Below, piece by piece: positions 1 to 64,000 of a DNA stretch of 64,000 nucleotides. Position numbers and translations under genes: made by a program. Where the stretch lies: positions 1,922,001-1,986,000 of the forward strand of contig NZ_CP045096.1 in assembly GCF_009184865.1 (NCBI RefSeq), given 5' to 3'. Numbering within the stretch: position 1 is the first letter of the stretch; each line of letters opens with the position of its first letter. Origin of the DNA: Streptomyces phaeolivaceus. GTDB lineage: Bacteria > Actinomycetota > Actinomycetes > Streptomycetales > Streptomycetaceae. A model generated the notes under the pieces. The model was not told the DNA's origin and did no database searches. It saw only the letters and a program-made list of their open reading frames with translations.

Positions 1-2557
1 TCTCCCCGTTCCGCTCCACTCGCATGGTGAAGCCCGAGCGCCAGATGTGGGTGCCGAGTTGCTCGGCCACGTCCACGTCGTCGGCCTGGAGGTAGAGCCG
101 TACTCTGGTGCCGCCTCCGGGCTGTGCGTCCTCGCTTCTGCGGATCCTGAAGAGGCTGCCGCTGGACGCGATGTCCACCCGCAGTCCGCCGCCGGTCTCC
201 GCGCGCCCGTACTCGTCGGTGGCGCGGGTCCAGATGCTGATCTCGTCGGCGAGCATGAAATAGCTGAAGACGCCGATGCCGAAACGGCTGTTGGGGTAGA
301 TCCTCAGGTTCGGGTCCGCCCGGCGCCACGCGGCCTGCTCCCGGCGGTACTCACGGGACTGCTCGAAGCGGCGGCCGGCCCGGGAGAAGGTGCCGTGCAG
401 GGTCTCGTGTCCCATGCCGACGCCGTTGTCCTCGCACTCGACGTAGGGCCGGCCCTGCTCGTCGGTGCCCTGGCGGAAGACGATCTCGCCAGACCAGGTG
501 TGCGGGATGGTCCGGGCGGCCTCACCGTAGGAGAGCCGGGCCTGTCGGTAGCGGCAGGCGTCCAGCGCGTTCTGGTAGAGCTCGCGCAGGGCGAGCGCGC
601 GGTCGCCGTAGAGGCGGGTGCCCATGAGGAGTTCACGCATCTCGTCCTCGGCGAGACCGAAGCGCATCAGCGGCACTCCATAGGCGTCGCCCTTGGTCAG
701 CACGTCGTACTGGGGGCGCAGTCTGCGGCAGGTGACCCGGTCGGGCAGATGGGCCAGGAGGTCGGTGGGCCCGCTCGGGACGATGTGCTGCCGGATGTTC
801 TGGACCGCGTCGTCGGCCCACTTCGTCAAGGTCTCCAGACCCGCGTGGACCGCCGGATGCGGGCAGGCGAGATCCAGGTCGAGTTCCTCGCCGCGCAGAC
901 CACGGACCCAGTGCGACTGCCGTACGGCTTCGACGGCCTGGGACGGGTGCAGGCCGTCCGTGATGCCGACGTTGTCGACCAGGACACCGGGGAGCTGACG
1001 CAGATCCACTCCGAGCAGGCCCGCGACGCCGATCAGCCAGGACAGCTCGCGGGGGCGCCAGCGCTCCGACGTACCGTCCGGGCGGACAACCTCGTCCAGG
1101 CGCCAGCGGGAGTCGACCGGTATCCGCTCCCCCTGGAAGGGCTGGCTGGGCACCACGGCGGTCTGGCGGCAGACGCGCACCAGTTCGTCGGTGAGCTCCC
1201 CGATCCGGGCCGGTGTCGCGGAGGCCCCGATGATCACCTTCGCGAGAGGGGCGAGGAGTTGGGGTGCGTAGGCGTCCAACAGCTCTTCCTTGGCGCCCAC
1301 ATGCCGGTGCAGGAGCCAGGCCGCGACGGCCTCGGCGTCCTCCTCGCGCTCGCGCCCGGCCAACTCCCGCCCCTTGCGCCGGAGCAGGGAGTGCGCCGCG
1401 AACGTGTGCTCCAGATCGACCCGTTCCGGTTCCCTGCCCGCGTCGCCGGTGGCCGGATCGAGCTGGAAGGGGTCGACGGCGGCCATGTCCTTGATCCCCA
1501 TGGCGTACACCGCCTCCCGTACGAAGGGGGCGGCGGCCAGCGCCGCGAACTCGCCGCCGTCGAGGAGAGGCCCGCCCCGGGTCTGTGAGGGGGCGAGCAG
1601 GGGCCGCAGACCCCGCGTCAGCACCCGTACGGGGTAGTCGTCGTCCGCCCAGGGGTCGGGCACCCCGGCCAGGGCGCCCGCGCGCCACTTCGCGCACTCT
1701 CCGGTCAACCGGACCAGCGCCGCCTGGAGTTCCTCACGGCGCCGGTCGTCGCAGGCGACGGCTTCCCACAGTTCCGGGTCACGGACCGCGACCGTCCACT
1801 CCTCCTGGAGGGTGCGTCCGGCGCAGAGCTCCACCTCGTGGACGGGGACGGGGCCGGTCGGCGGGTAGTGCGGCCGTGGCGTCTGCTTCTGCCGGGCCGC
1901 ACGGGCGAACTCCGCCGTCCTGCGGGTGGTGTGGGCGACGACCTCGGCGAACGTGCGCGGCGAGGTGTCGACGTGCAGCGCGTCCGCGAGCGCGCGGGAG
2001 AAATGGCTGCCGAGTTCCTCGTCGGTTCCACAGGTCTGCCCGGAGTCGCAGCCGAACAGGACGGCGACCCGCTCCAGCCCGGCCGGGAACGTCGTCCCCC
2101 GGCCGCCGGAGGACGGGCCGCCGGCGCCGTCGCGGCAGGCGTCGACGGTGAGCAGCACCGCGTCGGCACGGCAGCCCTTCAACAGCTTGACCAGGTCGAG
2201 CGGGATGAGGCTGTCGACGTCGACCTCGGGGGGTGTGGTCCCCCAGGTCAACTGGGCGTCCGTGGGCACGAGATGATCCGCGCCGGCCACCGACAGACCG
2301 TGCCCGGTGAAGTGGACGAGTACGGTGGCGTCCTCCGGTGCCGTGGCGCAGACCCGGCTGACGGCGCTGAGGATCCGTGAGCGCCCGGCGGATTCGCTCG
2401 CGGTCGCTCCTATGACTTCGACGCTGTAGCCGGAGGAGCGCAGTGCCGTGCTCATCAACTCGACGTCGCGACCGATGGTGTCCGTCAGATCCGCGAAACG
2501 GTCGGAGAGTTCGTACTGCGGGACCGCCACGATCAGCGCACGCCTGTTCTCCCCCAT
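1..2557 (-). CDS. Caspase-like protease fused to Hsp90-type GHKL ATPase (3' part outside window)
   Basis: 852 codons are visible; the gene is still open at base 1. Start is ATG at 2557 (MGENRRALIVAVPQY, a typical caspase-fold first strand). The N-terminal ~230 residues look like a peptidase C14 domain: His86 in VHFTGHG and Cys141 in VDACRDG form the expected dyad. A mostly helical middle (about 230-640) is unrecognised. Near residue 659 comes a GHKL ATPase: N-box ELYQNALDA (Glu659, Asn663, Asp666), D-box EDNGVGMG (Asp710) and glycine lid FGIGVFSYFMLADE (about 758-771), closest in look to Hsp90 rather than histidine kinases. By family knowledge such caspase/ATPase fusions are linked to bacterial conflict and regulated cell-death systems; that role here is inference. 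It is transcribed away from the exonuclease at 2733. Partners to the left cannot be seen. Confidence 0.85.
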   Translation of the reverse strand, partial: MGENRRALIVAVPQYELSDRFADLTDTIGRDVELMSTALRSSGYSVEVIGATASESAGRSRILSAVSRVCATAPEDATVLVHFTGHGLSVAGADHLVPTDAQLTWGTTPPEVDVDSLIPLDLVKLLKGCRADAVLLTVDACRDGAGGPSSGGRGTTFPAGLERVAVLFGCDSGQTCGTDEELGSHFSRALADALHVDTSPRTFAEVVAHTTRRTAEFARAARQKQTPRPHYPPTGPVPVHEVELCAGRTLQEEWTVAVRDPELWEAVACDDRRREELQAALVRLTGECAKWRAGALAGVPDPWADDDYPVRVLTRGLRPLLAPSQTRGGPLLDGGEFAALAAAPFVREAVYAMGIKDMAAVDPFQLDPATGDAGREPERVDLEHTFAAHSLLRRKGRELAGREREEDAEAVAAWLLHRHVGAKEELLDAYAPQLLAPLAKVIIGASATPARIGELTDELVRVCRQTAVVPSQPFQGERIPVDSRWRLDEVVRPDGTSERWRPRELSWLIGVAGLLGVDLRQLPGVLVDNVGITDGLHPSQAVEAVRQSHWVRGLRGEELDLDLACPHPAVHAGLETLTKWADDAVQNIRQHIVPSGPTDLLAHLPDRVTCRRLRPQYDVLTKGDAYGVPLMRFGLAEDEMRELLMGTRLYGDRALALRELYQNALDACRYRQARLSYGEAARTIPHTWSGEIVFRQGTDEQGRPYVECEDNGVGMGHETLHGTFSRAGRRFEQSREYRREQAAWRRADPNLRIYPNSRFGIGVFSYFMLADEISIWTRATDEYGRAETGGGLRVDIASSGSLFRIRRSEDAQPGGGTRVRLYLQADDVDVAEQLGTHIWRSGFTMRVERNGE

Positions 2558-2732
2558 ACCCCGTGACCCCGTACCTCTCGTCCGGCCCCTGCGCGACACA
2601 GGTCAGAATGGCACAGAGGGGGTTTTCTGACATCCTGTTGGGAACGTTCTCGATGCCGGGGTGAGGGCGTGCCGGCCCGGCGCCACGGTCCGAGGCCGAC
2701 TGTGTCAGTCCCGGCCCGTATCCTCATGGACC

Positions 2733-3743
2733 ATGCTCGAAGACCACACGACCGCAGCGTCGCAAGCGCCTTGGCCGGCCGGGTATCCGCAGGGGTACGC
2801 GGTCGTGGACGTGGAGACGACCGGGCTGGCCCGGGACGACCGGATAATCTCGGCGGCCGTGTACAGACTGGACGCGCGGGGCGAGGTCGAGGACCACTGG
2901 TACACGTTGGTCAATCCTGAGCGCGATCCGGGACCGGTGTGGATCCACGGGCTGACGAGTGAGGTGCTCGAAGGGGCGCCCCTCTTCAAGGAGATCGCGG
3001 AGGAGTTCGCGTCCCGGCTCGCGGACCGCGTCCTCGTCGCGCACAACGCGGTGTTCGACTGGTCGATGATCGCCCGGGAGTACGCGCGCGCGGAGACCGA
3101 GGCGCCGGTGCGGCAGCGGCTGTGCACGATCGCGCTGTCGAAGGAACTGGCGTTGCCGCTGCCCAACCACAAGCTGGAGTCGCTGGCGGCGCACTTCGGG
3201 GTCGTGCAGCAGCGTGCGCACCACGCGTTGGACGACGCGCGGGTGCTGGCGGAGGCGTTCCGGCCGAGTCTGCGGGTCGCCGCGGCGAGCGGTGTACGGC
3301 TGCCGCTGCACGAGTGCCGGCCGCTGACCGAGTGGCGGGACGGCCCCGCCGCGCCCCGGATCGGGCAGCAGGCGGGGCACGGCGGTGGCTATGGGGGCGG
3401 CTACGGCTCGTATCGGCCCACCAGTTGGCGGCCCTCGCGGAAGCGGCCCGCGTGCCCGTATCCCAACCCGGGGCGGTACGAGGACGGCAAGCCGCTCAAG
3501 CAGGGGATGCGGGTCGCCTTCTCCGGGGACACGTCGATCGAACGGGATCTGCTGGAGGACCGCGCGATCGAGGCCGGGCTGCATGTCGCGACGAGTCTGT
3601 CCCGGGTGACGAGTCTGCTGGTGACCAACGACCCGGACTCGAACACGTCGAAGGTGGTCAAGGCCCGGCAGTACGGAACACCGGTAGTGGACGAGGCGGG
3701 GTTCGGGCAGTTGCTCCGCGATGTGGAGCCCGCGGACGAGTGA
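2733..3743 (+). CDS. DEDDh-family 3'-5' exonuclease with C-terminal BRCT domain
   Basis: 336 aa. The N-terminal DnaQ/RNase T fold has the three exonuclease motifs: Exo I DVETTG (about residue 27), Exo II VAHNAVFDW (about 108) and Exo III HHALDDARV (about 164), giving a DEDDh active site. After a Gly/Tyr-rich linker (GGGYGGGYG), a BRCT domain follows (about 255-330, GMRVAFSGDT... SLLVTND), as in NAD-dependent DNA ligase. The expected role is proofreading or repair trimming of DNA in the cytoplasm. Start is ATG 2733; an in-frame ATG at 2661 would add 24 residues unlike the family. It is divergent from the caspase/ATPase gene with 175 bp between them. Confidence 0.9.
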   Translation: MLEDHTTAASQAPWPAGYPQGYAVVDVETTGLARDDRIISAAVYRLDARGEVEDHWYTLVNPERDPGPVWIHGLTSEVLEGAPLFKEIAEEFASRLADRVLVAHNAVFDWSMIAREYARAETEAPVRQRLCTIALSKELALPLPNHKLESLAAHFGVVQQRAHHALDDARVLAEAFRPSLRVAAASGVRLPLHECRPLTEWRDGPAAPRIGQQAGHGGGYGGGYGSYRPTSWRPSRKRPACPYPNPGRYEDGKPLKQGMRVAFSGDTSIERDLLEDRAIEAGLHVATSLSRVTSLLVTNDPDSNTSKVVKARQYGTPVVDEAGFGQLLRDVEPADE

Positions 3744-3859
3744 GGGGGCGGGCGCGCGGCGGGAGGTGTGAGCGGCTGGTGAGTCGTTCTGGGTGATTGG
3801 CACGCGACTCGCCCGGCACCCTCTCGCCCGCACCGTGCCGACGGCTCACCCTGTGGCGC

Positions 3860-4105
3860 ATGGCGAGATGCGAAGTTTGCGGCAATGACTACGGAATGAC
3901 CTTCGAGGTCCACGCGCAGGGCGCGGTGCACGTCTTCGACTGCTTCTCCTGCGCGATCCACCGCATGGCCCCCATCTGCGAGCACTGCCGGGTGCAGATC
4001 ATCGGCCAGGGCGTCGAGGTCGAGGGCCACTGGTACTGCGGCGCCCACTGCGCACGGGCCGAGGGGAAGGTGGGGATCGTCGACAAAGTCGGAGGTGACG
4101 CGTGA
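3860..4105 (+). CDS. Small zinc-binding protein of unknown function
   Basis: 81 aa with four cysteine pairs: C4-x2-C7, C28-x2-C31, C40-x2-C43 and C60-x3-C64 (H63 between). The spacing suggests two zinc-ribbon or LIM-like knuckles. The middle repeats the pattern of a treble-clef (CEHCRVQIIG ... GHWYCGAHC). No catalytic motif is visible. Start ATG 3860 places the first cysteine pair at the N-terminus; the longer start at 3797 adds residues without cysteines. Function unknown; plausible as a structural Zn protein or nucleic-acid or protein-binding adaptor. Not clearly in an operon: 116 bp after the exonuclease. Confidence 0.7.
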   Translation: MARCEVCGNDYGMTFEVHAQGAVHVFDCFSCAIHRMAPICEHCRVQIIGQGVEVEGHWYCGAHCARAEGKVGIVDKVGGDA

Positions 4106-4299
4106 CCGCCTCGGCCGAATCGTCGTTGCCCGTGCCGCCGTGGCAGCGCGAGAGATCTTGTCCCCGCCGATGCGGGGGCGGCCCGCGGTAGACCCCACGC
4201 CCGTACAAGTCGGTTGCGTGCTCTCCGCGTCCGCGGAGGTGACCGCCCCCGGTGGGACCCTCCCGCCGGGGGCCGAATCGCGCGAGGTACGGTCAGTGG

Positions 4300-5109
4300 G
4301 TGTACCGCTTCCTGTTGTCCCGGCAGTGGGTGATCCTCACTCTGCTCGCGCTCGTCCTGGTCCCGACCATGGTCAGGCTGGGTGTTTGGCAGATGCATCG
4401 GTATGAGGAGCGCAGCGCGCGGAATCAGCTCGTCGCCGACGCGATGGCCGCGAAGCCGGTGCCCGTGGAGGGGCTGACGTCCCCCGGGCACACCGTCACC
4501 AGCGCCGAGCGCTACCGCACGGTGACCGCGAAGGGGCACTTCGACACCGATGACGAGGTCGTCGTACGCCGTCGGGTCAACGCCGACGACGAGGTCGGCT
4601 TCCACGTCCTGACCCCGTTCGTGCTCGACGACGGCAAGGTGCTGCTCGTCAACCGGGGCTGGATCCCCGCGGACGGCCCGAGTCAGACCGCGTTCCCCGA
4701 GGTCCCCGCGCCGCCCGGCGGCGAGGTCACCGTCACCGGGCGGCTGATGCCCGACGAGACGACCGAGGCCAGCGGTATCAAGGATCTCCAGGGCCTGCCG
4801 GACCGGCAGATCATGCTGATCGACAGCGAGCGGGAGGCGGACCGCCTCGGCGTCCAGGTGCTCGGCGGCTATCTCGCGCAGACGGCGCCCGAGCCCAAGG
4901 GCGACACCCCGGAACAGCTCGACAGCCCCGGCAACGAGAACGCCGCGCTGAACTACGCCTACGCCCTTCAGTGGTGGCTCTTCGCCCTCGGAGTCCCCGT
5001 CGGTTACGTCATCCTCGTCCGCCGTGAGCGCCGCGACCGCGCGGAGGCGGAGGCCACCGCGCAGGCGGAGGAAGAAGACGAGAAGGAGACGGCGGCCTCT
5101 CCGGCCTAG
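4300..5109 (+). CDS. SURF1-family cytochrome c oxidase assembly protein
   Basis: 269 aa. SURF1 proteins help insert heme into the aa3-type terminal oxidase. There is an N-terminal membrane helix (about 10-30, QWVILTLLALVLVPTMV) followed by the conserved GVWQMHRYEER, and a C-terminal helix (about 228-248, WWLFALGVPVGYVILV), with an extracytoplasmic domain containing VLLVNRGWIP between them, the usual SURF1 topology. I chose GTG 4300 because the family begins with YRFLLSRQWV; ATG 4252 in frame would add a 16-residue basic leader. The C-terminus is a charged Glu-rich tail. It converges on the next gene with 38 bp between the stops. Confidence 0.88.
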   Translation: MYRFLLSRQWVILTLLALVLVPTMVRLGVWQMHRYEERSARNQLVADAMAAKPVPVEGLTSPGHTVTSAERYRTVTAKGHFDTDDEVVVRRRVNADDEVGFHVLTPFVLDDGKVLLVNRGWIPADGPSQTAFPEVPAPPGGEVTVTGRLMPDETTEASGIKDLQGLPDRQIMLIDSEREADRLGVQVLGGYLAQTAPEPKGDTPEQLDSPGNENAALNYAYALQWWLFALGVPVGYVILVRRERRDRAEAEATAQAEEEDEKETAASPA

Positions 5110-5110
5110 T

Positions 5111-5150
5111 CCGGTCAGACGGCCTCACTACCGGTCAGACGGCCTCGCTA
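5111..5150. repeat. 20-bp tandem duplication at a convergent gene junction
   Basis: Two copies, 5111-5130 and 5131-5150, of CCGGTCAGACGGCCTC(A/G)CTA differing at one base. The second copy includes the stop codon of the opposing hypothetical gene (stop at 5148-5150). The duplication fills the whole gap after the SURF1 gene. Confidence 0.8.
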
Positions 5151-6104
5151 TCGGCCGCGGTCCGCCGTCGATCGGTCCCGCCAGTACGCGAACGTGCGTT
5201 CCGGCTCGGGAAGCAGGTTCCAGGGGTGGCGTGTCATATGGCGGCCGAGGCGTCGGAAGACGGGGGCCGCCTCGGCCGGGCGGTGGGCGCGGGTCAGGGC
5301 GAAGGCGAGGATGTTGAGGTCGGTGACGGCTTCGGCGTGCGGTGCGGTGTCGGCGTCGAACCAGGCCTTGAGCGCGAGGTCGATCTCGTGGACGGCGCGG
5401 GGCTCGTTCCAGTTGCCGCCGCCCGAGCCGAGGGCGTCGAGGGGTGTCGTCTCCTGACGGTGGGCCATGAGTTCGACGCGGGCCGCCACGGGGAGCAGGG
5501 CGAGCGGGGAGCCGTGCGGTGCGCGGGCGGCGGCCTGCCAGGCGAAGTCCATCATGTCGGGGACCGTGCCGTGGCCGCGCGGGGACAGATGGCGCAGGAG
5601 CCGGTGGTACGAGGTCCGGAGCCAGGGAGCCCGGTTGACGGCCTCGGTCCAGACGGGGACCGCGTCCTTGACGGGTACGGCGCAGGTGTACATCAGGGAC
5701 AGCAGGGCCAGCCAGGGTGTGGGGTCCTCCGGGCAGGCCTCGGCGGCGCGGAGGCAGATGTGTTCGGCGTGGCGGACCGCGCCGTGGTCGGTGGCGGGGG
5801 TGCGGTGCGACGCGACGAAGGCGCGCAGGGTGAGGGCGTCGCCGTCGGTCGGGCGGTCGGTGGTCCAGCGTTGCGGGACGGCGGTGGGGAGGTGCTCCGC
5901 CAGGACGGTCAGGCGGTGGGCTCGGCGGTCCCAGTCCCGGCCGGTGGTGCGCAGGAGGGTGGCGACCGGTTCCCATGGGGGGCGGGTGCGGCCCGCGCCG
6001 AGGCCGTGGAGCTGTTGGGTGGGGCGGAGTTCGTCGAGGGTTCTGCGCAGTGCGTCGTCGTCGAGTTCGGGGCGGATCAGGAGGGCGGGGCGGCGTATCG
6101 GCAT
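5148..6104 (-). CDS. Hypothetical helical-repeat protein
   Basis: 318 aa, predicted cytoplasmic and almost all helical. I do not recognise a named family. The repeated pattern of paired amphipathic helices (for example HAEHICLRAAEACPEDPTPWL, then DAVPVWTEAVNRAPWLRTSYH) looks like TPR or Sel1-type repeats, suggesting a protein-binding scaffold. Start ATG 6104 (MPIRRPALLIRPELDDD) follows low-complexity Pro/His/Thr-coding sequence that I regard as the leader. That leader contains G-rich pentamers and a very long palindrome (6147-6257). Confidence 0.6.
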   Translation of the reverse strand: MPIRRPALLIRPELDDDALRRTLDELRPTQQLHGLGAGRTRPPWEPVATLLRTTGRDWDRRAHRLTVLAEHLPTAVPQRWTTDRPTDGDALTLRAFVASHRTPATDHGAVRHAEHICLRAAEACPEDPTPWLALLSLMYTCAVPVKDAVPVWTEAVNRAPWLRTSYHRLLRHLSPRGHGTVPDMMDFAWQAAARAPHGSPLALLPVAARVELMAHRQETTPLDALGSGGGNWNEPRAVHEIDLALKAWFDADTAPHAEAVTDLNILAFALTRAHRPAEAAPVFRRLGRHMTRHPWNLLPEPERTFAYWRDRSTADRGR

Positions 6105-6146
6105 CTCTGGATCCGGGTCGGGGGTGGGGTGGAGTGGGGTGGGGTG

Positions 6147-6257
6147 GGGTGTGTTGTCGGGTGCGGGTCGGTGGGGCTTCTCGCGCAGTTCCCCGCGCCC
6201 CTGAAAAGCCGGGGCTGCGCGACCAGCCCCCACTCGCCCGCACCCGACAACACACCC
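6147..6257. repeat. 111-bp imperfect palindrome with perfect 21-bp outer arms
   Basis: The left arm 6147-6167 (starting GGGTGTGTTGTCGGG) is the exact reverse complement of the right arm 6237-6257. Inside, a second stem pairs GTGGGGCT(T)CTCGCGCAG near 6171-6188 with CTGCGCGACCAGCCCCCAC near 6214-6232, around a core TTCCCCGCGCCCCTGAAAAG. The inner part is the best copy of a dispersed element also found near 11735, 37835, 42419, 48500, 57846 and 61196. It lies downstream of ybdD, where it could act as a terminator, and upstream of the hypothetical gene. Confidence 0.85.
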
Positions 6258-6303
6258 GGGCCGGAACGACTACCCGCAGCCGGAGCGGGGGCGGCCCCGG
6301 CTC

Positions 6304-6492
6304 TCAGCAGCAGCGGCCCTCCGGGTGTTCCTCTCGGTGCAGGGTGCGGAGGATGTCGTACTCCCGTCTCGTCGGGACCGGTGCCGACGGATGGTGTCGG
6401 CGGTGGCGGTCGCAATAGCGGTCGTACTCGGCTTCGCCGGTGAGTTCCCGGAGGTACCAGCGGACCCCGCGCACCCAGTTCCGGGCGGTCAC
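6304..6492 (-). CDS. YbdD/YjiX family small protein
   Basis: 62 aa of the YbdD/YjiX (DUF466) type: WVRGVRWYLRELTGEAEYDRYCDRH and PTRREYDILRT. These short cytoplasmic proteins are nearly always encoded directly after CstA-type pyruvate/peptide transporters and are thought to support their function. Its ATG overlaps the stop of cstA (ATGA, 6489-6492), so translation is coupled. It ends in a CC dipeptide after HPEGR. Confidence 0.88.
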   Translation of the reverse strand: MTARNWVRGVRWYLRELTGEAEYDRYCDRHRRHHPSAPVPTRREYDILRTLHREEHPEGRCC

Positions 6493-8651
6493 TTTCCGGC
6501 CCCCACCAGCTCCTTCTCGGAGCCCTCCGCGTCGATGCGGGACTCGACGTACGGGGCCTCGGTCGACGGGAGCGGGGCCGGGGAGCGTACGGCGCGGACG
6601 CAGACGACGGCGCAGTTGATCAGGACCGTGAGGACCAGCAGCAGGAAGATCGCCATGATCACGCCGTCGACGGTGTTGTTGGTGACGATCGTGTGCATGT
6701 CGTCCATGTTCGTGGCGCCCGGCAGGAGTTCGCCCCTGTCGATGGCCGCCGCGTACTTGTCACGGAGGGCGAAGAAGCCGATGGCCGGGTTGTCGGAGAA
6801 GATCTTCTGCCAGCCGGCGGTGAAGGTGACGGCCACGTCCCAGGCCAGCGGGATGCCGGTGACCCAGGCCCAGCGCAGCTTGCCCGACTTGATCAGGACC
6901 GTCGTCGTCACGGCAAGGGCGACCGCGGCGAGCAGCTGGTTGGCGATGCCGAAGAGCGGGAACAGCTGCTTGATTCCGCCGAGGGGGTCGGTGACACCGG
7001 CGTAGAGGAAGTAGCCCCAGGCGCCGACGACCAGGGCGCTGGTGATCCAGATGCCGGGCTTCCAGGTGACGCGGCCGATCGGCTTCCAGACGTTGCCCAG
7101 CATGTCCTGGAGCATGAAGCGGCCCACGCGGGTGCCGGCGTCCACCGTGGTGAGGATGAAGAGGGCCTCGAACATGATGGCGAAGTGGTACCAGAAGGCC
7201 TTCATCCCGGCGCCGCCGAAGACCCCGGCGAAGATCTCCGACATGCCGACGGCCAGGGTGGGCGCGCCGCCGGAGCGGCCGACGAGGGTCTCCTCCTCGA
7301 CGGCCTTGGCCGCCGCGGTGAGCTGTTCCGGGGTGATGGTGAAGCCGAGGTTCTTGACCGCCTCGGCGGCGGTGTCGACGGTCGGGCCGAGCAGCGCGGC
7401 CGGGGAGTTCATGGCGTAGAACAGGCCGGGTTCGAGGACGCAGGCGGCGATCAGGGCCATGACGGCGACGAAGGACTCCGTGAGCATGGAGCCGTAGCCG
7501 ATCATGCGGACCTGGGACTCCTTCTGGATCAGCTTCGGCGTGGTGCCGGAGGAGACCAGGGCGTGGAAGCCGGAGAGCGCGCCGCAGGCGATGGTGATGA
7601 AGAGGAAGGGGAAGAGGGAGCCCGCGAAGACCGGTCCGGCGCCCGTGTGCGCGAACTCGGTGACCGGCTCGGCGCGCAGGTTCGGGGCGGCGACCACGAC
7701 ACCGACGGCCATCAGCGCGATGGTGCCGACCTTCATGAAGGTGGAGAGGTAGTCGCGCGGGGCCAGCAGCATCCACACGGGGAGCACCGAGGCGACGAAG
7801 CCGTAGCCGACCAGGCAGAAGACCAGGGTCTCGGGGCTCCAGACGAAGTACTCGGCGAGCGAGGAGTCCTGGATCCAGCCTCCGCCGACGATGGCCAGCA
7901 GGAGCAGGGCGACGCCGATGAAGCTGGTCTCGACGACCCGGCCGGGGCGCAGATACCGCAGGTAGAAGCCCATGAAGAGGGCGATCGGGATGGTCATGGT
8001 GACCGAGAAGGTGCCCCAGGCGGACTCGGCGAGGGCATTGACGACGACCATCGCGAGGACCGCCAGCAGAATGATCATGATGGCGAAGACACCGATCAGC
8101 GCGGCGGCACCGCCGACCTTGCCGATCTCGTCCCGGGCCATCTGACCGAGGCTCTTGCCGTCCCGGCGCATGGAGAGGAAGAGGACGATCATGTCCTGCA
8201 CCGCACCGGCGAAGATCACGCCCGCGATGATCCAGATGGTGCCCGGCAGATAGCCCATCTGGGCCGCCAGCACCGGGCCGACCAGCGGTCCCGCGCCGGC
8301 GATGGCCGCGAAGTGGTGGCCGAACAACACCCGCTTGTCGGTGGGGTGGTAGTCGACACCGTCTTCGAGGCGTTCGGCCGGGGTCGCCCGGGTGTCGTCG
8401 ACCTGGAGGACCCGGCGGGCGATGAACCGGGAGTAGAAGCGGTAGCCGATCGCATACGAGCCGAGGGCCGCCATGAGCAGCCAGACGGCCGAGATCTCCT
8501 CGCCCCGGGACAGCGCGAGCACGGCCCAGCCGATCGCGCCGACGAGGGCGACGGCTATCCAGAGCGCGAGCGACTTCGGCGACATCTTCTGTGACATAGG
8601 GGATTTCTCCGGCGTCTCGCGCCCGGATTCGGGCATGGCTGAGCTGGACAT
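6489..8651 (-). CDS. cstA: CstA carbon-starvation transporter
   Basis: 720 aa polytopic membrane protein of the CstA family, which takes up pyruvate and possibly peptides when preferred carbon runs out. Family landmarks include RFYSRFIARRVLQVDD, DGVDYHPTDKRVLFGHHFAAIAGAGPLVGPVLAAQMGY split across the first helices, and SGTTPKLI. About 16-18 membrane helices are visible. I chose ATG 8651 because AGGAG lies five bases upstream; ATG 8669 is in frame too. The first ~30 residues are a polar Ser/Glu-rich cytoplasmic tail. Operon order is DUF3311 gene, cstA, ybdD. The 5' leader has an 18-bp tandem duplication. Confidence 0.93.
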   Translation of the reverse strand: MSSSAMPESGRETPEKSPMSQKMSPKSLALWIAVALVGAIGWAVLALSRGEEISAVWLLMAALGSYAIGYRFYSRFIARRVLQVDDTRATPAERLEDGVDYHPTDKRVLFGHHFAAIAGAGPLVGPVLAAQMGYLPGTIWIIAGVIFAGAVQDMIVLFLSMRRDGKSLGQMARDEIGKVGGAAALIGVFAIMIILLAVLAMVVVNALAESAWGTFSVTMTIPIALFMGFYLRYLRPGRVVETSFIGVALLLLAIVGGGWIQDSSLAEYFVWSPETLVFCLVGYGFVASVLPVWMLLAPRDYLSTFMKVGTIALMAVGVVVAAPNLRAEPVTEFAHTGAGPVFAGSLFPFLFITIACGALSGFHALVSSGTTPKLIQKESQVRMIGYGSMLTESFVAVMALIAACVLEPGLFYAMNSPAALLGPTVDTAAEAVKNLGFTITPEQLTAAAKAVEEETLVGRSGGAPTLAVGMSEIFAGVFGGAGMKAFWYHFAIMFEALFILTTVDAGTRVGRFMLQDMLGNVWKPIGRVTWKPGIWITSALVVGAWGYFLYAGVTDPLGGIKQLFPLFGIANQLLAAVALAVTTTVLIKSGKLRWAWVTGIPLAWDVAVTFTAGWQKIFSDNPAIGFFALRDKYAAAIDRGELLPGATNMDDMHTIVTNNTVDGVIMAIFLLLVLTVLINCAVVCVRAVRSPAPLPSTEAPYVESRIDAEGSEKELVGAGK

Positions 8652-8670
8652 GGCGGCTCCTGACATCAAC

Positions 8671-8706
8671 GGGTGTACGGCAGAGGACGGGTGTACGGCA
8701 GAGGAC
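8671..8706. repeat. 18-bp perfect tandem duplication upstream of cstA
   Basis: GGGTGTACGGCAGAGGAC occurs twice head to tail (8671-8688 and 8689-8706), starting 20 bp upstream of the cstA start. A degenerate third copy may follow (GGATGTGAAGCGG). Confidence 0.85.
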
Positions 8707-8739
8707 GGATGTGAAGCGGCGGCGGGGAAGGCGTGCGGC

Positions 8740-8976
8740 TCAGCGATGTCGGTCCGTCAGCGCGTACGCGGCGAGCAGGCAGAGCGCGCATCCCGGGACC
8801 CAGGCGAGCTGGTACCAGTAGAAGAACGGCGTGCCCGCGAGCCGTGGCTCCGCGGCGGCGTACCAGGGGACCCAGAGCAGTCCGGCGGCGGGGGCGAGGA
8901 GCAGGACGGCGATCGCGACGCGTCGTAGCCGCTGGTGAGCGGTGTGTGCCATGGGGTGTGGCCTGGGGTGTGCCAT
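8740..8976 (-). CDS. DUF3311 family small membrane protein
   Basis: 78 aa with two membrane helices (about 18-37 IAVLLLAPAAGLLWVPWYA and 47-70 FFYWYQLAWVPGCALCLLAAYAL). DUF3311 proteins usually sit beside sodium:solute symporters of the monocarboxylate type as a small accessory subunit. Here the symporter is divergent at 9173 and the same-strand neighbour is cstA, 88 bp downstream. Start ATG 8976 has GGAG eight bases upstream; the region just downstream contains several in-frame Met-Ala-His repeats offering alternative starts. Confidence 0.8.
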   Translation of the reverse strand: MAHPRPHPMAHTAHQRLRRVAIAVLLLAPAAGLLWVPWYAAAEPRLAGTPFFYWYQLAWVPGCALCLLAAYALTDRHR

Positions 8977-9172
8977 GGGCTGTGCTCCTCTCCCGATCGC
9001 GGTGGGTCTGTGCAAGAGTTGCCCACCCGCCGGATCCGGTTGACAGCGAGTTCCGGATGTTTTTCAGGAGGATTTCTCGCCGATCCGTGTCCTCCGAACC
9101 GGTCGGCCGCGCAACCAACACGCAAGGGCCCCGGTACACCCGGCGGCCCAGGCACACCAAGGACGGTGACCC

Positions 9173-10732
9173 ATGGCGGACGCTGCCATGACCGCGACGT
9201 TCCTCGCCGTGATCGGCGGAGCGTCGCTGCTCGCCGTCACCGCGCGCCGGCTGCGCCCCACCGACCGGCTGCCCTCGCTGGAGGGCTGGGCGCTGGCCGA
9301 CCGCGCGCTCGGCCCGGTGTGGACCTGGCTGCTGCTCGGCGGCACGATCTTCACCGCGTACACCTTCACCGCCGTACCGGGCCTCGCGTACGGCAACGGG
9401 GCGCCCGCCTTCTTCGCGGTGCCGTACACGGTGATCGTCTGCCCGCTGGCCTTCGTGCTGCTGACCCGGCTGTGGGAGGTGGCCCGGCGGCACGGCTATG
9501 TCACGGCCGGGGACTTCGTGCGCGGACGCTACGGTTCGGCGCCGCTCGCCCTGGTGGTGGCGCTGACCGGGATCCTCGCGACGATGCCGTATCTGGCCCT
9601 GCAACTGCTCGGCATCCGGGCGGTGCTGACGGCCGGGGGCGTGTATCCGAAGGACGGCGTGGCCGGTGACCTGGTGATGGTGGCGCTGTTCGCGGGGCTC
9701 GCGGTGGCGACGTACCGGCACGGGCTGCGGGCGCCCGCCGTGATCTCGGCGCTGAAGGCGGTGGCCGTCTTCGTGTCGCTGACCGCCGTGTGCTGGCTGG
9801 TCCTCGACCGGTTCGGCGGGCCGGGCGCGGTCTTCGACGGGGCGGCGGCGCGGCTGAGCGGAACCGGCGTCGAGGAGTCCGCCCTCCTCCTCTCCCCCGA
9901 GCAGCAGCCCGCCTACGCCACCCTCGCGCTCGGCTCGGCGCTGGCCCTGCTGATGTACCCGCACGTCCTCACCGCCGGGTTCGCCGCCGACGGGCCGCGC
10001 ACGGTCCGCAAGGTCGCCGTGGCGCTGCCCGCCTGGACGGGACTGCTGGCCCTCTTCGGTTTCCTCGGCATCGCGGCGCTCGCGTCCGGGGTCCGGGCCC
10101 CCGAGGGCGGTGCCGAGGCGGCCGTGCCGATGCTGGTGGACCGGCTGATGCCGGCACCGCTGGCCGGACTGGTGTTCGGCGCGATCACCGTGGGCGCGCT
10201 GGTCCCGGCGGCGGTGATGTCGATCGCGGCGGCCACCGGCTTCGTCCGCAATGTGTACGTCGAGTACTTCCAGCCCACCGCCACCCCGAAGCGGCAGGTG
10301 CGGATCGCCAAGGTGGTGTCGCTGACCGCGAAGGTGGGGGCGGTGGCGTTCGTGTTCGGGCTGCGCGACCAGGACGCCATCAACCTCCAGCTCCTGGGCG
10401 GGGTGTGGATACTGCAGATCTTCCCGGCGGTCGCGGTCGGCCTGTTCACCGGGCGGCTGCACCCGAGGGCGCTGCTCGCCGGGTGGGGGGTCGGCATGGT
10501 GACCGGCACGTTCCTGGTGGTGCGCGAGGGGTTCTCGTCCATCGTGCTCCTGGGCGGCGGCTCGCTGGAGATCTACGCCGGTCTGCTCGCCCTCCTCCTC
10601 AATCTGACCGTCGCCGTCCTCGGCACCACGGTCCTCGAACGGCTCGGCGTCCCGCGCGGCGCCGACGTGACCGACCTACCGTCCCGCCTGACCGTCAGGC
10701 GGCGCCCCGAGACGGGAGCGAGCAACCCGTGA
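9173..10732 (+). CDS. Sodium:solute symporter, monocarboxylate permease-like
   Basis: 519 aa integral membrane protein of the SSS family (LeuT fold), about 13 helices. The closest look is to MctP-type importers of pyruvate, lactate or acetate: LPSLEGWALADRALGPVWTW, the unwound helix region GGTIFTAYTFTAVPGLAYGNG, and GYVTAGDFVRGRYGS. The substrate is inferred from family and from the neighbouring DUF3311 and cstA genes. The stop codon overlaps the GTG of the following sigma factor gene (GTGA at 10729-10732), so the two are probably translated together. Confidence 0.88.
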   Translation: MADAAMTATFLAVIGGASLLAVTARRLRPTDRLPSLEGWALADRALGPVWTWLLLGGTIFTAYTFTAVPGLAYGNGAPAFFAVPYTVIVCPLAFVLLTRLWEVARRHGYVTAGDFVRGRYGSAPLALVVALTGILATMPYLALQLLGIRAVLTAGGVYPKDGVAGDLVMVALFAGLAVATYRHGLRAPAVISALKAVAVFVSLTAVCWLVLDRFGGPGAVFDGAAARLSGTGVEESALLLSPEQQPAYATLALGSALALLMYPHVLTAGFAADGPRTVRKVAVALPAWTGLLALFGFLGIAALASGVRAPEGGAEAAVPMLVDRLMPAPLAGLVFGAITVGALVPAAVMSIAAATGFVRNVYVEYFQPTATPKRQVRIAKVVSLTAKVGAVAFVFGLRDQDAINLQLLGGVWILQIFPAVAVGLFTGRLHPRALLAGWGVGMVTGTFLVVREGFSSIVLLGGGSLEIYAGLLALLLNLTVAVLGTTVLERLGVPRGADVTDLPSRLTVRRRPETGASNP

Positions 10733-11370
10733 GACGCAGACAGCAGTACGGGCGTGTGCCGGTGCCCCCGGCGGTTTCGACGGCTCCGACGGCACCGGCG
10801 GCCTCGGTGCCGGTGCCCGCCGCCGAGCCCTTCGTGCCGAAGCCGGCCCTGCCGCCGGGTGCCCTCGGCGATCCCGCCGACGTGGAACGCGAGGCGGGTG
10901 TCGCCCGGCTGTTCGAGCTGCACTACTCCTCGATGCTGCGGCTCGCGGTGCTGCTGGGCGCGGACGACCCCGAGAACGTGGTGGCCGAGGCGTACTACCA
11001 GATCTACCGCAAGTGGCGGCGCCTCAGGGACGCCGAGGCGGCGGAGGCGTATCTGCGGTCGACCGTCTGCAATCTGACCCGGATGCGGATACGCCATCTC
11101 CAGGTCGTCCGCAGACATGTGGAGACCCCGCCGGACGAGCCGGTCGCGTCCGCCGAGAGCACGGCCCTGCTCCACGACGACCAGCGGGTGCTGATCGGCG
11201 CGCTCCAGCAGCTGCCCGCGCGGCAGCGGGAGGCGCTGGTGCTGCGCCACTGGCTCGGGCTGAAGGAGAGCGAGATCGCCGCCGCGATGGGTATCTCCGC
11301 CGGCTCGGTCAAGACCCACACCGCACGCGGCCTCGCCGCCCTCACCCAGGCGATGGAGGCCCGGCGATGA
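10729..11370 (+). CDS. ECF-type RNA polymerase sigma factor
   Basis: 213 aa. A Pro/Ala-rich N-terminal extension of about 50 residues precedes region 2 (LFELHYSSMLRLAVLLGADD ... YYQIYRKWRRL, about 61-100) and region 4 (QLPARQREALVLRHWLGLKES with HTH AAAMGISAGSVKTH, about 162-205). The D-x-x-E-D-V motif typical of region 2.2 is changed to DDPENVVAE, as in SigE/SigM-like Streptomyces factors. The GTG start overlaps the symporter stop and its stop overlaps the next ATG, so it is embedded in a three-gene coupled unit. Confidence 0.85.
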   Translation: MRRRQQYGRVPVPPAVSTAPTAPAASVPVPAAEPFVPKPALPPGALGDPADVEREAGVARLFELHYSSMLRLAVLLGADDPENVVAEAYYQIYRKWRRLRDAEAAEAYLRSTVCNLTRMRIRHLQVVRRHVETPPDEPVASAESTALLHDDQRVLIGALQQLPARQREALVLRHWLGLKESEIAAAMGISAGSVKTHTARGLAALTQAMEARR

Positions 11371-11660
11371 ACGACACCACCGGCAACGACACCGGGCAGG
11401 ACCGCACCGAACGGGAACTGGCGTCGGCGCTCGCCGCGCTGGCGGGCGGGGTGCACGCCGCGCCGGACGCGTACCGGACGGCGCGGGGGGACTGGCTCCG
11501 CCGGGAGCGGCGACGGCGGCTGGTCCTGGCCGTCCTGGTGCTCCTGGTCTTCGCCCTCGCGACCCTCCTCGGCCTCTGGGTCCTCAACCAGGCCCCCTCC
11601 GGCTCCGGGGTGATCTTCTCGGGAGTGGGAGGGACGACGGCGGGGACGGGACCTGGGTGA
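11367..11660 (+). CDS. Single-pass membrane protein, possible partner of the ECF sigma factor
   Basis: 97 aa: a soluble N-terminal part of about 50 residues with a helical segment (ERELASALAALAGGVHAAPDAYRTA), a basic stretch RRERRRR, then one hydrophobic helix (LVLAVLVLLVFALATLLGLWVL, about 54-75) and a short Gly/Thr tail. The start overlaps the sigma factor stop (ATGA). Position and topology fit an anti-sigma factor or membrane tether, but no HxxxCxxC zinc motif is present and I cannot assign a family. Role is inferred from context only. Confidence 0.65.
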   Translation: MNDTTGNDTGQDRTERELASALAALAGGVHAAPDAYRTARGDWLRRERRRRLVLAVLVLLVFALATLLGLWVLNQAPSGSGVIFSGVGGTTAGTGPG

Positions 11661-11734
11661 GGGGCGCGCTACCCGTGCACGCCGGCGCGCCACCAGCGGG
11701 GGGTGCCATCACCGTGCGCGTCCGCGGGTCCGCG

Positions 11735-11815
11735 CGTGGCTGGTCGCGCCCACGCGGCGGAGCCGCATATCGACACGGCCCCGCGCCCCTGGAGGAGGGC
11801 TGCGCCCTCCATCCC
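11735..11815. repeat. GC-rich palindromic intergenic element (copy B)
   Basis: Contains GGTCGCGCCCACGCGGCGGA and CGGCCCCGCGCCCCT, matching the copy at 37835-37918 over most of its length, followed by the hairpin GGAGGAGGGC-TGCGCCCTCC. It fills most of the 213-bp gap between the small membrane protein and the GH15 gene, and could act as a terminator. Confidence 0.65.
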
Positions 11816-11873
11816 CCCGGCGCACCCGCGATCCACCGGACTGATCACCCCCCGCTCCGGGCACCCGACCCCC

Positions 11874-13676
11874 GTGCACCCCCACATCGAGGACTACGCC
11901 CTGATCGGCGACCACCAGACCGCCGCGCTGCTGAGCCGCCGCGGTTCCATCGACTGGCTCTGCCTCCCCCGCTTCGACTCGGCCGCCTGCTTCGCCGCCC
12001 TGCTCGGCGACGAGGAGAACGGCCACTGGACCATCGCCCCGAGAGACGGCGACGCCCACCCCCGGCGGTCGTACCGACAGGACTCGCTCGTCCTGGACAC
12101 CGAGTGGGAGACGGCCGACGGCACGGTACGGGTGACCGACCTGATGCCACAGCGCGACCGCGCCCCCGACGTCGTACGGATCGTCGAGGGCCTGTCCGGC
12201 CGCGTCACCCTGCGCAGCACGCTCCGCCTCCGCTTCGACTACGGCTCGGTCGTCCCCTGGATGCGCGGGTCGGACGGCCACCGGGTGGCGGTCGCCGGCC
12301 CGGACTCGGTGTGGCTGCGCAGCGAGCCCGGGGTCCGGTCGTGGAGCGAGGACCGGGCCACGTACGCGGAGTTCACGGTCGAGCCGGGCGAGCAGGTCGC
12401 GTTCGTGCTGACCTGGCACCCCTCCCACGAACCCCGCCCCCGCCTGGTCGACCCGTACGCGGCGCTGCGGGCGAGCCTGCACGACTGGCGGGCCTGGGCG
12501 GCGCGCTGCCGGTACGACGGACCGCACCGCGACACCGTGGTGCGCTCCCTGATCACCCTCAAGGCGCTCACCTACGCCCCGACCGGCGGGATCGTCGCGG
12601 CGGCCACGACCTCCCTCCCCGAGGAGATCGGCGGCGTCCGCAACTGGGACTACCGCCACTGCTGGCTGCGCGACTCCACCCTCACCCTCGGCGCGCTGCT
12701 GTCCTGCGGCTACCAGGAGGAGGCCGAGGCCTGGCGGGACTGGCTGCTCCGCGCGGTCGCCGGCGACCCGGCCGACCTGCAGATCATGTACGGGCTCGCC
12801 GGTGAGCGCCGGATCCCGGAGTACGACCTGCCCTGGCTGTCCGGGTACGAGGGCTCGCGCCCGGTCCGGGTCGGCAACGACGCCGTACGGCAGTTGCAGC
12901 TGGACGTGTACGGCGAGGTCATCGACTCCCTGTTCCTGTCCCGGCGTTCGGGTCTGCCCGACAAGCCGGACATGTGGGGGATGCAGTGCGCGCTGATGGA
13001 GTATCTGCGGACGGCCTGGCGGAAGCCGGACGAGGGGCTGTGGGAGATGCGTGGGCCGCGCCGCCACTTCACCCACTCGAAGGTGATGTGCTGGGTCGCC
13101 GCCGACCGGGCCGTGCGCACCCTGGAGGAGGACCCGGAGCTGATCGGCGGGGACCTCGAAGGGTGGCGGGATCTGCGCGACGAGATCCATCGCGAGGTCT
13201 GCGAACTCGGCTACGACGCCGAACGGGGCACCTTCACCCAGTCCTACGGCTCCCGCGAACTCGACGCCGCGCTGCTGCTCATCCCCCTGATGGGCTTTCT
13301 GCCGCCGGACGACCCCCGGGTGATCGGCACGGTCGACGCGATCCGCGAGGAGCTGAGCCACGAGGGGCTGGTCCGCCGCTACAGCACTGACCACCTCACG
13401 GCCGAGACCACCTCCGTGGACGGGCTGCCGGGCGGTGAGGCCACGTTCCTCGTCTGCTCGTTCTGGCTGGCGGACGCGCTGCATCTGACGGGCCGTACGA
13501 CTCAGGCGCGCGAGCTGTTCGAACGGCTGGTGGGGCTGGTCAACGACGTGGGGCTGCTGGCGGAGGAGTACGACCCCGTCGCGGACCGGCAGCTCGGGAA
13601 CTTCCCGCAGGCGTTCAGCCATGTCGGTCTGGTCGGCACCGCCCTCGCCCTCTTCGACGGGGAAGAGGCAGGATAG
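11874..13676 (+). CDS. Glycoside hydrolase family 15 protein (glucoamylase/trehalase type)
   Basis: 600 aa, cytoplasmic (no signal peptide). It begins with the hallmark IEDYALIGDHQTAALLSRRGSIDWLCLPRFDS. The N-terminal beta-sandwich (about 1-230) is followed by an alpha/alpha toroid with GGVRNWDYRHCWLRDST, GYEGSRPVRVGNDA and LLAEEYDP (about 566), the region that carries the catalytic acids in this family. GH15 enzymes of this type hydrolyse alpha-glucosidic bonds in maltodextrins or trehalose; the substrate cannot be read from sequence. GTG 11874 matches the conserved N-terminus; an earlier ATG at 11703 would translate the repeat element. Confidence 0.9.
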   Translation: MHPHIEDYALIGDHQTAALLSRRGSIDWLCLPRFDSAACFAALLGDEENGHWTIAPRDGDAHPRRSYRQDSLVLDTEWETADGTVRVTDLMPQRDRAPDVVRIVEGLSGRVTLRSTLRLRFDYGSVVPWMRGSDGHRVAVAGPDSVWLRSEPGVRSWSEDRATYAEFTVEPGEQVAFVLTWHPSHEPRPRLVDPYAALRASLHDWRAWAARCRYDGPHRDTVVRSLITLKALTYAPTGGIVAAATTSLPEEIGGVRNWDYRHCWLRDSTLTLGALLSCGYQEEAEAWRDWLLRAVAGDPADLQIMYGLAGERRIPEYDLPWLSGYEGSRPVRVGNDAVRQLQLDVYGEVIDSLFLSRRSGLPDKPDMWGMQCALMEYLRTAWRKPDEGLWEMRGPRRHFTHSKVMCWVAADRAVRTLEEDPELIGGDLEGWRDLRDEIHREVCELGYDAERGTFTQSYGSRELDAALLLIPLMGFLPPDDPRVIGTVDAIREELSHEGLVRRYSTDHLTAETTSVDGLPGGEATFLVCSFWLADALHLTGRTTQARELFERLVGLVNDVGLLAEEYDPVADRQLGNFPQAFSHVGLVGTALALFDGEEAG

Positions 13677-13680
13677 GGCC

Positions 13681-14436
13681 ATGGATCTTGGGCTGAAGGG
13701 CCGTGTCTACATCGTCACCGGGGCGACCCGCGGACTGGGCAACGCGGTCGCGCGGGAACTCGTCGCCGACGGCGCGAAGGTGGTCCTCACGGGCCGCGAG
13801 GAGGAGAGCGTGGCCGCGGCGGCCACCGCGCTCGGGGCGAACGCGGTGGGGGTGGCCGCGGACAACGCGGACCCCGAGGTCGCGGGGCGGCTGATCGCCG
13901 TCGCCCGTGAGCACTTCGGGGGCTTCGACGGCGTGCTCGTCAGCGTGGGCGGGCCGGCGCCGGGGTTCGTCGCCGACAACACGGACGAGCAGTGGACCAC
14001 GGCGTTCGAGTCGGTGTTCCTGGGGGCGGTCCGTCTGGCGCGGGCCGCGGCCGAGGAGCTGGGCGAGGGCGGTGTCATCGGGTTCGTGCTGTCCGGGTCC
14101 GTGCACGAGCCGATCCCGGGGCTGACCATCTCCAACGGGCTGCGGCCGGGACTGGCCGGGTTCGCCAAGTCGCTGTCCGACGAGTTGGGGCCGCGCGGGA
14201 TCCGGGTGGTAGGGCTGCTGCCGGCCCGTATCGACACGGACCGGGTACGGGAGCTGGACGGGATGTCGGCGGACCCGGAGGCGACCCGGGCGGCGCACGA
14301 GTCACGGATTCCGCTGCGGCGGTACGGGCGACCGGAGGAGTTCGGGCGCGCGGGGGCGTTTCTGCTGTCCCCGGCCGCCTCCTATCTGACGGGGATCATG
14401 CTGCCCGTGGACGGCGGCATGCGGCACGGGTTCTGA
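13681..14436 (+). CDS. SDR-family oxidoreductase with altered active site
   Basis: 251 aa. A Rossmann fold with cofactor motif TGATRGLG (about 13-20) and C-terminal ASYLTGIMLPVDGGM as in FabG-like enzymes. The canonical YxxxK is not present: after VLSGSVHEPIPG the sequence reads TISNGLRPGLAGFAKSL, a subgroup in which Ser-Asn...Arg replaces the Tyr-Lys pair. The substrate is unknown and catalysis may be altered. Start ATG 13681 lies four bases after the GH15 stop, so the two genes are likely co-transcribed. Confidence 0.85.
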   Translation: MDLGLKGRVYIVTGATRGLGNAVARELVADGAKVVLTGREEESVAAAATALGANAVGVAADNADPEVAGRLIAVAREHFGGFDGVLVSVGGPAPGFVADNTDEQWTTAFESVFLGAVRLARAAAEELGEGGVIGFVLSGSVHEPIPGLTISNGLRPGLAGFAKSLSDELGPRGIRVVGLLPARIDTDRVRELDGMSADPEATRAAHESRIPLRRYGRPEEFGRAGAFLLSPAASYLTGIMLPVDGGMRHGF

Positions 14437-14444
14437 CGGCACCG

Positions 14445-15023
14445 TCAACTCACGCGTTCCGCACCGTGCTTGGCCGCTTGCAGCCGGACCTCCGCCGGTA
14501 GTTCCGCCAGCCCCGCCGAGTCCTTGGCGTGGGCCAACGCCTCCGTCGTCAGGGTCCGCAACGCGTCGCCCGGGTTCACATGGGGCTGGAGGAGGAGGCG
14601 GATCCGGGCCTCGGGGGCGTTGCGGCGGCCGGTCAGATGGGCGTGGGCGCGTTCGACGCCGTCCGCCTCGGCCGCGTCGCCGGTGAGCACACCCTCCAGG
14701 GCGCGCCCCCGGAGCAGCGCGCCCTCGCCGTCGCCGGTGTCGACGAGCACCTCGGCGAGGCGGTGGCGGCGCAGGACCGCCGTCAGCCACCACAGGGCGA
14801 GCAGCACGAGGACGGCGAGCACGGCGATGACCGTGGGCCACCACCAGCCGGAGTCCCGCCAGCGCGTCCGGTCGGCGTCGCTGAGCAGCACGTCGTTCGG
14901 GCTGTCGTACGGCCACCAGGAGGGCGGGTCGACGCCCAGTCCCACGGCGAGGACGGCGCCGCCGAACACGACCAGGACGAGCCCGACGAACCCGAGCAGT
15001 ACGCGGTTGACGATCCTGAGCAT
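14445..15023 (-). CDS. AmaP-like alkaline-shock membrane anchor protein
   Basis: 192 aa with two membrane helices (about 8-30 and 65-85, separated by an exported loop PPSWWPYDSPNDVLLSD) and a cytoplasmic C-terminal half containing a Gls24-like fold (ALLRGRALEGVLTGDAAEADGVERAHAHLTGRRNAPEARIRLLL). AmaP proteins anchor Asp23-type proteins at the membrane. It is the last gene of a minus-strand run with two Asp23/Gls24 proteins and a DUF6286-type protein, six bases after the previous stop. Confidence 0.8.
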   Translation of the reverse strand: MLRIVNRVLLGFVGLVLVVFGGAVLAVGLGVDPPSWWPYDSPNDVLLSDADRTRWRDSGWWWPTVIAVLAVLVLLALWWLTAVLRRHRLAEVLVDTGDGEGALLRGRALEGVLTGDAAEADGVERAHAHLTGRRNAPEARIRLLLQPHVNPGDALRTLTTEALAHAKDSAGLAELPAEVRLQAAKHGAERVS

Positions 15024-15029
15024 CGCCGC

Positions 15030-15815
15030 TCACCCCTTCCGGCCGGGCCTGCGGACATGCACCGACAGGGCGGGCGGCCGGGACAGGCCCAGGCCCCGGA
15101 TGCCGTCGGCGAGCGTGGCGTCCAGGTCGGCCCGTACCTCGTCGAGTTCCCGGAAGTGGGACACCGCGCGGACGTCGACCCGTTTGCGGCCCGCCCGGAC
15201 GCGTACGGACCGCACACCGGACACCTCCATGGCCCGGTCGCGCAGGGCCAGCGCGGCGGCGCCCCGGTGCAGCCCGGCCCGGACGCGGGGGTGGACGCGC
15301 CGCATCGGCAGGACGTCGCGCAGCCCGGGGGTCGCGGCGAGCACCAGCAGCCAGAGGCCCAGAAGTACGGCGACCCCGGCGCCGACGAGCACCCAGACGT
15401 CGTCGAGGGGCCGCTCGGCCAGCTCCCGGGCCAGTGAACGGCGCCACGCCATCGCGGGCCGGTCGGCGCGGACGGCGACGACGTCGTACAGGAGGAGGCC
15501 CGCGCCGCCGAGGAGCAGCACCGCGAGGACGCCCGCGGGGATTCTGCGCGCGGACCAGAAGCGTTTCTCCCCGCCGTTCTCGTCGTCGAGGACGGGCGGC
15601 GGGTCGTAGGCGGCGGCGGACGCGGACTGGTCCGGCTCGCGGTCGCCCGCCGTACCGCCGGCTGTCGCGTCGGCCTCCTCCGCCGCCTTCCCGGAGGCAT
15701 TGTCGGCGGTCTTCTCGGAGGCCTTGTCGGCAGTCTTGTCGGCGGTCTTGTCGGCGGTCTTCTCGATGACGGGCAGTCGTTGTGTGGTGCCTTCGGAGCG
15801 CTGGGGTTCGCTCAT
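15030..15815 (-). CDS. DUF6286-type membrane protein of the alkaline-shock cluster
   Basis: 261 aa. The N-terminal ~75 residues are a charged tail with a repeated Lys-Thr-Ala-Asp motif (four near-identical copies) from a short DNA repeat at about 15715-15765. Two membrane helices follow (about 91-115 RIPAGVLAVLLLGGAGLLLYDVVAV and 143-165 VWVLVGAGVAVLLGLWLLVLA), then a C-terminal domain (VHPRVRAGLHRGAAALALRDRAMEVSGVRSVRVR...) of the Asp23/AmaP-like fold. Start ATG 15815 overlaps the stop of the upstream Gls24 gene (ATGA). Role in envelope stress is inferred from cluster membership. Confidence 0.75.
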   Translation of the reverse strand: MSEPQRSEGTTQRLPVIEKTADKTADKTADKASEKTADNASGKAAEEADATAGGTAGDREPDQSASAAAYDPPPVLDDENGGEKRFWSARRIPAGVLAVLLLGGAGLLLYDVVAVRADRPAMAWRRSLARELAERPLDDVWVLVGAGVAVLLGLWLLVLAATPGLRDVLPMRRVHPRVRAGLHRGAAALALRDRAMEVSGVRSVRVRAGRKRVDVRAVSHFRELDEVRADLDATLADGIRGLGLSRPPALSVHVRRPGRKG

Positions 15816-16186
15816 CGCGTCCTCCCCTGAACCACGTCGTGTCCGTGCGCCAGGTGCAGCCGCTCCACCTGGACGGCCACCTCCGATACGTGCATTCCCG
15901 CCAACGTCCCTACCCGCTCGATGACATGACGACGCACCGCAGCGCATTGGCCACCGATGTCCGAGGGGTAAGGGAGCCCGAGCGTGACGCGGACGCGCGC
16001 CGTCTCGTGATGCACCACCACGGTGGCGTCGGGGGGCGCGGAGTCCGGTACCGGTGCCACCAGTGCCTCGCGCGCCGCCCGCGCGGCGATCTTCGCGACC
16101 ACCCGGTCGGCGATCCGGGTCGCCCCGCGCTCCCCGGCAGTGACGGCCTTCGTCCGCGTGGCCGGGCCACCGTCGACCGGACTCAT
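15812..16186 (-). CDS. Asp23/Gls24 family protein, short form
   Basis: 124 aa. The core GATRIADRVVAKIAARAAREAL matches the start of Asp23/Gls24 domains, followed by VVVHHETARVRVTLGLPYPSDIGGQCAAVRRHVIERV... and a strand VSEVAVQVERL. Cytoplasmic, with no catalytic motif expected. It overlaps both neighbours by four bases (ATGA), the tightest coupling in the cluster, which suggests fixed stoichiometry with the DUF6286-type membrane protein and the 61-residue membrane protein. Confidence 0.8.
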   Translation of the reverse strand: MSPVDGGPATRTKAVTAGERGATRIADRVVAKIAARAAREALVAPVPDSAPPDATVVVHHETARVRVTLGLPYPSDIGGQCAAVRRHVIERVGTLAGMHVSEVAVQVERLHLAHGHDVVQGRTR

Positions 16187-16368
16187 CGACGTCGGTTGTC
16201 ACGCGGACGGAAGAAGTCGCCCAGCTCCAGGTCCCCCTCCAGGAACCTGCCGACGACGAAGCCGACGGCGCCCAACGCGGCCACCAGCAGAAAGGCACCG
16301 AATCCGCCGAAGTACCCGGCGAAGCCCAGCGCCATCCCGGCGATCATGCCGATCACGGCCAAGCCCAT
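16183..16368 (-). CDS. 61-residue membrane protein of the Asp23 cluster
   Basis: Two closely spaced Gly-rich hydrophobic segments (LAVIGMIAGMALGFAGYFGGF and AFLLVAALGAVGFVVGRFLEG) then a polar tail ending RPRDNRRR. It resembles the small DUF2273-like membrane proteins found beside Asp23/AmaP in Gram-positive bacteria. The stop overlaps the next ATG. Confidence 0.75.
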   Translation of the reverse strand: MGLAVIGMIAGMALGFAGYFGGFGAFLLVAALGAVGFVVGRFLEGDLELGDFFRPRDNRRR

Positions 16369-16427
16369 CCTGCGCTCCTAGCGAATCGAGGTCTCCTGAC
16401 AAAGCCGGCTCACCCTGGCTCTCTGGC

Positions 16428-16913
16428 TCACTGCAGCCGGGAGTCGTCCTCCTCGTCCTCCTCGTCCGGCAGCTTCACATCACTGACCGCGATGTTGACC
16501 TCGACGACCTCCAGGCCGGTCATCCGCTCGACGGCCGCGATGACGTTCTCGCGCACATCACGGGCCACGTCGCTGATGGACACCCCGTAGTCGACGACGA
16601 TCTCCAGGTCGAGCGCGGTCTGCACCTCGCCGACCTCGACCTTCACACCCCGGGTCACGGACTTGGCCCCGCCGGGCACCCGGTCCCGTACGGCCCCGAA
16701 GGTCCGCGACAGTCCGCTGCCCATGGCGTGCACGCCCACCACTTCCCGCGCGGCGAGCCCGGCGATCTTCTCCACGACGCCGTCGGCGATGGTGGTACGC
16801 CCCCGGCCCGCCGGATCTCCGCCGCCACGCCGGGTGGTCTTCCGCCCGACCTGCGTCGGCTCCTTGCCGGTGTCGGGCTTTTCCGTCCGGTTCCGCTCCG
16901 TCATGTCAGTCAT
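16428..16913 (-). CDS. Asp23/Gls24 family envelope stress response protein
   Basis: 161 aa. The full Asp23 domain occupies about 45-155: GRTTIADGVVEKIAGLAAREVVGVHAMG, then VKVEVGEVQTALDLEIVVDYGVSISDVARDVRENVIAAVERMTGLEVVEVNIAVSDV. It has an N-terminal polar tail and an acidic C-terminus (DEEDEEDD). Asp23 proteins are abundant membrane-tethered proteins linked to cell-envelope stress in Gram-positive bacteria. First gene of the minus-strand run, divergent from 17001 with an 87-bp shared promoter region. Confidence 0.88.
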   Translation of the reverse strand: MTDMTERNRTEKPDTGKEPTQVGRKTTRRGGGDPAGRGRTTIADGVVEKIAGLAAREVVGVHAMGSGLSRTFGAVRDRVPGGAKSVTRGVKVEVGEVQTALDLEIVVDYGVSISDVARDVRENVIAAVERMTGLEVVEVNIAVSDVKLPDEEDEEDDSRLQ

Positions 16914-17000
16914 GCCGTACGTCCCTTCCGGTCGACCCCCTCAAGCCCACAGTAAGCGCGGTTGCGGCACCGCGCGCCGGGGATGCGGCAGGCTGGAGGA

Positions 17001-17744
17001 ATGACGGCGGACAGTTGGACGAAGGCGGTACGCCAGCAGCTCGGGCTCGGCCGGGTGCTCCCCCTGGGCGGCCCGCACGACGGCGCGTGGATCACCGAGC
17101 AGGCGGCCGAATCGGCGCTGCGCCGGGGCGCGGACTCGCTGCGCGGGGTCGCCCTGGGCGCCCTCCGCATCTCATCGGCCGACCCGGACGCCCCCGAGGC
17201 CGAAGCAGCCGTACCCGCTCCCCCGAGCGCCCTTCCGCCCGGTCCGCTCCGTGTCACGGCCGACTTCGCCGCCGCGGCGGGCCCGGCCGCCGAGCCCTTC
17301 CCGGCGATGGCGTCCCGGCTGCGCACCGCGCTCTCCTGCACCGCCGAGGAACGCCTCGGGCTGCGGGTGACCGAGGTGGATCTCCGGGTGACGCACCTGC
17401 TGGAGAACCCCGAGGGCGCGGAGCACCCGGAGGACGCGGAAGGGGCCGCCCGCCCCGCCCCTGAGCCCACGCCCGGCGCCCCGGCCCCGCCCACCGGCGA
17501 CGACGAGGACTCCCGCACGGCCGCCGCCGCTCTCGCGGTCCCCGGGGTCGTCCGTCTCACGACGGCCCTCGGTGGCGCTCTCACGACAGGGCCCGCCCTC
17601 CCCCGCCGCCATGTCCGTGTGGAACTGGCGGTGTCGGAGGAGAGACGAGCCCTGGACGTGGCACGCGAGGTACGGTCAGCGGTGAGCGCGGCCCTGCCGG
17701 ACCACCCGTCGGTGGCGGTGCTGGTCACGGCCGTCGGCGGCTAG
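17001..17744 (+). CDS. Gls24-related hypothetical protein (annotated in relatives as P10-like)
   Basis: 247 aa. The first ~60 residues begin a Gls24-like pattern (WITEQAAESALRRGADSLRGVALGALRI). The last ~65 residues repeat the ASP23 pattern with GVVRLTTALGG and HVRVELAVSEERRALDVAREVRSAV, and a Pro/Glu/Ala-rich linker separates them. Streptomyces homologues often carry the uninformative name nucleopolyhedrovirus P10 family protein. GGAGGA lies directly before ATG 17001. Divergent from the Asp23 operon, so probably part of the same envelope-stress function. Confidence 0.65.
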   Translation: MTADSWTKAVRQQLGLGRVLPLGGPHDGAWITEQAAESALRRGADSLRGVALGALRISSADPDAPEAEAAVPAPPSALPPGPLRVTADFAAAAGPAAEPFPAMASRLRTALSCTAEERLGLRVTEVDLRVTHLLENPEGAEHPEDAEGAARPAPEPTPGAPAPPTGDDEDSRTAAAALAVPGVVRLTTALGGALTTGPALPRRHVRVELAVSEERRALDVAREVRSAVSAALPDHPSVAVLVTAVGG

Positions 17745-17799
17745 TCGGGGCGACGGCTCCCCCGGTCGGGCCGGGCCGGATCGGACCCGGTCGGGTCGG

Positions 17800-18591
17800 C
17801 TACTCCCCGACGCCCGCGAGGTCCCGCAGCCGGCGTGCCTGCGCGGCCCGCTCCGCCGCGCGCTGTTCGTCGTACGAACGGCCCCCGGCCCCTCGCAGCA
17901 GCGCCTTCGTCTCGATCACGGCGTCCCTCGGGGCCGTCACCAGCGCTCCGGCGAGGTCCCGGACGGCGTCGTCGAGCTGCTCGACGGGCACCGCGAGGTT
18001 GGCGAGGCCGATCCGCTGGGCCTCGTCCGCCTGGACGAAGCGCCCGGTGAGGCAGATCTCCAGCGCGCGGGCGTAGCCGACGAGGCTCACCAGCGGGTGG
18101 GTGCCCGTGAGGTCGGGGACGAGTCCGAGGCTGGTTTCGAGCATGGCGAACTGCACGTCGTCGGCGACGACGCGCAGATCACAGGCGAGGGCAAGCTGGA
18201 AGCCCGCACCGACGGCGTGCCCCCGCACGGCGGCGATGGACACGATGTCGTTGCGCCGCCACCAGGTGAACGCCTCCTGGAACTCGGCGATGCTCGCATC
18301 GAGCCCGGCGTCGTCACGGCGCGCGAGATCGATGAACGACGGCTCCCCCTCGATGCCTTCGGGCGTGAACATCTGCCGGTTGAGCCCGGCGGAGAACGAT
18401 TTGCCCTCGGCACGCAGCACGACCACACGGACGGAGCCCGGCACCGACCGCCCGGCCTCGATCAGCGCCCGCCACAGAGCGGGGCTCTGCGCGTTGCGCT
18501 TGGCCGGATTGGCCAGCGTCACCGTGGCGATCACGTCGTCGACGGTGAGCCGTACGCCGTCCTTGTCGAGCAGCGGTTCGAGCGAAGCCAT
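17800..18591 (-). CDS. Enoyl-CoA hydratase/isomerase family protein
   Basis: 263 aa crotonase fold. The oxyanion-hole segments are FSAGLN (about 66-71) and AVRGHAVGAGFQLALACDLRV (about 120-140), and the CoA-binding N-terminal strand is TVTLANPAKRNAQSPALW. The position of the usual second catalytic Glu (MLETSLGLVPDLTGT) retains Glu in METSLGL-like form, so hydratase or isomerase activity is possible, but the substrate is unknown. It stands alone: the upstream gene is terminated by a hairpin. Confidence 0.88.
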   Translation of the reverse strand: MASLEPLLDKDGVRLTVDDVIATVTLANPAKRNAQSPALWRALIEAGRSVPGSVRVVVLRAEGKSFSAGLNRQMFTPEGIEGEPSFIDLARRDDAGLDASIAEFQEAFTWWRRNDIVSIAAVRGHAVGAGFQLALACDLRVVADDVQFAMLETSLGLVPDLTGTHPLVSLVGYARALEICLTGRFVQADEAQRIGLANLAVPVEQLDDAVRDLAGALVTAPRDAVIETKALLRGAGGRSYDEQRAAERAAQARRLRDLAGVGE

Positions 18592-18654
18592 GGGGCGCCT
18601 CCGATGAGTGCGGTCAGCAGAGCGATGAAGCGATGCTAAGTGACTGCACAGTAA

Positions 18655-18686
18655 CCACCCGGTCGATCAGCCGACCGACCGGGTGG
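18655..18686 (-). terminator. Hairpin terminator after the small HTH gene
   Basis: CCACCCGGTCG (18655-18665) pairs perfectly with CGACCGGGTGG (18676-18686) over a 10-base loop, 30 bp past the stop of the HTH gene. It separates it from the crotonase gene. No clear U-tract, as is common in Streptomyces. Confidence 0.65.
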
Positions 18687-18715
18687 CCACCATCGAAGGC
18701 GATGGCCGCCCGGCG

Positions 18716-18937
18716 TCAGGCCGAGGCGGCTTTCTTGCCCCGCGTCGCGCCGCCACGCCCTCGGAGCGTGACGCCCGACTCGCTGAGCATCCGGTGTACG
18801 AAGCCATACGAGCGGCCGGTTTCCTCGGCCAGTGCCCGAATGCTCGCACCGGAGTCGTACTTCTTCTTCAGGTCTGCCGCGAGCTTGTCGCGCGCGGCGC
18901 CGGTAACCCGGCTGCCCTTCTTCAGAGTCTCGGCCAC
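18716..18937 (-). CDS. Small helix-turn-helix DNA-binding protein
   Basis: 73 aa. A basic N-terminus (ETLKKGSRVTGAARDKLAADLKKKY) leads into a resolvase/Lsr2-like HTH: SIRALAEETGRSYGFVHRMLSESG (about 32-55), then a basic Gly-rich tail (RGRGGATRGKKAASA) typical of nucleoid-binding proteins. GTG 18937 is chosen because GAGGAGG sits five bases upstream; an ATG at 18976 would put that perfect ribosome binding site inside the gene. Conserved small Streptomyces protein of unknown targets. Confidence 0.8.
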   Translation of the reverse strand: MAETLKKGSRVTGAARDKLAADLKKKYDSGASIRALAEETGRSYGFVHRMLSESGVTLRGRGGATRGKKAASA

Positions 18938-19299
18938 CCGGTCCTCCTCATGGGAAGTGCGCTCTGGTCTCCTCATGATCACCCCTCCGGGGCGGGATGG
19001 CCACCCATTCGGCAAGGTCCGTGAGACAAGGTTTTGACGACAGGAGCGCGTCCCCACAAGCGGAACCTGTCATTCCGCCCAGGCGTGTCCGTACGCCCGA
19101 ACGGGTTGTTCCGTGAAGTGCCAGGTCAGAGACGCACGACGGCCGAGCCCTTCGCACGGAAGGACTCGGTCGCGAAATCGATGTAGGACACACCTCGGTA
19201 CGAGGAGATCTCACACAGATGATGGATCACGGATGGGCCGAATGATCCAGAGGCAGTTGATCAACCCATTCGATCAAGCCATCGGGCGGATCGGCCGGC
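18938..19299. other. Intergenic region without a recognisable gene
   Basis: 362 bp between the HTH gene (leftward) and the end of the ABC-F gene. No open frame here has a family signature. The only structure noticed is a pair of near-repeats GATCAACCCATTCGATCAAGCCATC-like around 19258-19281, too weak to name. It must contain the promoter of the HTH gene. Confidence 0.5.
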
Positions 19300-20898
19300 T
19301 CAGGCGAGCGCCACGAGGTCCGCGTAGTCGGCGCCCCACAGGTCCTCGACGCCGTCGGGGAGCAGGATGATCCGCTCCGGCTGGAGCGCCTCGACCGCGC
19401 CCTCGTCGTGGGTGACGAGGACGACCGCGCCCTTGTAGGTGCGCAGCGCGCCGAGGATCTCCTCGCGGCTGGCGGGGTCGAGGTTGTTCGTCGGCTCGTC
19501 GAGGAGGAGGACGTTCGCGGACGAGACCACCAGCGTGGCGAGCGCCAGACGGGTCTTCTCGCCGCCGGAGAGGACCCCGGCGGGCTTGTCGACGTCGTCG
19601 CCGGAGAACAGGAACGAGCCGAGCGTCTTGCGGATCTCGACCAGGTCCAGGTCCGGGGAGGCGGAGCGCATGTTCTCCAGGACCGTGCGCTCGGGGTCGA
19701 GGGTCTCGTGCTCCTGCGCGTAGTAGCCGAGCTTGAGGCCGTGGCCCTCGATCACCTCGCCGGTGTCGGGCTTCTCGACGCCGCCGAGGAGGCGCAGGAG
19801 GGTGGTCTTCCCGGCGCCGTTGAGGCCGAGGATGACGACCCGGGAGCCCTTGTCGATGGCCAGGTCGACATCGGTGAAGATCTCCAGCGAGCCGTACGAC
19901 TTCGACAGGCCCTCGGCGGTGAGCGGGGTCTTGCCGCAGGGCGCGGGCTCGGGGAAGCGCAGCTTGGCGACCTTGTCGGAGACCCGGACCGCGTCGAGGC
20001 CGGCGAGCAGCCGGTCGGCGCGCTTGGCCATGTTCTGCGCGGCGACGGTCTTGGTGGCCTTGGCGCGCATCTTGTCGGCCTGCGAGTGCAGGGCGGCGGC
20101 CTTCTTCTCGGCGTTCTGCCGCTCGCGCTTGCGGCGCTTCTCGTCGGCCTCGCGCTGCTGCTGGTAGAGCTTCCAGCCCATGTTGTAGACGTCGATCTCG
20201 GCGCGGTTGGCGTCCAGGTAGAACACCTTGTTGACGACCGTCTCGACCAGGTCGACGTCGTGGGAGATCACGATGAAGCCGCCGCGGTAGGTCTTGAGGT
20301 AGTCCCGCAGCCAGACGATCGAGTCGGCGTCGAGGTGGTTCGTGGGCTCGTCGAGGAGCAGGGTGTCCGCGTCGGAGAAGAGGATCCGGGCCAGCTCGAT
20401 ACGGCGGCGCTGACCGCCGGAGAGGGTGTGCAGCGGCTGGCCGAGCACCCGGTCGGGCAGGTTGAGCGCGGCGGCGATGGTGGCGGCCTCGGCCTCGGCG
20501 GAGTACCCGCCCTTGGTGAGGAACTCGGTCTCCTGGCGCTCGTACTGCCGCAGGGCCTTGTCCCGGGTGGCGCCGCTGCCGCTGGCGATGCGCTGTTCGT
20601 TCTCGCGCATCTTGCGGATCAGGACGTCGAGGCCGCGCGCGGAGAGGATGCGGTCGCGGGCGAGGACGTCGAGGTCGCCGGTACGGGGGTCCTGCGGGAG
20701 GTAGCCGACCTCGCCGGAGCGGGTGATGGTGCCGCCGGCCGGGATGCCCTCACCGGCCAGGCACTTGGTGAGGGTGGTCTTGCCGGCGCCGTTGCGGCCG
20801 ACGAGGCCGATGCGGTCGCCCTTGGCGATGCGGAAGGTGGCGGACTCGATGAGGACGCGGGCACCGGCGCGCAGCTCGACGGCGGAGGCGGAGATCAC
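19300..20898 (-). CDS. ABC-F family ATPase (ribosome-associated)
   Basis: 532 aa with two ABC ATPase domains and no membrane segments. First domain: Walker A GRNGAGKTT, signature LSGGQRRR, Walker B LLLDEPTNHLD. A charged helical linker follows (EADEKRRKRERQNAEKKAAALHSQ within about 240-300), typical of the P-site tRNA interaction motif. Second domain: GLNGAGKTT, LSGGEKTR and LLLDEPTNNLD. ABC-F proteins act on the ribosome as translation factors or antibiotic protection proteins; this one resembles the Streptomyces housekeeping type. GTG 20898 is used because the conserved start is ISASAVELRAGARVL; an upstream ATG at 21006 only adds a low-complexity leader. Confidence 0.92.
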   Translation of the reverse strand: MISASAVELRAGARVLIESATFRIAKGDRIGLVGRNGAGKTTLTKCLAGEGIPAGGTITRSGEVGYLPQDPRTGDLDVLARDRILSARGLDVLIRKMRENEQRIASGSGATRDKALRQYERQETEFLTKGGYSAEAEAATIAAALNLPDRVLGQPLHTLSGGQRRRIELARILFSDADTLLLDEPTNHLDADSIVWLRDYLKTYRGGFIVISHDVDLVETVVNKVFYLDANRAEIDVYNMGWKLYQQQREADEKRRKRERQNAEKKAAALHSQADKMRAKATKTVAAQNMAKRADRLLAGLDAVRVSDKVAKLRFPEPAPCGKTPLTAEGLSKSYGSLEIFTDVDLAIDKGSRVVILGLNGAGKTTLLRLLGGVEKPDTGEVIEGHGLKLGYYAQEHETLDPERTVLENMRSASPDLDLVEIRKTLGSFLFSGDDVDKPAGVLSGGEKTRLALATLVVSSANVLLLDEPTNNLDPASREEILGALRTYKGAVVLVTHDEGAVEALQPERIILLPDGVEDLWGADYADLVALA

Positions 20899-21108
20899 GG
20901 ACAGACTCCAGAGCGGATCGGGGTGGCGGGTGGGCGGCTGAGGACGTTCCCGCCGTCTAATGCGCGAGGAGAATGGCCATGGGCCGATTCTAACTGGGGG
21001 CGGCAAGCGGATTTCCGCCCGTGTGACAAGGGATCACGTGGTCTCGGTCACCGGCTCGGCGGGGCGTTGTCGGTGGCCGGTGCAAAACTGGGCAGCGGGT
21101 CGTGTTCC

Positions 21109-21156
21109 GGACGACGGACCGGACGACCGACCGGACGACGGACCGGACGACAGAGA
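21109..21156. repeat. Four 12-bp tandem repeats upstream of the VOC gene
   Basis: GGACGACGGACC-type units at 21109-21120, 21121-21132, 21133-21144 and 21145-21156 (the last degenerate), ending at the Shine-Dalgarno region (AGAGAGG) of the VOC gene. Confidence 0.8.
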
Positions 21157-21169
21157 GGTCGTGATCGGT

Positions 21170-21583
21170 ATGGCGGGCAGGAGCGACGGACGTCCGAGCG
21201 TCTATCCGACACTGCTGTACGCGGACGCCAAGGCCGCCGTCCGGCAGCTCACGGAGGCGCTGGGCTTCACCGAGCTGTCGGTGTACGAGGGCGAGGACGG
21301 GATCGTCCAGCACGCCGAGCTGACCCAGGGCAACGGCGCGGTGATGGTCGGTTCCAAGGGCAGCGGCAGCGTCTTCGACGGCGCGATGAAGGGCGCGGGA
21401 CCCACCGGGGTGTACATCGTCGTGGACGACGTGGACGCCCACCACCGGCGGGCCGTGGAGCACGGCGTGGAGATCCTGACGCCCCCGACGGACCAGGACT
21501 ACGGCTCGCGGGACTACATGGCCCGGGACGCCGAGGGCAATGTGTGGAGCTTCGGGACGTACGCCCCCGAGATAGGCGGCTGA
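21170..21583 (+). CDS. VOC (glyoxalase/bleomycin-resistance) family protein
   Basis: 137 aa, a single vicinal-oxygen-chelate domain with paired beta-alpha-beta-beta-beta modules: YPTLLYADAKAAVRQLTEALGF ... VQHAELTQGNGAVMVG and GVYIVVDDVDAHHRRAVEHGVEI ... YMARDAEGNVWSFGTY. The conserved His and Glu near the metal site are present (VQHAEL; DAEGNVW). The substrate is unknown. ATG 21170 is preferred with AGAGAGG 11 bases upstream; GTG 21161 in frame is only two bases from that site. Convergent with the next gene. Confidence 0.85.
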   Translation: MAGRSDGRPSVYPTLLYADAKAAVRQLTEALGFTELSVYEGEDGIVQHAELTQGNGAVMVGSKGSGSVFDGAMKGAGPTGVYIVVDDVDAHHRRAVEHGVEILTPPTDQDYGSRDYMARDAEGNVWSFGTYAPEIGG

Positions 21584-21611
21584 CACCCGCCCCGGCGCTC
21601 GCGTGCCCCGC

Positions 21612-23006
21612 TCAGCTGCCTCCGGTGTGCACCTGGAAGGCGGCGCGGCGGACGGCCTTGGCGAGGGCCGGGTCGGGGTGGGCGGCGGCGAGGGCGACCA
21701 GGACCTGCACGGTGCGGGGGTGGCCGACCGCGCGGACCTCGGCGAGCAGCGCGGGGACCGTGGGCTGCACCGCGGACTCCAGGTGCCGTACGAGCAGGGG
21801 GGCCTCGCCGTGGTCGGCGACGGCGGCGGCGGTGTCCACCCAGAGCCAGGTGGACTCCTCGCGGGTGAGGACCTCGTGGGCGTCCTCGGGGTCGGCACCG
21901 TCGTGCTCGGCGAGCCAGAGCAGGGCGTAGGGGCGCAGCGGGGTCTTGTCGGCGACCGTGCGGACGTCGGGCTCGGCGGGGGCGCCGACGACGCGCAGGG
22001 CCTCGAAGGCGAGGCTGCGGATGAGGGCGTCCTCGCCGCGGGCGGCGTCGATGAGTTCGGTGACGGCGCCGCCGACGGGGCGGGCGGCGAGCCAGGCGCG
22101 GTACTCGGCGCGGGCCGCGTTGGGGCGGAGCTGGGCGCAGCCTCTGAGCATGTCCTCGGCGGAGACCTCGATGTTCCCGGCGGGGCTCTGCGCGGCGACG
22201 CAGATCTGCTCCAGCTTGACCCAGACCGCCCAGCTGCCGAGCGGGGTGAGGGTGGCCTGGGCGTCACCGTAGGTGAGGGCACCGACGGAGGCGAGGGCGC
22301 GCAGGGACCAGTCGAGGAGCGGGGCGAGGGGGGTGTCCTCGGCGGGCTCCGGGCTGGGCTCGGGCCGCGGCCCGTAGGGCACCTCGCAGCGTTCGGTGCG
22401 CAGTTCGGTGACCCGCTGCTCCAGGAGGTCGAGGAGCTGTTCCACGGGGACGGGTCCGGCGGAGAGCTGGAGGAAGGAGAGCACCTGGGGCATGGCCGAG
22501 ACGACCTCGGCGACCGCCGCGGGCTCGCGCTCCTCGGGCTCGGGGTAGGCGATGGACCAGGCGTCGAAGAACGCGACCCAGCCGCGCAGTACGGCGCTGT
22601 CGTCGCGGTGCCAGGCGCGCAGGCGCCAGCCGGGGCGCGCGCTGTCGCCGTGCACCTCGATGAGGCCGGCCAGTCGTGCCGTGTCCCAGTCGTGGCGGAC
22701 CTGATCCGGGGTCAGCCCCAGGTCGTCGGCGGCCCGTTCCGCGGTCGCGGCGGAGAGGGTGCCCTTGCCGTCGGGGCTCGCGCCGTCGCGGCCGGGGCGC
22801 AGTGCGGCGTCGGCCCAGTGGGCGACGCGGGCCGCGTCGGCCAGGACGGCGCGGGCCATGCGGGCGAGTTCCACGGGCGGCGGTGTGCCCTCCGGGGGCC
22901 GGGGAGCCGGTCGGCGGCGCTGGGTCACTGCTGCTCGGGGAGCGGCGGCCAGGGTTCGCGGGCCGACGAGGCGGAGCCTGGAGTCGCGCGGAGTACGGGA
23001 CGTCAC
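21612..23006 (-). CDS. Hypothetical conserved Streptomyces protein with winged-helix-like segment
   Basis: 464 aa, cytoplasmic. Residues about 75-125 (LSAATAERAADDLGLTPDQVRHDWDTARLAGLIEV) look like a winged-helix DNA-binding segment. The C-terminal ~250 residues are helical pairs resembling HEAT-like repeats (LLVRHLESAVQPTVPALLAEVRAVGHPRTVQVLVALAAAHPD split across helices). No catalytic motif. GTG 23006 gives the conserved start TSRTPRDSRLRLVGP; the ATG at 23081 adds an unrelated leader. Function unknown. Confidence 0.7.
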   Translation of the reverse strand: MTSRTPRDSRLRLVGPRTLAAAPRAAVTQRRRPAPRPPEGTPPPVELARMARAVLADAARVAHWADAALRPGRDGASPDGKGTLSAATAERAADDLGLTPDQVRHDWDTARLAGLIEVHGDSARPGWRLRAWHRDDSAVLRGWVAFFDAWSIAYPEPEEREPAAVAEVVSAMPQVLSFLQLSAGPVPVEQLLDLLEQRVTELRTERCEVPYGPRPEPSPEPAEDTPLAPLLDWSLRALASVGALTYGDAQATLTPLGSWAVWVKLEQICVAAQSPAGNIEVSAEDMLRGCAQLRPNAARAEYRAWLAARPVGGAVTELIDAARGEDALIRSLAFEALRVVGAPAEPDVRTVADKTPLRPYALLWLAEHDGADPEDAHEVLTREESTWLWVDTAAAVADHGEAPLLVRHLESAVQPTVPALLAEVRAVGHPRTVQVLVALAAAHPDPALAKAVRRAAFQVHTGGS

Positions 23007-23204
23007 AGGGGCAGTCTTCCGGTTGACGGTCCGAAAACCCAAACGGAATGTCACAGCGGGCGACAGGGGTGGCCAACGCACGGGTCCCTCCGGGGGGACA
23101 TGGGTGGGTATCGCCTTGGTTCGGCACTAAGCGGAATGAGGCGTACCTGTCTGGGGGCATGCCGGAGAGACTGAACACTCCCGCGTGAACACTCCCGCGC
23201 ACGC

Positions 23205-24332
23205 CTACGTCAGTGGCGTCAGGAAGCGGCGCAGGCTCTCCTCGTACGCCTCGGGGTCGGCGTTCCACATCGCGCCGTGCGGGGCGTGGGGGACCGTGCG
23301 GAGGGTGACCCGGTCGGGGCGGCGGGCGGCGAGGCGGCGGGACGGGTCCCAGGGGGCGACGGTGTCGTCGGGGCCGTGGAAGACCAGGGTCGGTGTCCTG
23401 AGCCCCGGCGGGTCGGTGTCCTGGTCGCCGGGGGCGACACGCAGTCCCGTACGGCCCTGGGCGGCGCGGACGGCCAGGGGCAGCAGGGCACCGGGGGTGC
23501 GGCGGGCGGCGGCGAGGGCGCGCAGGGTGGCGGGCCAGTCGAGGACCGGGGAGTCCAGGACGAGTCCGGCGACGCGGTCGCGCAGCGCGGAGTGCGTGGC
23601 GGCGCGCAGGGCCATGGTGGCGCCGGTGGACCAGCCGAGCAGGACGATCCGCTCGGCGCCGAACCGGACGGCGTGCCTGAGCGCCGCGTCGACGTCGCGC
23701 CACTCGGTCTCGCCGAGGTGGTTCAGGCCGTCCGGGGAGCGGGGGGCGCCCGGGTCGCCCCGGTAGGCGAGGGCGAGCACCGGGAAGCGGTGGCGGTGCA
23801 GGAACTCCATCACGTTCATGGTGTGCGCGCGGGTGGTGCCGAGGCCGTGCACGGCGATCACCCAGGTGTCCCGGGCGGCGGGCACGAACCAGGCGGGCAG
23901 GGTGCCGAGTTCGCCGGGGATCTCGACGTCCTCGTGGCCGAGGCCGAGCGCGGTGCGGGGGTCGCCGATGTGCAGGTCGGGGGTGAGCCACACCTTGTCG
24001 CCGGGCTCCAGGGTGCCGTGGGTGACGCGTTCCAGGCGGCGGACGACGGCGTCGGGGGCGTGCGGGGCGCCGTCGAGGACGGCGCCGACGACCGCGTGGG
24101 AGCCGTTGCCGGTGAGGCCGTAGGTGCCGGGGCGCCGGGAGGCGAAGGCACGGGTCAGGGCGATGCGGCCGGCGGCGGTGGAGTGCACGGTCAGCCGGGG
24201 TTCCGTGGGCAGCGGTTCGCCCGGCGACGCCTTCAGCGCGACGTCGCTCGCCATCCGGCCCGCGGCGACACTCGCCACGCCGGCCGCGAACGCGACACCG
24301 ACGGCCGCGACTGCCGCTCCGACTGCACCCAC
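23205..24332 (-). CDS. Membrane-anchored or secreted alpha/beta hydrolase
   Basis: 375 aa. The N-terminus is a hydrophobic Ala/Gly/Val segment (about 1-26) acting as signal or anchor. The hydrolase core has VIAVHGLGTTRAH (oxyanion region), the nucleophile elbow GWSTG (about residue 234), acid in VFHGPDDTV (about 324), and a histidine in PHAPHGAMW (about 351). A ~130-residue N-terminal domain (about 50-150) of unknown fold precedes the core. The substrate cannot be deduced. Confidence 0.85.
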   Translation of the reverse strand: MGAVGAAVAAVGVAFAAGVASVAAGRMASDVALKASPGEPLPTEPRLTVHSTAAGRIALTRAFASRRPGTYGLTGNGSHAVVGAVLDGAPHAPDAVVRRLERVTHGTLEPGDKVWLTPDLHIGDPRTALGLGHEDVEIPGELGTLPAWFVPAARDTWVIAVHGLGTTRAHTMNVMEFLHRHRFPVLALAYRGDPGAPRSPDGLNHLGETEWRDVDAALRHAVRFGAERIVLLGWSTGATMALRAATHSALRDRVAGLVLDSPVLDWPATLRALAAARRTPGALLPLAVRAAQGRTGLRVAPGDQDTDPPGLRTPTLVFHGPDDTVAPWDPSRRLAARRPDRVTLRTVPHAPHGAMWNADPEAYEESLRRFLTPLT

Positions 24333-24413
24333 CCGTCCAGTGTCCTGGCGGACCCCGCCCGGGGCCAGTGGGCGTACGCCCGAGAGTGATGACCCAGCAG
24401 GGGTGGGGCCAGC

Positions 24414-25148
24414 CTAGCGCCGCTGGCCGTAGCTCTGGAGTCGGTGGGCCGCCTCCTCCAGTTGGGTGGGGGTGAGCAGGGTCGGGGTGTGGCCCGGGAT
24501 CGCGGAGGCCTTCAGCCAGACGTGGGACATCCATTCCAGTTGGGCCGTGCGGTCGTAGGCCTCGGAGAGGGTGCTTCCGTAAGTGATCGTGCCGTGGTTC
24601 TGGAGGAGACAACCGGTGCGCTCTGTCAAAGCGCGGAGCATGTTCTCGGCCAACTCCGGGGTGCCGTAGGTCGCGTAGGGGGCGACCCGGACGGGGCCGC
24701 CGAGGGCCGCGGACATGTAGTGGATCAGCGGCAGCTCGCTCACGAGGGTGGAGACGGCCGTCGCGTGGACCGCGTGGGTGTGGACGACGGCACGGGCGTC
24801 GGTGGTCCGGTGGATCGCCAGGTGCATGGGGAGTTCGCTCGTCGGCCGGAGCGTGCCGAGGACCTGCCGTCCGGAGAGGTCGACGCCCGTCGCGTCGGCC
24901 GGGGTGAGCCGGTCGTACGGCACTCCCGTCGGTGTGACCAGGACGGTGTCCCCCACGCGCACGGACACATTGCCGGAGGTGCCGACGACCAGACCGTCGG
25001 CCACCGTCCGGCGGGCCGTCGCGACCAGTTCGTCCCACGCCCGCGCCACGTCGTCGTCCGGCACACCCCGCCCCCGTACCTCCGGCGAACCCTGCGAATC
25101 CTCGCCCGCGTCCCGCTCGTCCCGGGTGTCGCGCCGCTGCTCAGCCAT
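24414..25148 (-). CDS. Class II aldolase/adducin family protein
   Basis: 244 aa. Fuculose-1-phosphate aldolase-type fold with substrate-binding VGTSGNVSVRVGD, catalytic or metal ligands SELPMHLAIH (Glu), VVHTHAVHATA (His-x-His) and LLQNHGTITYG (third His). Likely a zinc-dependent aldolase or epimerase acting on a sugar phosphate. ATG 25148 gives a 30-residue acidic N-terminal tail before the domain. The following 218-bp region upstream is unusually AT-rich for this genome and should hold its promoter and that of the lysozyme. Confidence 0.85.
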   Translation of the reverse strand: MAEQRRDTRDERDAGEDSQGSPEVRGRGVPDDDVARAWDELVATARRTVADGLVVGTSGNVSVRVGDTVLVTPTGVPYDRLTPADATGVDLSGRQVLGTLRPTSELPMHLAIHRTTDARAVVHTHAVHATAVSTLVSELPLIHYMSAALGGPVRVAPYATYGTPELAENMLRALTERTGCLLQNHGTITYGSTLSEAYDRTAQLEWMSHVWLKASAIPGHTPTLLTPTQLEEAAHRLQSYGQRR

Positions 25149-25366
25149 GCCGTGATCCTGCCAGGCGGATCGTGTCGACGGGTGCCGGGGGCGGGCACCG
25201 TGCGGACGGCGCGCGGGCACCGTAGGGCCGGACGCGCACCTTCGGAAGAGAACATCTGCGTATATGACGACTGGAGTTGGTGATTGGCCGGTGATCGACC
25301 GTGATGCGGCGATCTTCCAATAGCCTCCGGGTGTTTTGTCGCACAAGTCGCCATTCCGGGGGAACC

Positions 25367-26116
25367 ATGGCTCACACCCTCAAGCCGTGCCGTCGCCGCA
25401 ACCGCGTATTCGCCGCCTCCGTCGCGGCACTCGCCCTGGGGGGGACCGCCCTCACCGAGCTGCCGGTCTCCGCCGCCGCCAAGCCCAAGGGGCACGACGT
25501 CTCCTCGCACCAGAAGAAGGTGAACTGGTCGAGCGCGAAGGCGAAGGGCGCCCGGTTCGTCTACGTGAAGGCGACCGAGTCCACCACCTACCGCAACCCG
25601 TACTTCGCCCAGCAGTACGACGGCTCGTACGACGCGGGCCTGATCCGTGGCGCGTACCACTTCGCGGTGCCGGACAAATCGTCCGGCAAGACCCAGGCCG
25701 GCTACTTCGTGAGCAACGGCGGCGGCTGGCGCGCGGACGGCCGGACCCTGCCACCGGCGCTCGACATCGAATACAACCCGTACGACAAGAAGAGGAAGTG
25801 CTACGGCCTGAGCGACCGCGGGATGGTCGCCTGGATCAAGTCGTTCAGCGACGAGGTCAAGCGCCTCACGGGCCGCCGTCCGGTGATCTACACGACCACC
25901 CACTGGTGGAAGACCTGCACCGGCAACAGCGGGGCCTTCGGCGCGAACCACGCGCTGTGGCTGGCCCGGTACGACTCCTCGGGGGCGGGAGAGCTGCCCG
26001 CGGGGTGGAAGTTCTGGACGATCTGGCAGTACGACAACGGCAGCGGCAGCCTCCCCGGTGACCAGAACCTCTTCAACGGGTCGATGGGCCGACTGAAGGA
26101 GTTCGCCGAGGGGTAG
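25367..26116 (+). CDS. Secreted GH25 lysozyme (N,O-diacetylmuramidase type)
   Basis: 249 aa. It has a basic N-terminal region with a signal peptide (about 12-37, VFAASVAALALGG ... VSAAA). The mature enzyme starts near GHDVSSHQ, with the first catalytic Asp in this region, then the acid pair ALDIEYN (about 143-149). Later GH25 motifs are VIYTTTHWW, LWLARYD and FWTIWQYDNG. It hydrolyses the glycan strands of peptidoglycan outside the membrane. GGGGGAACC precedes ATG 25367. The N-terminus with Arg-rich stretch could be Sec or Tat routed. Confidence 0.9.
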   Translation: MAHTLKPCRRRNRVFAASVAALALGGTALTELPVSAAAKPKGHDVSSHQKKVNWSSAKAKGARFVYVKATESTTYRNPYFAQQYDGSYDAGLIRGAYHFAVPDKSSGKTQAGYFVSNGGGWRADGRTLPPALDIEYNPYDKKRKCYGLSDRGMVAWIKSFSDEVKRLTGRRPVIYTTTHWWKTCTGNSGAFGANHALWLARYDSSGAGELPAGWKFWTIWQYDNGSGSLPGDQNLFNGSMGRLKEFAEG

Positions 26117-26237
26117 CGGACCTCGGTGTTCCGCCTGAGTTCGAACGTCCAGTCGCCGGTACGCCGGGCCCGACGCGCCGGTCGACACACAAGCGGAATG
26201 ACAGCCCCTCATTCACTACACCCCCACGCCCGCCCCA

Positions 26238-26259
26238 GTTCATCTTCCGTTCACCCAGG
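26238..26259 (+). promoter_or_regulatory. PHO box (PhoP operator) upstream of the phosphate transporter
   Basis: Two adjacent 11-bp direct-repeat units, GTTCATCTTCC (26238-26248) and GTTCACCCAGG (26249-26259), match the Streptomyces PhoP unit G(G/T)TCAYYYR(G/C)G closely, 47 bp before the start of the Pit gene. This predicts control by the PhoR-PhoP system. Confidence 0.85.
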
Positions 26260-26306
26260 TTGCCTACGGTCCTCGTGACACTGACGTCCGAAAGAAGCTT
26301 GGGTAA

Positions 26307-27569
26307 ATGGAAAACTTCTCGCTGATCCTCGCGATCGTGGTGATCACCGCGCTCGCGTTCGATTTTACGAACGGTTTCCACGACACCGCCAACGCGATGG
26401 CCACCACCATCTCGACCGGCGCCATGAAGCCCAAGGTCGCGGTGGCCATGTCCGCCGTGCTCAACCTTGTCGGCGCGTTCCTTTCCATAGAGGTCGCCAA
26501 CACCATCTCCAAGGGGCTCGTCGACGAGTCCGGCATCCAGCCAGAGGTCATCTTCGCGGCGCTCGTCGGCGCCATCCTCTGGAACCTGCTGACCTGGCTG
26601 GTCGGGCTCCCCTCCAGTTCCTCGCACGCCCTGATGGGCGGCCTCATCGGTGCCACGATCGCCTCGGTCGGCGTGGGCGCGGTCCATGGCGACGTGCTCG
26701 TCACCAAGGTGCTGATCCCCGCGATCGCGGCCCCGCTGGTGGCCGGCATCGCGGCGATGCTCGCCACCCGGCTGACGTACCGGCTGGGGCGGCACACCAG
26801 CGAGAAGGCGTCCGGCAAGGGCTACCGCGCCGGGCAGATCGCCTCCGCCGGTCTGGTCTCGCTGGCCCACGGCACCAACGACGCGCAGAAGACGATGGGC
26901 ATCATCACCCTCGCCCTGGTGGCCGGTGGCGCGCTCGCGCCCGACTCGGACCCGCCGGTGTGGGTCATCGTCTCCGCCGGAGCCGCCATCGCGCTCGGCA
27001 CCTACCTGGGCGGCTGGCGCATCATCCGCACGATGGGCAAGGGCCTGACCGACCTCCAGCCGCAGCAGGGCTTCGCCGCCCAGACCAGCGCGGCCACGGT
27101 CATCCTGGCCTCCTCGCACCTCGGTTTCTCGCTCTCCACCACGCACTCGGTCTCCGGTGCCGTGATGGGCGCGGGTCTCGGCCGCAAGGGCGGGGTGGTC
27201 CGCTGGTCCACCGCGACCCGGATGTTCGTCGCCTGGGGTCTGACCCTGCCGGCCGCCGCGCTGGTCGCCGCGCTCGCCGAGTGGGTGACCTCCTTCGGCA
27301 CCTGGGGCACGGCCGTCGTCGCGGTCTTCCTCATCGGCTCCAGTGCCGCGATCTGGGTGGTGTCGCGCCGCGAGGTCATCGACCACACCAACGTCAACGA
27401 CACCGAGGAGCCGCCCGGGGTGGTGACCACGGCGATCGCCGCCGTGACGCCGCCGGCCGCCGGCCCCGTGGGCGAGGAGCTCGCGGCGACCATCCCGGCC
27501 CCCGCCGCGCCGGCCCACGCCGAGAGCACCGCCTCGGCGAACTCGTCCGCGCCGACGCCCGCCGTCTGA
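26307..27569 (+). CDS. pitH: Low-affinity inorganic phosphate transporter, Pit/PHO-4 family
   Basis: 420 aa, about 10-11 membrane helices. The duplicated PHO-4 signature is seen at FDFTNGFHDTANAMATTIS (about 13-31) and SLAHGTNDAQKTMGIITLAL (about 188-207). The C-terminal ~45 residues are a soluble Ala/Pro-rich tail. It moves metal-phosphate complexes with protons into the cell. The PHO box upstream fits pitH2 of S. coelicolor, known to be PhoP-controlled; orthology is my inference. Followed after 31 bp by a small membrane protein gene, then a strong terminator. Confidence 0.92.
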   Translation: MENFSLILAIVVITALAFDFTNGFHDTANAMATTISTGAMKPKVAVAMSAVLNLVGAFLSIEVANTISKGLVDESGIQPEVIFAALVGAILWNLLTWLVGLPSSSSHALMGGLIGATIASVGVGAVHGDVLVTKVLIPAIAAPLVAGIAAMLATRLTYRLGRHTSEKASGKGYRAGQIASAGLVSLAHGTNDAQKTMGIITLALVAGGALAPDSDPPVWVIVSAGAAIALGTYLGGWRIIRTMGKGLTDLQPQQGFAAQTSAATVILASSHLGFSLSTTHSVSGAVMGAGLGRKGGVVRWSTATRMFVAWGLTLPAAALVAALAEWVTSFGTWGTAVVAVFLIGSSAAIWVVSRREVIDHTNVNDTEEPPGVVTTAIAAVTPPAAGPVGEELAATIPAPAAPAHAESTASANSSAPTPAV

Positions 27570-27600
27570 GCCCCGCGACTCCCTGAGGAAGATCACCACC

Positions 27601-27822
27601 ATGCACATCGACTGGGCAGCCCTGGGCTCCGTCTTCGGAGTCAGCCTCGTGGTCACCGTGGCCCTCGTCGGCCTCTTCACCCTGGGGATCGTCGGCCTCT
27701 CCAAGAGCGAGGCCGCGACCACCGCGGGCACCTCACCGGCCCTCGCCACCACGGCGGCGTACACCTGCTTCGCCGCGTGCGCGGCGGCGGTGGCGTACGG
27801 GATCTACCTGATCATGGCCTGA
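27601..27822 (+). CDS. Small membrane protein co-transcribed with the Pit transporter
   Basis: 73 aa with two membrane helices (about 10-32 VFGVSLVVTVALVGLFTLGIVGL and 50-72 TTAAYTCFAACAAAVAYGIYLIM) joined by a polar loop. GAGGAAGATCACC precedes ATG 27601. Small proteins of this type follow pit genes in many Streptomyces; no function known. Confidence 0.8.
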   Translation: MHIDWAALGSVFGVSLVVTVALVGLFTLGIVGLSKSEAATTAGTSPALATTAAYTCFAACAAAVAYGIYLIMA

Positions 27823-27838
27823 CGACACACCAAGACAG

Positions 27839-27871
27839 AGCCCCCGTACCGTTTGACCCGGTACGGGGGCT
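27839..27871 (+). terminator. Strong hairpin terminator of the pit operon
   Basis: AGCCCCCGTACCG (27839-27851) pairs perfectly over 13 bp with CGGTACGGGGGCT (27859-27871) across a 7-base loop, followed by TTGT. It lies 16 bp past the stop of the small membrane protein gene. Confidence 0.92.
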
Positions 27872-28019
27872 TTGTCTATTGTCCACAGCAACCGTGACCA
27901 TCGTCGAAATGACACATGTCATTTGGACGATGGCTGTACGACGATATTCCAATCGGCGTAAGCTATCAGACACACGCCGAATCGGCGATGGCCACCCGAC
28001 AGCGGAGCAGGGGAGCGCC

Positions 28020-28877
28020 ATGCCCAGGGACATCGATCCGAGCCTGAATCGACGCAGGCTACGAGTCGAGTTGCGGAAGGCCCGGTACAAGTGCGGGCTG
28101 ACCAAGCAGCAGACCGCGAACGCCCTGGACTGGTCGCTGTCGAAGATCATGCGGATCGAGGCCGGCGCCGTCAGCGTCAGCGTCACCGACGTACGGGCAC
28201 TGATCCAGCAGTACGAGATCACGGACCCGACGCTGATCGGCGAGCTGGAGGACGCCGCACGCGGCTCCAAGGGGCCGTCCTGGTGGGCCTCCTGGGGCAA
28301 TCTGGTCTCCCCGCAGTACGCCCAGTACCTCGGCTACGAGGGGGCCGCGACCTCCATCCGGATGCACCACCCGATCGTGATCCCCGGCCTGCTGGAGACC
28401 GAGGACTACGCCACCGCGCTGCTGACACCGGTCTCCGACAGCGGCGACATCCGCCGGTCGGTGGAACTGCGCATCGCACGACAGGAGCGCTATCTCGACT
28501 CCGATTCGGGCCCACGCGTCGAGGTCGTGCTGGACGAGGCCGCCGTACGACGGGTGATCGGCGGCCCCAAGGTGATGCGTCAGCAGCTGGAGCACCTCAA
28601 GACCCTCGCGCGGCGCCCGCGCGTACGCATCAGGCTCCTGCCGTTCACGATGGGGGCCCACTTCAGCACCCTCAGCCCGTTCGTCCTGCTCGGGTTCCAG
28701 GACGACGACGACCTGCTCTATCTCGAAGGCCCCAACGGCGGACTGTCGAACCGTGACGACCTCGATCTCACGGTCCGCTACCAGGAGTGCTTCGCGGACA
28801 TCAGCGACAACGCGTACGACGGTGACCGGATGATCGAGTTCCTCGACACGGTCAAGGAAAGCCTCGACAACGACTGA
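28020..28877 (+). CDS. XRE-family regulator with DUF5753 domain (WhiJ-like)
   Basis: 285 aa. The N-terminal HTH (about 12-65: LRVELRKARYKCGLTKQQTANALDWSLSKIMRIEAG in parts) is followed by the DUF5753 effector domain (about 85-275) with the hallmarks QYLGYEGAATSIRMHHPIVIPGLLETEDYA and RQERYL. Such proteins act with partner DUF397 proteins in Streptomyces development and are found in many paralogous copies. ATG 28020 is chosen at the conserved N-terminus. A DUF397 gene lies 1.1 kb away on the opposite strand (29705), with two small membrane protein genes between them. Confidence 0.9.
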   Translation: MPRDIDPSLNRRRLRVELRKARYKCGLTKQQTANALDWSLSKIMRIEAGAVSVSVTDVRALIQQYEITDPTLIGELEDAARGSKGPSWWASWGNLVSPQYAQYLGYEGAATSIRMHHPIVIPGLLETEDYATALLTPVSDSGDIRRSVELRIARQERYLDSDSGPRVEVVLDEAAVRRVIGGPKVMRQQLEHLKTLARRPRVRIRLLPFTMGAHFSTLSPFVLLGFQDDDDLLYLEGPNGGLSNRDDLDLTVRYQECFADISDNAYDGDRMIEFLDTVKESLDND

Positions 28878-28919
28878 GCACCGGGCCGGGACGCCCGGGG
28901 CGGACACGGGGGAGGGCCG

Positions 28920-29432
28920 ATGACGGTCTTCGGACGGCGAGAGTGGTGGAGCCGGTTCACGGCGCGCCGCACCGTTCCTGGCGGCGGAGACCCGGGCGGC
29001 TCTCCCCCACCGGCCTCCCCCGACGGCGAGCCCCCGGGGACGCTCGACGACTGCACCCTCAAGTCGTACGCCATGCAGCGGCGGGAATGGGCGGAGGCGC
29101 TCATCCGGGTGGAGAGCGCCCGGGTCGACGGCGAGATACGGCTCATGTCGACCCGCATGCTGCTGGGCACGTTCTGCGCCAGCGTGCTGCTGTTGAGCAT
29201 CGCGGTGGCGAGCCGGGTCGTGCCCACGACTCAGTTCGGCTCGACGACCCCACTGGCCACGGCGGTCACCGGAGCGATCGGCGCGGCCCTGCTCACCTCG
29301 CTCGCCGCGGGGCTCGGCAGAATTCTGCGCGCCCGCGCCGACGCCTCGCGCACCACCGGCCTCAGCGCCGCTCCGGCCCCCGCGGCCGGGCCCCGGCCAG
29401 AGCCCGATCCAGGACCCTCAGCCGCTCCGTGA
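28920..29432 (+). CDS. Hypothetical membrane protein next to the WhiJ-like regulator
   Basis: 170 aa. A Pro-rich N-terminus (about 20-45) is followed by an amphipathic stretch with several Arg/Glu (QRREWAEALIRVESARVDGE), two membrane helices (about 80-100 LLGTFCASVLLLSIAVASRVV and 112-132 LATAVTGAIGAALLTSLAAGL), and a Pro/Ala-rich tail. No family recognised. Same strand and 42 bp after the XRE gene, so probably co-transcribed. Its last 71 bp overlap tail-to-tail with the next gene on the other strand. Confidence 0.65.
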   Translation: MTVFGRREWWSRFTARRTVPGGGDPGGSPPPASPDGEPPGTLDDCTLKSYAMQRREWAEALIRVESARVDGEIRLMSTRMLLGTFCASVLLLSIAVASRVVPTTQFGSTTPLATAVTGAIGAALLTSLAAGLGRILRARADASRTTGLSAAPAPAAGPRPEPDPGPSAAP

Positions 29433-29673
29433 CCGGAGTGAGCCCCCACCACAGGCCGGCTCCCGAGGCGATCAGGGCGGTCACCACCAGCCAGACGACG
29501 CTCCGCGCCTCCGTCCCCGGCACCAGCAGGGCGGCGAGCGCGCCCACTCCGACGGCCAGCACACCGGCCACCGTGCTGAAGAGAACCAGGGGGGCCGCGG
29601 CGGTCAGCAGCGTCCGTCGGTCCCTCGACGCCCTCGCGCGCGCCGAGGCGGTTCCCTTGATCCGATCTTCCAT
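29362..29673 (-). CDS. Hypothetical small membrane protein
   Basis: 103 aa with two membrane helices (about 24-52 LLTAAAPLVLFSTVAGVLAVGVGALAALL and 62-80 VVWLVVTALIASGAGLWWG) and a short basic tail. The start at ATG 29673 follows GAGGTACAC; the frame is open further upstream but into the DUF397 gene. It follows that gene after 31 bp, so the two form a unit. The 71-bp convergent overlap with the preceding plus-strand gene makes one of the two 3' ends less certain, but both have clear membrane helices. Confidence 0.6.
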   Translation of the reverse strand: MEDRIKGTASARARASRDRRTLLTAAAPLVLFSTVAGVLAVGVGALAALLVPGTEARSVVWLVVTALIASGAGLWWGLTPVTERLRVLDRALAGARPRGPERR

Positions 29674-29704
29674 CGCGTGTACCTCCCGTCCCCCGAACGG
29701 ATCT

Positions 29705-29974
29705 TCACGATCCGCCCGCTCCCGGGTCCACAAGCCCCGCCAGAAAACCACACCACGCGGCGTGACGGAAGGAGAGCACAGCGTTCTGATGCCAGTTTGA
29801 GTCACGCACCAGGATGTGGCGCTCCCTGATCGACGCTTCCACGCACATGCTGGTCTCACCGGTGTAACTGCTCCTGAACCATGTGCACGCCGACGGCTCC
29901 CTGTCGAACACCCTGACCTCCACCTCACCAGTCAGCGCACCTGCCGTTCCCTCAAGTGTTCCCAGCTTGGGCAT
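29705..29974 (-). CDS. DUF397 protein, putative partner of the WhiJ-like regulator
   Basis: 89 aa. The DUF397 core is at about 30-80: CTWFRSSYTGETSMCVEAS ... ILVRDSNW ... FRHAAWCGFLAGL. DUF397 proteins (BldB-like neighbourhood) pair with XRE-DUF5753 regulators in Streptomyces. Start ATG 29974 has no convincing ribosome binding site; a GTG inside could yield a ~70-residue protein of the usual family length. Divergent from the B12 riboswitch region. Confidence 0.8.
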   Translation of the reverse strand: MPKLGTLEGTAGALTGEVEVRVFDREPSACTWFRSSYTGETSMCVEASIRERHILVRDSNWHQNAVLSFRHAAWCGFLAGLVDPGAGGS

Positions 29975-30079
29975 CGGGGAAGAGCGTGGAAAGAGCCGAT
30001 TCGGGCGTCTGACGGGAATTCGGCGGTGTGGGGCTCGGCACACCGCTGCGCCGCAGGTCAACAGCAAGTTGACGGGTCT

Positions 30080-30215
30080 CGAAGGGGCGTGGTGGACTGC
30101 CGGGGCCATGTACGACGGCAGGAGAGGAAGCCGGTGCGAGTCCGGCGCGGTCCCGCCACTGTCACCGGGGAAGCGGCTCGAAGCGCCTCCCGGGAGCCAG
30201 GAACTCTCGCCGTCG
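30080..30215 (+). ncRNA. Cobalamin (B12) riboswitch
   Basis: The conserved B12-box core GCCGGTGCGAGTCCGGCGCG continues directly into GTCCCGCCACTGT (30130-30162), preceded by a P2-like stem CTGCCG/CGGCAG and GAGAGGAAG, and followed by GGGAGCCAGGAACTCTCGCC (about 30191-30211), the closing P1-side motif. The P7-P8 part is short, as in actinobacterial types. Boundaries are approximate. A possible expression-platform hairpin CAGGG-CCCTG (about 30228-30245) lies just before the ribosome binding site of the leader ORF. It should repress the cobalamin operon when adenosylcobalamin is plentiful. Confidence 0.92.
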
Positions 30216-30262
30216 GTCTCGTCGAACCAGGGCGTGGACACCCTGAGTGAGGACAAATCGCC

Positions 30263-30331
30263 ATGTGCGCCATGTGCGGCTGCCCGTCGGGGCCCAGCGC
30301 CCGGTCCTTGCCCGACCCCGTGAACGGCTGA
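30263..30331 (+). CDS. 22-residue Cys-rich leader peptide (candidate) ahead of cbiB
   Basis: An open frame of 22 codons starts MCAMCGCPSG and ends four bases before the cbiB GTG. Three cysteines in CxxCxC spacing suggest metal binding. GAGTGAGGAC lies about 10 bases upstream of its ATG, a fair ribosome binding site, and it sits between the riboswitch and the first structural gene. This geometry suggests translational coupling to cbiB or a cobalt/metal-sensing leader. No homologue is recognised and expression is unproven; conservation of the frame would decide. Confidence 0.45.
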   Translation: MCAMCGCPSGPSARSLPDPVNG

Positions 30332-30335
30332 ACCG

Positions 30336-31307
30336 GTGCGTGCCGACCGCGTCTTCGCGTACGGCGCCGCCGCCGGACTCCTCGGTGATCTGCTGCTCGG
30401 CGATCCGCGCCGGGGGCATCCGGTCGCCGCGTTCGGGCGGGCCGCCGGCGCCGTGGAGCGGGTGCTGTGGCGCGACCACCGGGGGTGGGGCGCGCTGCAC
30501 ACCGCGGTGTGCGCGGGCGGCGCCATGGCGCTGGGGGCGGCTGCCGCGTCCGCGGCGCGGCCGTCGCGTACCGCCTCCGTCGCGTTGACCGCCGCCGCCA
30601 CCTGGGCCGTCGTCGGGGGGACCTCGCTCGGGCGGGAGGCCAGGGCGATCGGGCGGTCCCTCGACGCGGGCGATGTCGAGGGCGCGCGGGCCCGGTTGCC
30701 CCATCTGTGCGGACGGGATCCGCAGGCGCTCGACGCGGACGGCATCGCACGCGCGGTCGTGGAGTCCGTCGCCGAGAACACCTCCGACGCGGTGGTGGGG
30801 GCGCTGGTGTGGGGTGCCGTCGGCGGCGTGCCGGGGCTGGTGGGGTTCCGGGCCGTCAACACCCTGGACGCCATGGTCGGCCACCGGTCGGAGCGATACC
30901 GGCGGTACGGCTGGGCCTCCGCGCGGCTGGACGACGTGGCGGGGTGGCCGGGCGCCCGGCTGACCGCCGTCCTGGCCGCGGCCTCCGGCGGGGACGCCCG
31001 GGGGGCCGTACGGGCCTGGCGGGCCGACGCGGGGAAGCATCCGAGTCCCAACGCGGGGCCGGTGGAGGCCTCGTTCGCGGGGGCGCTCGGAGTGCGATTG
31101 GGGGGCACGTTGTCGTACGGGGGGCGGGTCGAGCATCGGCCTGTGCTGAATGGGGAGGGGCGCGCCGTCGCCGTGGAGGACATCGAGCGGGCCGTTCGGC
31201 TGTCCCGGCGGGTCGGGTGGCTGGCGCTCGGAGCGAGTGCGGGGGCGGCGATGCTGCGGGGACGGATGACGAGGCGCTCGGCACGGTGGGCGGGGAGTCG
31301 GGGATGA
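30336..31307 (+). CDS. cobD: Adenosylcobinamide-phosphate synthase CbiB/CobD
   Basis: 323 aa membrane enzyme that joins the aminopropanol (phosphate) arm to adenosylcobyric acid. Family motifs: GDLLLGDPRRGHPVAAFGR (about 17-35), VESVAENTSDAVVGALVWGAVGG (about 142-164), AVNTLDAMVGHRSERYRRYGWASARLDD and HPSPNAGPVEASFAGALGVRLGG split across helices. Start is GTG 30336. Its stop overlaps the cobQ ATG (ATGA). First enzyme gene after the riboswitch. Confidence 0.93.
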   Translation: MRADRVFAYGAAAGLLGDLLLGDPRRGHPVAAFGRAAGAVERVLWRDHRGWGALHTAVCAGGAMALGAAAASAARPSRTASVALTAAATWAVVGGTSLGREARAIGRSLDAGDVEGARARLPHLCGRDPQALDADGIARAVVESVAENTSDAVVGALVWGAVGGVPGLVGFRAVNTLDAMVGHRSERYRRYGWASARLDDVAGWPGARLTAVLAAASGGDARGAVRAWRADAGKHPSPNAGPVEASFAGALGVRLGGTLSYGGRVEHRPVLNGEGRAVAVEDIERAVRLSRRVGWLALGASAGAAMLRGRMTRRSARWAGSRG

Positions 31308-32821
31308 GCGGTGGGCTGTTGGTCGCCGGGACCACCTCCGACGCCGGGAAGAGTGTGGTCACCGCCGGGATCTGCCGGTGGCTGGTGCGGCAGGGCGTCA
31401 AGGTCGCGCCGTTCAAGGCGCAGAACATGTCGCTCAACTCCTTCGTGACGAAGGAGGGCGCGGAGATCGGGCGGGCCCAGGCCATGCAGGCGCAGGCCTG
31501 CCGGGTGGAGCCCAGCGCGCTCATGAACCCCGTGCTGCTGAAGCCCGGGGGCGAGCGGAGCAGCCAGGTCGTGCTGCTGGGGAAGCCCGTGGGAGAGATG
31601 AGCGCGCGCGGCTATCACGGCGGGCGGCAACAGCGGCTGCTCGGGACCGTGTTGGAGTGTCTCGCCGAGTTGCGGGGCACCTATGACGCGGTGATCTGCG
31701 AGGGGGCCGGTTCGCCCGCCGAGATCAATCTCCGGCGCACCGACATCGTCAACATGGGGATCGCGCGGAACGCCGGGCTGCCCGTGCTCGTCGTCGGCGA
31801 CATCGACCGCGGTGGCGTCTTCGCGTCCTTCTTCGGCACGGTCGCGCTGCTCTCGCCCGAGGACCAGGCCCATGTCGCCGGGTTCCTCGTCAACAAGTTC
31901 CGCGGCGACGTCACCCTGCTGGAGCCGGGGCTCGACATGCTGCACGGGCTCACCGGGCGGCGGACGTACGGGGTGCTGCCGTTCCGGCACGGGCTCGGGA
32001 TCGACGAGGAGGACGGGCTGCGGGTCTCGCTGCGCGGGACGGTCCGGGAGTCCAATGTCGCGCCGCCCGTCGGGGAGGACGTGCTGCGGGTCGCGGTGTG
32101 CGCGGTGCCGCTGATGTCCAACTTCACCGATGTGGACGCGCTCGCCGCCGAACCCGGTGTCGTGGTGCGGTTCGTGGACCGGGCCGAGGAACTGGCCGAC
32201 GCGGACCTCGTCGTCGTCCCCGGCACCCGGGGCACCGTCCGGGCGCTGGAGTGGCTGCGGGAGCGGGGGCTCGCCGACGCGCTCGTCCGCAGGGCCGCGG
32301 AAGGGCGGCCGGTGCTCGGGATCTGCGGCGGGTTCCAGGTGCTCGGGGAGCGGATCGAGGACGAGGTCGAGAGCCGGCGGGGGCGGGTGGAGGGGCTGGG
32401 CGTCCTGCCCGTGCGGGTGCGGTTCGCCGAGGAGAAGACGCTCACGCGGCCCGTGGGCGAGGCTCTCGGCGAGCGGGTCGAGGGGTACGAGATCCATCAC
32501 GGGGTCGCCGAAGTGCTGGGCGGGGAAGCCTTCTTGGACGGCTGCCGGGTCGGGCAGACCTGGGGCACGCACTGGCACGGGTCGCTGGAGTCGGACGGGT
32601 TCCGGCGGGCCTTTCTGCGCGAGGTGGCCGCCGCGTCGGGGCGCCGGTTCGTACCGGCCCCGGACACATCGTTCGCGGCGCTGCGCGAGGAGCAGTTGGA
32701 CCGGCTCGGCGACCTGATCGAGGAGCACGCGGACACGGACGCGCTGTGGCGGCTCATCGAGTCGGGGCCACCGCCGGGGTTGCCGTTCGTGCCGCCGGGG
32801 GCGCCGGGGGTGCCCGGATGA
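31304..32821 (+). CDS. cobQ: Cobyric acid synthase CobQ
   Basis: 505 aa. It amidates four carboxyls of adenosylcobyrinic a,c-diamide using glutamine. The N-terminal P-loop-like synthetase domain starts LLVAGTTSDAGKSVVTAG, with FKAQNMSLNS, EGAGSPAEINLR and GDIDRGGVFAS. The C-terminal class I glutamine amidotransferase-like domain has ILGICGGFQVLG-like sequence (Cys about 342) and WGTHWHGSLESDGFR. Overlaps cobD by four bases and the next micro-ORF by four bases. Confidence 0.95.
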   Translation: MSGGLLVAGTTSDAGKSVVTAGICRWLVRQGVKVAPFKAQNMSLNSFVTKEGAEIGRAQAMQAQACRVEPSALMNPVLLKPGGERSSQVVLLGKPVGEMSARGYHGGRQQRLLGTVLECLAELRGTYDAVICEGAGSPAEINLRRTDIVNMGIARNAGLPVLVVGDIDRGGVFASFFGTVALLSPEDQAHVAGFLVNKFRGDVTLLEPGLDMLHGLTGRRTYGVLPFRHGLGIDEEDGLRVSLRGTVRESNVAPPVGEDVLRVAVCAVPLMSNFTDVDALAAEPGVVVRFVDRAEELADADLVVVPGTRGTVRALEWLRERGLADALVRRAAEGRPVLGICGGFQVLGERIEDEVESRRGRVEGLGVLPVRVRFAEEKTLTRPVGEALGERVEGYEIHHGVAEVLGGEAFLDGCRVGQTWGTHWHGSLESDGFRRAFLREVAAASGRRFVPAPDTSFAALREEQLDRLGDLIEEHADTDALWRLIESGPPPGLPFVPPGAPGVPG

Positions 32822-32904
32822 GCACGACGGACGTACGACAGGAACGAACGGTCTCGCGGCAACCGCCCGGACCGGAAGGTGACTTGGAGGGCGACGTACT
32901 GTGA
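32818..32904 (+). CDS. 28-residue micro-ORF linking cobQ to the chelatase gene (candidate)
   Basis: ATG at 32818 overlaps the cobQ stop (ATGA) and its own stop overlaps the chelatase GTG (GTGA at 32901-32904). The peptide is polar (MSTTDVRQERTV ... GDLEGDVL) with no family signature. GGAGGGCGACGTACT inside it provides the ribosome binding site for the chelatase gene. It may serve only to carry ribosomes across the gap, or be what remains at the place where cobN lies in some other Streptomyces clusters; both are inference. Confidence 0.4.
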   Translation: MSTTDVRQERTVSRQPPGPEGDLEGDVL

Positions 32905-34967
32905 GTGTTCCGTTTCCGTTCACGGCCGTCGTCGGCCAGGACGATCTGCGGCTGGCGCTGCTGCTGAACGCGGTGTCGCCGGCGGTCGGCGGTGTGCTCG
33001 TACGAGGCGAGAAGGGCACCGCCAAGAGCACCGCCGTGCGGGCGCTCGCGGCGCTGCTGCCGGAGGTGGAGGTCGTCGTCGGGTGCCGGTTCTCCTGTGA
33101 TCCGCTGAAGCCGGACCCCGCGTGCCCCGACGGGCCGCACGAGCCGGCGTTCGAGACACGGCCGTCGCGCATGGTCGAGCTGCCGGTCGGCGCCTCCGAG
33201 GACCGGCTCGTCGGCGCCCTCGACATCGAGCGGGCGCTCTCCGAGGGCGTGAAGGCGTTCGAGCCGGGCCTGCTCGCGGACGCGCACCGGGGCATCCTCT
33301 ACGTCGACGAGGTCAACCTCCTCCACGACCACCTCGTCGACCTGCTGCTGGACGCGGCGGCGATGGGCGCCTCGTACGTGGAGCGCGAGGGCGTCTCCGT
33401 ACGGCATGCCGCGCGGTTCCTGCTGGTCGGGACGATGAACCCGGAGGAGGGCGAGCTGCGGCCCCAACTCCTCGACCGGTTCGGGCTGACCGTGGAGGTC
33501 GCGGCCTCGCGGGAGCCGGAGCGGCGGGTGGAGGTCGTGCGGCGGCGGCTCGCCCACGACGACGATCCGGCGGCTTTCACGGCCCGTTGGGCGGACGAGG
33601 AGGCCGACGTACGGCAACGGATCGTCTCGGCACGGGAGTTGCTGCCGTCCGTGGTGCTGGGCGACGGGGCGCTGTTGCAGATCGCGGCGACCTGCGCGGC
33701 CTTCGAGGTGGACGGGATGCGGGCCGACATCGTGATGGCCCGGACCGCCACGGCGCTGGCCGCGTGGGCCGGGCGGACCGAGGTGCTCGCCGAGGATGTG
33801 CGGCAGGCCGCGCTGCTGGCGCTGCCGCACCGGCGGCGGCGGAACCCCTTCGACGCGCCCGGCCTCGACGAGGACAGGCTCGACGAGACGCTGGAGGAGT
33901 TCGCGGAGCCGCCGCGGAACTCCGACGAATCGAACGACTCACCCGACGAGGACCCTGACCCCGACGGGCCCGGTGGTGGTGGGCAGCCGCCCGCTCCCGA
34001 GCCCGAGGGGCCGCAGGGCGGCGACAGCGGCGCGCGGCCGGAGTCCGGGGAGGGTGTGCCGGCGCAGGCGCCCGCCGCCGGGGAGCAGTCGGCCGTACGG
34101 GCCGCCGAGCCGTTCCGTACGAAGGTCTTGAGTGTGCCGGGGCTCGGGGAGGGTGCGGCCGGGCGGCGTTCGCGGGCGCGGACCGAGCACGGGCGTACGA
34201 CCGGGGCGCGCAGGCCGCGCGGCACGCTGACCAAGCTGCATCTGGCGGCGACCGTGCGGGCCGCCGCGCCGCATCAGCGGACGCGGGGGCGGTCGGGGCC
34301 GGGGCTGGTGGTCCGGCGGGACGATCTGCGGCAGGCGACCCGGGAGGGGCGCGAGGGGAACCTCGTGCTGTTCGTGGTCGACGCGTCCGGGTCGATGGCG
34401 GCGCGGCAGCGGATGAGCGCGGTGAAGGGTGCCGTGCTGTCGTTGCTGCTCGACGCCTATCAGCGGCGGGACAAGGTGGGGCTGGTGACCTTCCGGGGGT
34501 CGGCCGCCGAGGTGGCGCTGCCGCCGACCTCGTCCGTGGACGCGGCGGCGGCCCGGCTGGAGTCGTTGCCGACGGGCGGGCGGACGCCGCTCGCGGCCGG
34601 GCTGCTGAAGGCGCACGACGTGCTGCGGGTGGAGCGGCTGCGGGACCCCGCGCGCCGGCCGCTGGTCGTCGTGGTGACCGACGGCCGGGCGACCGGCGGG
34701 CCGGAGCCCGTGGCGCTGGCCGGGCGTGCGGCGCGGCTGTTCGCGGCCGAGGGCCACGCCTCCGTGGTCGTGGACTGCGAGTCGGGCCATGTCCGGCTGG
34801 GGCTCGCCGGGCAGCTCGCGGGTGAACTGGGCGGTACGGCGGTGACGTTGGACGAGCTGCGGGCGGACTCCATCGCCGGGCTGGTACGGGATGTGCAGGG
34901 TACGCAGGGTACGCAGGGTACGCAGGGTACGCAGGGACCGCAGGGGACTTCGAGGAGGGTGGCGTAG
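32901..34967 (+). CDS. Putative cobaltochelatase subunit, fused ChlI-ChlD type
   Basis: 688 aa. The AAA+ domain (about 1-310) has Walker A GEKGTAKST (about 37-45), Walker B ILYVDEVNLL (about 133-142) and sensor region VGTMNPEEGELRPQLLDRFGL, as in magnesium chelatase ChlI. A Pro/acidic linker (about 340-410) leads to a von Willebrand A domain with MIDAS DASGSMAAR (about 495-503) and TDGRA. By family it works with CobN to insert cobalt into hydrogenobyrinic diamide. The C-terminal tail is five Gly-Thr-Gln-type repeats from a 9-bp DNA repeat. Start GTG 32901. Confidence 0.88.
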   Translation: MSVPFPFTAVVGQDDLRLALLLNAVSPAVGGVLVRGEKGTAKSTAVRALAALLPEVEVVVGCRFSCDPLKPDPACPDGPHEPAFETRPSRMVELPVGASEDRLVGALDIERALSEGVKAFEPGLLADAHRGILYVDEVNLLHDHLVDLLLDAAAMGASYVEREGVSVRHAARFLLVGTMNPEEGELRPQLLDRFGLTVEVAASREPERRVEVVRRRLAHDDDPAAFTARWADEEADVRQRIVSARELLPSVVLGDGALLQIAATCAAFEVDGMRADIVMARTATALAAWAGRTEVLAEDVRQAALLALPHRRRRNPFDAPGLDEDRLDETLEEFAEPPRNSDESNDSPDEDPDPDGPGGGGQPPAPEPEGPQGGDSGARPESGEGVPAQAPAAGEQSAVRAAEPFRTKVLSVPGLGEGAAGRRSRARTEHGRTTGARRPRGTLTKLHLAATVRAAAPHQRTRGRSGPGLVVRRDDLRQATREGREGNLVLFVVDASGSMAARQRMSAVKGAVLSLLLDAYQRRDKVGLVTFRGSAAEVALPPTSSVDAAAARLESLPTGGRTPLAAGLLKAHDVLRVERLRDPARRPLVVVVTDGRATGGPEPVALAGRAARLFAAEGHASVVVDCESGHVRLGLAGQLAGELGGTAVTLDELRADSIAGLVRDVQGTQGTQGTQGTQGPQGTSRRVA
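34896..34940. repeat. Five 9-bp tandem repeats at the 3' end of the chelatase gene
   Basis: CAGGGTACG occurs four times in a row (34896-34931), then CAGGGACCG (34932-34940). In frame, they encode a Gly-Thr-Gln-rich tail immediately before the stop at 34965. Confidence 0.9.
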
Positions 34968-35579
34968 ATGCCGCAGGGGCAGCCGAGTGTCGTACCGGAC
35001 GACGGGCTGACGACACGTCAGCGACGCAACCGTCCGCTGGTGTTCGTGCACACGGGCATCGGGAAGGGAAAGTCGACCGCCGCGTTCGGGCTCGCGCTGC
35101 GGGCCTGGAACCAGGGGTGGCCGATCGGGGTGTTCCAGTTCGTGAAGTCGGCGAAGTGGAAGGTCGGCGAGGAGAACGCGCTGCGGGTCCTCGGGGCGTC
35201 CGGTGAGGGCGGGTCCGTCGACTGGCACAAGATGGGCGAGGGCTGGTCGTGGGTGCAGCGCGACGTCGTGCAGGGCGACAACTCGGCCAACGAGGACAAG
35301 GCCCGGGAGGGCTGGGAGCAGGTCAAGCGGGACCTGGCGGCCGAGACGTACAAGCTGTATGTGCTGGACGAGTTCGCGTACCCGCTGCACTGGGGGTGGA
35401 TCGACACCGACGAGGTGATCGAGGTGCTGCGGGACCGGCCGGGGACGCAGCATGTCGTCATCACCGGGCGGAACGCGCCGGAGAAGCTGGTGGACTTCGC
35501 GGACCTGGTGACGGACATGTCGAAGGTGAAGCACCCCATGGACGCGGGCCAGAAGGGCCAGCGGGGCATCGAGTGGTGA
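34968..35579 (+). CDS. cobO: Corrinoid adenosyltransferase CobO
   Basis: 203 aa. Transfers the adenosyl group of ATP to cobalt of the reduced corrinoid. P-loop VHTGIGKGKSTAAFGLALRA (about 28-46), VGVFQFVK-like strand (IGVFQFVKSAKWKVGEE), EGWSWVQRD and the Walker B-like LYVLDEFAYPL are diagnostic. ATG 34968 directly follows the chelatase stop, with no gap. CobO uses cob(I)yrinic acid a,c-diamide and also salvaged corrinoids. Confidence 0.94.
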   Translation: MPQGQPSVVPDDGLTTRQRRNRPLVFVHTGIGKGKSTAAFGLALRAWNQGWPIGVFQFVKSAKWKVGEENALRVLGASGEGGSVDWHKMGEGWSWVQRDVVQGDNSANEDKAREGWEQVKRDLAAETYKLYVLDEFAYPLHWGWIDTDEVIEVLRDRPGTQHVVITGRNAPEKLVDFADLVTDMSKVKHPMDAGQKGQRGIEW

Positions 35580-35589
35580 CGACGACACC

Positions 35590-36993
35590 ATGACCCCTTC
35601 CTCCGCTTCCTCCGCTTCCTCCGCCCCCTCCGCCTCCCTTCTTCTGCCGTCCGTGCCCCGGCTGGTGATCGCCGCGCCCTCCTCGCGCAGCGGCAAGACC
35701 ACCGTGGCGACGGGGCTGATGGCCGCGCTCACCGAGCGGGGGCTCGCCGTGTCCCCGCACAAGGTGGGGCCCGACTACATCGATCCCGGATATCACGCGC
35801 TCGCCAGCGGGCGGGTGGGGCGGAACCTCGACGCGTATCTGTGCGGGCCGGAGCTGGTCGCGCCGCTGTTCGCGCACGGCGCGCGCGGGTGTGACATCGC
35901 CGTGGTCGAGGGGGTGATGGGGCTGTACGACGGGGCCTCGGGGCAGGGCGAGCTGGCGTCGACCGCGCATGTGGCGAAGCTGCTGCGGGCGCCGGTGGTG
36001 CTGGTGGTGGACGCCTCGTCGCAGTCGCGGTCGGTGGCGGCGCTGGTGCACGGGTTCGCGTCCTGGGACCCCGAGGTGCGGATGGGGGGCGTGATCCTCA
36101 ACAAGGTCGCCTCCGACCGGCACGAGGAACTGCTGCGGGACGCCCTGGAGTCGACCGGGGTGCCCGTGCTGGGGGTGCTGCGGCGGGCGCCGCAGGTGGA
36201 CACGCCGTCCCGGCATCTGGGGCTGGTGCCGGTCGCCGAGCGGCAGAGCGCGGCGCTGGAGGCCGTGGCGGCGATGGCCGCGCAGGTGCGTGCGGGGTGC
36301 GATCTGGAGGCGCTGGTCGCGCTGGCCAGGACCGCCGGGCCGCTGTCGGGTACGGCGTGGGAACCGCCCGTGGTCGCCGCGCCGGGGCGGCGGGAGGTGG
36401 TCGCCGTGGCCGGTGGGCCCGCGTTCACCTTCTCCTATGCGGAGCACGCCGAGCTGCTGACCGCCGCCGGTGCCGAGGTCGTCGTCTTCGATCCGCTGCG
36501 GGACGAGCAACTGCCGGACGGGACGGGCGGGTTGGTGATCGGTGGCGGGTTCCCGGAGATGTACGCCGCCGAGCTGTCCGCCAACGAGCCGCTGCGCAAG
36601 GCGGTCGCCGAGCTGGCGTTCGGCGGGGCGCCGGTGGCCGCCGAGTGCGCCGGGCTGCTCTATCTGTGCGGGGAGCTGGACGGGCGGCCCATGTGCGGGG
36701 TGCTCGACGCGACGGCCCGGATGGACGAGCGGCTGACCCTCGGCTACCGGGACGCGGTGGCCGTCACCGACAGCGCGCTGGCGCCGGCCGGGACCCGGAT
36801 GCGGGCGCACGAGTTCCATCGCACGGTCGTCGAGCCCGGCGCCGGGGCCGCTCCCGCCTGGGGGATACGGACACCTCCCGCACGGGTCGAGGGGTTCGTG
36901 CGGCAAGGGGTGCACGCGAGCTATCTGCATACGCACTGGGCCGCGGAGCCCTCGGTCGCGCGGCGGTTCGTGGAGAGATGCCGGACGTCATGA
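35590..36993 (+). CDS. cobB: Cobyrinic acid a,c-diamide synthase CobB/CbiA type
   Basis: 467 aa. ATP- and glutamine-dependent amidation of carboxyls a and c of the corrin ring. N-terminal P-loop LVIAAPSSRSGKTTVATGL (about 25-43), KVGPDYIDPGYHALASGR, and C-terminal amidotransferase domain with Cys in AECAGLLYLCG (about 352) and His in HASYLHTHWA. The first ~18 residues are a Ser/Ala-rich tail from a 9-bp DNA repeat (35599-35634). ATG 35590 follows cobO by 10 bp. Confidence 0.93.
   Translation: MTPSSASSASSAPSASLLLPSVPRLVIAAPSSRSGKTTVATGLMAALTERGLAVSPHKVGPDYIDPGYHALASGRVGRNLDAYLCGPELVAPLFAHGARGCDIAVVEGVMGLYDGASGQGELASTAHVAKLLRAPVVLVVDASSQSRSVAALVHGFASWDPEVRMGGVILNKVASDRHEELLRDALESTGVPVLGVLRRAPQVDTPSRHLGLVPVAERQSAALEAVAAMAAQVRAGCDLEALVALARTAGPLSGTAWEPPVVAAPGRREVVAVAGGPAFTFSYAEHAELLTAAGAEVVVFDPLRDEQLPDGTGGLVIGGGFPEMYAAELSANEPLRKAVAELAFGGAPVAAECAGLLYLCGELDGRPMCGVLDATARMDERLTLGYRDAVAVTDSALAPAGTRMRAHEFHRTVVEPGAGAAPAWGIRTPPARVEGFVRQGVHASYLHTHWAAEPSVARRFVERCRTS
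35599..35634. repeat. Four 9-bp tandem repeats at the 5' end of cobB
   Basis: TCCTCCGCT units (35599-35607, 35608-35616, 35617-35625 with one change, 35626-35634 with two) encode the Ser/Ala-rich N-terminal tail of CobB. Confidence 0.85.
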
Positions 36994-37028
36994 GCGTGCC
37001 CGGCAGGTCCGTCCTCCCGCCGGGTGCC

Positions 37029-37757
37029 TCATTCCGCCACCCCCACCACCAGCCAGATGAAGGCCGCCCCGGCGATCGTGCACAGCAGGGTGGAGCGGGC
37101 CGGGTGTTCGTGGTGGGCCTCGGGGAGGATCTCGGCGGCGGCGAGATAGAGCAGCGCGCCGCCGAAGAAGCCGAGGTAGCAGCCGAGGGGGCCCTCCGGG
37201 ATCGTGAACAGCAGGGTGGAGGCGGCTCCCACCACCGGGGCCGCAGCGTCCGCGAACAGCATCGCGAGCGCGCGGCGGCGGGCGTTGCCGTACAGGCTCG
37301 TGAGGGTGTACGTGTTGAAGCCGTCCGCGAAGTCATGGGCGATCACCGCGAGCGCGACGGCGATGCCCATGCCCTCGCCGATCTGGAAGGCCGCGCCGAT
37401 GGCGACGCCGTCCATGGCGCTGTGTCCGACCATCGCGGCGGCGGCCGTCAGGCCCACCTGGGGCGTACGGCCGTTGTGCTCCTCCGCGCCGTGCGCGGCC
37501 TGCCGTGCGGCGAGCAGGCGTTCCACCATGTGCGCCAGCAGGAAGCCGGCGACGAACAGCAGCAGGGCGGCGGGGACGCCGAAGACCTCGTCGCCCGCGG
37601 CCTCCAGGGCCTCGGGGAGCAGGTCGAGGCCGACGACGCCGAGCATCAGGCCGCCGGCCAGGCCCAGGACGAGGTGGCGGCGGTCCGTGACGCGTTGGGC
37701 CGTCCAGCCGCCGAGGAGGGTCATCAGGAATGCGCCGAGTGCCACGAAGACCGCCAT
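37029..37757 (-). CDS. ZIP-family divalent metal transporter
   Basis: 242 aa, eight helices. The metal-binding helices IV and V read GHSAMDGVAIGAAF and IAHDFADGFNTYTL, giving the His/Asp/Glu-type ligands of ZIP proteins, followed by AAEILPEAHHEHP. The ligand set in helix IV (HSAMDG) and helix V (HDFADG) is typical of the bacterial GufA-like branch. It lies opposed between cobB and cobE, so cobalt import for corrin synthesis is an attractive but unproven role; zinc, iron or manganese are equally possible. Confidence 0.85.
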   Translation of the reverse strand: MAVFVALGAFLMTLLGGWTAQRVTDRRHLVLGLAGGLMLGVVGLDLLPEALEAAGDEVFGVPAALLLFVAGFLLAHMVERLLAARQAAHGAEEHNGRTPQVGLTAAAAMVGHSAMDGVAIGAAFQIGEGMGIAVALAVIAHDFADGFNTYTLTSLYGNARRRALAMLFADAAAPVVGAASTLLFTIPEGPLGCYLGFFGGALLYLAAAEILPEAHHEHPARSTLLCTIAGAAFIWLVVGVAE

Positions 37758-37834
37758 GGCTCTTTGCTACCGGATGAGGTGGGCCTCTTGGTTGCGGCGC
37801 CCCGGGGTGGTGTGGAGCGGGTGGGTCGGATTTC

Positions 37835-37918
37835 GGGTGCGGGTTCGTGGGGGCTTGTCGCGCCCACGCGGCGGAGCCGCACATGTCACCGCCCCGCGCC
37901 CCCAGGAAGGGGGCGCGG
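37835..37918. repeat. GC-rich palindromic intergenic element (copy C) abutting cobE
   Basis: Begins GTGCGGGTTCGTGGGGGCTT, runs through TGTCGCGCCCACGCGGCGGA and ends with the hairpin at 37894-37918. It resembles the copy at 11735-11815 nearly throughout, and forms the entire visible 5' leader of cobE. Confidence 0.75.
37894..37918 (+). promoter_or_regulatory. Perfect hairpin containing the cobE ribosome binding site
   Basis: CCGCGCCCCC (37894-37903) pairs perfectly with GGGGGCGCGG (37909-37918) over the loop AGGAA; the cobE GTG starts at 37921, two bases after the stem. The only Shine-Dalgarno-like sequence (AGGAAGGGG) is in the loop and right arm, so folding should limit translation. Confidence 0.65.
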
Positions 37919-37920
37919 CT

Positions 37921-38328
37921 GTGGCTGACCGGCGGATCGACTCGCTCGTGGTGGGTGTGGGGGCCGCCATCGGTGTGTCGGTGGTGGAGGTTCTCGGGCT
38001 GGTGGAATCGGCGCTGCGGGAGGCCGGGGTCTCCCGCGGGGACGTTTCCGTGCTGGCCACCGTGGATGCCAGAGCGGGCGAACCCGGCCTCGTTCAGGCC
38101 GCCGAGCGGCTCGGGGTGCCTCTGGTGTCCTACCCCGCCGAGGAGTTGGCGGCCGTTGCGGTACCGAATCCCTCCGGGACGGCGCTGGCCGCTGTCGGTA
38201 CCGCGTCCGTCGCGGAGGCCGCCGCGCTCGTGGGTGGGGGTGAACTGCTCGTGCCGAAGCGGAAGTCGGAGCCGGTGGACGGGCGGGCGGGGAGGGTGAC
38301 GTGTGCGGTCGCACGGCGACCGGCATGA
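37921..38328 (+). CDS. cobE: CobE / CbiG C-terminal domain protein
   Basis: 135 aa, a single CbiG_C domain: VVGVGAAIGVSVVEVLGLVE (about 8-27), VLATVDARAGEPGLVQAAERLGVPLVSY-type core split over about 45-73, PSGTALAAVGTASVAEAAAL and LLVPKRKSEPV. In aerobic pathways CobE assists around the precorrin methylation steps; in CbiG it is the lactone-opening half. GTG 37921 fits the family length. Translation start is next to a strong hairpin. Confidence 0.88.
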   Translation: MADRRIDSLVVGVGAAIGVSVVEVLGLVESALREAGVSRGDVSVLATVDARAGEPGLVQAAERLGVPLVSYPAEELAAVAVPNPSGTALAAVGTASVAEAAALVGGGELLVPKRKSEPVDGRAGRVTCAVARRPA

Positions 38329-38383
38329 TGATCGTCAAGAGACCGTAGCCCCCAGCGCAGCCCGAGCCCCAGCACCAGCACCC

Positions 38384-38412
38384 CTTCGCCTTCGCCTTCG
38401 CCTTCGCCTTCG
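38384..38412. repeat. CTTCGC hexanucleotide repeat before cbiX
   Basis: Four copies of CTTCGC plus a partial one (CTTCG) lie just upstream of the GAGGAG ribosome binding site for cbiX. Variable repeat number would change spacing in the leader only. Confidence 0.9.
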
Positions 38413-38422
38413 AGGAGACATC

Positions 38423-39313
38423 GTGATCACCCCGCCGCCCGCCCTGCTCATCGCCGGTCATGGCTCCCGGGACGACGCCGGGGCCGAGGGCTTCCGCGAC
38501 TTACTGCGTGAGCTGGGGCGCCGTCACCCCGAACTGCGTGTCGGGGGCGGCTTCGCCGAGCCGTTCCGGCCGGGGCTGGGGGAGGCCGTGGCCGAGTTGG
38601 TGGAGCGGGGGGTGCGGCGGTTCGTCGTGGTCCCGTTGGCGTGGGAGCCCGCCGGGCGCGCGGAGGCGGACGTCGCGGCGGCGCTGGCCCAGGTGCGGGA
38701 GCGGCACCCGGAGGTGTCGTACGGCCTCGGCCGTCCCCCGGGGCCGCGCCCCGCGCTGCTGGATCTGCTGGAGCGGCGGGTGGAGGAGGCGCTCGGGTCG
38801 GCCTCGCCGCGTACGCCGGGTGACCGGGCCGATGTGACCGTGCTGCTCGTGGGGCACGGGTCCCTCGACCCCGAGGCCAACGCCGAGGTGCACCGGGCGG
38901 CCCGGCTGTTGTGGGAGGGGCGCGGGTACGGGGGTGTGGAGCCGGCGTTCGTGTCGTCGGCGGCGCCGGATGTGCCGAGCGGTCTCGACCGGTGTGTGCG
39001 GCTGGGCGCGCGGCGGATCGTCGTCCTGCCGTACTTCCCGCTCGGCGGCGTACCGGCGGACCGGGTGCGGCAGCAGACCGAGGGTTGGGCTGCCGCTCGT
39101 CCGGAGATCGGGGTACGGTCGGCCGATGTCGTCGGACCGGAGCCGGAGCTGCTCGATCTGATCGTGGAGCGGTACCGGGAGGCGCTGGAGGGCGGCCCGC
39201 GCATGAACCGCGTCGCAGGGCTGCCGCGGCAGCCGCAGGGCCGTCCGGACGACGACGGACAGCACGGTCACGATCATCACCATTGGGGACACAAGCACTC
39301 CCATGCACACTGA
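38423..39313 (+). CDS. cbiX: Sirohydrochlorin cobaltochelatase-like protein CbiX
   Basis: 296 aa with two CbiX-like halves: LLIAGHGSRDDAGAEGFRDLL (about 6-26) and VTVLLVGHGSLDPEANAEVHRAARLL (about 137-162), each with the metal-binding His in GHGS, as in long-form CbiX. PYFPLGGVPADRVRQQ is the conserved second-half motif. The C-terminus is His-rich (GQHGHDHHHWGHKHSHAH), a likely cobalt/nickel store. GTG 38423 follows GAGGAG by seven bases. Its last bases overlap the cobC start. Confidence 0.9.
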   Translation: MITPPPALLIAGHGSRDDAGAEGFRDLLRELGRRHPELRVGGGFAEPFRPGLGEAVAELVERGVRRFVVVPLAWEPAGRAEADVAAALAQVRERHPEVSYGLGRPPGPRPALLDLLERRVEEALGSASPRTPGDRADVTVLLVGHGSLDPEANAEVHRAARLLWEGRGYGGVEPAFVSSAAPDVPSGLDRCVRLGARRIVVLPYFPLGGVPADRVRQQTEGWAAARPEIGVRSADVVGPEPELLDLIVERYREALEGGPRMNRVAGLPRQPQGRPDDDGQHGHDHHHWGHKHSHAH

Positions 39314-40430
39314 ATCCGGCTCCGGGAGCAAGCACGGCCTGCGGCACGCGGGTCAGGATCCGCGACGGCACGACGACGCGGCGCACGATCTGCGGCATCA
39401 CGGTGACGCCGAGGTGCGGGACGGCGGGGCGGGGCTCATCGACCTCGCCGTGAACGTCCGGACCGGCACACCGCCCGCCTGGCTGCGGGAGCGGATCGCC
39501 GGGTCACTGACCGGGCTGGCCGCTTACCCCGACGGGCGGGCCGCGCGGGCGGCGGTGGCGGCCCGGCACGGGCTGCCGGTGGACCGGGTGCTGCTGACGG
39601 CGGGCGCCGCCGAGGCGTTCGTGCTGCTCGCGCGGGCCCTGAAGGTGCGGCGGCCGGTGGTCGTGCACCCGCAGTTCACGGAACCGGAGGCCGCGCTGCG
39701 GGACGCCGGGCACACCGTGGACCGGGTACTGCTGCGGGAGGCGGACGGCTTCCGGCTGGATGCGGCGGCCGTGCCGGAGGACGCGGACCTCGTCGTCGTC
39801 GGCAATCCGACCAACCCGACGTCGATGCTGCACCCGGCGGCGTCGATCGCCCGACTGGCGCGGCCGGGGCGGACGTTGGTGGTGGACGAGGCGTTCATGG
39901 ACGCGGTGCCGGGTGAGCGGGAGGCGCTGGCCGGGCGGACGGACGTGCCCGGTCTCGTGGTGCTGCGCAGCCTCACCAAGACATGGGGGCTGGCCGGTCT
40001 GCGGATCGGATACGTCCTCGCCGCGCCCGAGACGACGGCCGGGCTGGAGCGGGCCCAGCCGCTGTGGCCGGTGTCGACGCCCGCGCTGGCGGCGGCCGAG
40101 GCGTGCATGTCGGACCGGGCGCTGGCGGAGGCCGCCGAGGCGGCCGGCCGGATCGCCGCCGACCGGGCCCATCTGGTCGCCGGGCTGCGGGAGTTCGCGC
40201 CCGACGGGCTGTTCGTGGCCGAGCCCGCCGAGGGCCCGTTCGTGCTGATGCGGCTGCCCCGCGCGACCGCCGTACGACGGCATCTGCGCAGCCTCGGTTT
40301 CGCCGTCCGCCGGGGCGACACCTTCCCGGGGCTGGACGAGGAGTGGCTGCGCCTGGCGGTCCGCGACCGGACCACGGTCAACGGGTTCCTCCAGGCACTG
40401 GACCGGGCGATGACGCTGGCGGACCGCTGA
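39303..40430 (+). CDS. cobC: Threonine-phosphate decarboxylase-like CobC (PLP-dependent)
   Basis: 375 aa aspartate-aminotransferase fold. The PLP lysine is in LRSLTKTWGLAGLRIGY (about residue 228). Other motifs are LTAGAAEAFVLLARAL, GNPTNPTSM and VVDEAFMDAVPG. The first ~45 residues are His/Asp-rich (MHTESGSGSKHGLRHAGQ...), extending the metal-rich tail of CbiX, since the two genes overlap by 11 bp. It makes aminopropanol phosphate for the nucleotide loop or acts as the Rv2231c-type homologue. Its 3' end overlaps the next gene tail-to-tail by 53 bp. Confidence 0.88.
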   Translation: MHTESGSGSKHGLRHAGQDPRRHDDAAHDLRHHGDAEVRDGGAGLIDLAVNVRTGTPPAWLRERIAGSLTGLAAYPDGRAARAAVAARHGLPVDRVLLTAGAAEAFVLLARALKVRRPVVVHPQFTEPEAALRDAGHTVDRVLLREADGFRLDAAAVPEDADLVVVGNPTNPTSMLHPAASIARLARPGRTLVVDEAFMDAVPGEREALAGRTDVPGLVVLRSLTKTWGLAGLRIGYVLAAPETTAGLERAQPLWPVSTPALAAAEACMSDRALAEAAEAAGRIAADRAHLVAGLREFAPDGLFVAEPAEGPFVLMRLPRATAVRRHLRSLGFAVRRGDTFPGLDEEWLRLAVRDRTTVNGFLQALDRAMTLADR

Positions 40431-42375
40431 GCGGAGAAGCCCGACGCACTGTCTGCCGGGTGCCGTCCGGGAAGCGGATGGCGACGTCCCCGGCGGCGTC
40501 GACCGTCGCGCTCGCGCCGGTGTACGGGGTGTGCGGGGCGTGCGGGGTGTGCGGGTCGCCGCTGAGCACGACGAGGGTGACCAGGACGGACCCGCCGCCG
40601 TCGTCCTCTGCCGGTCCCGCGCGTCCTTCGAGCACGGGCGTCGCCGAGTGGTGTCCGTACGCGTTCGCGCCGACGGCCCGTACGACGGCACCCGGCCCGT
40701 CGCCCCAGCCGTGCAGGCCCACGAGCGCGCTGGTCAGACCGTCCGCGCGGCGGGCCAGCGCCCGGCCGGGCCCCGACTCCCCCGTGGGCGGCCCGCTGTC
40801 GTCGGCCACGGCCCAGCCCCCTTCCCGTACGGGTGTGCCGGCCGGGGCGTCGACGCGGTGCACCCGCACCTCCCAGGGACCGTGCACCACGCTGACCGTG
40901 ACGATGCCGCCCCCGTCCGCGCCCCCGCCCCCGTCGCCGTAGCGGGACGCGGCGCGGTGGCCCTCGGCGCCCAGGGCGTGGATGCGGCCCCGTGGGGAGG
41001 GTGTGCCGTCGGGGGCGAGCAGGGTCAACTGGTTGTCGGGGCCCGTCCGCGGGGGCGGCGGGGTCTCCGGGGCGGTGGCGCTGGAGTAGGCGAGGCGGGC
41101 GTAGTGCGGGCTGTCGTCGGCGCGGGCGGGCGGGGGCGGTAACCGGTCGCTGCCGTGGTTGACGAGCCGTACGATCCCGTCGGCGGCGGTGGAGTGCAGC
41201 AGCCAGCCGGGGCCGGGCAGGGCGAGGGTGGTGTCGGCCGTGTCGACGGGCGCGGGTTCCTCCGGCGCGGTCCACACGGGGTGGCTCTCGGGGAGGAGCA
41301 GGCCGAGGAAGGCCTTGCTCGCCCAGTAGGGGGAGGCGGGGCCCGAGTAGCGCTGGGTGACGGGGAGGAACGGGCGGTACCAGCCGAGGGTGAGCAGGCC
41401 GTGTTCGTCGGGCGCGCCGCGTTCCGCGAAGTGGCGCAGGGTGCCGGAGGCGAGGCGGCGGGTGCGGCCGGGCGGCAGCGGCGTGGCGTCGGCGAGGGCG
41501 CCCGCCCACAGCGGGGCGGTGGTCGCGAAACGGTAGGTGAGGGAGCGGCCCTGGTGCACCGGGGCCCCGTCGGCGCCGAAGAAGTGCTGGTGGGCGCCGA
41601 GGAATTCACGCAGCCGGGCCCGGTGCCGGGCCACCCGCGCCGCGTCCGCCCTCGCCCCCGCGATCCGGGCCCACAGCACCGGGTACAGGTGCAGCGCCCA
41701 GCCGTTGTAGTAGTCGAACTTCCGTCCGTCGCCGTCCGTGTACCAGCCGCCGCCCCGGTACCAGTCGTCGAGCCGGGCGAGCCCCGCGTCGATCTCGGCG
41801 CGGCTGTGCGGGGCGCCGACCGAGGCGAGGAACTCCTCGGTGATCACCTGGAAGAGCCGCCAGTTGGAGTCGTTGACGTCCGCCCCGACGAACCCGCCCA
41901 GCCAGTCGGCCAGTCGACCGCGTACGGCGTCGTCGAGGTGGTCCCACAGCCAGGGCCGGGTCTCGTGCAGCGCGATCGCGATCGACGCGGCCTCCACCAT
42001 GGGCTGCGCCCGGTCGGTGATCGCCGGCCATCGCTCGTCGCCGCCGCCCGGATCGGTCCCGGCGGCGAGCCCGGCCGCGTACCGCTCGATCAGCGCGGGC
42101 CCGACCCGCCCTCCCGAGCCGGCGATCCGGAAGGCGGCGAGCAGAAAGGACCGCGCGAACCCTTCGAGACCGTCGGACACGGGCCCGGAGTGGCTGGCCC
42201 GCCCCGGCAGCCGGTACTGGGCCAGCCCCGGCGAGGCATGGGGCACCAGCCCGTCGAGCAGCCGATCGGCCACGGCCTCCCAGTGGGCGCGGGTCCAGCC
42301 GGTGAGGGGGGAGAGGGAGGGGTCTGTGGGCGGAAGTGTCGAATTGTTGACGGGCGTCACGTGCTGCGCGGTCAT
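40378..42375 (-). CDS. DUF2264 protein, putative carbohydrate-active enzyme
   Basis: 665 aa, soluble, no signal peptide. The N-terminal ~370 residues are an alpha/alpha toroid-like region (DGLEGFARSFLLAAFRIAG; DDWYRGGGWYTDGDGRKFDYYNGWALHLYPVLWAR in parts; GAPVHQGRSLTYRFATTAPLW), the DUF2264 signature. The C-terminus is beta-rich and Pro/His-repetitive (PHTPHAPHTPYTG). DUF2264 proteins are found with sugar importers and are thought to act on plant polysaccharide fragments; the substrate is unknown. It is the last gene of the LacI/ABC operon, with element D between. Confidence 0.75.
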   Translation of the reverse strand: MTAQHVTPVNNSTLPPTDPSLSPLTGWTRAHWEAVADRLLDGLVPHASPGLAQYRLPGRASHSGPVSDGLEGFARSFLLAAFRIAGSGGRVGPALIERYAAGLAAGTDPGGGDERWPAITDRAQPMVEAASIAIALHETRPWLWDHLDDAVRGRLADWLGGFVGADVNDSNWRLFQVITEEFLASVGAPHSRAEIDAGLARLDDWYRGGGWYTDGDGRKFDYYNGWALHLYPVLWARIAGARADAARVARHRARLREFLGAHQHFFGADGAPVHQGRSLTYRFATTAPLWAGALADATPLPPGRTRRLASGTLRHFAERGAPDEHGLLTLGWYRPFLPVTQRYSGPASPYWASKAFLGLLLPESHPVWTAPEEPAPVDTADTTLALPGPGWLLHSTAADGIVRLVNHGSDRLPPPPARADDSPHYARLAYSSATAPETPPPPRTGPDNQLTLLAPDGTPSPRGRIHALGAEGHRAASRYGDGGGGADGGGIVTVSVVHGPWEVRVHRVDAPAGTPVREGGWAVADDSGPPTGESGPGRALARRADGLTSALVGLHGWGDGPGAVVRAVGANAYGHHSATPVLEGRAGPAEDDGGGSVLVTLVVLSGDPHTPHAPHTPYTGASATVDAAGDVAIRFPDGTRQTVRRASPLSGPPASSPGPVPGGTR

Positions 42376-42418
42376 ACGGGGTCGCAACCTCCGGTGAGTT
42401 GTGGCCGAGGGCAAGGGC

Positions 42419-42470
42419 GACGCGCCCTGAAGGGGCGCGGGGAACCGCGCGACCAGCCCCCACGCACCCG
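42419..42470. repeat. GC-rich palindromic intergenic element (copy D)
   Basis: CGCGCCCTGAAGGGGCGCGG followed by GGAACCGCGCGACCAGCCCC, the reverse complement of the core of the 6147 element. It fills the gap between the DUF2264 start and the LacI stop, and could end or attenuate the transcript. Confidence 0.65.
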
Positions 42471-42475
42471 CGCTG

Positions 42476-43567
42476 TCACAACGCACCTCTCGGTGGCCCC
42501 ACACTCCGCCGCACGACTATGTGCGTGCCCAGCAGGTGATGGCGCCCCGCCGCGCTCGCCGCATCCCGCAGAGCGATCCGCACCGCCGCCCTCCCCAGTT
42601 CCTCCGCAGGAGTCCGCACCGTCGTGAGCGGCGGATTGAAGTCCTCGGCCAGCGGGATGTCGTTGTACCCGACCACCGAGATGTCGTCGGGCACGCTCAG
42701 CGCGGCCTCGGCGATCGCGCGGAGCGCCCCCGCCGCGACCATGTCGTCGCCCGCGAACACGGCCGTGAACTCCCGTCTCCCCTTGAGCAGTTCGGTCATC
42801 GCCCGGAGCCCGGCCGGCCGCCCGAGCCCGCAGTCGACGACATGCGCGGCCTCGGGCGGCAGCCCGTGCTCGGCGAGCGCGGCCCGGTATCCGGCGACCC
42901 GGGCGTCGAGTGCCGTGTTCCCGGGCAGCCCGCCGAGGAAGACGATCCGGCGGTGCCCGGCGGACAGCAGATACCCGGTGATCGCCCGCGCCCCGGCCTC
43001 GTTGTCGAACTCGACGACCAGCGCCGGGATCCCGGGGTCCGGGGCGGGCCGGCCGCACAGCACCAGACGGGCGCCCGACGCGTCCAGGGCCTGTGCGTAC
43101 TGGGCGACCCGCGAGCGGTACGCGTCGTCCTCGACGACCCCGCCGACCAGGATCACCAGCCGTGCCCCCTCCTCCCGCATCAGCCGTACGAAGTCCATCT
43201 CCCGCTGCGGGTCTCCCCCGGTCGCGCCGACCACGCACAGCCAGCCCCGGTCGGCGGCCTCGGCCTCCACACCCTCGGCGACCTGGGCGTAGAACGGGCT
43301 GGTGACCTGGCGGACGACGACGGCGGCCATCTTGCGGCCACCGCCGACCAGGGCGCGGGCGTGCGCGTTGGCGACGTAGTCCAGTTCACGGGCGGCGCGC
43401 ACGACGCGGGCCCGGGTGGCGGCGGGCACCGGGTGGTTGCCGCTGAGCGCGCGGGAGGCGGTGGCCGTGGACACCCCGGCCCGTACGGCGACCTCACGGA
43501 TCGTGACCCGGCCCCTGGCCATCGGGTCCTTGAGTTCCGGCTCCTCGTGCGCCATGTCGTTCCCCAT
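42476..43567 (-). CDS. LacI-family transcriptional regulator of the sugar operon
   Basis: 363 aa. HTH at about 21-45 (TIREVAVRAGVSTATASRALSG) with hinge helix, then a periplasmic-binding-like effector domain (MAAVVVRQVTSPFYAQVAEGVE, VFLGGLPGN, FAGDDMVAAGALRA, PDDISVVGYNDIPLAEDFNPPLTTVR in parts). It is expected to bind the AAAACGTTTT-type site at 47293-47302 in front of the ABC operon and release it on binding a sugar. ATG 43567 has AGGAG upstream; ATG 43555 is possible. Confidence 0.9.
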   Translation of the reverse strand: MGNDMAHEEPELKDPMARGRVTIREVAVRAGVSTATASRALSGNHPVPAATRARVVRAARELDYVANAHARALVGGGRKMAAVVVRQVTSPFYAQVAEGVEAEAADRGWLCVVGATGGDPQREMDFVRLMREEGARLVILVGGVVEDDAYRSRVAQYAQALDASGARLVLCGRPAPDPGIPALVVEFDNEAGARAITGYLLSAGHRRIVFLGGLPGNTALDARVAGYRAALAEHGLPPEAAHVVDCGLGRPAGLRAMTELLKGRREFTAVFAGDDMVAAGALRAIAEAALSVPDDISVVGYNDIPLAEDFNPPLTTVRTPAEELGRAAVRIALRDAASAAGRHHLLGTHIVVRRSVGPPRGAL

Positions 43568-43632
43568 CCCCCGCGTCTCCTGTTCCGATTCCGCCGGTCG
43601 ACGACCGCCGAGCACCGGCCGTCGGCCGCTGC

Positions 43633-45282
43633 TCACGTGTTGGCCGCGTAGTCCTTCGCGAACTCCTCGGCCATTCTGTCGCCGCCGCGCTGCCGCCACT
43701 TCTTCACGGTGGCGTCCCATTCCGAGAGCGGGAGGCGTCCGGCGACGATTCCGGTGACCGCGTCCTCGACGAGGGCCTTGAGTGTGGCGCCCTGGGAGTT
43801 CTTGGTGGCGGACTGGAGTCCGAAGGAGGCGTTGCGGATGGCGTGCGGCACGACCTTCGTCTGCCAGGTGTGCAGGGCCCGTACGGCGTCCGGCATGCCC
43901 GGTACGAACAGCACCTGGGGGCCTTCGGCGAGGTACTTCAGCGGCAGGTTGGTGTTGTTCTCCACCTCGCCGAGCTTGGTGGGCTGCGGGGAGCCGTCGG
44001 TGCCCCGGGTGAAGTGGGTGCCCTCGACGCCGTAGTGGACGAGTTCCCACTCCTGGCTGCCGAAGGGGGCGGCGAGATAGTCGAGGACGCGCAGCAGCAG
44101 TTCGATCCGTTCCTTCTTCGCCTTCTTCAGCACGGTGTAGCCGAAGGAGCGGCGGGCGGCGACGATCCCGCCGGGTTCGCCGCCGACGCTGTACGGCAGG
44201 GCCGCGGCCGGGGTCAACTTGCCTTTGCTCTCGCGGTACTTGGGGAGGTAGGCGCCGAAGCCGTCCTGCATGGAGCCGACGGTGCCGTTGTAGTAGAGCG
44301 TGGTCAGATCGATCTGGGAGATCGAGGTGGCGTCCGGGTGGTACGAGCCGTCCTCGCGCAGCCGTGCCTGGAAGGCGATGGCCGCCTTGAGGCGTTCGTC
44401 GGCCCAGGCGGATTCGAAGGTGCCGCCCTTGGTGACGGACCACTCCATCGGGGCGTTGTGGGCGGCGGCGTGGACGGCGTTGCCGAAGAGGGAGCCCGTG
44501 GCGGCGCCGAGCGCGTAGGTACGGCCGCCGGTGGCGCGCTTGGCCACGGCGGCGAACTCGTCGGCGGTCCAGCCCTCCTTCATGCCCGCGTCGGTGAACA
44601 TGCCCTGGTTGAGCCAGAGCGTGGAGCCGGGCAGCGGGCGCTCCAGCGGGATGCCGTAGAGGAGGCCGCCGATGCGGCCCATGTCGCGCCAGGCGTGGGT
44701 GGGGATGTTCGCGAGGTTCGGGTAGTCGGCGATCGCGTCGCCGGAGAGGTACGGGGTGAGGTCCTCGGCGCGGCGGCGGACGAACTCGGCCTCGCGGGGC
44801 AGGACGAAGCCGGAGAAGACGCTGATGATGTCGGGGAGGGTGTCGGCGTCGCCCGCCATCACCGTCGCCATCTTCTTCTGGTAGTCGGCCTGGGGGACGA
44901 TCGTGTACTCGATCTTCACCCCGAGGGCCTTCTCTACGGCCGCCCAGAACCGGTTGGCGGAGGCCGGCTTCGGCGGGGTGCCGAACGACACGGACATGAC
45001 CCTGACCGTGGAGCCGTCGCCCGGGGTGCGGGAGACGGACTTGGCGAGGTCGGCGGGGTAGGCGGTGTAGCCGGCCTGGACGCCGGCCTCGGTGGGCGGA
45101 AGGTCCGGCTTCGGGCCGCTCACGGGGGTGTACGCGGGCCAGGGCGCGAGCTTCTTGCCCGCGTTGGAGACGTCGCTGTCGCCGGAACCGGTCGAGCAGG
45201 CGGTCAGCAGGGCGGGGGCGGTCGCGGCGGCGCCCCCGACGGCGACGGAGCGGAGCAACGTACGGCGGGACATGCTGGACAT
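43633..45282 (-). CDS. Sugar ABC transporter substrate-binding lipoprotein
   Basis: 549 aa. The N-terminal MSRRTLLRSV twin-Arg-like signal ends in lipobox LLTAC (Cys29), so it is a membrane-anchored lipoprotein. The mature part has the LplA-like large solute-binding fold (FWAAVEKALGVKIEYTIVPQADYQKKMA split; DTLPDIISVFSGFVLP; LWLNQGMFTDAGMKEGWTADEF). Large SBPs of this type bind oligosaccharides. It is in the order permease, permease, SBP, regulator, DUF2264. Confidence 0.9.
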   Translation of the reverse strand: MSSMSRRTLLRSVAVGGAAATAPALLTACSTGSGDSDVSNAGKKLAPWPAYTPVSGPKPDLPPTEAGVQAGYTAYPADLAKSVSRTPGDGSTVRVMSVSFGTPPKPASANRFWAAVEKALGVKIEYTIVPQADYQKKMATVMAGDADTLPDIISVFSGFVLPREAEFVRRRAEDLTPYLSGDAIADYPNLANIPTHAWRDMGRIGGLLYGIPLERPLPGSTLWLNQGMFTDAGMKEGWTADEFAAVAKRATGGRTYALGAATGSLFGNAVHAAAHNAPMEWSVTKGGTFESAWADERLKAAIAFQARLREDGSYHPDATSISQIDLTTLYYNGTVGSMQDGFGAYLPKYRESKGKLTPAAALPYSVGGEPGGIVAARRSFGYTVLKKAKKERIELLLRVLDYLAAPFGSQEWELVHYGVEGTHFTRGTDGSPQPTKLGEVENNTNLPLKYLAEGPQVLFVPGMPDAVRALHTWQTKVVPHAIRNASFGLQSATKNSQGATLKALVEDAVTGIVAGRLPLSEWDATVKKWRQRGGDRMAEEFAKDYAANT

Positions 45283-45339
45283 GGGCGGACGACCTTTCCG
45301 TGCACGGCTCTTGATGGACTGTCAGGTCTTGCGGGACGG

Positions 45340-46263
45340 TCAGCTCTTGATGGCGCCGGTGAGCACGCCCTTGGTGAAGTACCTCTGCAGGAACGGGTAG
45401 ACGAGCAGGATCGGTACGGTGGCGATCACCAGCACCGCCATCTGCACGGTCTGCGGCGCGGTGACCGTGCCCTCGCCGGTGGTCGCGTCGGTGAGGCCGG
45501 AGCCGGCCACCACATAGGTGCGCAGGACCTGTTGGAGGGGCCAGTGGTCGCTCTCCAGGTACAGCGAGGCGTAGAACCAGGAGTTCCAGTACGCCACCGC
45601 GTAGAACAGTCCGACGACGGCGAGCGCGGCCTTGGACAGCGGCAGGACGACCGAGAACAGCACCCGCCAGTCCCCCGCCCCGTCCAGCCGCGCGGCCTCG
45701 TACAGCTCCTCGGGGATGCCCTGGAAGAAGCCGCGCAGGACGACGAGGTTGAAGACGTTCACCAGGACCGGCAGGACCAGGGAGGCGTAACTGTCCAGCA
45801 GGCCCAGCTCCTTGACCAGCAGGAAGCTCGGGATCATGCCGGGCGGGAAGAGGAAGGTGAACAGGATCAGCAGCAGCACGGGCCGACCGCCGAAGACGCC
45901 GGGGCGGGAGAGCGCGTAGGCGAGGGTGACCGTGCAGGCGAGGCTGAGGAGGGTACCGACAAGGGTGACGCCCGCGCTGACGCCGAGGGCGTGGGTGACG
46001 ATGCCGCCGTCGAGGATGTCACGGTAGGCGTCGAGGCTCGGCTCAGCCGGCCAGAGGACCCAGCCGCCGTTCGCCACGACCTCGTCCGTCGAGGCCAGCG
46101 ACGTGGACACGATCACCAGGAACGGCACGCACACCAGCAGGACGACGGCGACGAGGGCGACGGCCTTGGCGGCCCGGGTCAGCGGCTTCGGCTTCTCCAG
46201 CCAGGCGGGCCGGACGGCGGTACGGGACCCGGCGCGGCCGGCGGTGCGGGTGCGGGCGCTCAC
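45340..46263 (-). CDS. Sugar ABC transporter permease (LplC-like)
   Basis: 307 aa, six helices. The cytoplasmic EAA loop reads EELYEAARLDGAGDWRVLFSVVLPLSKAALAVV-like over about 180-210 and contacts the ATPase. Motifs ILDGGIVTHALGVSAGVTLVGTLLSLACTVTLAYALS confirm the CUT1 family. Start ATG 46263 overlaps the partner permease stop (ATGA). No ATPase gene is in the operon; a shared MsiK-type ATPase is the usual solution in Streptomyces. Confidence 0.9.
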   Translation of the reverse strand: MSARTRTAGRAGSRTAVRPAWLEKPKPLTRAAKAVALVAVVLLVCVPFLVIVSTSLASTDEVVANGGWVLWPAEPSLDAYRDILDGGIVTHALGVSAGVTLVGTLLSLACTVTLAYALSRPGVFGGRPVLLLILFTFLFPPGMIPSFLLVKELGLLDSYASLVLPVLVNVFNLVVLRGFFQGIPEELYEAARLDGAGDWRVLFSVVLPLSKAALAVVGLFYAVAYWNSWFYASLYLESDHWPLQQVLRTYVVAGSGLTDATTGEGTVTAPQTVQMAVLVIATVPILLVYPFLQRYFTKGVLTGAIKS

Positions 46264-47252
46264 TTGTAGACCCCCTGTTCGCCGAGGCGGTGGGCGACCT
46301 TGTTTGCGGCGTAGACGAGCAGCGCGCCGACGACGCCCTTGAACAGGCCCGCCGCGGCGGCGAATCCGTAGTCGCCGCCGACGATGCCCTGGTAGTAGAC
46401 GAAGGTGTCGATGATCTCGGCGGCCTCCGGGCCGACCGCGTCGCGCTGGAGCAGCATCTGTTCGAAGCCGACGGAGAGGATGTCGCCGAGCCGCATGATG
46501 AGCAGCAGCACGATCACCGGGCGGATGGCGGGCAGGGTGACGTGCCAGAAGCGCCGCCAGGGCCCGGCCCCGTCGATCGCGGCGGCCTCGTACTGCTGCT
46601 CGTCCACCTGGGCGAGGGCGGCGAGGAAGATGATCGTGCCCCAGCCGGCGTCCTTCCAGATGACCTGGGCGACGGTGAGCGACCGGAAGGCGTCCGGGTC
46701 GCCGATGATGTCGACGGTGCTCAACCCCATGCCGTCCAGGGAGGAGTTGAGCAGTCCGGTGTCGCCGAGCACCTGTTGGAACAGGGCGACGACGATCACC
46801 CAGGAGATGAAGTGCGGCAGATACGCCACCGACTGCACGAAGCGGCGGACGCTGTCGCGGGTGAGGCTGTGCAGCAGCAGGGCGAGGCCGAGCGGCACCG
46901 GGAAGTAGAAGACGAGCTGGAGGACGGCGATCCAGAGGGTGTTGAGGACGGCCGCCCAGAACGCCCCGTCCTCGAACATGCGTTGGAAGTTGCCGAGGCC
47001 GACCCAGGGGCTGCCCCAGACACCGTCGAAGGGCACGTACTCCTTGAACGCGATGAGGTTGCCGGCCAGGGCGCCGTAGTGGAACAGCAGAAAGTAGCCG
47101 AGGCCGGGGAGCATGAGCAGGACGAGGGCGCGGGAGCCCCGGATCCGGCCCTTGCTCTGTAAACCTTTTCGTCGCGGTGGCGCACCATCCGTCCCAGGGT
47201 GCGCCGACCCGACCTCCTCTGCACCTGCGCGTTCCCGTAGTACAGCGGCCAC
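46260..47252 (-). CDS. Sugar ABC transporter permease (LplB-like)
   Basis: 330 aa, six helices, with a charged N-terminal ~40 residues. The EAA loop is YEAAAIDGAGPWRRFWHVTLPAIRPVIVLL over about 233-262. FYFPVPLGLALLLHSL and QSVAYLPHFISWVIVVALFQQVLG are typical of the oligosaccharide permease pair. GTG 47252 has AGGGGG five bases upstream. First gene of the operon. Confidence 0.9.
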   Translation of the reverse strand: MAAVLRERAGAEEVGSAHPGTDGAPPRRKGLQSKGRIRGSRALVLLMLPGLGYFLLFHYGALAGNLIAFKEYVPFDGVWGSPWVGLGNFQRMFEDGAFWAAVLNTLWIAVLQLVFYFPVPLGLALLLHSLTRDSVRRFVQSVAYLPHFISWVIVVALFQQVLGDTGLLNSSLDGMGLSTVDIIGDPDAFRSLTVAQVIWKDAGWGTIIFLAALAQVDEQQYEAAAIDGAGPWRRFWHVTLPAIRPVIVLLLIMRLGDILSVGFEQMLLQRDAVGPEAAEIIDTFVYYQGIVGGDYGFAAAAGLFKGVVGALLVYAANKVAHRLGEQGVYK

Positions 47253-47292
47253 GGGTCCCCCTCTGCTCTCGAAGTCCGAGTGAGGGGAAGTT

Positions 47293-47302
47293 AAAACGTT
47301 TT
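47293..47302. promoter_or_regulatory. LacI-type operator candidate upstream of the sugar ABC operon
   Basis: The perfect palindrome AAAACGTTTT, in the context GTTAAAACGTTTTCAGC, lies 41-50 bp before the permease GTG. LacI/CcpA-type operators have this central CG with A/T flanks. It is also unusually AT-rich for this genome. Confidence 0.75.
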
Positions 47303-47357
47303 CAGCATGCGGTCAACAGTTCTGACACGCAACGGAGTTGAGCGCGGAACCGGTCGG

Positions 47358-48449
47358 CTAGCCGAACACCCGCCCGTTCAGCACCACCCTCGACGGCGTA
47401 CCGAGGACACGGACGTCCGCGCGGGGGTCCTCGTCGTAGACGATCAGGTCGGCGGGGGCGCCCTCGGTGAGGCCGGGGCGGCCGAGCCAGTCGCGGGCGG
47501 ACCAGGTGGTGGCGGCGAGGGCGGCCAGCGGCGGGATTCCGGCGGTGACCAGTTCCGCGACCTCGGCGGCGACCAGGCCGTGCGCGAGGGAGCCGCCGGC
47601 GTCGGTGCCGACGTAGACGGGGATACCGGCGTCGTAGGCGTTGCGGACGGTGTCGTGACGGCGTGCGTGGAGGCGGCGCATATGGGCGGCCCAGTCCGGG
47701 AACTTGGCCTCGCCGCCGTCCGCCATGGACGGGAACGTGGCGATGTTGACGAGGGTGGGGACGATGGCGACCCCGCGTGCGGCGAAGAGCGGGATCAGGT
47801 CCTCGGTCAGGCCCGTCGCGTGCTCGACGCAGTCGATGCCCGCCTCGACGAGGTCCCGCAGGGAGTCCTCGGCGAAGCAGTGGGCGGTGACCCGGGCGCC
47901 CAGCAGATGCGCCTCCGCGATGGCCGCCTCCACGGCCTCCCGGGGCCAGCAGGCCGTGAGGTCGCCGACACCCCGGTCGATCCAGTCGCCCACCAGCTTC
48001 ACCCAGCCGTCGCCGCGCCGGGCCTCCTGGGCGACGTACGCGACGAGTTCCTCCGGCTCGATCTCATGGGCGAAGTTCCGGATGTAGCGCCGGGTACGGG
48101 CGATGTGGCGGCCCGCGCGGATGATGTTCGGGAGGTCGTCGCGGTCGTCGATCCAGCGGGTGTCGGACGGGGACCCGGCGTCGCGGATCAGCAGGGTGCC
48201 CGCGTCGCGGTCGGTCAGGGCCTGCTTCTCCGCGACGTCCTCCGGGACCGGGCCGTGGGGGCCGAGGCCGACGTGGCAGTGGGCGTCCACCAGGCCGGGG
48301 AGGGCCCAGCCGTGGACCGTGCGGACGTCTCGGGCGGTGGTGGGGCGGTCGTAGGAGATACGGCCGTCCACGACCCAGAGTTCGTCGCGGACGTCCTCCG
48401 GGGTGATGAGGACGCGTCCCTTTACGTGCAGCACGGTGTGGTCGCTCAT
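47358..48449 (-). CDS. Metal-dependent amidohydrolase
   Basis: 363 aa imidazolonepropionase/prolidase-like amidohydrolase. Metal ligands are PGLVDAHCHVGL (about 57-68), WVKLVGDW (Lys about 152), ARVTAHCFAE (His about 185), DCVEHATG and VGTDAGGSLAHG (Asp about 282). The C-terminal small beta domain carries GLTEGAPADLIVYDEDPR. The substrate is unknown. ATG 48449 starts at SDHTVLHVKG; an upstream ATG at 48476 is in frame. Opposite in orientation to nothing nearby, so probably monocistronic, 100 bp from the ABC transporter gene on the same strand. Confidence 0.85.
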   Translation of the reverse strand: MSDHTVLHVKGRVLITPEDVRDELWVVDGRISYDRPTTARDVRTVHGWALPGLVDAHCHVGLGPHGPVPEDVAEKQALTDRDAGTLLIRDAGSPSDTRWIDDRDDLPNIIRAGRHIARTRRYIRNFAHEIEPEELVAYVAQEARRGDGWVKLVGDWIDRGVGDLTACWPREAVEAAIAEAHLLGARVTAHCFAEDSLRDLVEAGIDCVEHATGLTEDLIPLFAARGVAIVPTLVNIATFPSMADGGEAKFPDWAAHMRRLHARRHDTVRNAYDAGIPVYVGTDAGGSLAHGLVAAEVAELVTAGIPPLAALAATTWSARDWLGRPGLTEGAPADLIVYDEDPRADVRVLGTPSRVVLNGRVFG

Positions 48450-48499
48450 GTACGGCACGATATGCGCTTCGCTCAACGGGTTGTTCTTCGGCCGCGGCC

Positions 48500-48547
48500 C
48501 GGTGGGGGCTTGTCACGCGGTTCCCCGCGCCCCTGACGGGGGCGCCC
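48500..48547. repeat. GC-rich palindromic intergenic element (copy E)
   Basis: GGTGGGGGCTTGTCACGCGG followed by TTCCCCGCGCCCCTGACGGG. It fills the gap between the ABC ATPase stop and the amidohydrolase start. Confidence 0.6.
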
Positions 48548-49327
48548 TTACGGGGCGGCGGTGTCGTCCTCCTCCACGTTCGCCATCGCCGGGTCCAGCA
48601 GGCGGGAGAGGAAGTGGCGGGTGCGCTCGTGCTGTGGGGCGCCGATGACCTGGGCCGGGGTGCCGTCCTCGACGACGACCCCGTCGTCCATGAAGACCAC
48701 CCGGTCGGCGACCTCCTTCGCGAAGGTCATCTCGTGGGTGACCACCATCATCGTCATGCCCTCGTTCGCGAGCATCCGCATCACCGCGAGGACGTCCCCG
48801 ACCAGCTCCGGGTCGAGCGCGGACGTCGGCTCGTCGAAGAGCATCACCTCGGGGCCCATGGACAGCGCGCGGGCGATCGCCACGCGCTGCTGCTGGCCGC
48901 CGGAGAGGGAGGCGGGGTAGGCGGTCGCCTTCTCGGACAGGCCGACGCGTTCCAGGTTCTCGGCGGCCACCTTCGCCGCCTTCGCCTTGTCCCGCCTCAG
49001 GACCCGGCGCTGCGGCAGCGTGAGGTTCTCGGTCACCGTGAGGTGCGGGAAGAGGTTGAACTGCTGGAAGACCATGCCGATACGGCGGCGTACGGCGTCG
49101 ATGTCGACGTCGGGGTCGGTGAGTTCGGTGCCGCCGACGAAGACCTGGCCCCGGGTGGGTTCCTCCAGGAGGTTGACGCACCTGAGCAGGGTCGACTTGC
49201 CCGACCCCGAGGGGCCGATCACACACACGACCTCGCCCCGGCCGATCTCCAGGTCGATGCCCTTGAGCACCTCGTTGGTGCCGAACGACTTGTGCAGGCC
49301 GCTCACGCGGATTTCGGGCCGGGTCAT
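48548..49327 (-). CDS. Polar amino acid ABC transporter ATP-binding protein
   Basis: 259 aa. Walker [12 protein letters not shown]-loop [11 protein letters not shown], signature SLSGGQQQR, Walker [13 protein letters not shown] and switch THEM are all present. The GlnQ-type family imports polar amino acids. ATG 49327 overlaps the permease stop (ATGA). The C-terminal ~20 residues are an acidic extension. Confidence 0.93.
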
Positions 49328-50163
49328 TTCACGGCCTCCTGGGCCTTCGCCTCCATACGGCGTACGACGAAGCCGAGCGGGATGGTCACCAGCAGATAGC
49401 ACAGGCCGGCGACCAGGATCGGCGTGGAGTTGGCGGTGGTGCTGGCCAGATCACGGCCGTACTTGGACAGTTCGCGCTCCTCCAGCGTGACGCCGAGGAA
49501 CAGGACGAGCGAGGAGTCCTTGAAGAGCAGGACCAGTTCGTTGGTGAGCGGCGGGAGGATGATCCGGAACGCCTGCGGGATGATGATCGAGACCATGGCG
49601 CGCGCGGGCGAGAAGCCCAACGAACGGGCCGCCTCCAGCTGGCCCTTGGGGACCGCCTGGATGCCCGCGCGGATCGTCTCCGCCATGTACGCGGCGGCCA
49701 CCAGGCCCAGCGCGAGCGCCACCTTGCCGTAGGTGCCGCCGGGGATCTCCGTGCCGGGGAAGGCCAGCGGCACGGCGACACCGATGAAGATGAAGATCAG
49801 CAGGGCGGGCAGGCCCCGGAAGATCTCGATGTACACGCCGGCGAACCAGCGGTACGGGCCGACCGACGACAGCCGCATCAGCGCGATGACCATGCCGAGG
49901 ACGAGTCCGAACACGAAGCCGGACAGCGTGTACAGCACGGTGTTCTTGAGCGCGAGCGTGATGACGTCGGGGAACATCTGCTCGGCGATGTCCCACTGGG
50001 CGAACTGGTTCCTCAGCCGCGCCCAGTCGGCGGACACCGCGAAGGCGACGACGGCCGCGACGAAGACGACGTACTGCGCGCCCCGGGACAGGGCGCGCTT
50101 CCGGCTCCGGCTGAGGCCCTTCCGCTTCGGCTGGAGCGTGGTGTCCGGGTCGGTCACGCTCAT
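49324..50163 (-). CDS. Polar amino acid ABC transporter permease
   Basis: 279 aa. After a basic N-terminus comes the HisM/GlnP-type permease with [24 protein letters not shown] and the EAA loop [36 protein letters not shown] within about 175-210. A single permease gene suggests a homodimeric channel. Overlaps the SBP stop by four bases at ATG 50163. Confidence 0.93.
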
Positions 50164-51020
50164 GAGGCGGACGGGGTGGCGGAGGCGGCGCTCTCGTCGT
50201 ACGGGCCGATCCACTGCTCGTACAGCTTCTTGTACGTGCCGTCGGACTTCGCGTCCGCCAGCGCCTTGTCGATGGCGGCGAGCAGCGCGGTGTTGCCCTT
50301 CTTCACCGTGATGCCGTACTCCTCACCGGTGTTGACCTGCTCGGCGACCTCGAAGGCGTCGGCCAGCTCCGCGTTCTTCAGCCAGCCCTGGACGACCGGG
50401 TAGTCGATGACGACGGCGTCGACCTGGCCGGTGCGCAGGCCGTTGAGGACGGCGTCGGAGGACTCGAAGGAGACGGAGTCGATGCCCTGGCTCTTGGCGT
50501 AGTCCTCGCCGGTGGTCTGCGCCTGGGTGCCGACCTTGTAGTCCCCGTCGCCCTTGAGGTCCGCGAAGGAGCGGATGTCGGCCTTCTTGGCGGCGAGGAC
50601 GGCCTGCGTGGCCTCGAAGTACGGGTCGGAGAAGTCGACGTTCTTCTTGCGCTCGTCGGTGATCGTCATACCGGCGGCGGCGAGGTCGCACTCGCCGGAG
50701 TTCAGGAAGGCGCCCGTCTTGAAGTTCTCGAACGGGGTGTCGAGGATCTCCTGCTTCACGCCCAGGTCCTCGGCGACGAGGTCGATCAGCGCCACGTCGA
50801 AGCCCTGCACCTTGCCGTCGATCTCCGACTGGAACGGCGGGTACGGGAGGTGGGTGCAGGTCGTGAGCTGACCGGCCTTGACCAGCTCCACCCCGCCGGC
50901 CGCGGTCTTGGTGCCGCTGCCGCCGTCGCCGTCCGAGGAACAGCCGGCCACGAGCAGCAGACCGGCCGCGGCGGTGGTGGCGGCCAGGATGCGGGACCGG
51001 CGTCCGGGGACCGAGTTCAC
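50160..51020 (-). CDS. Polar amino acid ABC transporter substrate-binding lipoprotein
   Basis: 286 aa. Signal peptide with lipobox LLLVAGC (Cys28). SBP family 3 pattern: LTTCTHLPYPPFQSEIDGKV, FDVALIDLVAEDLGV, ECDLAAAGMTITDERKKNVDFSDPYF in parts, GTQAQTTGEDYAKS and AVVIDYPVV, so it binds a small polar amino acid. Start GTG 51020 has AGGAGG upstream; the ATG at 51200 adds 60 residues that would disrupt the signal peptide. Divergent from the class V aminotransferase gene. Confidence 0.92.
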   Translation of the reverse strand: MNSVPGRRSRILAATTAAAGLLLVAGCSSDGDGGSGTKTAAGGVELVKAGQLTTCTHLPYPPFQSEIDGKVQGFDVALIDLVAEDLGVKQEILDTPFENFKTGAFLNSGECDLAAAGMTITDERKKNVDFSDPYFEATQAVLAAKKADIRSFADLKGDGDYKVGTQAQTTGEDYAKSQGIDSVSFESSDAVLNGLRTGQVDAVVIDYPVVQGWLKNAELADAFEVAEQVNTGEEYGITVKKGNTALLAAIDKALADAKSDGTYKKLYEQWIGPYDESAASATPSAS

Positions 51021-51088
51021 GGGGAGACCTCCTGTGGGATGACTGAGACAACCGATTATAAGGAGATGTTTGACTTTCCCAAACCAAT

Positions 51089-51102
51089 CCGATGGCCATC
51101 GG
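51089..51102. promoter_or_regulatory. Perfect 14-bp palindrome between divergent operons, candidate operator
   Basis: CCGATGGCCATCGG reads the same on both strands. It lies in the 173-bp gap between the amino-acid ABC operon and the aminotransferase gene, near an AT-rich stretch (GATTATAAG) that may be a promoter. Confidence 0.5.
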
Positions 51103-51193
51103 GGCGCCTGACCTCGGATGTCACCGGTGCGGGGTGTGCGGGTGCCGTCGGTACCCTCGGAACCATCTACCCCGTCAGTGAAGAGAGCACCCC

Positions 51194-52294
51194 GTGACAC
51201 ACCCGTTTCTGGATCTGGCCCCGTTGAGCGCGGCGCACTTCGCGTCCGTCGAGGACCGGGTGGGGCGGCTGCTCTCCACCGCGCAGGACGTCGTGATCAC
51301 CCAGGGCGAGGCGCTGCTGCCGCTGGAGGGCGCGATCCGCGGGGCCGCCGGGCCCGGCACGACCGCGCTGAACGTGATCACCGGCCCGTACGGGCAGACC
51401 TTCGGGAACTGGCTGCGGGACTGCGGGGCGACCGTGATCGATCTGGCCGTCCCCTTCCACACGGCGGTCACGGCCGAGCAGATCCGGGAAGCGTTCGCCG
51501 AGCACCCGGCGATCGACTTCGTGTCGCTGGTCCACGCGGAGGCGGCGACCGGCAACACCAACCCGGTGGCGGAGATCGGCGAGGTGGTCCGCGCGCACGG
51601 CGCGCTGTTCCACCTGGACGCGGTCGCCTCCGTCGGCGCCGAGCCGGTGCTGCCGGACGCGTGGGGCGTCGACCTGTGCGTGATCGGGGCGCAGAAGGCA
51701 CTGGGCGGACCGGCCGGGGTGTCGGCGATCTCGGTGAGCGAGCGGGCCTGGGCGCGGATGGCGGCCAACCCGAGGGCGCCGCGCCGCTCGTACCTCTCCC
51801 TGCTGGACTGGAAGGAGCGCTGGATCGACGGCGGCCGGCGCGCGCTCCTGCACGCGCCCGCCCAGCTGGAGATGCTCGCCCTGGAGGCCTGTGTGGAGCG
51901 CGTGGAGGCGGAGGGCCTGGCGGCGGTGATGTCCCGGCACGCGTCCGCCGCGGCGGCGACCCGGGCGGGGACGCTGGCGCTGGGCGGCGGTCTGGAGCCG
52001 TACGTCCACGAGGCGGCCGACGCCGCGCCGGTGGCCACGACGCTCCGGGCGCCCGCCGGGGTGGACGCGTCGGAGCTGGTCGCCAAGGCTCTCGCCGCGG
52101 ACCCCGCCCTGCCGCTGGCCGCGGGCGGCGGCGCCCTCGCCTCGGAGATGATCCGGGTCAACCACTACGGGCCCGACGCGACCCCGGGCGTCGTGCACGC
52201 CGCCCTCGCGGGGCTGGGCGCGGCCCTCGCGGAGTTCGGCGCGCCGGTCGATCCGGCGGGGGCCCGCCGGGCGGCGACGGCGGCCTGGGCGTGA
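51194..52294 (+). CDS. Class V aminotransferase (PLP-dependent, fold type I)
   Basis: 366 aa. The PLP lysine is in LCVIGAQKALGGPAGVS (about 165-181). LVHAEAATGNTNPVAEIGEV and FHLDAVASVGAEPV are the class V strand motifs (Asp about 149). C-terminal domain ends with MIRVNHYGPDATPGVV. Substrates are unknown: alanine-glyoxylate or cysteine-desulfurase-like enzymes share the fold. The divergent amino acid importer suggests that it degrades or converts the imported amino acid. Start GTG 51194. Confidence 0.88.
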   Translation: MTHPFLDLAPLSAAHFASVEDRVGRLLSTAQDVVITQGEALLPLEGAIRGAAGPGTTALNVITGPYGQTFGNWLRDCGATVIDLAVPFHTAVTAEQIREAFAEHPAIDFVSLVHAEAATGNTNPVAEIGEVVRAHGALFHLDAVASVGAEPVLPDAWGVDLCVIGAQKALGGPAGVSAISVSERAWARMAANPRAPRRSYLSLLDWKERWIDGGRRALLHAPAQLEMLALEACVERVEAEGLAAVMSRHASAAAATRAGTLALGGGLEPYVHEAADAAPVATTLRAPAGVDASELVAKALAADPALPLAAGGGALASEMIRVNHYGPDATPGVVHAALAGLGAALAEFGAPVDPAGARRAATAAWA

Positions 52295-52683
52295 CCGGAG
52301 CACCACTTCACCGAGAAGGCCGAAGGAATCTAGGGAATCTAAGGGAATCGAGGGAATATAGGGAATTGCAGTCGGCCTTTTGCGGCAGAAATGCAGCGGA
52401 ATCAACAGAACAGGATCCCGTATTCTTCTGCCCGCTCTTCCCTCTCCTAAACGCAAAGGTTTCGCGAACACTCACGGGGCTAATTCGAGCAGATCTCGTG
52501 AGGGTTGTATACATGTGACCGACTCCACAACGCGCCCCTTTTGTGCGGTAATTTACGGGCAAACACCCTCACATCGCCCCCGTTTCCCTGGGCCGCTCAC
52601 GCCCGCGTGATAACACGTGGACGGCCCATACGTAACCCCGGGGGGCGATGCAATTCGAAATTCCCATGGGTAAATTCAAGCCC
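52295..52683. other. Intergenic region upstream of ectA, unusually AT-rich
   Basis: 389 bp with clearly lower GC than its surroundings. It holds a tandem repeat (52323-52368), an inverted repeat CTCACG (52471-52476) with CGTGAG (52497-52502), and a GTATAC-containing stretch (about 52507) that could be a -10 element. It must contain the promoter of the ectABCD operon, whose expression in Streptomyces responds to salt and temperature. Confidence 0.7.
52323..52368. repeat. Five 9-bp tandem repeats downstream of the aminotransferase
   Basis: Units AAGGAATCT, AGGGAATCTA, AGGGAATCG, AGGGAATAT and AGGGAATTG follow head to tail, consensus AGGGAATCN, one unit with an extra base. AT-rich for this genome. 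Confidence 0.85.
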
Positions 52684-53214
52684 ATGACTGCCGCACAAGC
52701 AGAACCGCTGACGGAAATCGTGGAAGGGATTCGGATCGACCGCCCGAGCGTGGCGGACGGCGCCGCGCTGTGGCGCATCGCCGGGGACTCCGGAGTCCTG
52801 GACCTGAACTCCTCGTACAGCTATCTGCTGTGGTGCCGGGACTTCGCGGACACCTCGGCGGTGGCGCGGGACGAGTCCGGGGAGCCGGTCGGGTTCGTGA
52901 CCGGGTATGTGCGGCCCGAGCGGCCGGACACCCTGCTCGTGTGGCAGGTGGCCGTCGACGAGGCCCATCGGGGGCTCGGGCTCGCCGCCGCGCTCCTGGA
53001 CGGGCTCACCGCACGGGTCGCGCGACAGCACTCCCTCACCGCGGTCGAGACCACCATCTCGCCGGACAACACCGCCTCCGAGCGGCTGTTCGCCTCGTAC
53101 GCCGAACGCCATGGCGCGCGCGTCGAGCGGACGGTCCTGTTCGAGGCGGCGGACTTCCCGGACGGCCCGCACCAGCCCGAGGTGCTGCACCGCATCGGCC
53201 CGCTGTCCCCCTGA
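52684..53214 (+). CDS. ectA: L-2,4-diaminobutyric acid acetyltransferase EctA
   Basis: 176 aa GNAT-fold enzyme: first committed acetylation in ectoine synthesis. IDRPSVADGAALWRIAGDS, LDLNSSYSYLLWCRDFADTS, VTGYVRPERPDTLLVWQVAVDEAHRGLGLAAALLDGL in parts (acetyl-CoA loop), and VETTISPDNTASERLF are family motifs. Starts at ATG 52684, 52666 and 52648 are all in frame; I use the shortest because TAAQA is the usual beginning, though GGGGGG lies just before 52648. First gene of ectABCD. Confidence 0.93.
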   Translation: MTAAQAEPLTEIVEGIRIDRPSVADGAALWRIAGDSGVLDLNSSYSYLLWCRDFADTSAVARDESGEPVGFVTGYVRPERPDTLLVWQVAVDEAHRGLGLAAALLDGLTARVARQHSLTAVETTISPDNTASERLFASYAERHGARVERTVLFEAADFPDGPHQPEVLHRIGPLSP

Positions 53215-53284
53215 GCCCCCCGCGCACCCCCCTCATCCCCCTCCCTCACCTCCCGCACCCCCACGCACCGAGGAGCGATTCGAC

Positions 53285-54556
53285 GTGACCATCACCCAGC
53301 CCGACCTGAGCGTCTTCGAGACCCTGGAGTCCGAGGTGCGCAGTTACTGCCGCGGCTGGCCCACCGTCTTCGACCGCGCGCAGGGCAGCCGGATGTTCGA
53401 CGAGGACGGCCACACGTACCTGGACTTCTTCGCCGGCGCCGGGTCACTCAACTACGGCCACAACAACCCGGTGCTCAAACGCGCCCTGATCGACTATCTG
53501 GAACGGGACGGCGTCACCCACGGGCTCGACATGTCGACGACCGCGAAGCGGGCGTTCCTGGAGTCCTTCCAGAATCTGGTGCTGCGCCCGCGCGATCTGC
53601 CGTACAAGGTGATGTTCCCGGGGCCGACCGGCACCAACGCGGTGGAGTCGGCGCTGAAGCTGGCCCGGAAGGTGAAGGGGCGCGAGGCCATCGTGTCGTT
53701 CACCAACGCCTTCCACGGCATGTCGCTCGGGTCGCTCGCCGTCACCGGCAACGCCTTCAAGCGGGCCGGGGCGGGCGTCCCGCTCGTGCACGGCACGCCG
53801 ATGCCGTTCGACAACTACTTCGACGGGCAGGTCCCGGACTTCCTGTGGTTCGAGCGGCTGCTTGAGGACCAGGGCTCCGGGCTGAACAAGCCCGCCGCCG
53901 TGATCGTCGAGAGCGTGCAGGGCGAGGGCGGCATCAACGTCGCCCGCCCGGAGTGGCTGCGGGCGCTCGCCGGACTGTGCGAGCGGCAGGACATGCTGCT
54001 GATCGTCGACGACATCCAGATGGGCTGCGGTCGCACGGGCGCCTTCTTCTCCTTCGAGGAGGCGGGCATCACGCCCGACATCGTGACCGTCTCCAAGTCC
54101 ATCAGCGGCTACGGGCTGCCTATGTCGCTGTGCCTGTTCAAGCCGGAGCTGGACATCTGGGAGCCCGGCGAGCACAACGGCACGTTCCGCGGCAACAACC
54201 CCGCGTTCGTGACGGCGACGGCCGCGCTGGAGACGTACTGGGCGGACGGCTCCGCGATGGAGAAGCAGACCCGCGAGCGCGGTGAGCAGGCCGAGCAGGC
54301 GCTGATCTCGATCACCGAGGAGAACCTCGCCGATGTGAAGGAGTACCGGGGGCGCGGCCTGGTGTGGGGCATCGAGTTCCACGAGAAGGCGCGCGCCGGG
54401 CGGATCGCCAAGCGGGCCTTCGAACTCGGGCTGCTGATCGAGACGTCCGGCCCGGAGAGCGAGGTCGTCAAACTGCTGCCCGCGCTCACCATCACGCCCG
54501 AGGAACTGGACGAGGGCCTGCGTGTCCTCGCCCGCGCCGTACGGGAAACCGTCTGA
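53285..54556 (+). CDS. ectB: L-2,4-diaminobutyrate transaminase EctB
   Basis: 423 aa class III aminotransferase that makes L-2,4-diaminobutyrate from aspartate semialdehyde. Motifs: FFAGAGSLNYGHNNPVLK, GPTGTNAVESALKLAR, FHGMSLGSLAVTG, VESVQGEGGIN, LLIVDDIQMGCGRTG and the PLP lysine in TVSKSISGYGLP (about 267). GTG 53285 follows GAGGAG. Its last five codons lie in the first unit of the tandem array that follows, and the stop is TGA inside that unit. Confidence 0.95.
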   Translation: MTITQPDLSVFETLESEVRSYCRGWPTVFDRAQGSRMFDEDGHTYLDFFAGAGSLNYGHNNPVLKRALIDYLERDGVTHGLDMSTTAKRAFLESFQNLVLRPRDLPYKVMFPGPTGTNAVESALKLARKVKGREAIVSFTNAFHGMSLGSLAVTGNAFKRAGAGVPLVHGTPMPFDNYFDGQVPDFLWFERLLEDQGSGLNKPAAVIVESVQGEGGINVARPEWLRALAGLCERQDMLLIVDDIQMGCGRTGAFFSFEEAGITPDIVTVSKSISGYGLPMSLCLFKPELDIWEPGEHNGTFRGNNPAFVTATAALETYWADGSAMEKQTRERGEQAEQALISITEENLADVKEYRGRGLVWGIEFHEKARAGRIAKRAFELGLLIETSGPESEVVKLLPALTITPEELDEGLRVLARAVRETV

Positions 54557-54703
54557 CCTCGTACGGGAAACCGTCTGACCTCGTACGGGAAACCGTCCGA
54601 CCCCGTACGGGAAACCGTCCGACCCCGTACGGGAAACCGTCCGACCCCGTACGGGAAACCGTCCGACCCCGTACGGGAAACCGTCCGACGCCGTACGGGA
54701 GTT
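54539..54703. repeat. 22-bp tandem array between ectB and ectC (7 copies plus partial)
   Basis: Unit GTACGGGAAACCGTCYGACC followed by two more bases (YC or CC, GC in the last). Copies start at 54539, 54561, 54583, 54605, 54627, 54649 and 54671, then GTACGGGA at 54693. The first unit is the ectB C-terminal coding end, so the array arose by duplicating codons and the stop. Adjacent units can pair GTACGGG with CCCGTAC to form stem-loops. It ends eight bases before AGGAGG for ectC. Confidence 0.97.
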
Positions 54704-54730
54704 CATCTAACTAGGAGGCATCGCAGCACC

Positions 54731-55129
54731 GTGATCGTCCGTTCGTTCAAGGACATCGAAGGAACCGACCGGCATGTGAAGTCGGCGTCCGGCACCTGGG
54801 AGAGCAAGCGGATCGTGCTCGCCCGGGAGCGGGTCGGGTTCTCCCTGCACGAGACCGTCCTGTACGCGGGTACGGAGACGTCCATGTGGTACGCGAACCA
54901 CATCGAGGCCGTCGTGTGCGTCGAGGGCGAGGCCGAGCTCACCGACCAGGAGACCGGGCGGAGTTACACGATCACGCCCGGCACCATGTACCTCCTCGAC
55001 GGGCACGAGCGGCACACGCTGCGGATCAAGGAGGACTTCCGCTGCCTCTGTGTCTTCAACCCGCCCGTGACCGGACGGGAGGACCACGACGAGAACGGCG
55101 TCTATCCCCTGCTGACGGAGGAGGGCTGA
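54731..55129 (+). CDS. ectC: Ectoine synthase EctC
   Basis: 132 aa cupin that cyclises N-gamma-acetyl-diaminobutyrate to ectoine. [29 protein letters not shown] in parts, [34 protein letters not shown] in parts with iron-binding residues Glu57/Tyr/His region, and [13 protein letters not shown] (His about 93) are diagnostic. GTG 54731; TAGGAGG lies 12 bases upstream. The distance from ectB (174 bp) is entirely the tandem array plus this leader. Confidence 0.95.
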
Positions 55130-55134
55130 CCCTC

Positions 55135-56022
55135 ATGACCACGCTCACCGATCTCTACCCCAGCCGCGGCGCCACCGAGGTGTCGGTCCCGCGCAAGGAC
55201 CCGGTCGTCTGGGGCTCCCCCGGCACCCCCGGCCCGGTCTCCCTCGCCGAACTCCAGGCGTACGAGCGCGACGGCTTCCTCCCCGTCGAGCAGCTGATCG
55301 CGCCGGACGAGGTCGCCGTCTACCACCGGGAGCTGGAGCGGCTGGTCGCCGATCCGGCGATCCGGGCCGACGAGCGGTCGATCGTCGAGCCGCAGTCGCA
55401 GGAGATCCGGTCGGTGTTCGAGGTGCACCGGATCAGCGAGCTGTTCGCGCGGCTGGTGCGCGACGAGCGGGTCGTCGGGCGGGCCCGGCAGATCCTCGGC
55501 TCGGACGTCTACGTCCACCAGTCGCGGATCAATGTGAAGCCCGGCTTCGGCGCGTCCGGGTTCTACTGGCACTCCGACTTCGAGACCTGGCACGCCGAGG
55601 ACGGTCTGCCGAACATGCGGACGGTGTCCGTCTCGATCGCGCTGACCGAGAACCACGACACCAACGGCGGTCTGATGATCATGCCGGGGTCGCATCGGAC
55701 GTTCCTCGGCTGCGCCGGGGCCACCCCGAAGGACAACTACAAGAAGTCGCTGCGGATGCAGGACGCCGGCACCCCGTCCGACGAGGCGCTGACGGCCATG
55801 GCCTCCGAGTACGGCATCAAGCTGTTCACGGGCAAGGCCGGTTCGGCGACCTGGTTCGACTGCAACTGCATGCACGGCTCCGGCGACAACATCACGCCGT
55901 TCCCGCGCAGCAATGTCTTCGTCGTCTTCAACAGCGTGGAGAACACGGCCGTGGAGCCCTTCGCGGCTCCGATCCGCCGGCCGGAGTTCATCGGCGCGCG
56001 GGACTTCACCCCGGTGGGGTGA
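55135..56022 (+). CDS. ectD: Ectoine hydroxylase EctD
   Basis: 295 aa Fe(II)/2-oxoglutarate-dependent dioxygenase that makes 5-hydroxyectoine. The iron facial triad is His146 and Asp148 in FYWHSDFETWH and His247 in CMHGSGDN. The signature FYWHSDFETWHAEDGLPNM is specific to EctD. ATG 55135 is five bases after the ectC stop, so it is co-transcribed. The terminator lies 18 bp after its stop. Confidence 0.96.
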   Translation: MTTLTDLYPSRGATEVSVPRKDPVVWGSPGTPGPVSLAELQAYERDGFLPVEQLIAPDEVAVYHRELERLVADPAIRADERSIVEPQSQEIRSVFEVHRISELFARLVRDERVVGRARQILGSDVYVHQSRINVKPGFGASGFYWHSDFETWHAEDGLPNMRTVSVSIALTENHDTNGGLMIMPGSHRTFLGCAGATPKDNYKKSLRMQDAGTPSDEALTAMASEYGIKLFTGKAGSATWFDCNCMHGSGDNITPFPRSNVFVVFNSVENTAVEPFAAPIRRPEFIGARDFTPVG

Positions 56023-56040
56023 TCCCGCCGCCCCGGTGAC

Positions 56041-56081
56041 GGGCCGGGCTGTCGCCGCCCCCCTCGGCGACAGCCCGGCCC
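56041..56081 (+). terminator. Strong hairpin terminator of the ect operon
   Basis: A perfect 17-bp stem: GGGCCGGGCTGTCGCCG (56041-56057) with CGGCGACAGCCCGGCCC (56065-56081) over CCCCCCT, then TTT. It also serves the opposing gene, whose stop is at 56121. Confidence 0.93.
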
Positions 56082-56120
56082 TTTCACGTGCCCGGACCGG
56101 ACCGGCGACTACAGTGGCGA

Positions 56121-57216
56121 CTACAGCGCCGGGTAGTCCGTGTATCCCTTGGCGTCGCCGCCGTAGAAGGTCGCCGGGTCGGGCTGGTTGTACGGGCCGC
56201 CCGCCTTCAGCCGGGCCTGGAGGTCCGGGTTGGCGAGGAAGAGCTGACCGAAGGCGACCAGGTCGGCGGTGCCGTCCTCGACGAGGGCCAGGTCGTCCGG
56301 TCCGGTGGGGCCGTCCGTCGCCGGGTTGAGCACGAAGGTGCCGGAGAACAGCTTGCGCAGCCGCTGGGTCAGCTCGCGCTGCCCGGGGGCCTCGCCGATG
56401 TGCAGATACGCCAGACCGAGCGGCTCCAGGGCCTGGACGAGCGCGGTGTACGTGGACTCGGGGTCGGGCTCGCTGATGTCGTTGAAGGGGTTGCCGGGCG
56501 ACAGCCGCAGCGCGGTGCGGTGGGCGCCGACGGCCTCCGCGACGGCCCGCACGGTCCGCACGGCGAACCGGATGCGGTTCTCCTCGGAGCCGCCCCAGTC
56601 GTCGGTGCGCAGATTGGAGCCGGGTGCGAGGAACTGGTGGATCAGATAGCCGTTGGCCCCGTGCGGTTCGACCCCGTCGAAGCCGGCCTCGATCGCGCCG
56701 CGCGCGGCCGTCGCGAAGTCCTGGACGGTGCCGAGGACCTCGTCGTGGGTCAGCTCGCGCGGGGTGACGAAGTCCTTGGGGCCCTCGTGCGTGTACACCT
56801 GCCCCTGCGCGGCGACCGCCGAGACACCGACCGGGTGCAGGCCCTCGGGCAGCACGGGGTGGCCGATCCGGCCGGTGTGCATCAGTTGGACGAAGATCGT
56901 GCCGCCGGCCGCGTGCGCGGCGTCGGTGACCGGGCGCCAGGCGGCGACCTGGTCCTCGTCGTGCAGACCGGGAGTGTGCGGGTAGCCCTGGCCCACGTGG
57001 GACGGCTGGACGCCCTCGGTCACGATGAGGCCGGCCGAGGCGCGCTGGGCGTAGTACTCGGCGGTGAGCGCGGTGGGGCGCCCGCCCTCGGCGGCCCGAT
57101 GGGGGTCCCCCCGGTTCGAGCGAAGCCGAGAACTGGGGGAGGGGCATGGGGGACATGACGATGCGGTTGGCGAGCCGTGTGCCGGACAGGTCGACGGGGT
57201 CGTAGGCGGTGGTCAC
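56121..57216 (-). pseudogene. NADH:flavin oxidoreductase (Old Yellow Enzyme), frameshifted by a repeat insert
   Basis: Two frames make one OYE gene. The first ~24 codons from GTG 57216 read TTAYDPVDLSGTRLANRIVMSPM; from about 57097 the frame shifts to one reading AAEGGRPTALTAEYYAQRASAGLIVTEGVQPSHVGQGYP and onward (HTGRIGHP, GFDGVEPHGANGYL, WGGSEENRIRF, GDAKGYTDYPAL). Normal OYEs have four residues (TRSR) where 49 bases of a palindromic repeat lie (57097-57144), a net 37-base gain. The FMN and substrate-binding parts after the insert are intact, so GTG 57023 could restart a truncated protein. Divergent MarR gene follows. Confidence 0.8.
57097..57144. mobile_element. Palindromic repeat insert within the OYE gene
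   Basis: GGGGGTCCCCCCGGTTCGAG then CGAAGCCGAGAACTGGGGGA and GGGG. Arms GGGGGTCCCC... and ...CTGGGGGAGGGG with a central CGAGCGAAGCCGAG can form a hairpin. I recall very similar short elements scattered in Streptomyces intergenic regions; its family cannot be checked here. It is different from the seven copies described elsewhere in this window. Confidence 0.6.
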
Positions 57217-57285
57217 GGTAACTCCCGGTGGGTGGGTTATGTGGTCGGCCGATCAATGCAACCGGGGAGCACTGTAGCCCATTCC

Positions 57286-57297
57286 TTGGTCGGCCAA
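57286..57297. promoter_or_regulatory. Candidate MarR operator in the OYE-marR intergenic region
   Basis: TTGGTCGGCCAA is an inverted repeat (TTGG...CCAA). A partial second copy, TGGTCGGCCGATCAA, lies 43 bp away (57242-57256). Such repeats are typical for MarR autorepression and control of a divergent oxidoreductase. Confidence 0.5.
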
Positions 57298-57356
57298 CCT
57301 TTTTTTGACCGAGAGGTACCTTGGGCGGTGAGACCGAGCTGACCAGGGAGTTTTCC

Positions 57357-57833
57357 ATGCACCCCACCGAGAAGCGTTCGAACGCGCTGCCGTCCGCGGC
57401 GCGCGGCGGGCCGGTCAGCCACGCGGTCTCCCGGGTGGCCCGGCTGCATCGCAACGCCGCCGGACGGCTGCTGCGGGGGCTGGGGCTCCACCCCGGGCAG
57501 GAGCTGGTGATGATGCACCTGTGGGAGAGCGGGCCGGCGCGGCAGTCCGACCTGATCCGGCTGCTCGACCTCGATCCGTCGACGGTGACGAAGATGCTGC
57601 AGCGGCTGGAGCAGGCGGGGCATGTGCGGCGGCGGTCCGATCCCGCGGATCGGCGGGCCGTGCTGGTGGAGGCGACCGAGGAGAGCGGGGTTCTTCTGGA
57701 GCGGGTGGAGGCGGCTTGGGCGGAGTTGGAGGAGCTGACGTTGGCCGGGCTGGACGCCGCCGAGCGCGCTCGGTTCTTGCGGCTGCTGGCCCGGGTCGAG
57801 TCGAACCTTTGCGCGGAATCGACGGGGCGTTGA
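57357..57833 (+). CDS. MarR-family transcriptional regulator
   Basis: 158 aa winged-helix dimer: dimerisation helices (PVSHAVSRVARLHRNAAGRLL and AELEELTLAGLDAAERARF), HTH QSDLIRLLDLDPSTVTKMLQRLEQAGHVRR (about 62-91) with wing RRSDPADRRAVLV. No cysteine typical of thiol-redox OhrR type at the N-terminus. It likely represses the divergent Old Yellow Enzyme gene in response to an electrophile. ATG 57357 follows AGGGAG. Confidence 0.9.
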   Translation: MHPTEKRSNALPSAARGGPVSHAVSRVARLHRNAAGRLLRGLGLHPGQELVMMHLWESGPARQSDLIRLLDLDPSTVTKMLQRLEQAGHVRRRSDPADRRAVLVEATEESGVLLERVEAAWAELEELTLAGLDAAERARFLRLLARVESNLCAESTGR

Positions 57834-57845
57834 GGGGTCGTGGGC

Positions 57846-57917
57846 ATGTGCGGGTCCGTGGGGGCCGGTCAGGCGGTTCCCCGCGCCCCGTACGGGGCGC
57901 TCCTCACGGGGCGCCCC
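57846..57917. repeat. GC-rich palindromic intergenic element (copy F)
   Basis: CCGTGGGGGCCGGTCAGGCG then GTTCCCCGCGCCCCGTACGG; followed by GGGGCGC repeats. Lies in the convergent gap between marR and the anti-sigma gene and may terminate both. Confidence 0.6.
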
Positions 57918-58940
57918 TCACAGCCATGCCAGTGACGCCGCCGTCTCCAGTACGGTCCTTGCCGCGGTCTCGTCGCCCGTGATGGTCCTGGGGACCTCGT
58001 CCGGGGCGTAGCGACCGCCGACCAGGAGGCAGAAGTCGACGGGGTCCAGGGTGAGTTCGGCGTGGACGGGGTCGGTGTCGGTGCCGAGGATCCAGCCGGT
58101 GTCGGTGGGGCCGGTGACCCCGAAGCGGACGGGGGGCGCGTCGTGGAGGGCCAGGCCGAGGATGCGGACGGCCAGGCGGACCAGGGACCAGAGGTGTTCG
58201 TCGGGGGGCGGCGGGACGGCGAGGCCGAGCGCGCGGCCGATGTCGTCGGTGTGGATCCACGCCTCGAAGGCCCGGACCACGAAATGGTCGGCGACCGGCA
58301 GCCGCAGTCCCATCACCGTGACGGCGCGGGCGGCGAGTTCGGGGTCGGCGGCCTCCGGGGTGGCCAGCAGCGCGGCGGCCTGCGCGGCCCAGGTGGCGAC
58401 CGTCTCCTCCGGGGCGCGCCCGTGCTCGTGAGCGATGACGTCGAAGGTGCGCCTGGCCCAGGCGTCCCCCGCGGATGTCCCCTCCGGGATGTGCGAGGCG
58501 GGCAGGACGGCCCCGACACCGAGGCGCAGGGCGAGGTGTTCGTCGGCGGCGACCAGGTGCGCGACGGTGGCGTGCGCGTCCCAGTCGTGCACGACCGGTG
58601 TGCCCCAGCGGCCCTCCAACTCCGGTACCAGCGCCTGGAGTCCGGCCACTGCGGCGGCGTAGGGGGCGGCGTGATGGGCGATCTCGGCGGCGCGGGGGCG
58701 CCGGGCGCGCAGGGCGAGCGCGAGGAGGGCGCCGGCGCTCCCGTTCACCGCGCCGGGGGCCGCGTCAGGGGTCGCCTCGCCGTCCAGCAGTCGTACCGTG
58801 TCGCGGAGCCGGTCCGCCTCCGCCGCGCACGACTCGCAGGCGGTCAGATGCGGGGGGACCGTCCGCTGGTCGGCGGCCGGGAGCGCGCCAACGGCCCAGG
58901 CGGCCAGCAGCTCCCGTACGCCGTCGTGGTCGTTGGTCAT
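57918..58940 (-). CDS. Zinc anti-sigma factor fused to a mycothiol-maleylpyruvate isomerase (DinB-like) domain
   Basis: 340 aa. Residues 1-45 form a ZAS anti-sigma domain: LLAAWAVGALPAAD ... PPHLTACESCAAE with H31-x3-C35-x2-C38. The rest (about 75-330) has the DinB-like helical bundle of mycothiol-dependent enzymes (VHDWDAHATVAHLVAADEHLALRL; DHFVVRAFEAWIHTDDIGRALG, His-rich) and a C-terminal sterol-carrier-like domain. This links a thiol-sensitive zinc switch to a mycothiol-linked fold. It is encoded directly downstream of the ECF sigma factor (76 bp), which it probably sequesters. Confidence 0.8.
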   Translation of the reverse strand: MTNDHDGVRELLAAWAVGALPAADQRTVPPHLTACESCAAEADRLRDTVRLLDGEATPDAAPGAVNGSAGALLALALRARRPRAAEIAHHAAPYAAAVAGLQALVPELEGRWGTPVVHDWDAHATVAHLVAADEHLALRLGVGAVLPASHIPEGTSAGDAWARRTFDVIAHEHGRAPEETVATWAAQAAALLATPEAADPELAARAVTVMGLRLPVADHFVVRAFEAWIHTDDIGRALGLAVPPPPDEHLWSLVRLAVRILGLALHDAPPVRFGVTGPTDTGWILGTDTDPVHAELTLDPVDFCLLVGGRYAPDEVPRTITGDETAARTVLETAASLAWL

Positions 58941-59016
58941 CGCGCGCCGCCCTTTCGCCCTGCCACGTCCACGATACGCACGCCCCGCACGGTCCGGAGG
59001 GTCGTGTGCGCCCCCA

Positions 59017-59625
59017 TCACGCGCCCCTCACGGCTGCCGGGTCCGGTGGGTCCGCGAGGGACTCCGCCAGTTTGCGCAGGGCCGAGCGGAGGCGGGTCTT
59101 CGCGGTGCCCTCGGGTATGCCCAGTTCGACGGCGGCCTGGCGGTAGGTGCGGCCCGCGAAGTAGGCGAGGTGGACCACTTCCCGCTGGGGGCGCGGGAGT
59201 TCGGCGAGGGCGGTGTGCAGTTCCAGGGAGCGCTCGCGGTCGACGACCGCCTCGGCCGGGCCGGGGCCGGTGTCCGGGATCGCGTGCAGCGCGGAGTCGT
59301 CGGCGCGGGCGTCCTTGCGGTGCCGGGCCTCGCCGCGCACCCAGTCGACGGCCCGCCGGTGGGCGACCATGGACAGCCAGGTGCGCAGCGAGCCCCGGCG
59401 CGCGTCGAAGCCGTACGGTCTGCTCCACAGCTGGGCGAAGACCTCCTGCGCCACGTCCTCGGCCGCCGCCGGGCTGCGGGTGACCCGGACGGCCACCCGC
59501 CGGACGAGTCCCCCGTACGCCGCGTACAGCTCACGCAGCGCGGACTCGTCCCCGTACACCAGCCGCCGATGCAACTCCACATCGATGGACGGCTGTTCGA
59601 GCGTCGGCTCCACCGGCACCACCAC
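59017..59625 (-). CDS. ECF RNA polymerase sigma factor controlled by the adjacent anti-sigma
   Basis: 202 aa. Region 2 (ELYAAYGGLVRRVAVRVTRSPAAAEDVAQEVFAQLWSRPYGFDARRG split) with the canonical D-V-A-Q-E-V-F motif, and region 4 (LPRPQREVVHLAYFAGRTYRQAAVELGIPEGTAKTRLRSALRKL) are complete, in the SigK/SigL-like class. Start ATG/GTG at 59625 with a ~30-residue N-terminal tail. First gene of the sigma/anti-sigma pair. Confidence 0.92.
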   Translation of the reverse strand: MVVPVEPTLEQPSIDVELHRRLVYGDESALRELYAAYGGLVRRVAVRVTRSPAAAEDVAQEVFAQLWSRPYGFDARRGSLRTWLSMVAHRRAVDWVRGEARHRKDARADDSALHAIPDTGPGPAEAVVDRERSLELHTALAELPRPQREVVHLAYFAGRTYRQAAVELGIPEGTAKTRLRSALRKLAESLADPPDPAAVRGA

Positions 59626-59723
59626 CTCGTGAAGCCTTCCTAGCGTCCTGGCGCGGTCCGCGCCAGTGGGTCTCGGAAGTCAGCCGGACAGAACGCCGAG
59701 GAGCCGGTCGACATGGACACCGC

Positions 59724-60440
59724 CTACTGAGGCACCGCGCACCCGTCCGGCCCGCAGGCCTCCGCGCCCTCCGCCGCCACGACCTTCAGCGGCGCGGGCC
59801 GCTCCCCCCACGCCTGGGCGAGCGCCTTCTCGAAGACCTCGGCGGGCTGTGCCCCGGACACCCCGTACTTCCGGTCCAGCACGAAGAACGGCACGCCGTT
59901 CGCCCCCAGCTCCGCCGCCTCCCGCTCGTCCGCGCGGACGGCGTCGGCGTACGCGTCCCGGTCGGCCAGCACCTTGCGCGCGGCCTCCTCGTCGAGCCCC
60001 GCCTCGACGGCCAGCTCGACCAGATACCCGTCCGCGTCGGCGTACACGGACCGCTCCTCGGCGAAATTCGCCCGGTAGAAGGCCTGGAGCAGCTCGCTCT
60101 GCCGGCCCTGCTCCTTGGCGAAGTGGATCAGGCGGTGCATGTCGAAGGTGTTGCCGTGGTCACGGCCCTCGGCGCGGTAGGGAAGCCCCTCGGCGGCGGC
60201 CTGCTCACGGAGGTTGTGCTCGCCCGCCTGGGCCTGGGCCTCGCTCATCCCGTACTTCTTGGTCAGCATGGTGAGCACCGGCTGGATGTCGCCCTTGGCC
60301 CGGCCCGGGTCGAGCTCGAAGGAGCGGTGCACGACCTCGACGCCGTCACGGTGCGGGAAGGTCGCGAGGGCCTTCTCGAAGCGGGCCTTGCCCACGTAGC
60401 ACCAGGGGCAGGCGATGTCGCTCCAGATCTCGACGCGCAT
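59724..60440 (-). CDS. DsbA-family oxidoreductase, FrnE type
   Basis: 238 aa. DsbA fold with catalytic CPWC (Cys12-Pro-Trp-Cys15) in WSDIACPWCYVGK. The helical insertion YRAEGRDHGNTFDMHRLIHFAKEQGR and cis-Pro loop GVPFFVLDRKYGVSGAQP are typical of FrnE-like cytoplasmic disulfide isomerases/2-hydroxychromene-2-carboxylate isomerase relatives. A pair of extra cysteines occurs at the C-terminus (ACGPDGCAVPQ), as in FrnE. Confidence 0.9.
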   Translation of the reverse strand: MRVEIWSDIACPWCYVGKARFEKALATFPHRDGVEVVHRSFELDPGRAKGDIQPVLTMLTKKYGMSEAQAQAGEHNLREQAAAEGLPYRAEGRDHGNTFDMHRLIHFAKEQGRQSELLQAFYRANFAEERSVYADADGYLVELAVEAGLDEEAARKVLADRDAYADAVRADEREAAELGANGVPFFVLDRKYGVSGAQPAEVFEKALAQAWGERPAPLKVVAAEGAEACGPDGCAVPQ

Positions 60441-60556
60441 GGTGTCAGCTCTCTCCAGGTCGTACGGGTACGGAGACGGCCTCCGCTTCTACGGTTGATG
60501 AACATTCAAGCGGTTTGGGGCATTCCCGGTCGCCGGCCCACTCCCCCGGGCACGGC

Positions 60557-61165
60557 TCAGCTGCCGTTTCTGAGGTCCTTCGGCCAGTCGGGGCGGAACT
60601 CGATCTCGTCGTAGGTGACGACGCAGCCCTCGCCCATCGGGGACTGGGTCATGAAGCCGATGAGGGCGGCGCCGCTCTCGTACGCGTCGGCGAGGGTGAA
60701 GAGGCGGACGAAGGTCCACTGCTTGCCGTCGCGGGAGGCGTGGAAGGCGAAGGCGCGGCCGGTTCGGCTGACCCGCAGCCAGACCGAACTGCCGTCCACC
60801 GTGAAGGAGTTGGCGTCATCCGAGTGACCCCGGGTGACCACCGTGCAGACGGTGGGGACGTCGGGTGAGTTCTCCAGGCAGAGCTTCGCCCAGGCCCGCT
60901 GCCCCACGTGGACGTACAGCACGCCCGCGTCGAACCCGGCGGCGAAGCCGACGGTGACGCGGGCGATCAGCTGGAAGTCCCCCTCCGGCGACCCCAGCAG
61001 CCGGGGCGCGTCCGAGGCGGGTTCGAGCCCGTCGTCCGTGGGCGGCACGAACCGGTCCTGCCGCGCACCGGCCCACCCGGTGAGCACCCCGTCCTCATAG
61101 GACCAGTGCCCATCGGGCCCGTATGTGCGGAGGGGGAAGGGCAGTTCGGGGATCTCAACGTCCAT
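60557..61165 (-). CDS. DUF1349 concanavalin-like beta-sandwich protein
   Basis: 202 aa, beta-rich. FQLIARVTVGFAAGFDAGVLYVHV, VWLRVSRTGRAFAFHASRDGKQWTFVRLF in parts and IGFMTQSPMGEGCVVTYDEIEF are typical DUF1349 strands. No signal peptide. Role is unknown; homologues often bind or modify glycans. ATG 61165 (DVEIPELPFPLRTYG) is used; a longer start at 61237 adds a repeat-derived leader. Confidence 0.8.
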   Translation of the reverse strand: MDVEIPELPFPLRTYGPDGHWSYEDGVLTGWAGARQDRFVPPTDDGLEPASDAPRLLGSPEGDFQLIARVTVGFAAGFDAGVLYVHVGQRAWAKLCLENSPDVPTVCTVVTRGHSDDANSFTVDGSSVWLRVSRTGRAFAFHASRDGKQWTFVRLFTLADAYESGAALIGFMTQSPMGEGCVVTYDEIEFRPDWPKDLRNGS

Positions 61166-61195
61166 TGGGGGATTCTTGCAGCTCCCGGTCCACCA

Positions 61196-61258
61196 CCGCG
61201 CCCCAAAAGGGGAGCGGGGAACCGCGCGAGCGACCACGACGCACGCGCGGCCCGAAAC
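61196..61258. repeat. GC-rich palindromic intergenic element (copy G)
   Basis: CGCGCCCCAAAAGGGGAGCG then GGGAACCGCGCGAGCGACCA, a reverse-complement version of the core. It fills the gap between the DUF1349 start and the dehydrogenase stop. Confidence 0.6.
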
Positions 61259-61285
61259 CGCACCGAACCCCCTACGGCGCTACCG

Positions 61286-62830
61286 TCACCGTTCCAGAAC
61301 GCCGTTGAACCGACGAGGAATCCCCAACGGGTTCTCGTCCCGCAGCTCAGCCGGCAGCAGCGCCTCCGGCGCCCCCTGGTACGCCACCGGCCGCAGCCAC
61401 CGCTCGATCGCCGTACCGCCCACCGACGTGGACGTCGAGGTCGTCGCCGGGTACGGACCACCGTGGTGCTGGGCGGCGGCCACGGCCACACCGGTCGGCC
61501 AGCCGTTGACCAGGACGCGTCCGGCGAGCGGTGTCAGCTCGGCCAGCAGCTCCGGTCCGCGCCCCTCCCCGGCGGCCTCCCCACCGGACAGGTGCACCGT
61601 CGCGGTGAGGTTGCCCGGCAGCCGGGACAGGACCGACTTGGCCTCGTCCTCGTCCGCGTAGCGCGCGACGACCGTGAGCGGCCCGAAGCACTCCTCCAGG
61701 AGGAGGTCGTGCTCACCCTCGGTCGCCAGCTTGCCGGCGGGGACGGTGAGGAAGCCGGGGCTGACGGTGTGCTCGCCGCCCGCGCCGGCGGTCACCGGCG
61801 ACTCGACGTCGGGCAGTTCGGCGCGCTCGGCGACTCCGGCGAGGAAGTTGTCGCGCATCCGGTGGTCCAGCAGGACCCCGGAGTCGACGTCGCTGACCGC
61901 GTCGGTGAGGGACTTCAGCAGCCGGTCTCCGGCGTCACCGGCGGGCGCCAGCACCAGGCCCGGCTTGACGCAGAACTGGCCGACACCGAGGGTCATGGAG
62001 CCGGCGAGGCCGGTACCGATGGCCTCCGCGCGCTCGGCGGCGGCGGCCTCGGTGATCAGGACGGGGTTCAGGGAGCCCAGCTCGCCGTGGAACGGGATCG
62101 GCACGGGTCGGGCCGCCGCCGCGTCGAAGAGGGCACGGCCGCCGCGTACCGAACCGGTGAAACCGGCGGCGGTGACCAGCGGGTGCTTGACCAGCTCGAC
62201 GCCCGCCTCGAAGCCGTGGACCAGGCCGAGGACGCCCTCGGGGATGCCGTGCTCGGCGGCGGCCCGGCGCAGCACGATCGCGACCAGCTCGGACAGCGCC
62301 GGGTGGTCGGGGTGGGCCTTGACGACGACCGGGCAGCCGGCGGCCAGCGCGCTCGCCGTGTCGCCGCCGGGGACGGAGAAGGCGAAGGGGAAGTTGGAGG
62401 CCGAGTAGACGGCGACGACGCCCAGCGGCACCTTGTAGCGGCGCAGGTCCGGGATGGGCGGGGTGGCGGTGTCGTCGGGGTGGTTGATCACCACGTCGAG
62501 GAACGCGCCCTCGTCCACGATGTCGGCGAAGGCCCGCAGCTGATAGCAGGTGCGGGCGAGTTCCCCGGTGAGCCGGACCGGGCCGAGCGCGGTCTCGGCG
62601 TCGGCGACCTCGACGAGCTGGTCCTTCGCCGCCTGGAGCTGGTCGGCGGCCGTGCGCAGGAAGGCGGCGCGGACCGTGCGGTCGGCCAGGGAGCCGCGGG
62701 CGGCGTGCGCCGCGCGGACGGCGGCGTCCACCTCCCGCGCTGTGGCCTCCACCGCAACCTGCTCGCGCTGCTTCCCGGTACGGGGGTCGACACTCCAGAC
62801 TGGTGCTGCTGCCACCGCGGGTCCCTCCAC
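61286..62830 (-). CDS. Aldehyde dehydrogenase, 2-oxoglutarate-semialdehyde type
   Basis: 514 aa. The catalytic Cys is in GVGQFCVKPGLVL (about 286) and the general base Glu in FHGELGSLNPV (about 254). NAD(P) site VYSASNFPFAFSVPGGDTASALAAGCPVVVKAHP in parts and the unusual GSLNP spacing fit ketoglutarate-semialdehyde dehydrogenases, used in degradation of sugars, hydroxyproline or glucarate. GTG 62830 start. Divergent from an IclR regulator that should control it. Confidence 0.88.
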   Translation of the reverse strand: MEGPAVAAAPVWSVDPRTGKQREQVAVEATAREVDAAVRAAHAARGSLADRTVRAAFLRTAADQLQAAKDQLVEVADAETALGPVRLTGELARTCYQLRAFADIVDEGAFLDVVINHPDDTATPPIPDLRRYKVPLGVVAVYSASNFPFAFSVPGGDTASALAAGCPVVVKAHPDHPALSELVAIVLRRAAAEHGIPEGVLGLVHGFEAGVELVKHPLVTAAGFTGSVRGGRALFDAAAARPVPIPFHGELGSLNPVLITEAAAAERAEAIGTGLAGSMTLGVGQFCVKPGLVLAPAGDAGDRLLKSLTDAVSDVDSGVLLDHRMRDNFLAGVAERAELPDVESPVTAGAGGEHTVSPGFLTVPAGKLATEGEHDLLLEECFGPLTVVARYADEDEAKSVLSRLPGNLTATVHLSGGEAAGEGRGPELLAELTPLAGRVLVNGWPTGVAVAAAQHHGGPYPATTSTSTSVGGTAIERWLRPVAYQGAPEALLPAELRDENPLGIPRRFNGVLER

Positions 62831-62890
62831 ATTTTCCCGGTGCCGTTCACCAGGGTATTTCTGGGCTGTTCATGGTCATTCACCGAGGTC

Positions 62891-62906
62891 GTTCGATATG
62901 CTGAAC
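62891..62906. promoter_or_regulatory. Candidate IclR operator
   Basis: GTTCGATATGCTGAAC has inverted arms GTTC...GAAC around an AT-rich centre, in the 140-bp region shared by the dehydrogenase and the iclR gene, between their starts. Confidence 0.55.
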
Positions 62907-62970
62907 GCTGTCTCTGATGATGAATATGCTGTCGGAGACTATTTCCCGTCGAACGAAGGGGTCAAGGGCG

Positions 62971-63744
62971 ATGTCGGCAGTCGAGACGGGCGGCGGAGCA
63001 CAGGTCAAGTCGGCGGTGAGGACCGTCGAGCTACTCGAATACTTCGCCGGACGCCCCGGTATGCACTCCCTGGCGGCGGTGCAGGAGGCCGTCGGCTACC
63101 CCAAGTCCAGCCTGTACATGCTGCTCCGCACCCTGGTGGAGCTGGGCTGGGTGGAGACGGACGCGACGGGCACGCGGTACGGCATCGGCGTCCGGGCGCT
63201 GCTCGTGGGCACCTCGTACATCGACGGTGACGAAGTGGTGGCGCTGGCCCGGCCGACGCTGGACCGGCTGTCGGACGACACGACCGAGACGATCCACCTG
63301 GCCCGTCTCGACGGCACGAACGTCGTCTATCTCGCCACCCGGCAGTCGCAGCACTATCTGCGGCCCTTCACCCGGGTCGGCCGCCGGCTGCCCGCGCACT
63401 CCACCTCGCTCGGCAAGGCGCTGCTGGCCACCCACACCGACGAGCAGGTCCGCAAGATGCTCCCGGAGACCCTGCCGGCGCTGACCGAGCACACGATCAC
63501 CGATCGGGAGCGGCTCATCGAGGAGCTGCGGCAGATCCGTGAGCAGGGGTTCTCCGTGGACCGCGAGGAGAACACGCTCGGGCTGCGCTGCTTCGGCGTG
63601 GCGGTCCCGTACCGCACCCCGGCCCGTGACGCGATCAGCTGCTCGGTCCCGGTGGCCCGGCTGACCCCGGCCCATGAGCAACTGGTCAAGGACGCCCTCT
63701 TCGACGCGCGCGACCGGCTGACGCTGGCGACCCGGCGGCTCTGA
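62971..63744 (+). CDS. IclR-family transcriptional regulator
   Basis: 257 aa. Winged helix at about 9-70 (VKSAVRTVELLEYFAGRPGMHSLAAVQEAVGYPKSSLYMLLRTL in parts) and IclR effector domain from about 80 with DRLSDDTTETIHLARLDGTNVVYLATRQS and HSTSLGKALLA, the usual ligand region. Cys in SCSVPVARL. It likely responds to an intermediate of the pathway served by the divergent dehydrogenase. ATG 62971 is preferred; ATG 62917 adds 18 residues. Confidence 0.92.
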   Translation: MSAVETGGGAQVKSAVRTVELLEYFAGRPGMHSLAAVQEAVGYPKSSLYMLLRTLVELGWVETDATGTRYGIGVRALLVGTSYIDGDEVVALARPTLDRLSDDTTETIHLARLDGTNVVYLATRQSQHYLRPFTRVGRRLPAHSTSLGKALLATHTDEQVRKMLPETLPALTEHTITDRERLIEELRQIREQGFSVDREENTLGLRCFGVAVPYRTPARDAISCSVPVARLTPAHEQLVKDALFDARDRLTLATRRL

Positions 63745-63819
63745 GGCCGCATGAAGACCCCATGAGAAAGCCGGGCGAAGGGAACGATTGATCGCATCCC
63801 GCTCGTCTTTCCGGGTGCG

Positions 63820-64000
63820 ATGAACAAGACGATCAGGCGCTCCGCCGTCTTCACCCTGCTGCTCGTGCTCGCCCTGTTGGTCAGGGCGACCTGGGTGCAG
63901 TTCTACGAGGGCACGGCGCTCGCGGACGACAAGGACAACCGGCGCAACGCGATCAAGACGTACGCGGACCCGCTGGGGAACATCATCGTGGCCGGCGAGT
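63820..64000 (+). CDS. Penicillin-binding protein 2-like transpeptidase (5' part, cut by window end)
   Basis: 60 codons are visible, from ATG 63820. N-terminal membrane helix FTLLLVLALLVRATWVQFY (about 11-29) followed by DDKDNRRNAIKTYADPLGNIIVAGE, the typical junction into the PBP dimer domain of Streptomyces PbpA-type class B enzymes. The catalytic SxxK region lies outside the window. Peptidoglycan cross-linking outside the membrane is expected. Confidence 0.75.
   Translation, partial: MNKTIRRSAVFTLLLVLALLVRATWVQFYEGTALADDKDNRRNAIKTYADPLGNIIVAGE

What the first reader, a model, noticed from the sequence alone, without database searches (positions are those of the whole stretch)
1..2557. Caspase-like protease fused to an Hsp90-type ATPase, possible conflict or cell-death effector
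Seen in sequence: a C14-type His86/Cys141 dyad (FTGHG and DACRDG), a helical centre of about 400 residues, then a GHKL ATPase with all three boxes in the Hsp90 form. Established: Aravind-group surveys describe bacterial NTP-dependent conflict systems in multicellular bacteria that join caspases to ATPase switches. Inference: an ATP-controlled or client-sensing death protease. The 3' end and any partner genes lie left of the window, so the system may be larger.
Basis: partly seen in the sequence, partly recalled or inferred. Interest (0 to 1): 0.88.

Follow-up and report, generated by a model that had tools for sequence, protein, structure and literature searches.

The report
Caspase–Hsp90 protein with membrane partner pair
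A Streptomyces gene fuses a caspase-like protease to an Hsp90-type ATPase, a known kind of bacterial conflict protein, and sits in an operon with a little-known zinc-protein and membrane-protein pair that, in related bacteria, also turns up beside another branch of the caspase superfamily.

Summary
The ORF (ATG at window 2557, minus strand) is the first half of a 1744-residue protein: caspase (C14), iHD-CE, Hsp90-type ATPase, C-terminal wHTH repeats. The caspase dyad is invariant in 78 of 78 relatives, and a confident model of a relative has Hsp90 N and middle domains. This chassis already has Pfam models, so the fusion itself is known. What seems new lies left of the window: a tight operon with Z (128 aa, Cys/His, zinc-ribbon-like) and T (204 aa, three predicted TM helices plus an outside beta domain). 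Z and T accompany 70 of the 78 nearest relatives; some more distant ones carry Pepco instead, never both. Z-T also occurs without Hsp90: 26 of 52 further T loci abut a CHAT protease, another caspase-superfamily branch, with its His and Cys intact in all 26. Pfam, NCBIfam and PADLOC matched no Z or T tested. Best reading: a protease-coupled membrane module wired to at least two protease chassis; here an ATP-driven Hsp90 clamp gates the caspase, which acts on or through Z-T at the membrane. Whether T is effector or sensor, and any anti-phage role, are untested.

The parts
1..2557 (-). 5' half (852 codons, from ATG 2557) of the caspase-iHD-CE-Hsp90-wHTH gene; the rest, and then Z (L004:12924-13310) and T (L004:12313-12927), lie left of the window
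1874..2545 (-). caspase (Peptidase_C14) domain, residues 19-242 (GTG numbering)
   Evidence: Pfam E 1.7e-13
   Evidence: invariant in 78 of 78 relatives
   Evidence: invariant in 78 of 78 relatives
710..1798 (-). iHD-CE domain, residues 268-630
   Evidence: Pfam PF24401 E 1.9e-72
68..625 (-). Hsp90-type GHKL ATPase domain, residues 659-844
   Evidence: NCBIfam, PDB profile search, hhalign of relatives to HtpG, fold of a relative
581..583 (-).
   Evidence: 78 of 78, but the scan patterns included this motif

Best explanation
The window holds the large subunit of a three-gene membrane-associated conflict system. Shown: the domain order caspase - iHD-CE - Hsp90-type ATPase - wHTH repeats, with the Hsp90 middle domain seen in the fold of a relative; intact protease and ATPase motif residues; Z and T directly downstream and conserved in near relatives; and reuse of Z-T next to CHAT proteases. 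Inferred: ATP closes the Hsp90-type clamp, as it does in Hsp90, and brings caspase domains together; the C-terminal repeats and/or iHD-CE read a trigger; the active caspase then cuts or releases Z and/or T. T, with its N-terminus inside and a Cys-pair beta domain outside, changes membrane integrity or signalling and arrests or kills the cell. Z, zinc-ribbon-like and translationally coupled to T, is the likely adaptor or substrate.
Against: No functional data. The 78 loci come from the best 80 of 227 confirmed relatives, so the Z-T fraction holds for the near branch only; of 15 lower-scoring Hsp90-type loci scanned, none has Z-T, 6 have Pepco and 9 neither. No cleavage site was sought. 7 of 52 T loci have Z-T without CHAT or giant by profile, and 6 have T with no Z. 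The window's clade keeps the gene near one chromosomal neighbour (14 of 16), and no relative of the giant or of T was confirmed in viral contigs, nor of T in plasmids, so evidence of a mobile defence island is lacking. The first predicted TM helix of T is only moderately hydrophobic.
Confidence: 0.5

Rival explanations
1. T (with Z) is the upstream membrane sensor or anchor that switches the caspase on, and the caspase acts on other proteins, as proposed in print for EACC1 with its caspases.
For: Close parallel to EACC1 (PMC7159879 section 33): constant small membrane protein, variable caspase-bearing partner. T has a conserved predicted outside domain with a Cys pair that could sense; Z-T stays while the protease chassis varies.
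Against: The giant already carries candidate switch and sensor parts (iHD-CE, Hsp90 clamp, wHTH repeats); Pepco, not a membrane pair, accompanies some other caspase-Hsp90 proteins.
Confidence: 0.3
2. A resident function in development or proteostasis (programmed death in mycelium, or a client-checking protease) rather than defence.
For: Stable chromosomal setting in the window's clade (14 of 16); no confirmed relatives in viral contigs.
Against: Patchy: 36 of 101 same-genus genomes (own included) have a match, 19 of them at E <= 1e-40 and 17 weaker single-domain ones; decayed copies; EAD1-trypsin and EAD1-ThsA_Macro neighbours of one Z-T locus point to conflict systems.
Confidence: 0.15
3. iHD-CE, not the caspase, is the effector (nucleotide attack), with the caspase only processing the protein.
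For: The protein also matches HD-CE (E 1.6e-18).
Against: No adjacent His-Asp pair is conserved in the region among 78 relatives; the i of iHD-CE means inactive (recalled).
Confidence: 0.05

Closest known systems
Caspase/HSP90 conflict proteins with iHD-CE (Pfam PF24401) and wHTH-HSP90_Na-assoc (PF24410); Nicastro et al., NAR 2023 (recalled, not read)
   Same: Same order caspase - iHD-CE - Hsp90 - wHTH
   Different: The near branch has Z-T beside it; relatives scanned outside it have a Pepco-type gene or neither. Whether the paper shows Z-T I could not check.
EACC1-caspase two-gene system (PMC7159879 section 33, read)
   Same: Small constant membrane protein beside variable caspase-bearing proteins, prevalent in actinobacteria
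   Different: EACC1 has one TM helix and is the 5' gene; T has three long helices plus a beta domain, comes with Z, and mostly lies 3'. EACC1-type caspase model 36.8 bits against a cut-off of 140.
Hsp90/HtpG/TRAP1 chaperones
   Same: GHKL boxes and N domain; N plus middle domain fold in a relative
   Different: No HtpG-level score (48.9 of 455 bits, 38.1 of 371); wHTH repeats at the C-terminus
TPR-CHAT proteases such as Csx29 of Craspase
   Same: CHAT domain with invariant His and Cys in the Z-T-linked proteins
   Different: 24.3 and 18.9 bits against 300 for the two proteins tested; CRISPR genes were not looked for

Membership tests
C14 caspase | Peptidase_C14 profile above cut-off | tested here: met
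   51.3 bits, cut-off 21.4
C14 caspase | His/Cys dyad | tested here: met
   His100 and Cys155 78/78
C14 caspase | caspase fold in a model | not tested
   the two structure jobs went to the C-half and to T
C14 caspase | proteolytic activity | not testable with these tools
   bench only
iHD-CE/HSP90/wHTH conflict proteins | PF24401 and PF24410 above cut-off around an Hsp90-type ATPase | tested here: met
   244.9 against 27 bits; 51 against 23 bits
Hsp90 chaperone (HtpG equivalog) | GHKL N-domain and middle-domain fold | tested here: met
   sequence; fold: AF2 model of relative L070
Hsp90 chaperone (HtpG equivalog) | whole-protein equivalog score | tested here: not met
   48.9 of 455 and 38.1 of 371 bits
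EACC1-caspase system | EACC1-type caspase model | tested here: not met
   36.8 of 140 bits
EACC1-caspase system | EACC1 partner (single TM helix) | tested here: not met
   no Pfam or NCBIfam family for P0002; three long helices in the model of a relative
Pepco-linked caspase-HSP90 loci | Pepco gene beside the protein | tested here: not met
   none in L004; Pepco and Z-T not found together in any of the 103 loci (some are the same records twice)
bacterial gasdermin | gasdermin fold of the membrane partner | tested here: inconclusive
   none among the 50 rows shown for T, best E 0.024
anti-phage proteins of PADLOC-DB | a PADLOC protein model | tested here: inconclusive
   giant matches only the generic caspase profile (E 9e-08); T and relatives' Z none; PADLOC-DB of 2023 only

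The most novel reading that the evidence does not exclude
Z-T is an undescribed, protease-licensed membrane effector of actinobacteria, gasdermin-like in logic but with no detected sequence relation, that has been wired at least twice to caspase-superfamily proteases (a C14-Hsp90 clamp and TPR-CHAT) and perhaps also to trypsin- and subtilisin-like ones. The Hsp90 clamp would then be an ATP switch for caspase-driven membrane attack.
Probability: 0.33. Interest if true: 0.85.

Novelty: new variant of a known kind. Interest (0 to 1): 0.62.

Why it matters
It gives a small, conserved, testable partner pair for a class of bacterial caspase proteins whose substrates are, as far as I know, unknown, and the same pair beside CHAT proteases means that one experiment on Z-T bears on two protease families. 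It also indicates that the Hsp90-type part keeps the middle domain, so an ATP-driven clamp, not just an ATP-binding fold, is plausible.

Tried and rejected
Tried without result: a genome-contig scan with the single protein P0001 (43 pattern matches, 0 confirmed); viral contigs with A1 and A4 (26 and 10 pattern matches, 0 confirmed); plasmids with T (none). Plasmids with P0001 gave 10 records, none covering 80%: best an Azospirillum brasilense replicon (39% covered), which has a Pepco-type ORF and no Z-T; second a Streptomyces collinus plasmid with residues 643-1011 only. Phages with P0001 gave 2 short Listeria phage records with an ATPase-domain match.

PDB profile search with T gave only weak KcsA hits (best E 0.025), probably membrane-helix composition, not taken as homology. 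Foldseek of the T model gave no match at E <= 0.001; the top rows are mostly Hfq, over about 65 columns (E 0.024), so 'small Sm-like beta barrel outside' is a hint only.

Rejected: 'C-terminus wholly unknown' (Pfam wHTH repeats); 'Hsp90 middle domain absent', which hhalign alone suggested and the fold comparison overturned. That Arg970 is the Hsp90 middle-domain arginine rests on a recalled motif and its position inside the aligned range; residue equivalence was not checked. CHAT and amyloid-like motif names by eye are recall.

Full report
What is there. The ORF at window 1-2557 (minus) is real and is the first half of a gene that continues left of the window. From the genome the whole gene is L004:13324-18600, 1758 aa from GTG or 1744 from ATG. 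Pfam gives C14 caspase 19-242, iHD-CE 268-630 and wHTH-HSP90_Na-assoc stretches, best at 1675-1725; NCBIfam and PDB profile searches give an Hsp90-type ATPase.

Is it functional? A scan of one genome per species with an alignment of ten relatives (A1) gave 227 confirmed relatives, of which the best 80 were kept (78 loci). In these 78, caspase His100, Asp153 and Cys155 are invariant, and so are the GHKL Glu673, Asn677, Asp724 and Gly774/Gly776; Arg970 is Arg in 77 with one gap. The scan patterns contain parts of the N-box and G2 box, so conservation there is partly by selection; the caspase residues and Arg970 are not in the patterns. In four loci (L140, L141, L145, L147) the giant is split over two ORFs; one ORF of each was used.

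Pepco versus Z-T. In 101 same-genus genomes the ten best-scoring loci all have Z-T; of fifteen lower-scoring Hsp90-type loci scanned, six have a Pepco-type gene, nine neither and none Z-T (Pepco named by Pfam for L045). L054 and L061-L069, also fetched from that search, were not. Pepco and Z-T were not found together. The caspase is not always present: L047, L049 and L055 have iHD-CE and wHTH domains without a C14 match.

Z and T. Over 83 Z proteins (71 from the 78 loci, 12 from other loci) CPxC is invariant and CxC, His and GCG nearly so; over 82 T proteins an A-x-x-(W/Y)-R ... K-G motif, a late Trp and, in 69-70 of 82, a Cys pair are conserved. Charge distribution fits N-in, three TM helices, C-out, though the first helix is only moderately hydrophobic. 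AF2 of a relative's T (pLDDT 83.2, pTM 0.59) shows helices 2-54, 59-87, 99-140 and a five-stranded C-terminal domain. No Pfam or NCBIfam family reached its cut-off for the Z and T proteins tested, and PADLOC gave none.

Second context. T searches in 296 phylum, 101 genus and 297 family genomes (A4, A4, A5; overlapping draws) hit 5, 20 and 39 genomes. I fetched 52 loci of these hits, leaving out those already in hand. Profile classification: 26 Z-T with CHAT, 13 Z-T with a giant-profile hit, 7 Z-T with neither, 6 T alone. One of the 13, L221, is really a C14-AAA protein plus a TPR protein with a partial CHAT match, so the tally becomes 27 with CHAT and 12 with a giant. At least six of those 12 share contig lengths with records among the 78, so they are not independent of them. 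The CHAT profile was built from L181-L190, whose CHAT domains Pfam had shown in 10 of 10 loci (in L186 and L189 it is a separate small gene); 16 of the 26 are outside that training set. By stop-to-stop ORF ends, a generous measure, all 26 CHAT ORFs lie within 687 bp of Z-T, 15 on the opposite strand and 11 on the same; a His and a Cys at the motif positions are invariant in 26 of 26. Ten genomes, nine of them with CHAT-Z-T, hold 46 CHAT matches in about 95 Mb, so a chance CHAT within 7 kb either side would be expected in under 1% of cases (my arithmetic); G030 has one CHAT match in all and it is the one beside Z-T. In the T tree 78 of 79 Hsp90-linked rows form one clade with L180 and L192, which have no giant beside them (support 100/97), while CHAT rows form two clades (19, and 8 of 9); L134 falls outside on a long branch, so is unsure.

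Other neighbours of Z-T: L176, where Z and T are one ORF, lies near EAD1-trypsin and EAD1-ThsA_Macro proteins; L222 lies beside an AAA-type ATPase and a subtilisin-like protein, both named by eye only. L223 has a similar fused ORF, but its last Z cysteine motif and its end look disturbed. L177, L192, L223 and L225 showed no protease that I recognised, and the 6 T-only loci were not followed up.

Reading. In most Z-T loci the common factor is a caspase-superfamily protease with a large regulatory chassis. I therefore read Z-T as a protease-coupled membrane module and the window's gene as the ATP-gated protease. That T is effector rather than sensor is a guess weighted by the sensor-like parts in the giant; EACC1, read, was proposed as a sensor in a comparable arrangement. 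No cleavage, toxicity or phage evidence exists here.

Ordinary part. The caspase-iHD-CE-Hsp90-wHTH protein is a member of a class already in Pfam. The window's copy is stable in its clade: 14 of the 16 closest relatives (L070-L085) have the same exonuclease gene within about 6 kb.

Noticed in passing
L006:6826-8263 (G000:C2 about 2204825-2206262): A third copy in the same genome has decayed: it matches residues 14-310 of L043's giant, then T; the rest of the giant and Z gave no match. In G041 (L180) Z and T remain without a giant, and G004 (L043) has the full set; all three lie beside a gene that by eye is a glutamate synthase subunit.
   Followed up: yes
L176:1030-10384: A Z-T fused ORF near EAD1-ThsA_Macro and EAD1-trypsin proteins and a 1484-aa ricin-lectin protein with a Tox-REase-5 match just under its cut-off (for the first two, for the last).
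   Followed up: partly
L221:9688-16308: C14 caspase fused to AAA/helicase domains, next to a TPR protein with a partial CHAT match, next to Z-T.
   Followed up: partly
L222:9862-13382: Z-T beside an AAA-type ATPase and a protein that by eye looks like a subtilisin-type protease.
   Followed up: no
L049:4420-8400 and L050:7463-11311: Caspase-less Hsp90-type proteins begin with an N-TFSGG...G..IQA..V stretch that resembles amyloid signalling motifs (recalled, not tested).
   Followed up: no
L098 and L099: Two giant-profile ORFs in tandem in one locus.
   Followed up: no
L228 (Azospirillum brasilense replicon): A caspase-Hsp90 relative outside actinobacteria, unannotated in the collection, with a Pepco-type ORF.
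   Followed up: partly
L004:2021-3274: ORF that by eye resembles a group II intron reverse transcriptase.
   Followed up: no
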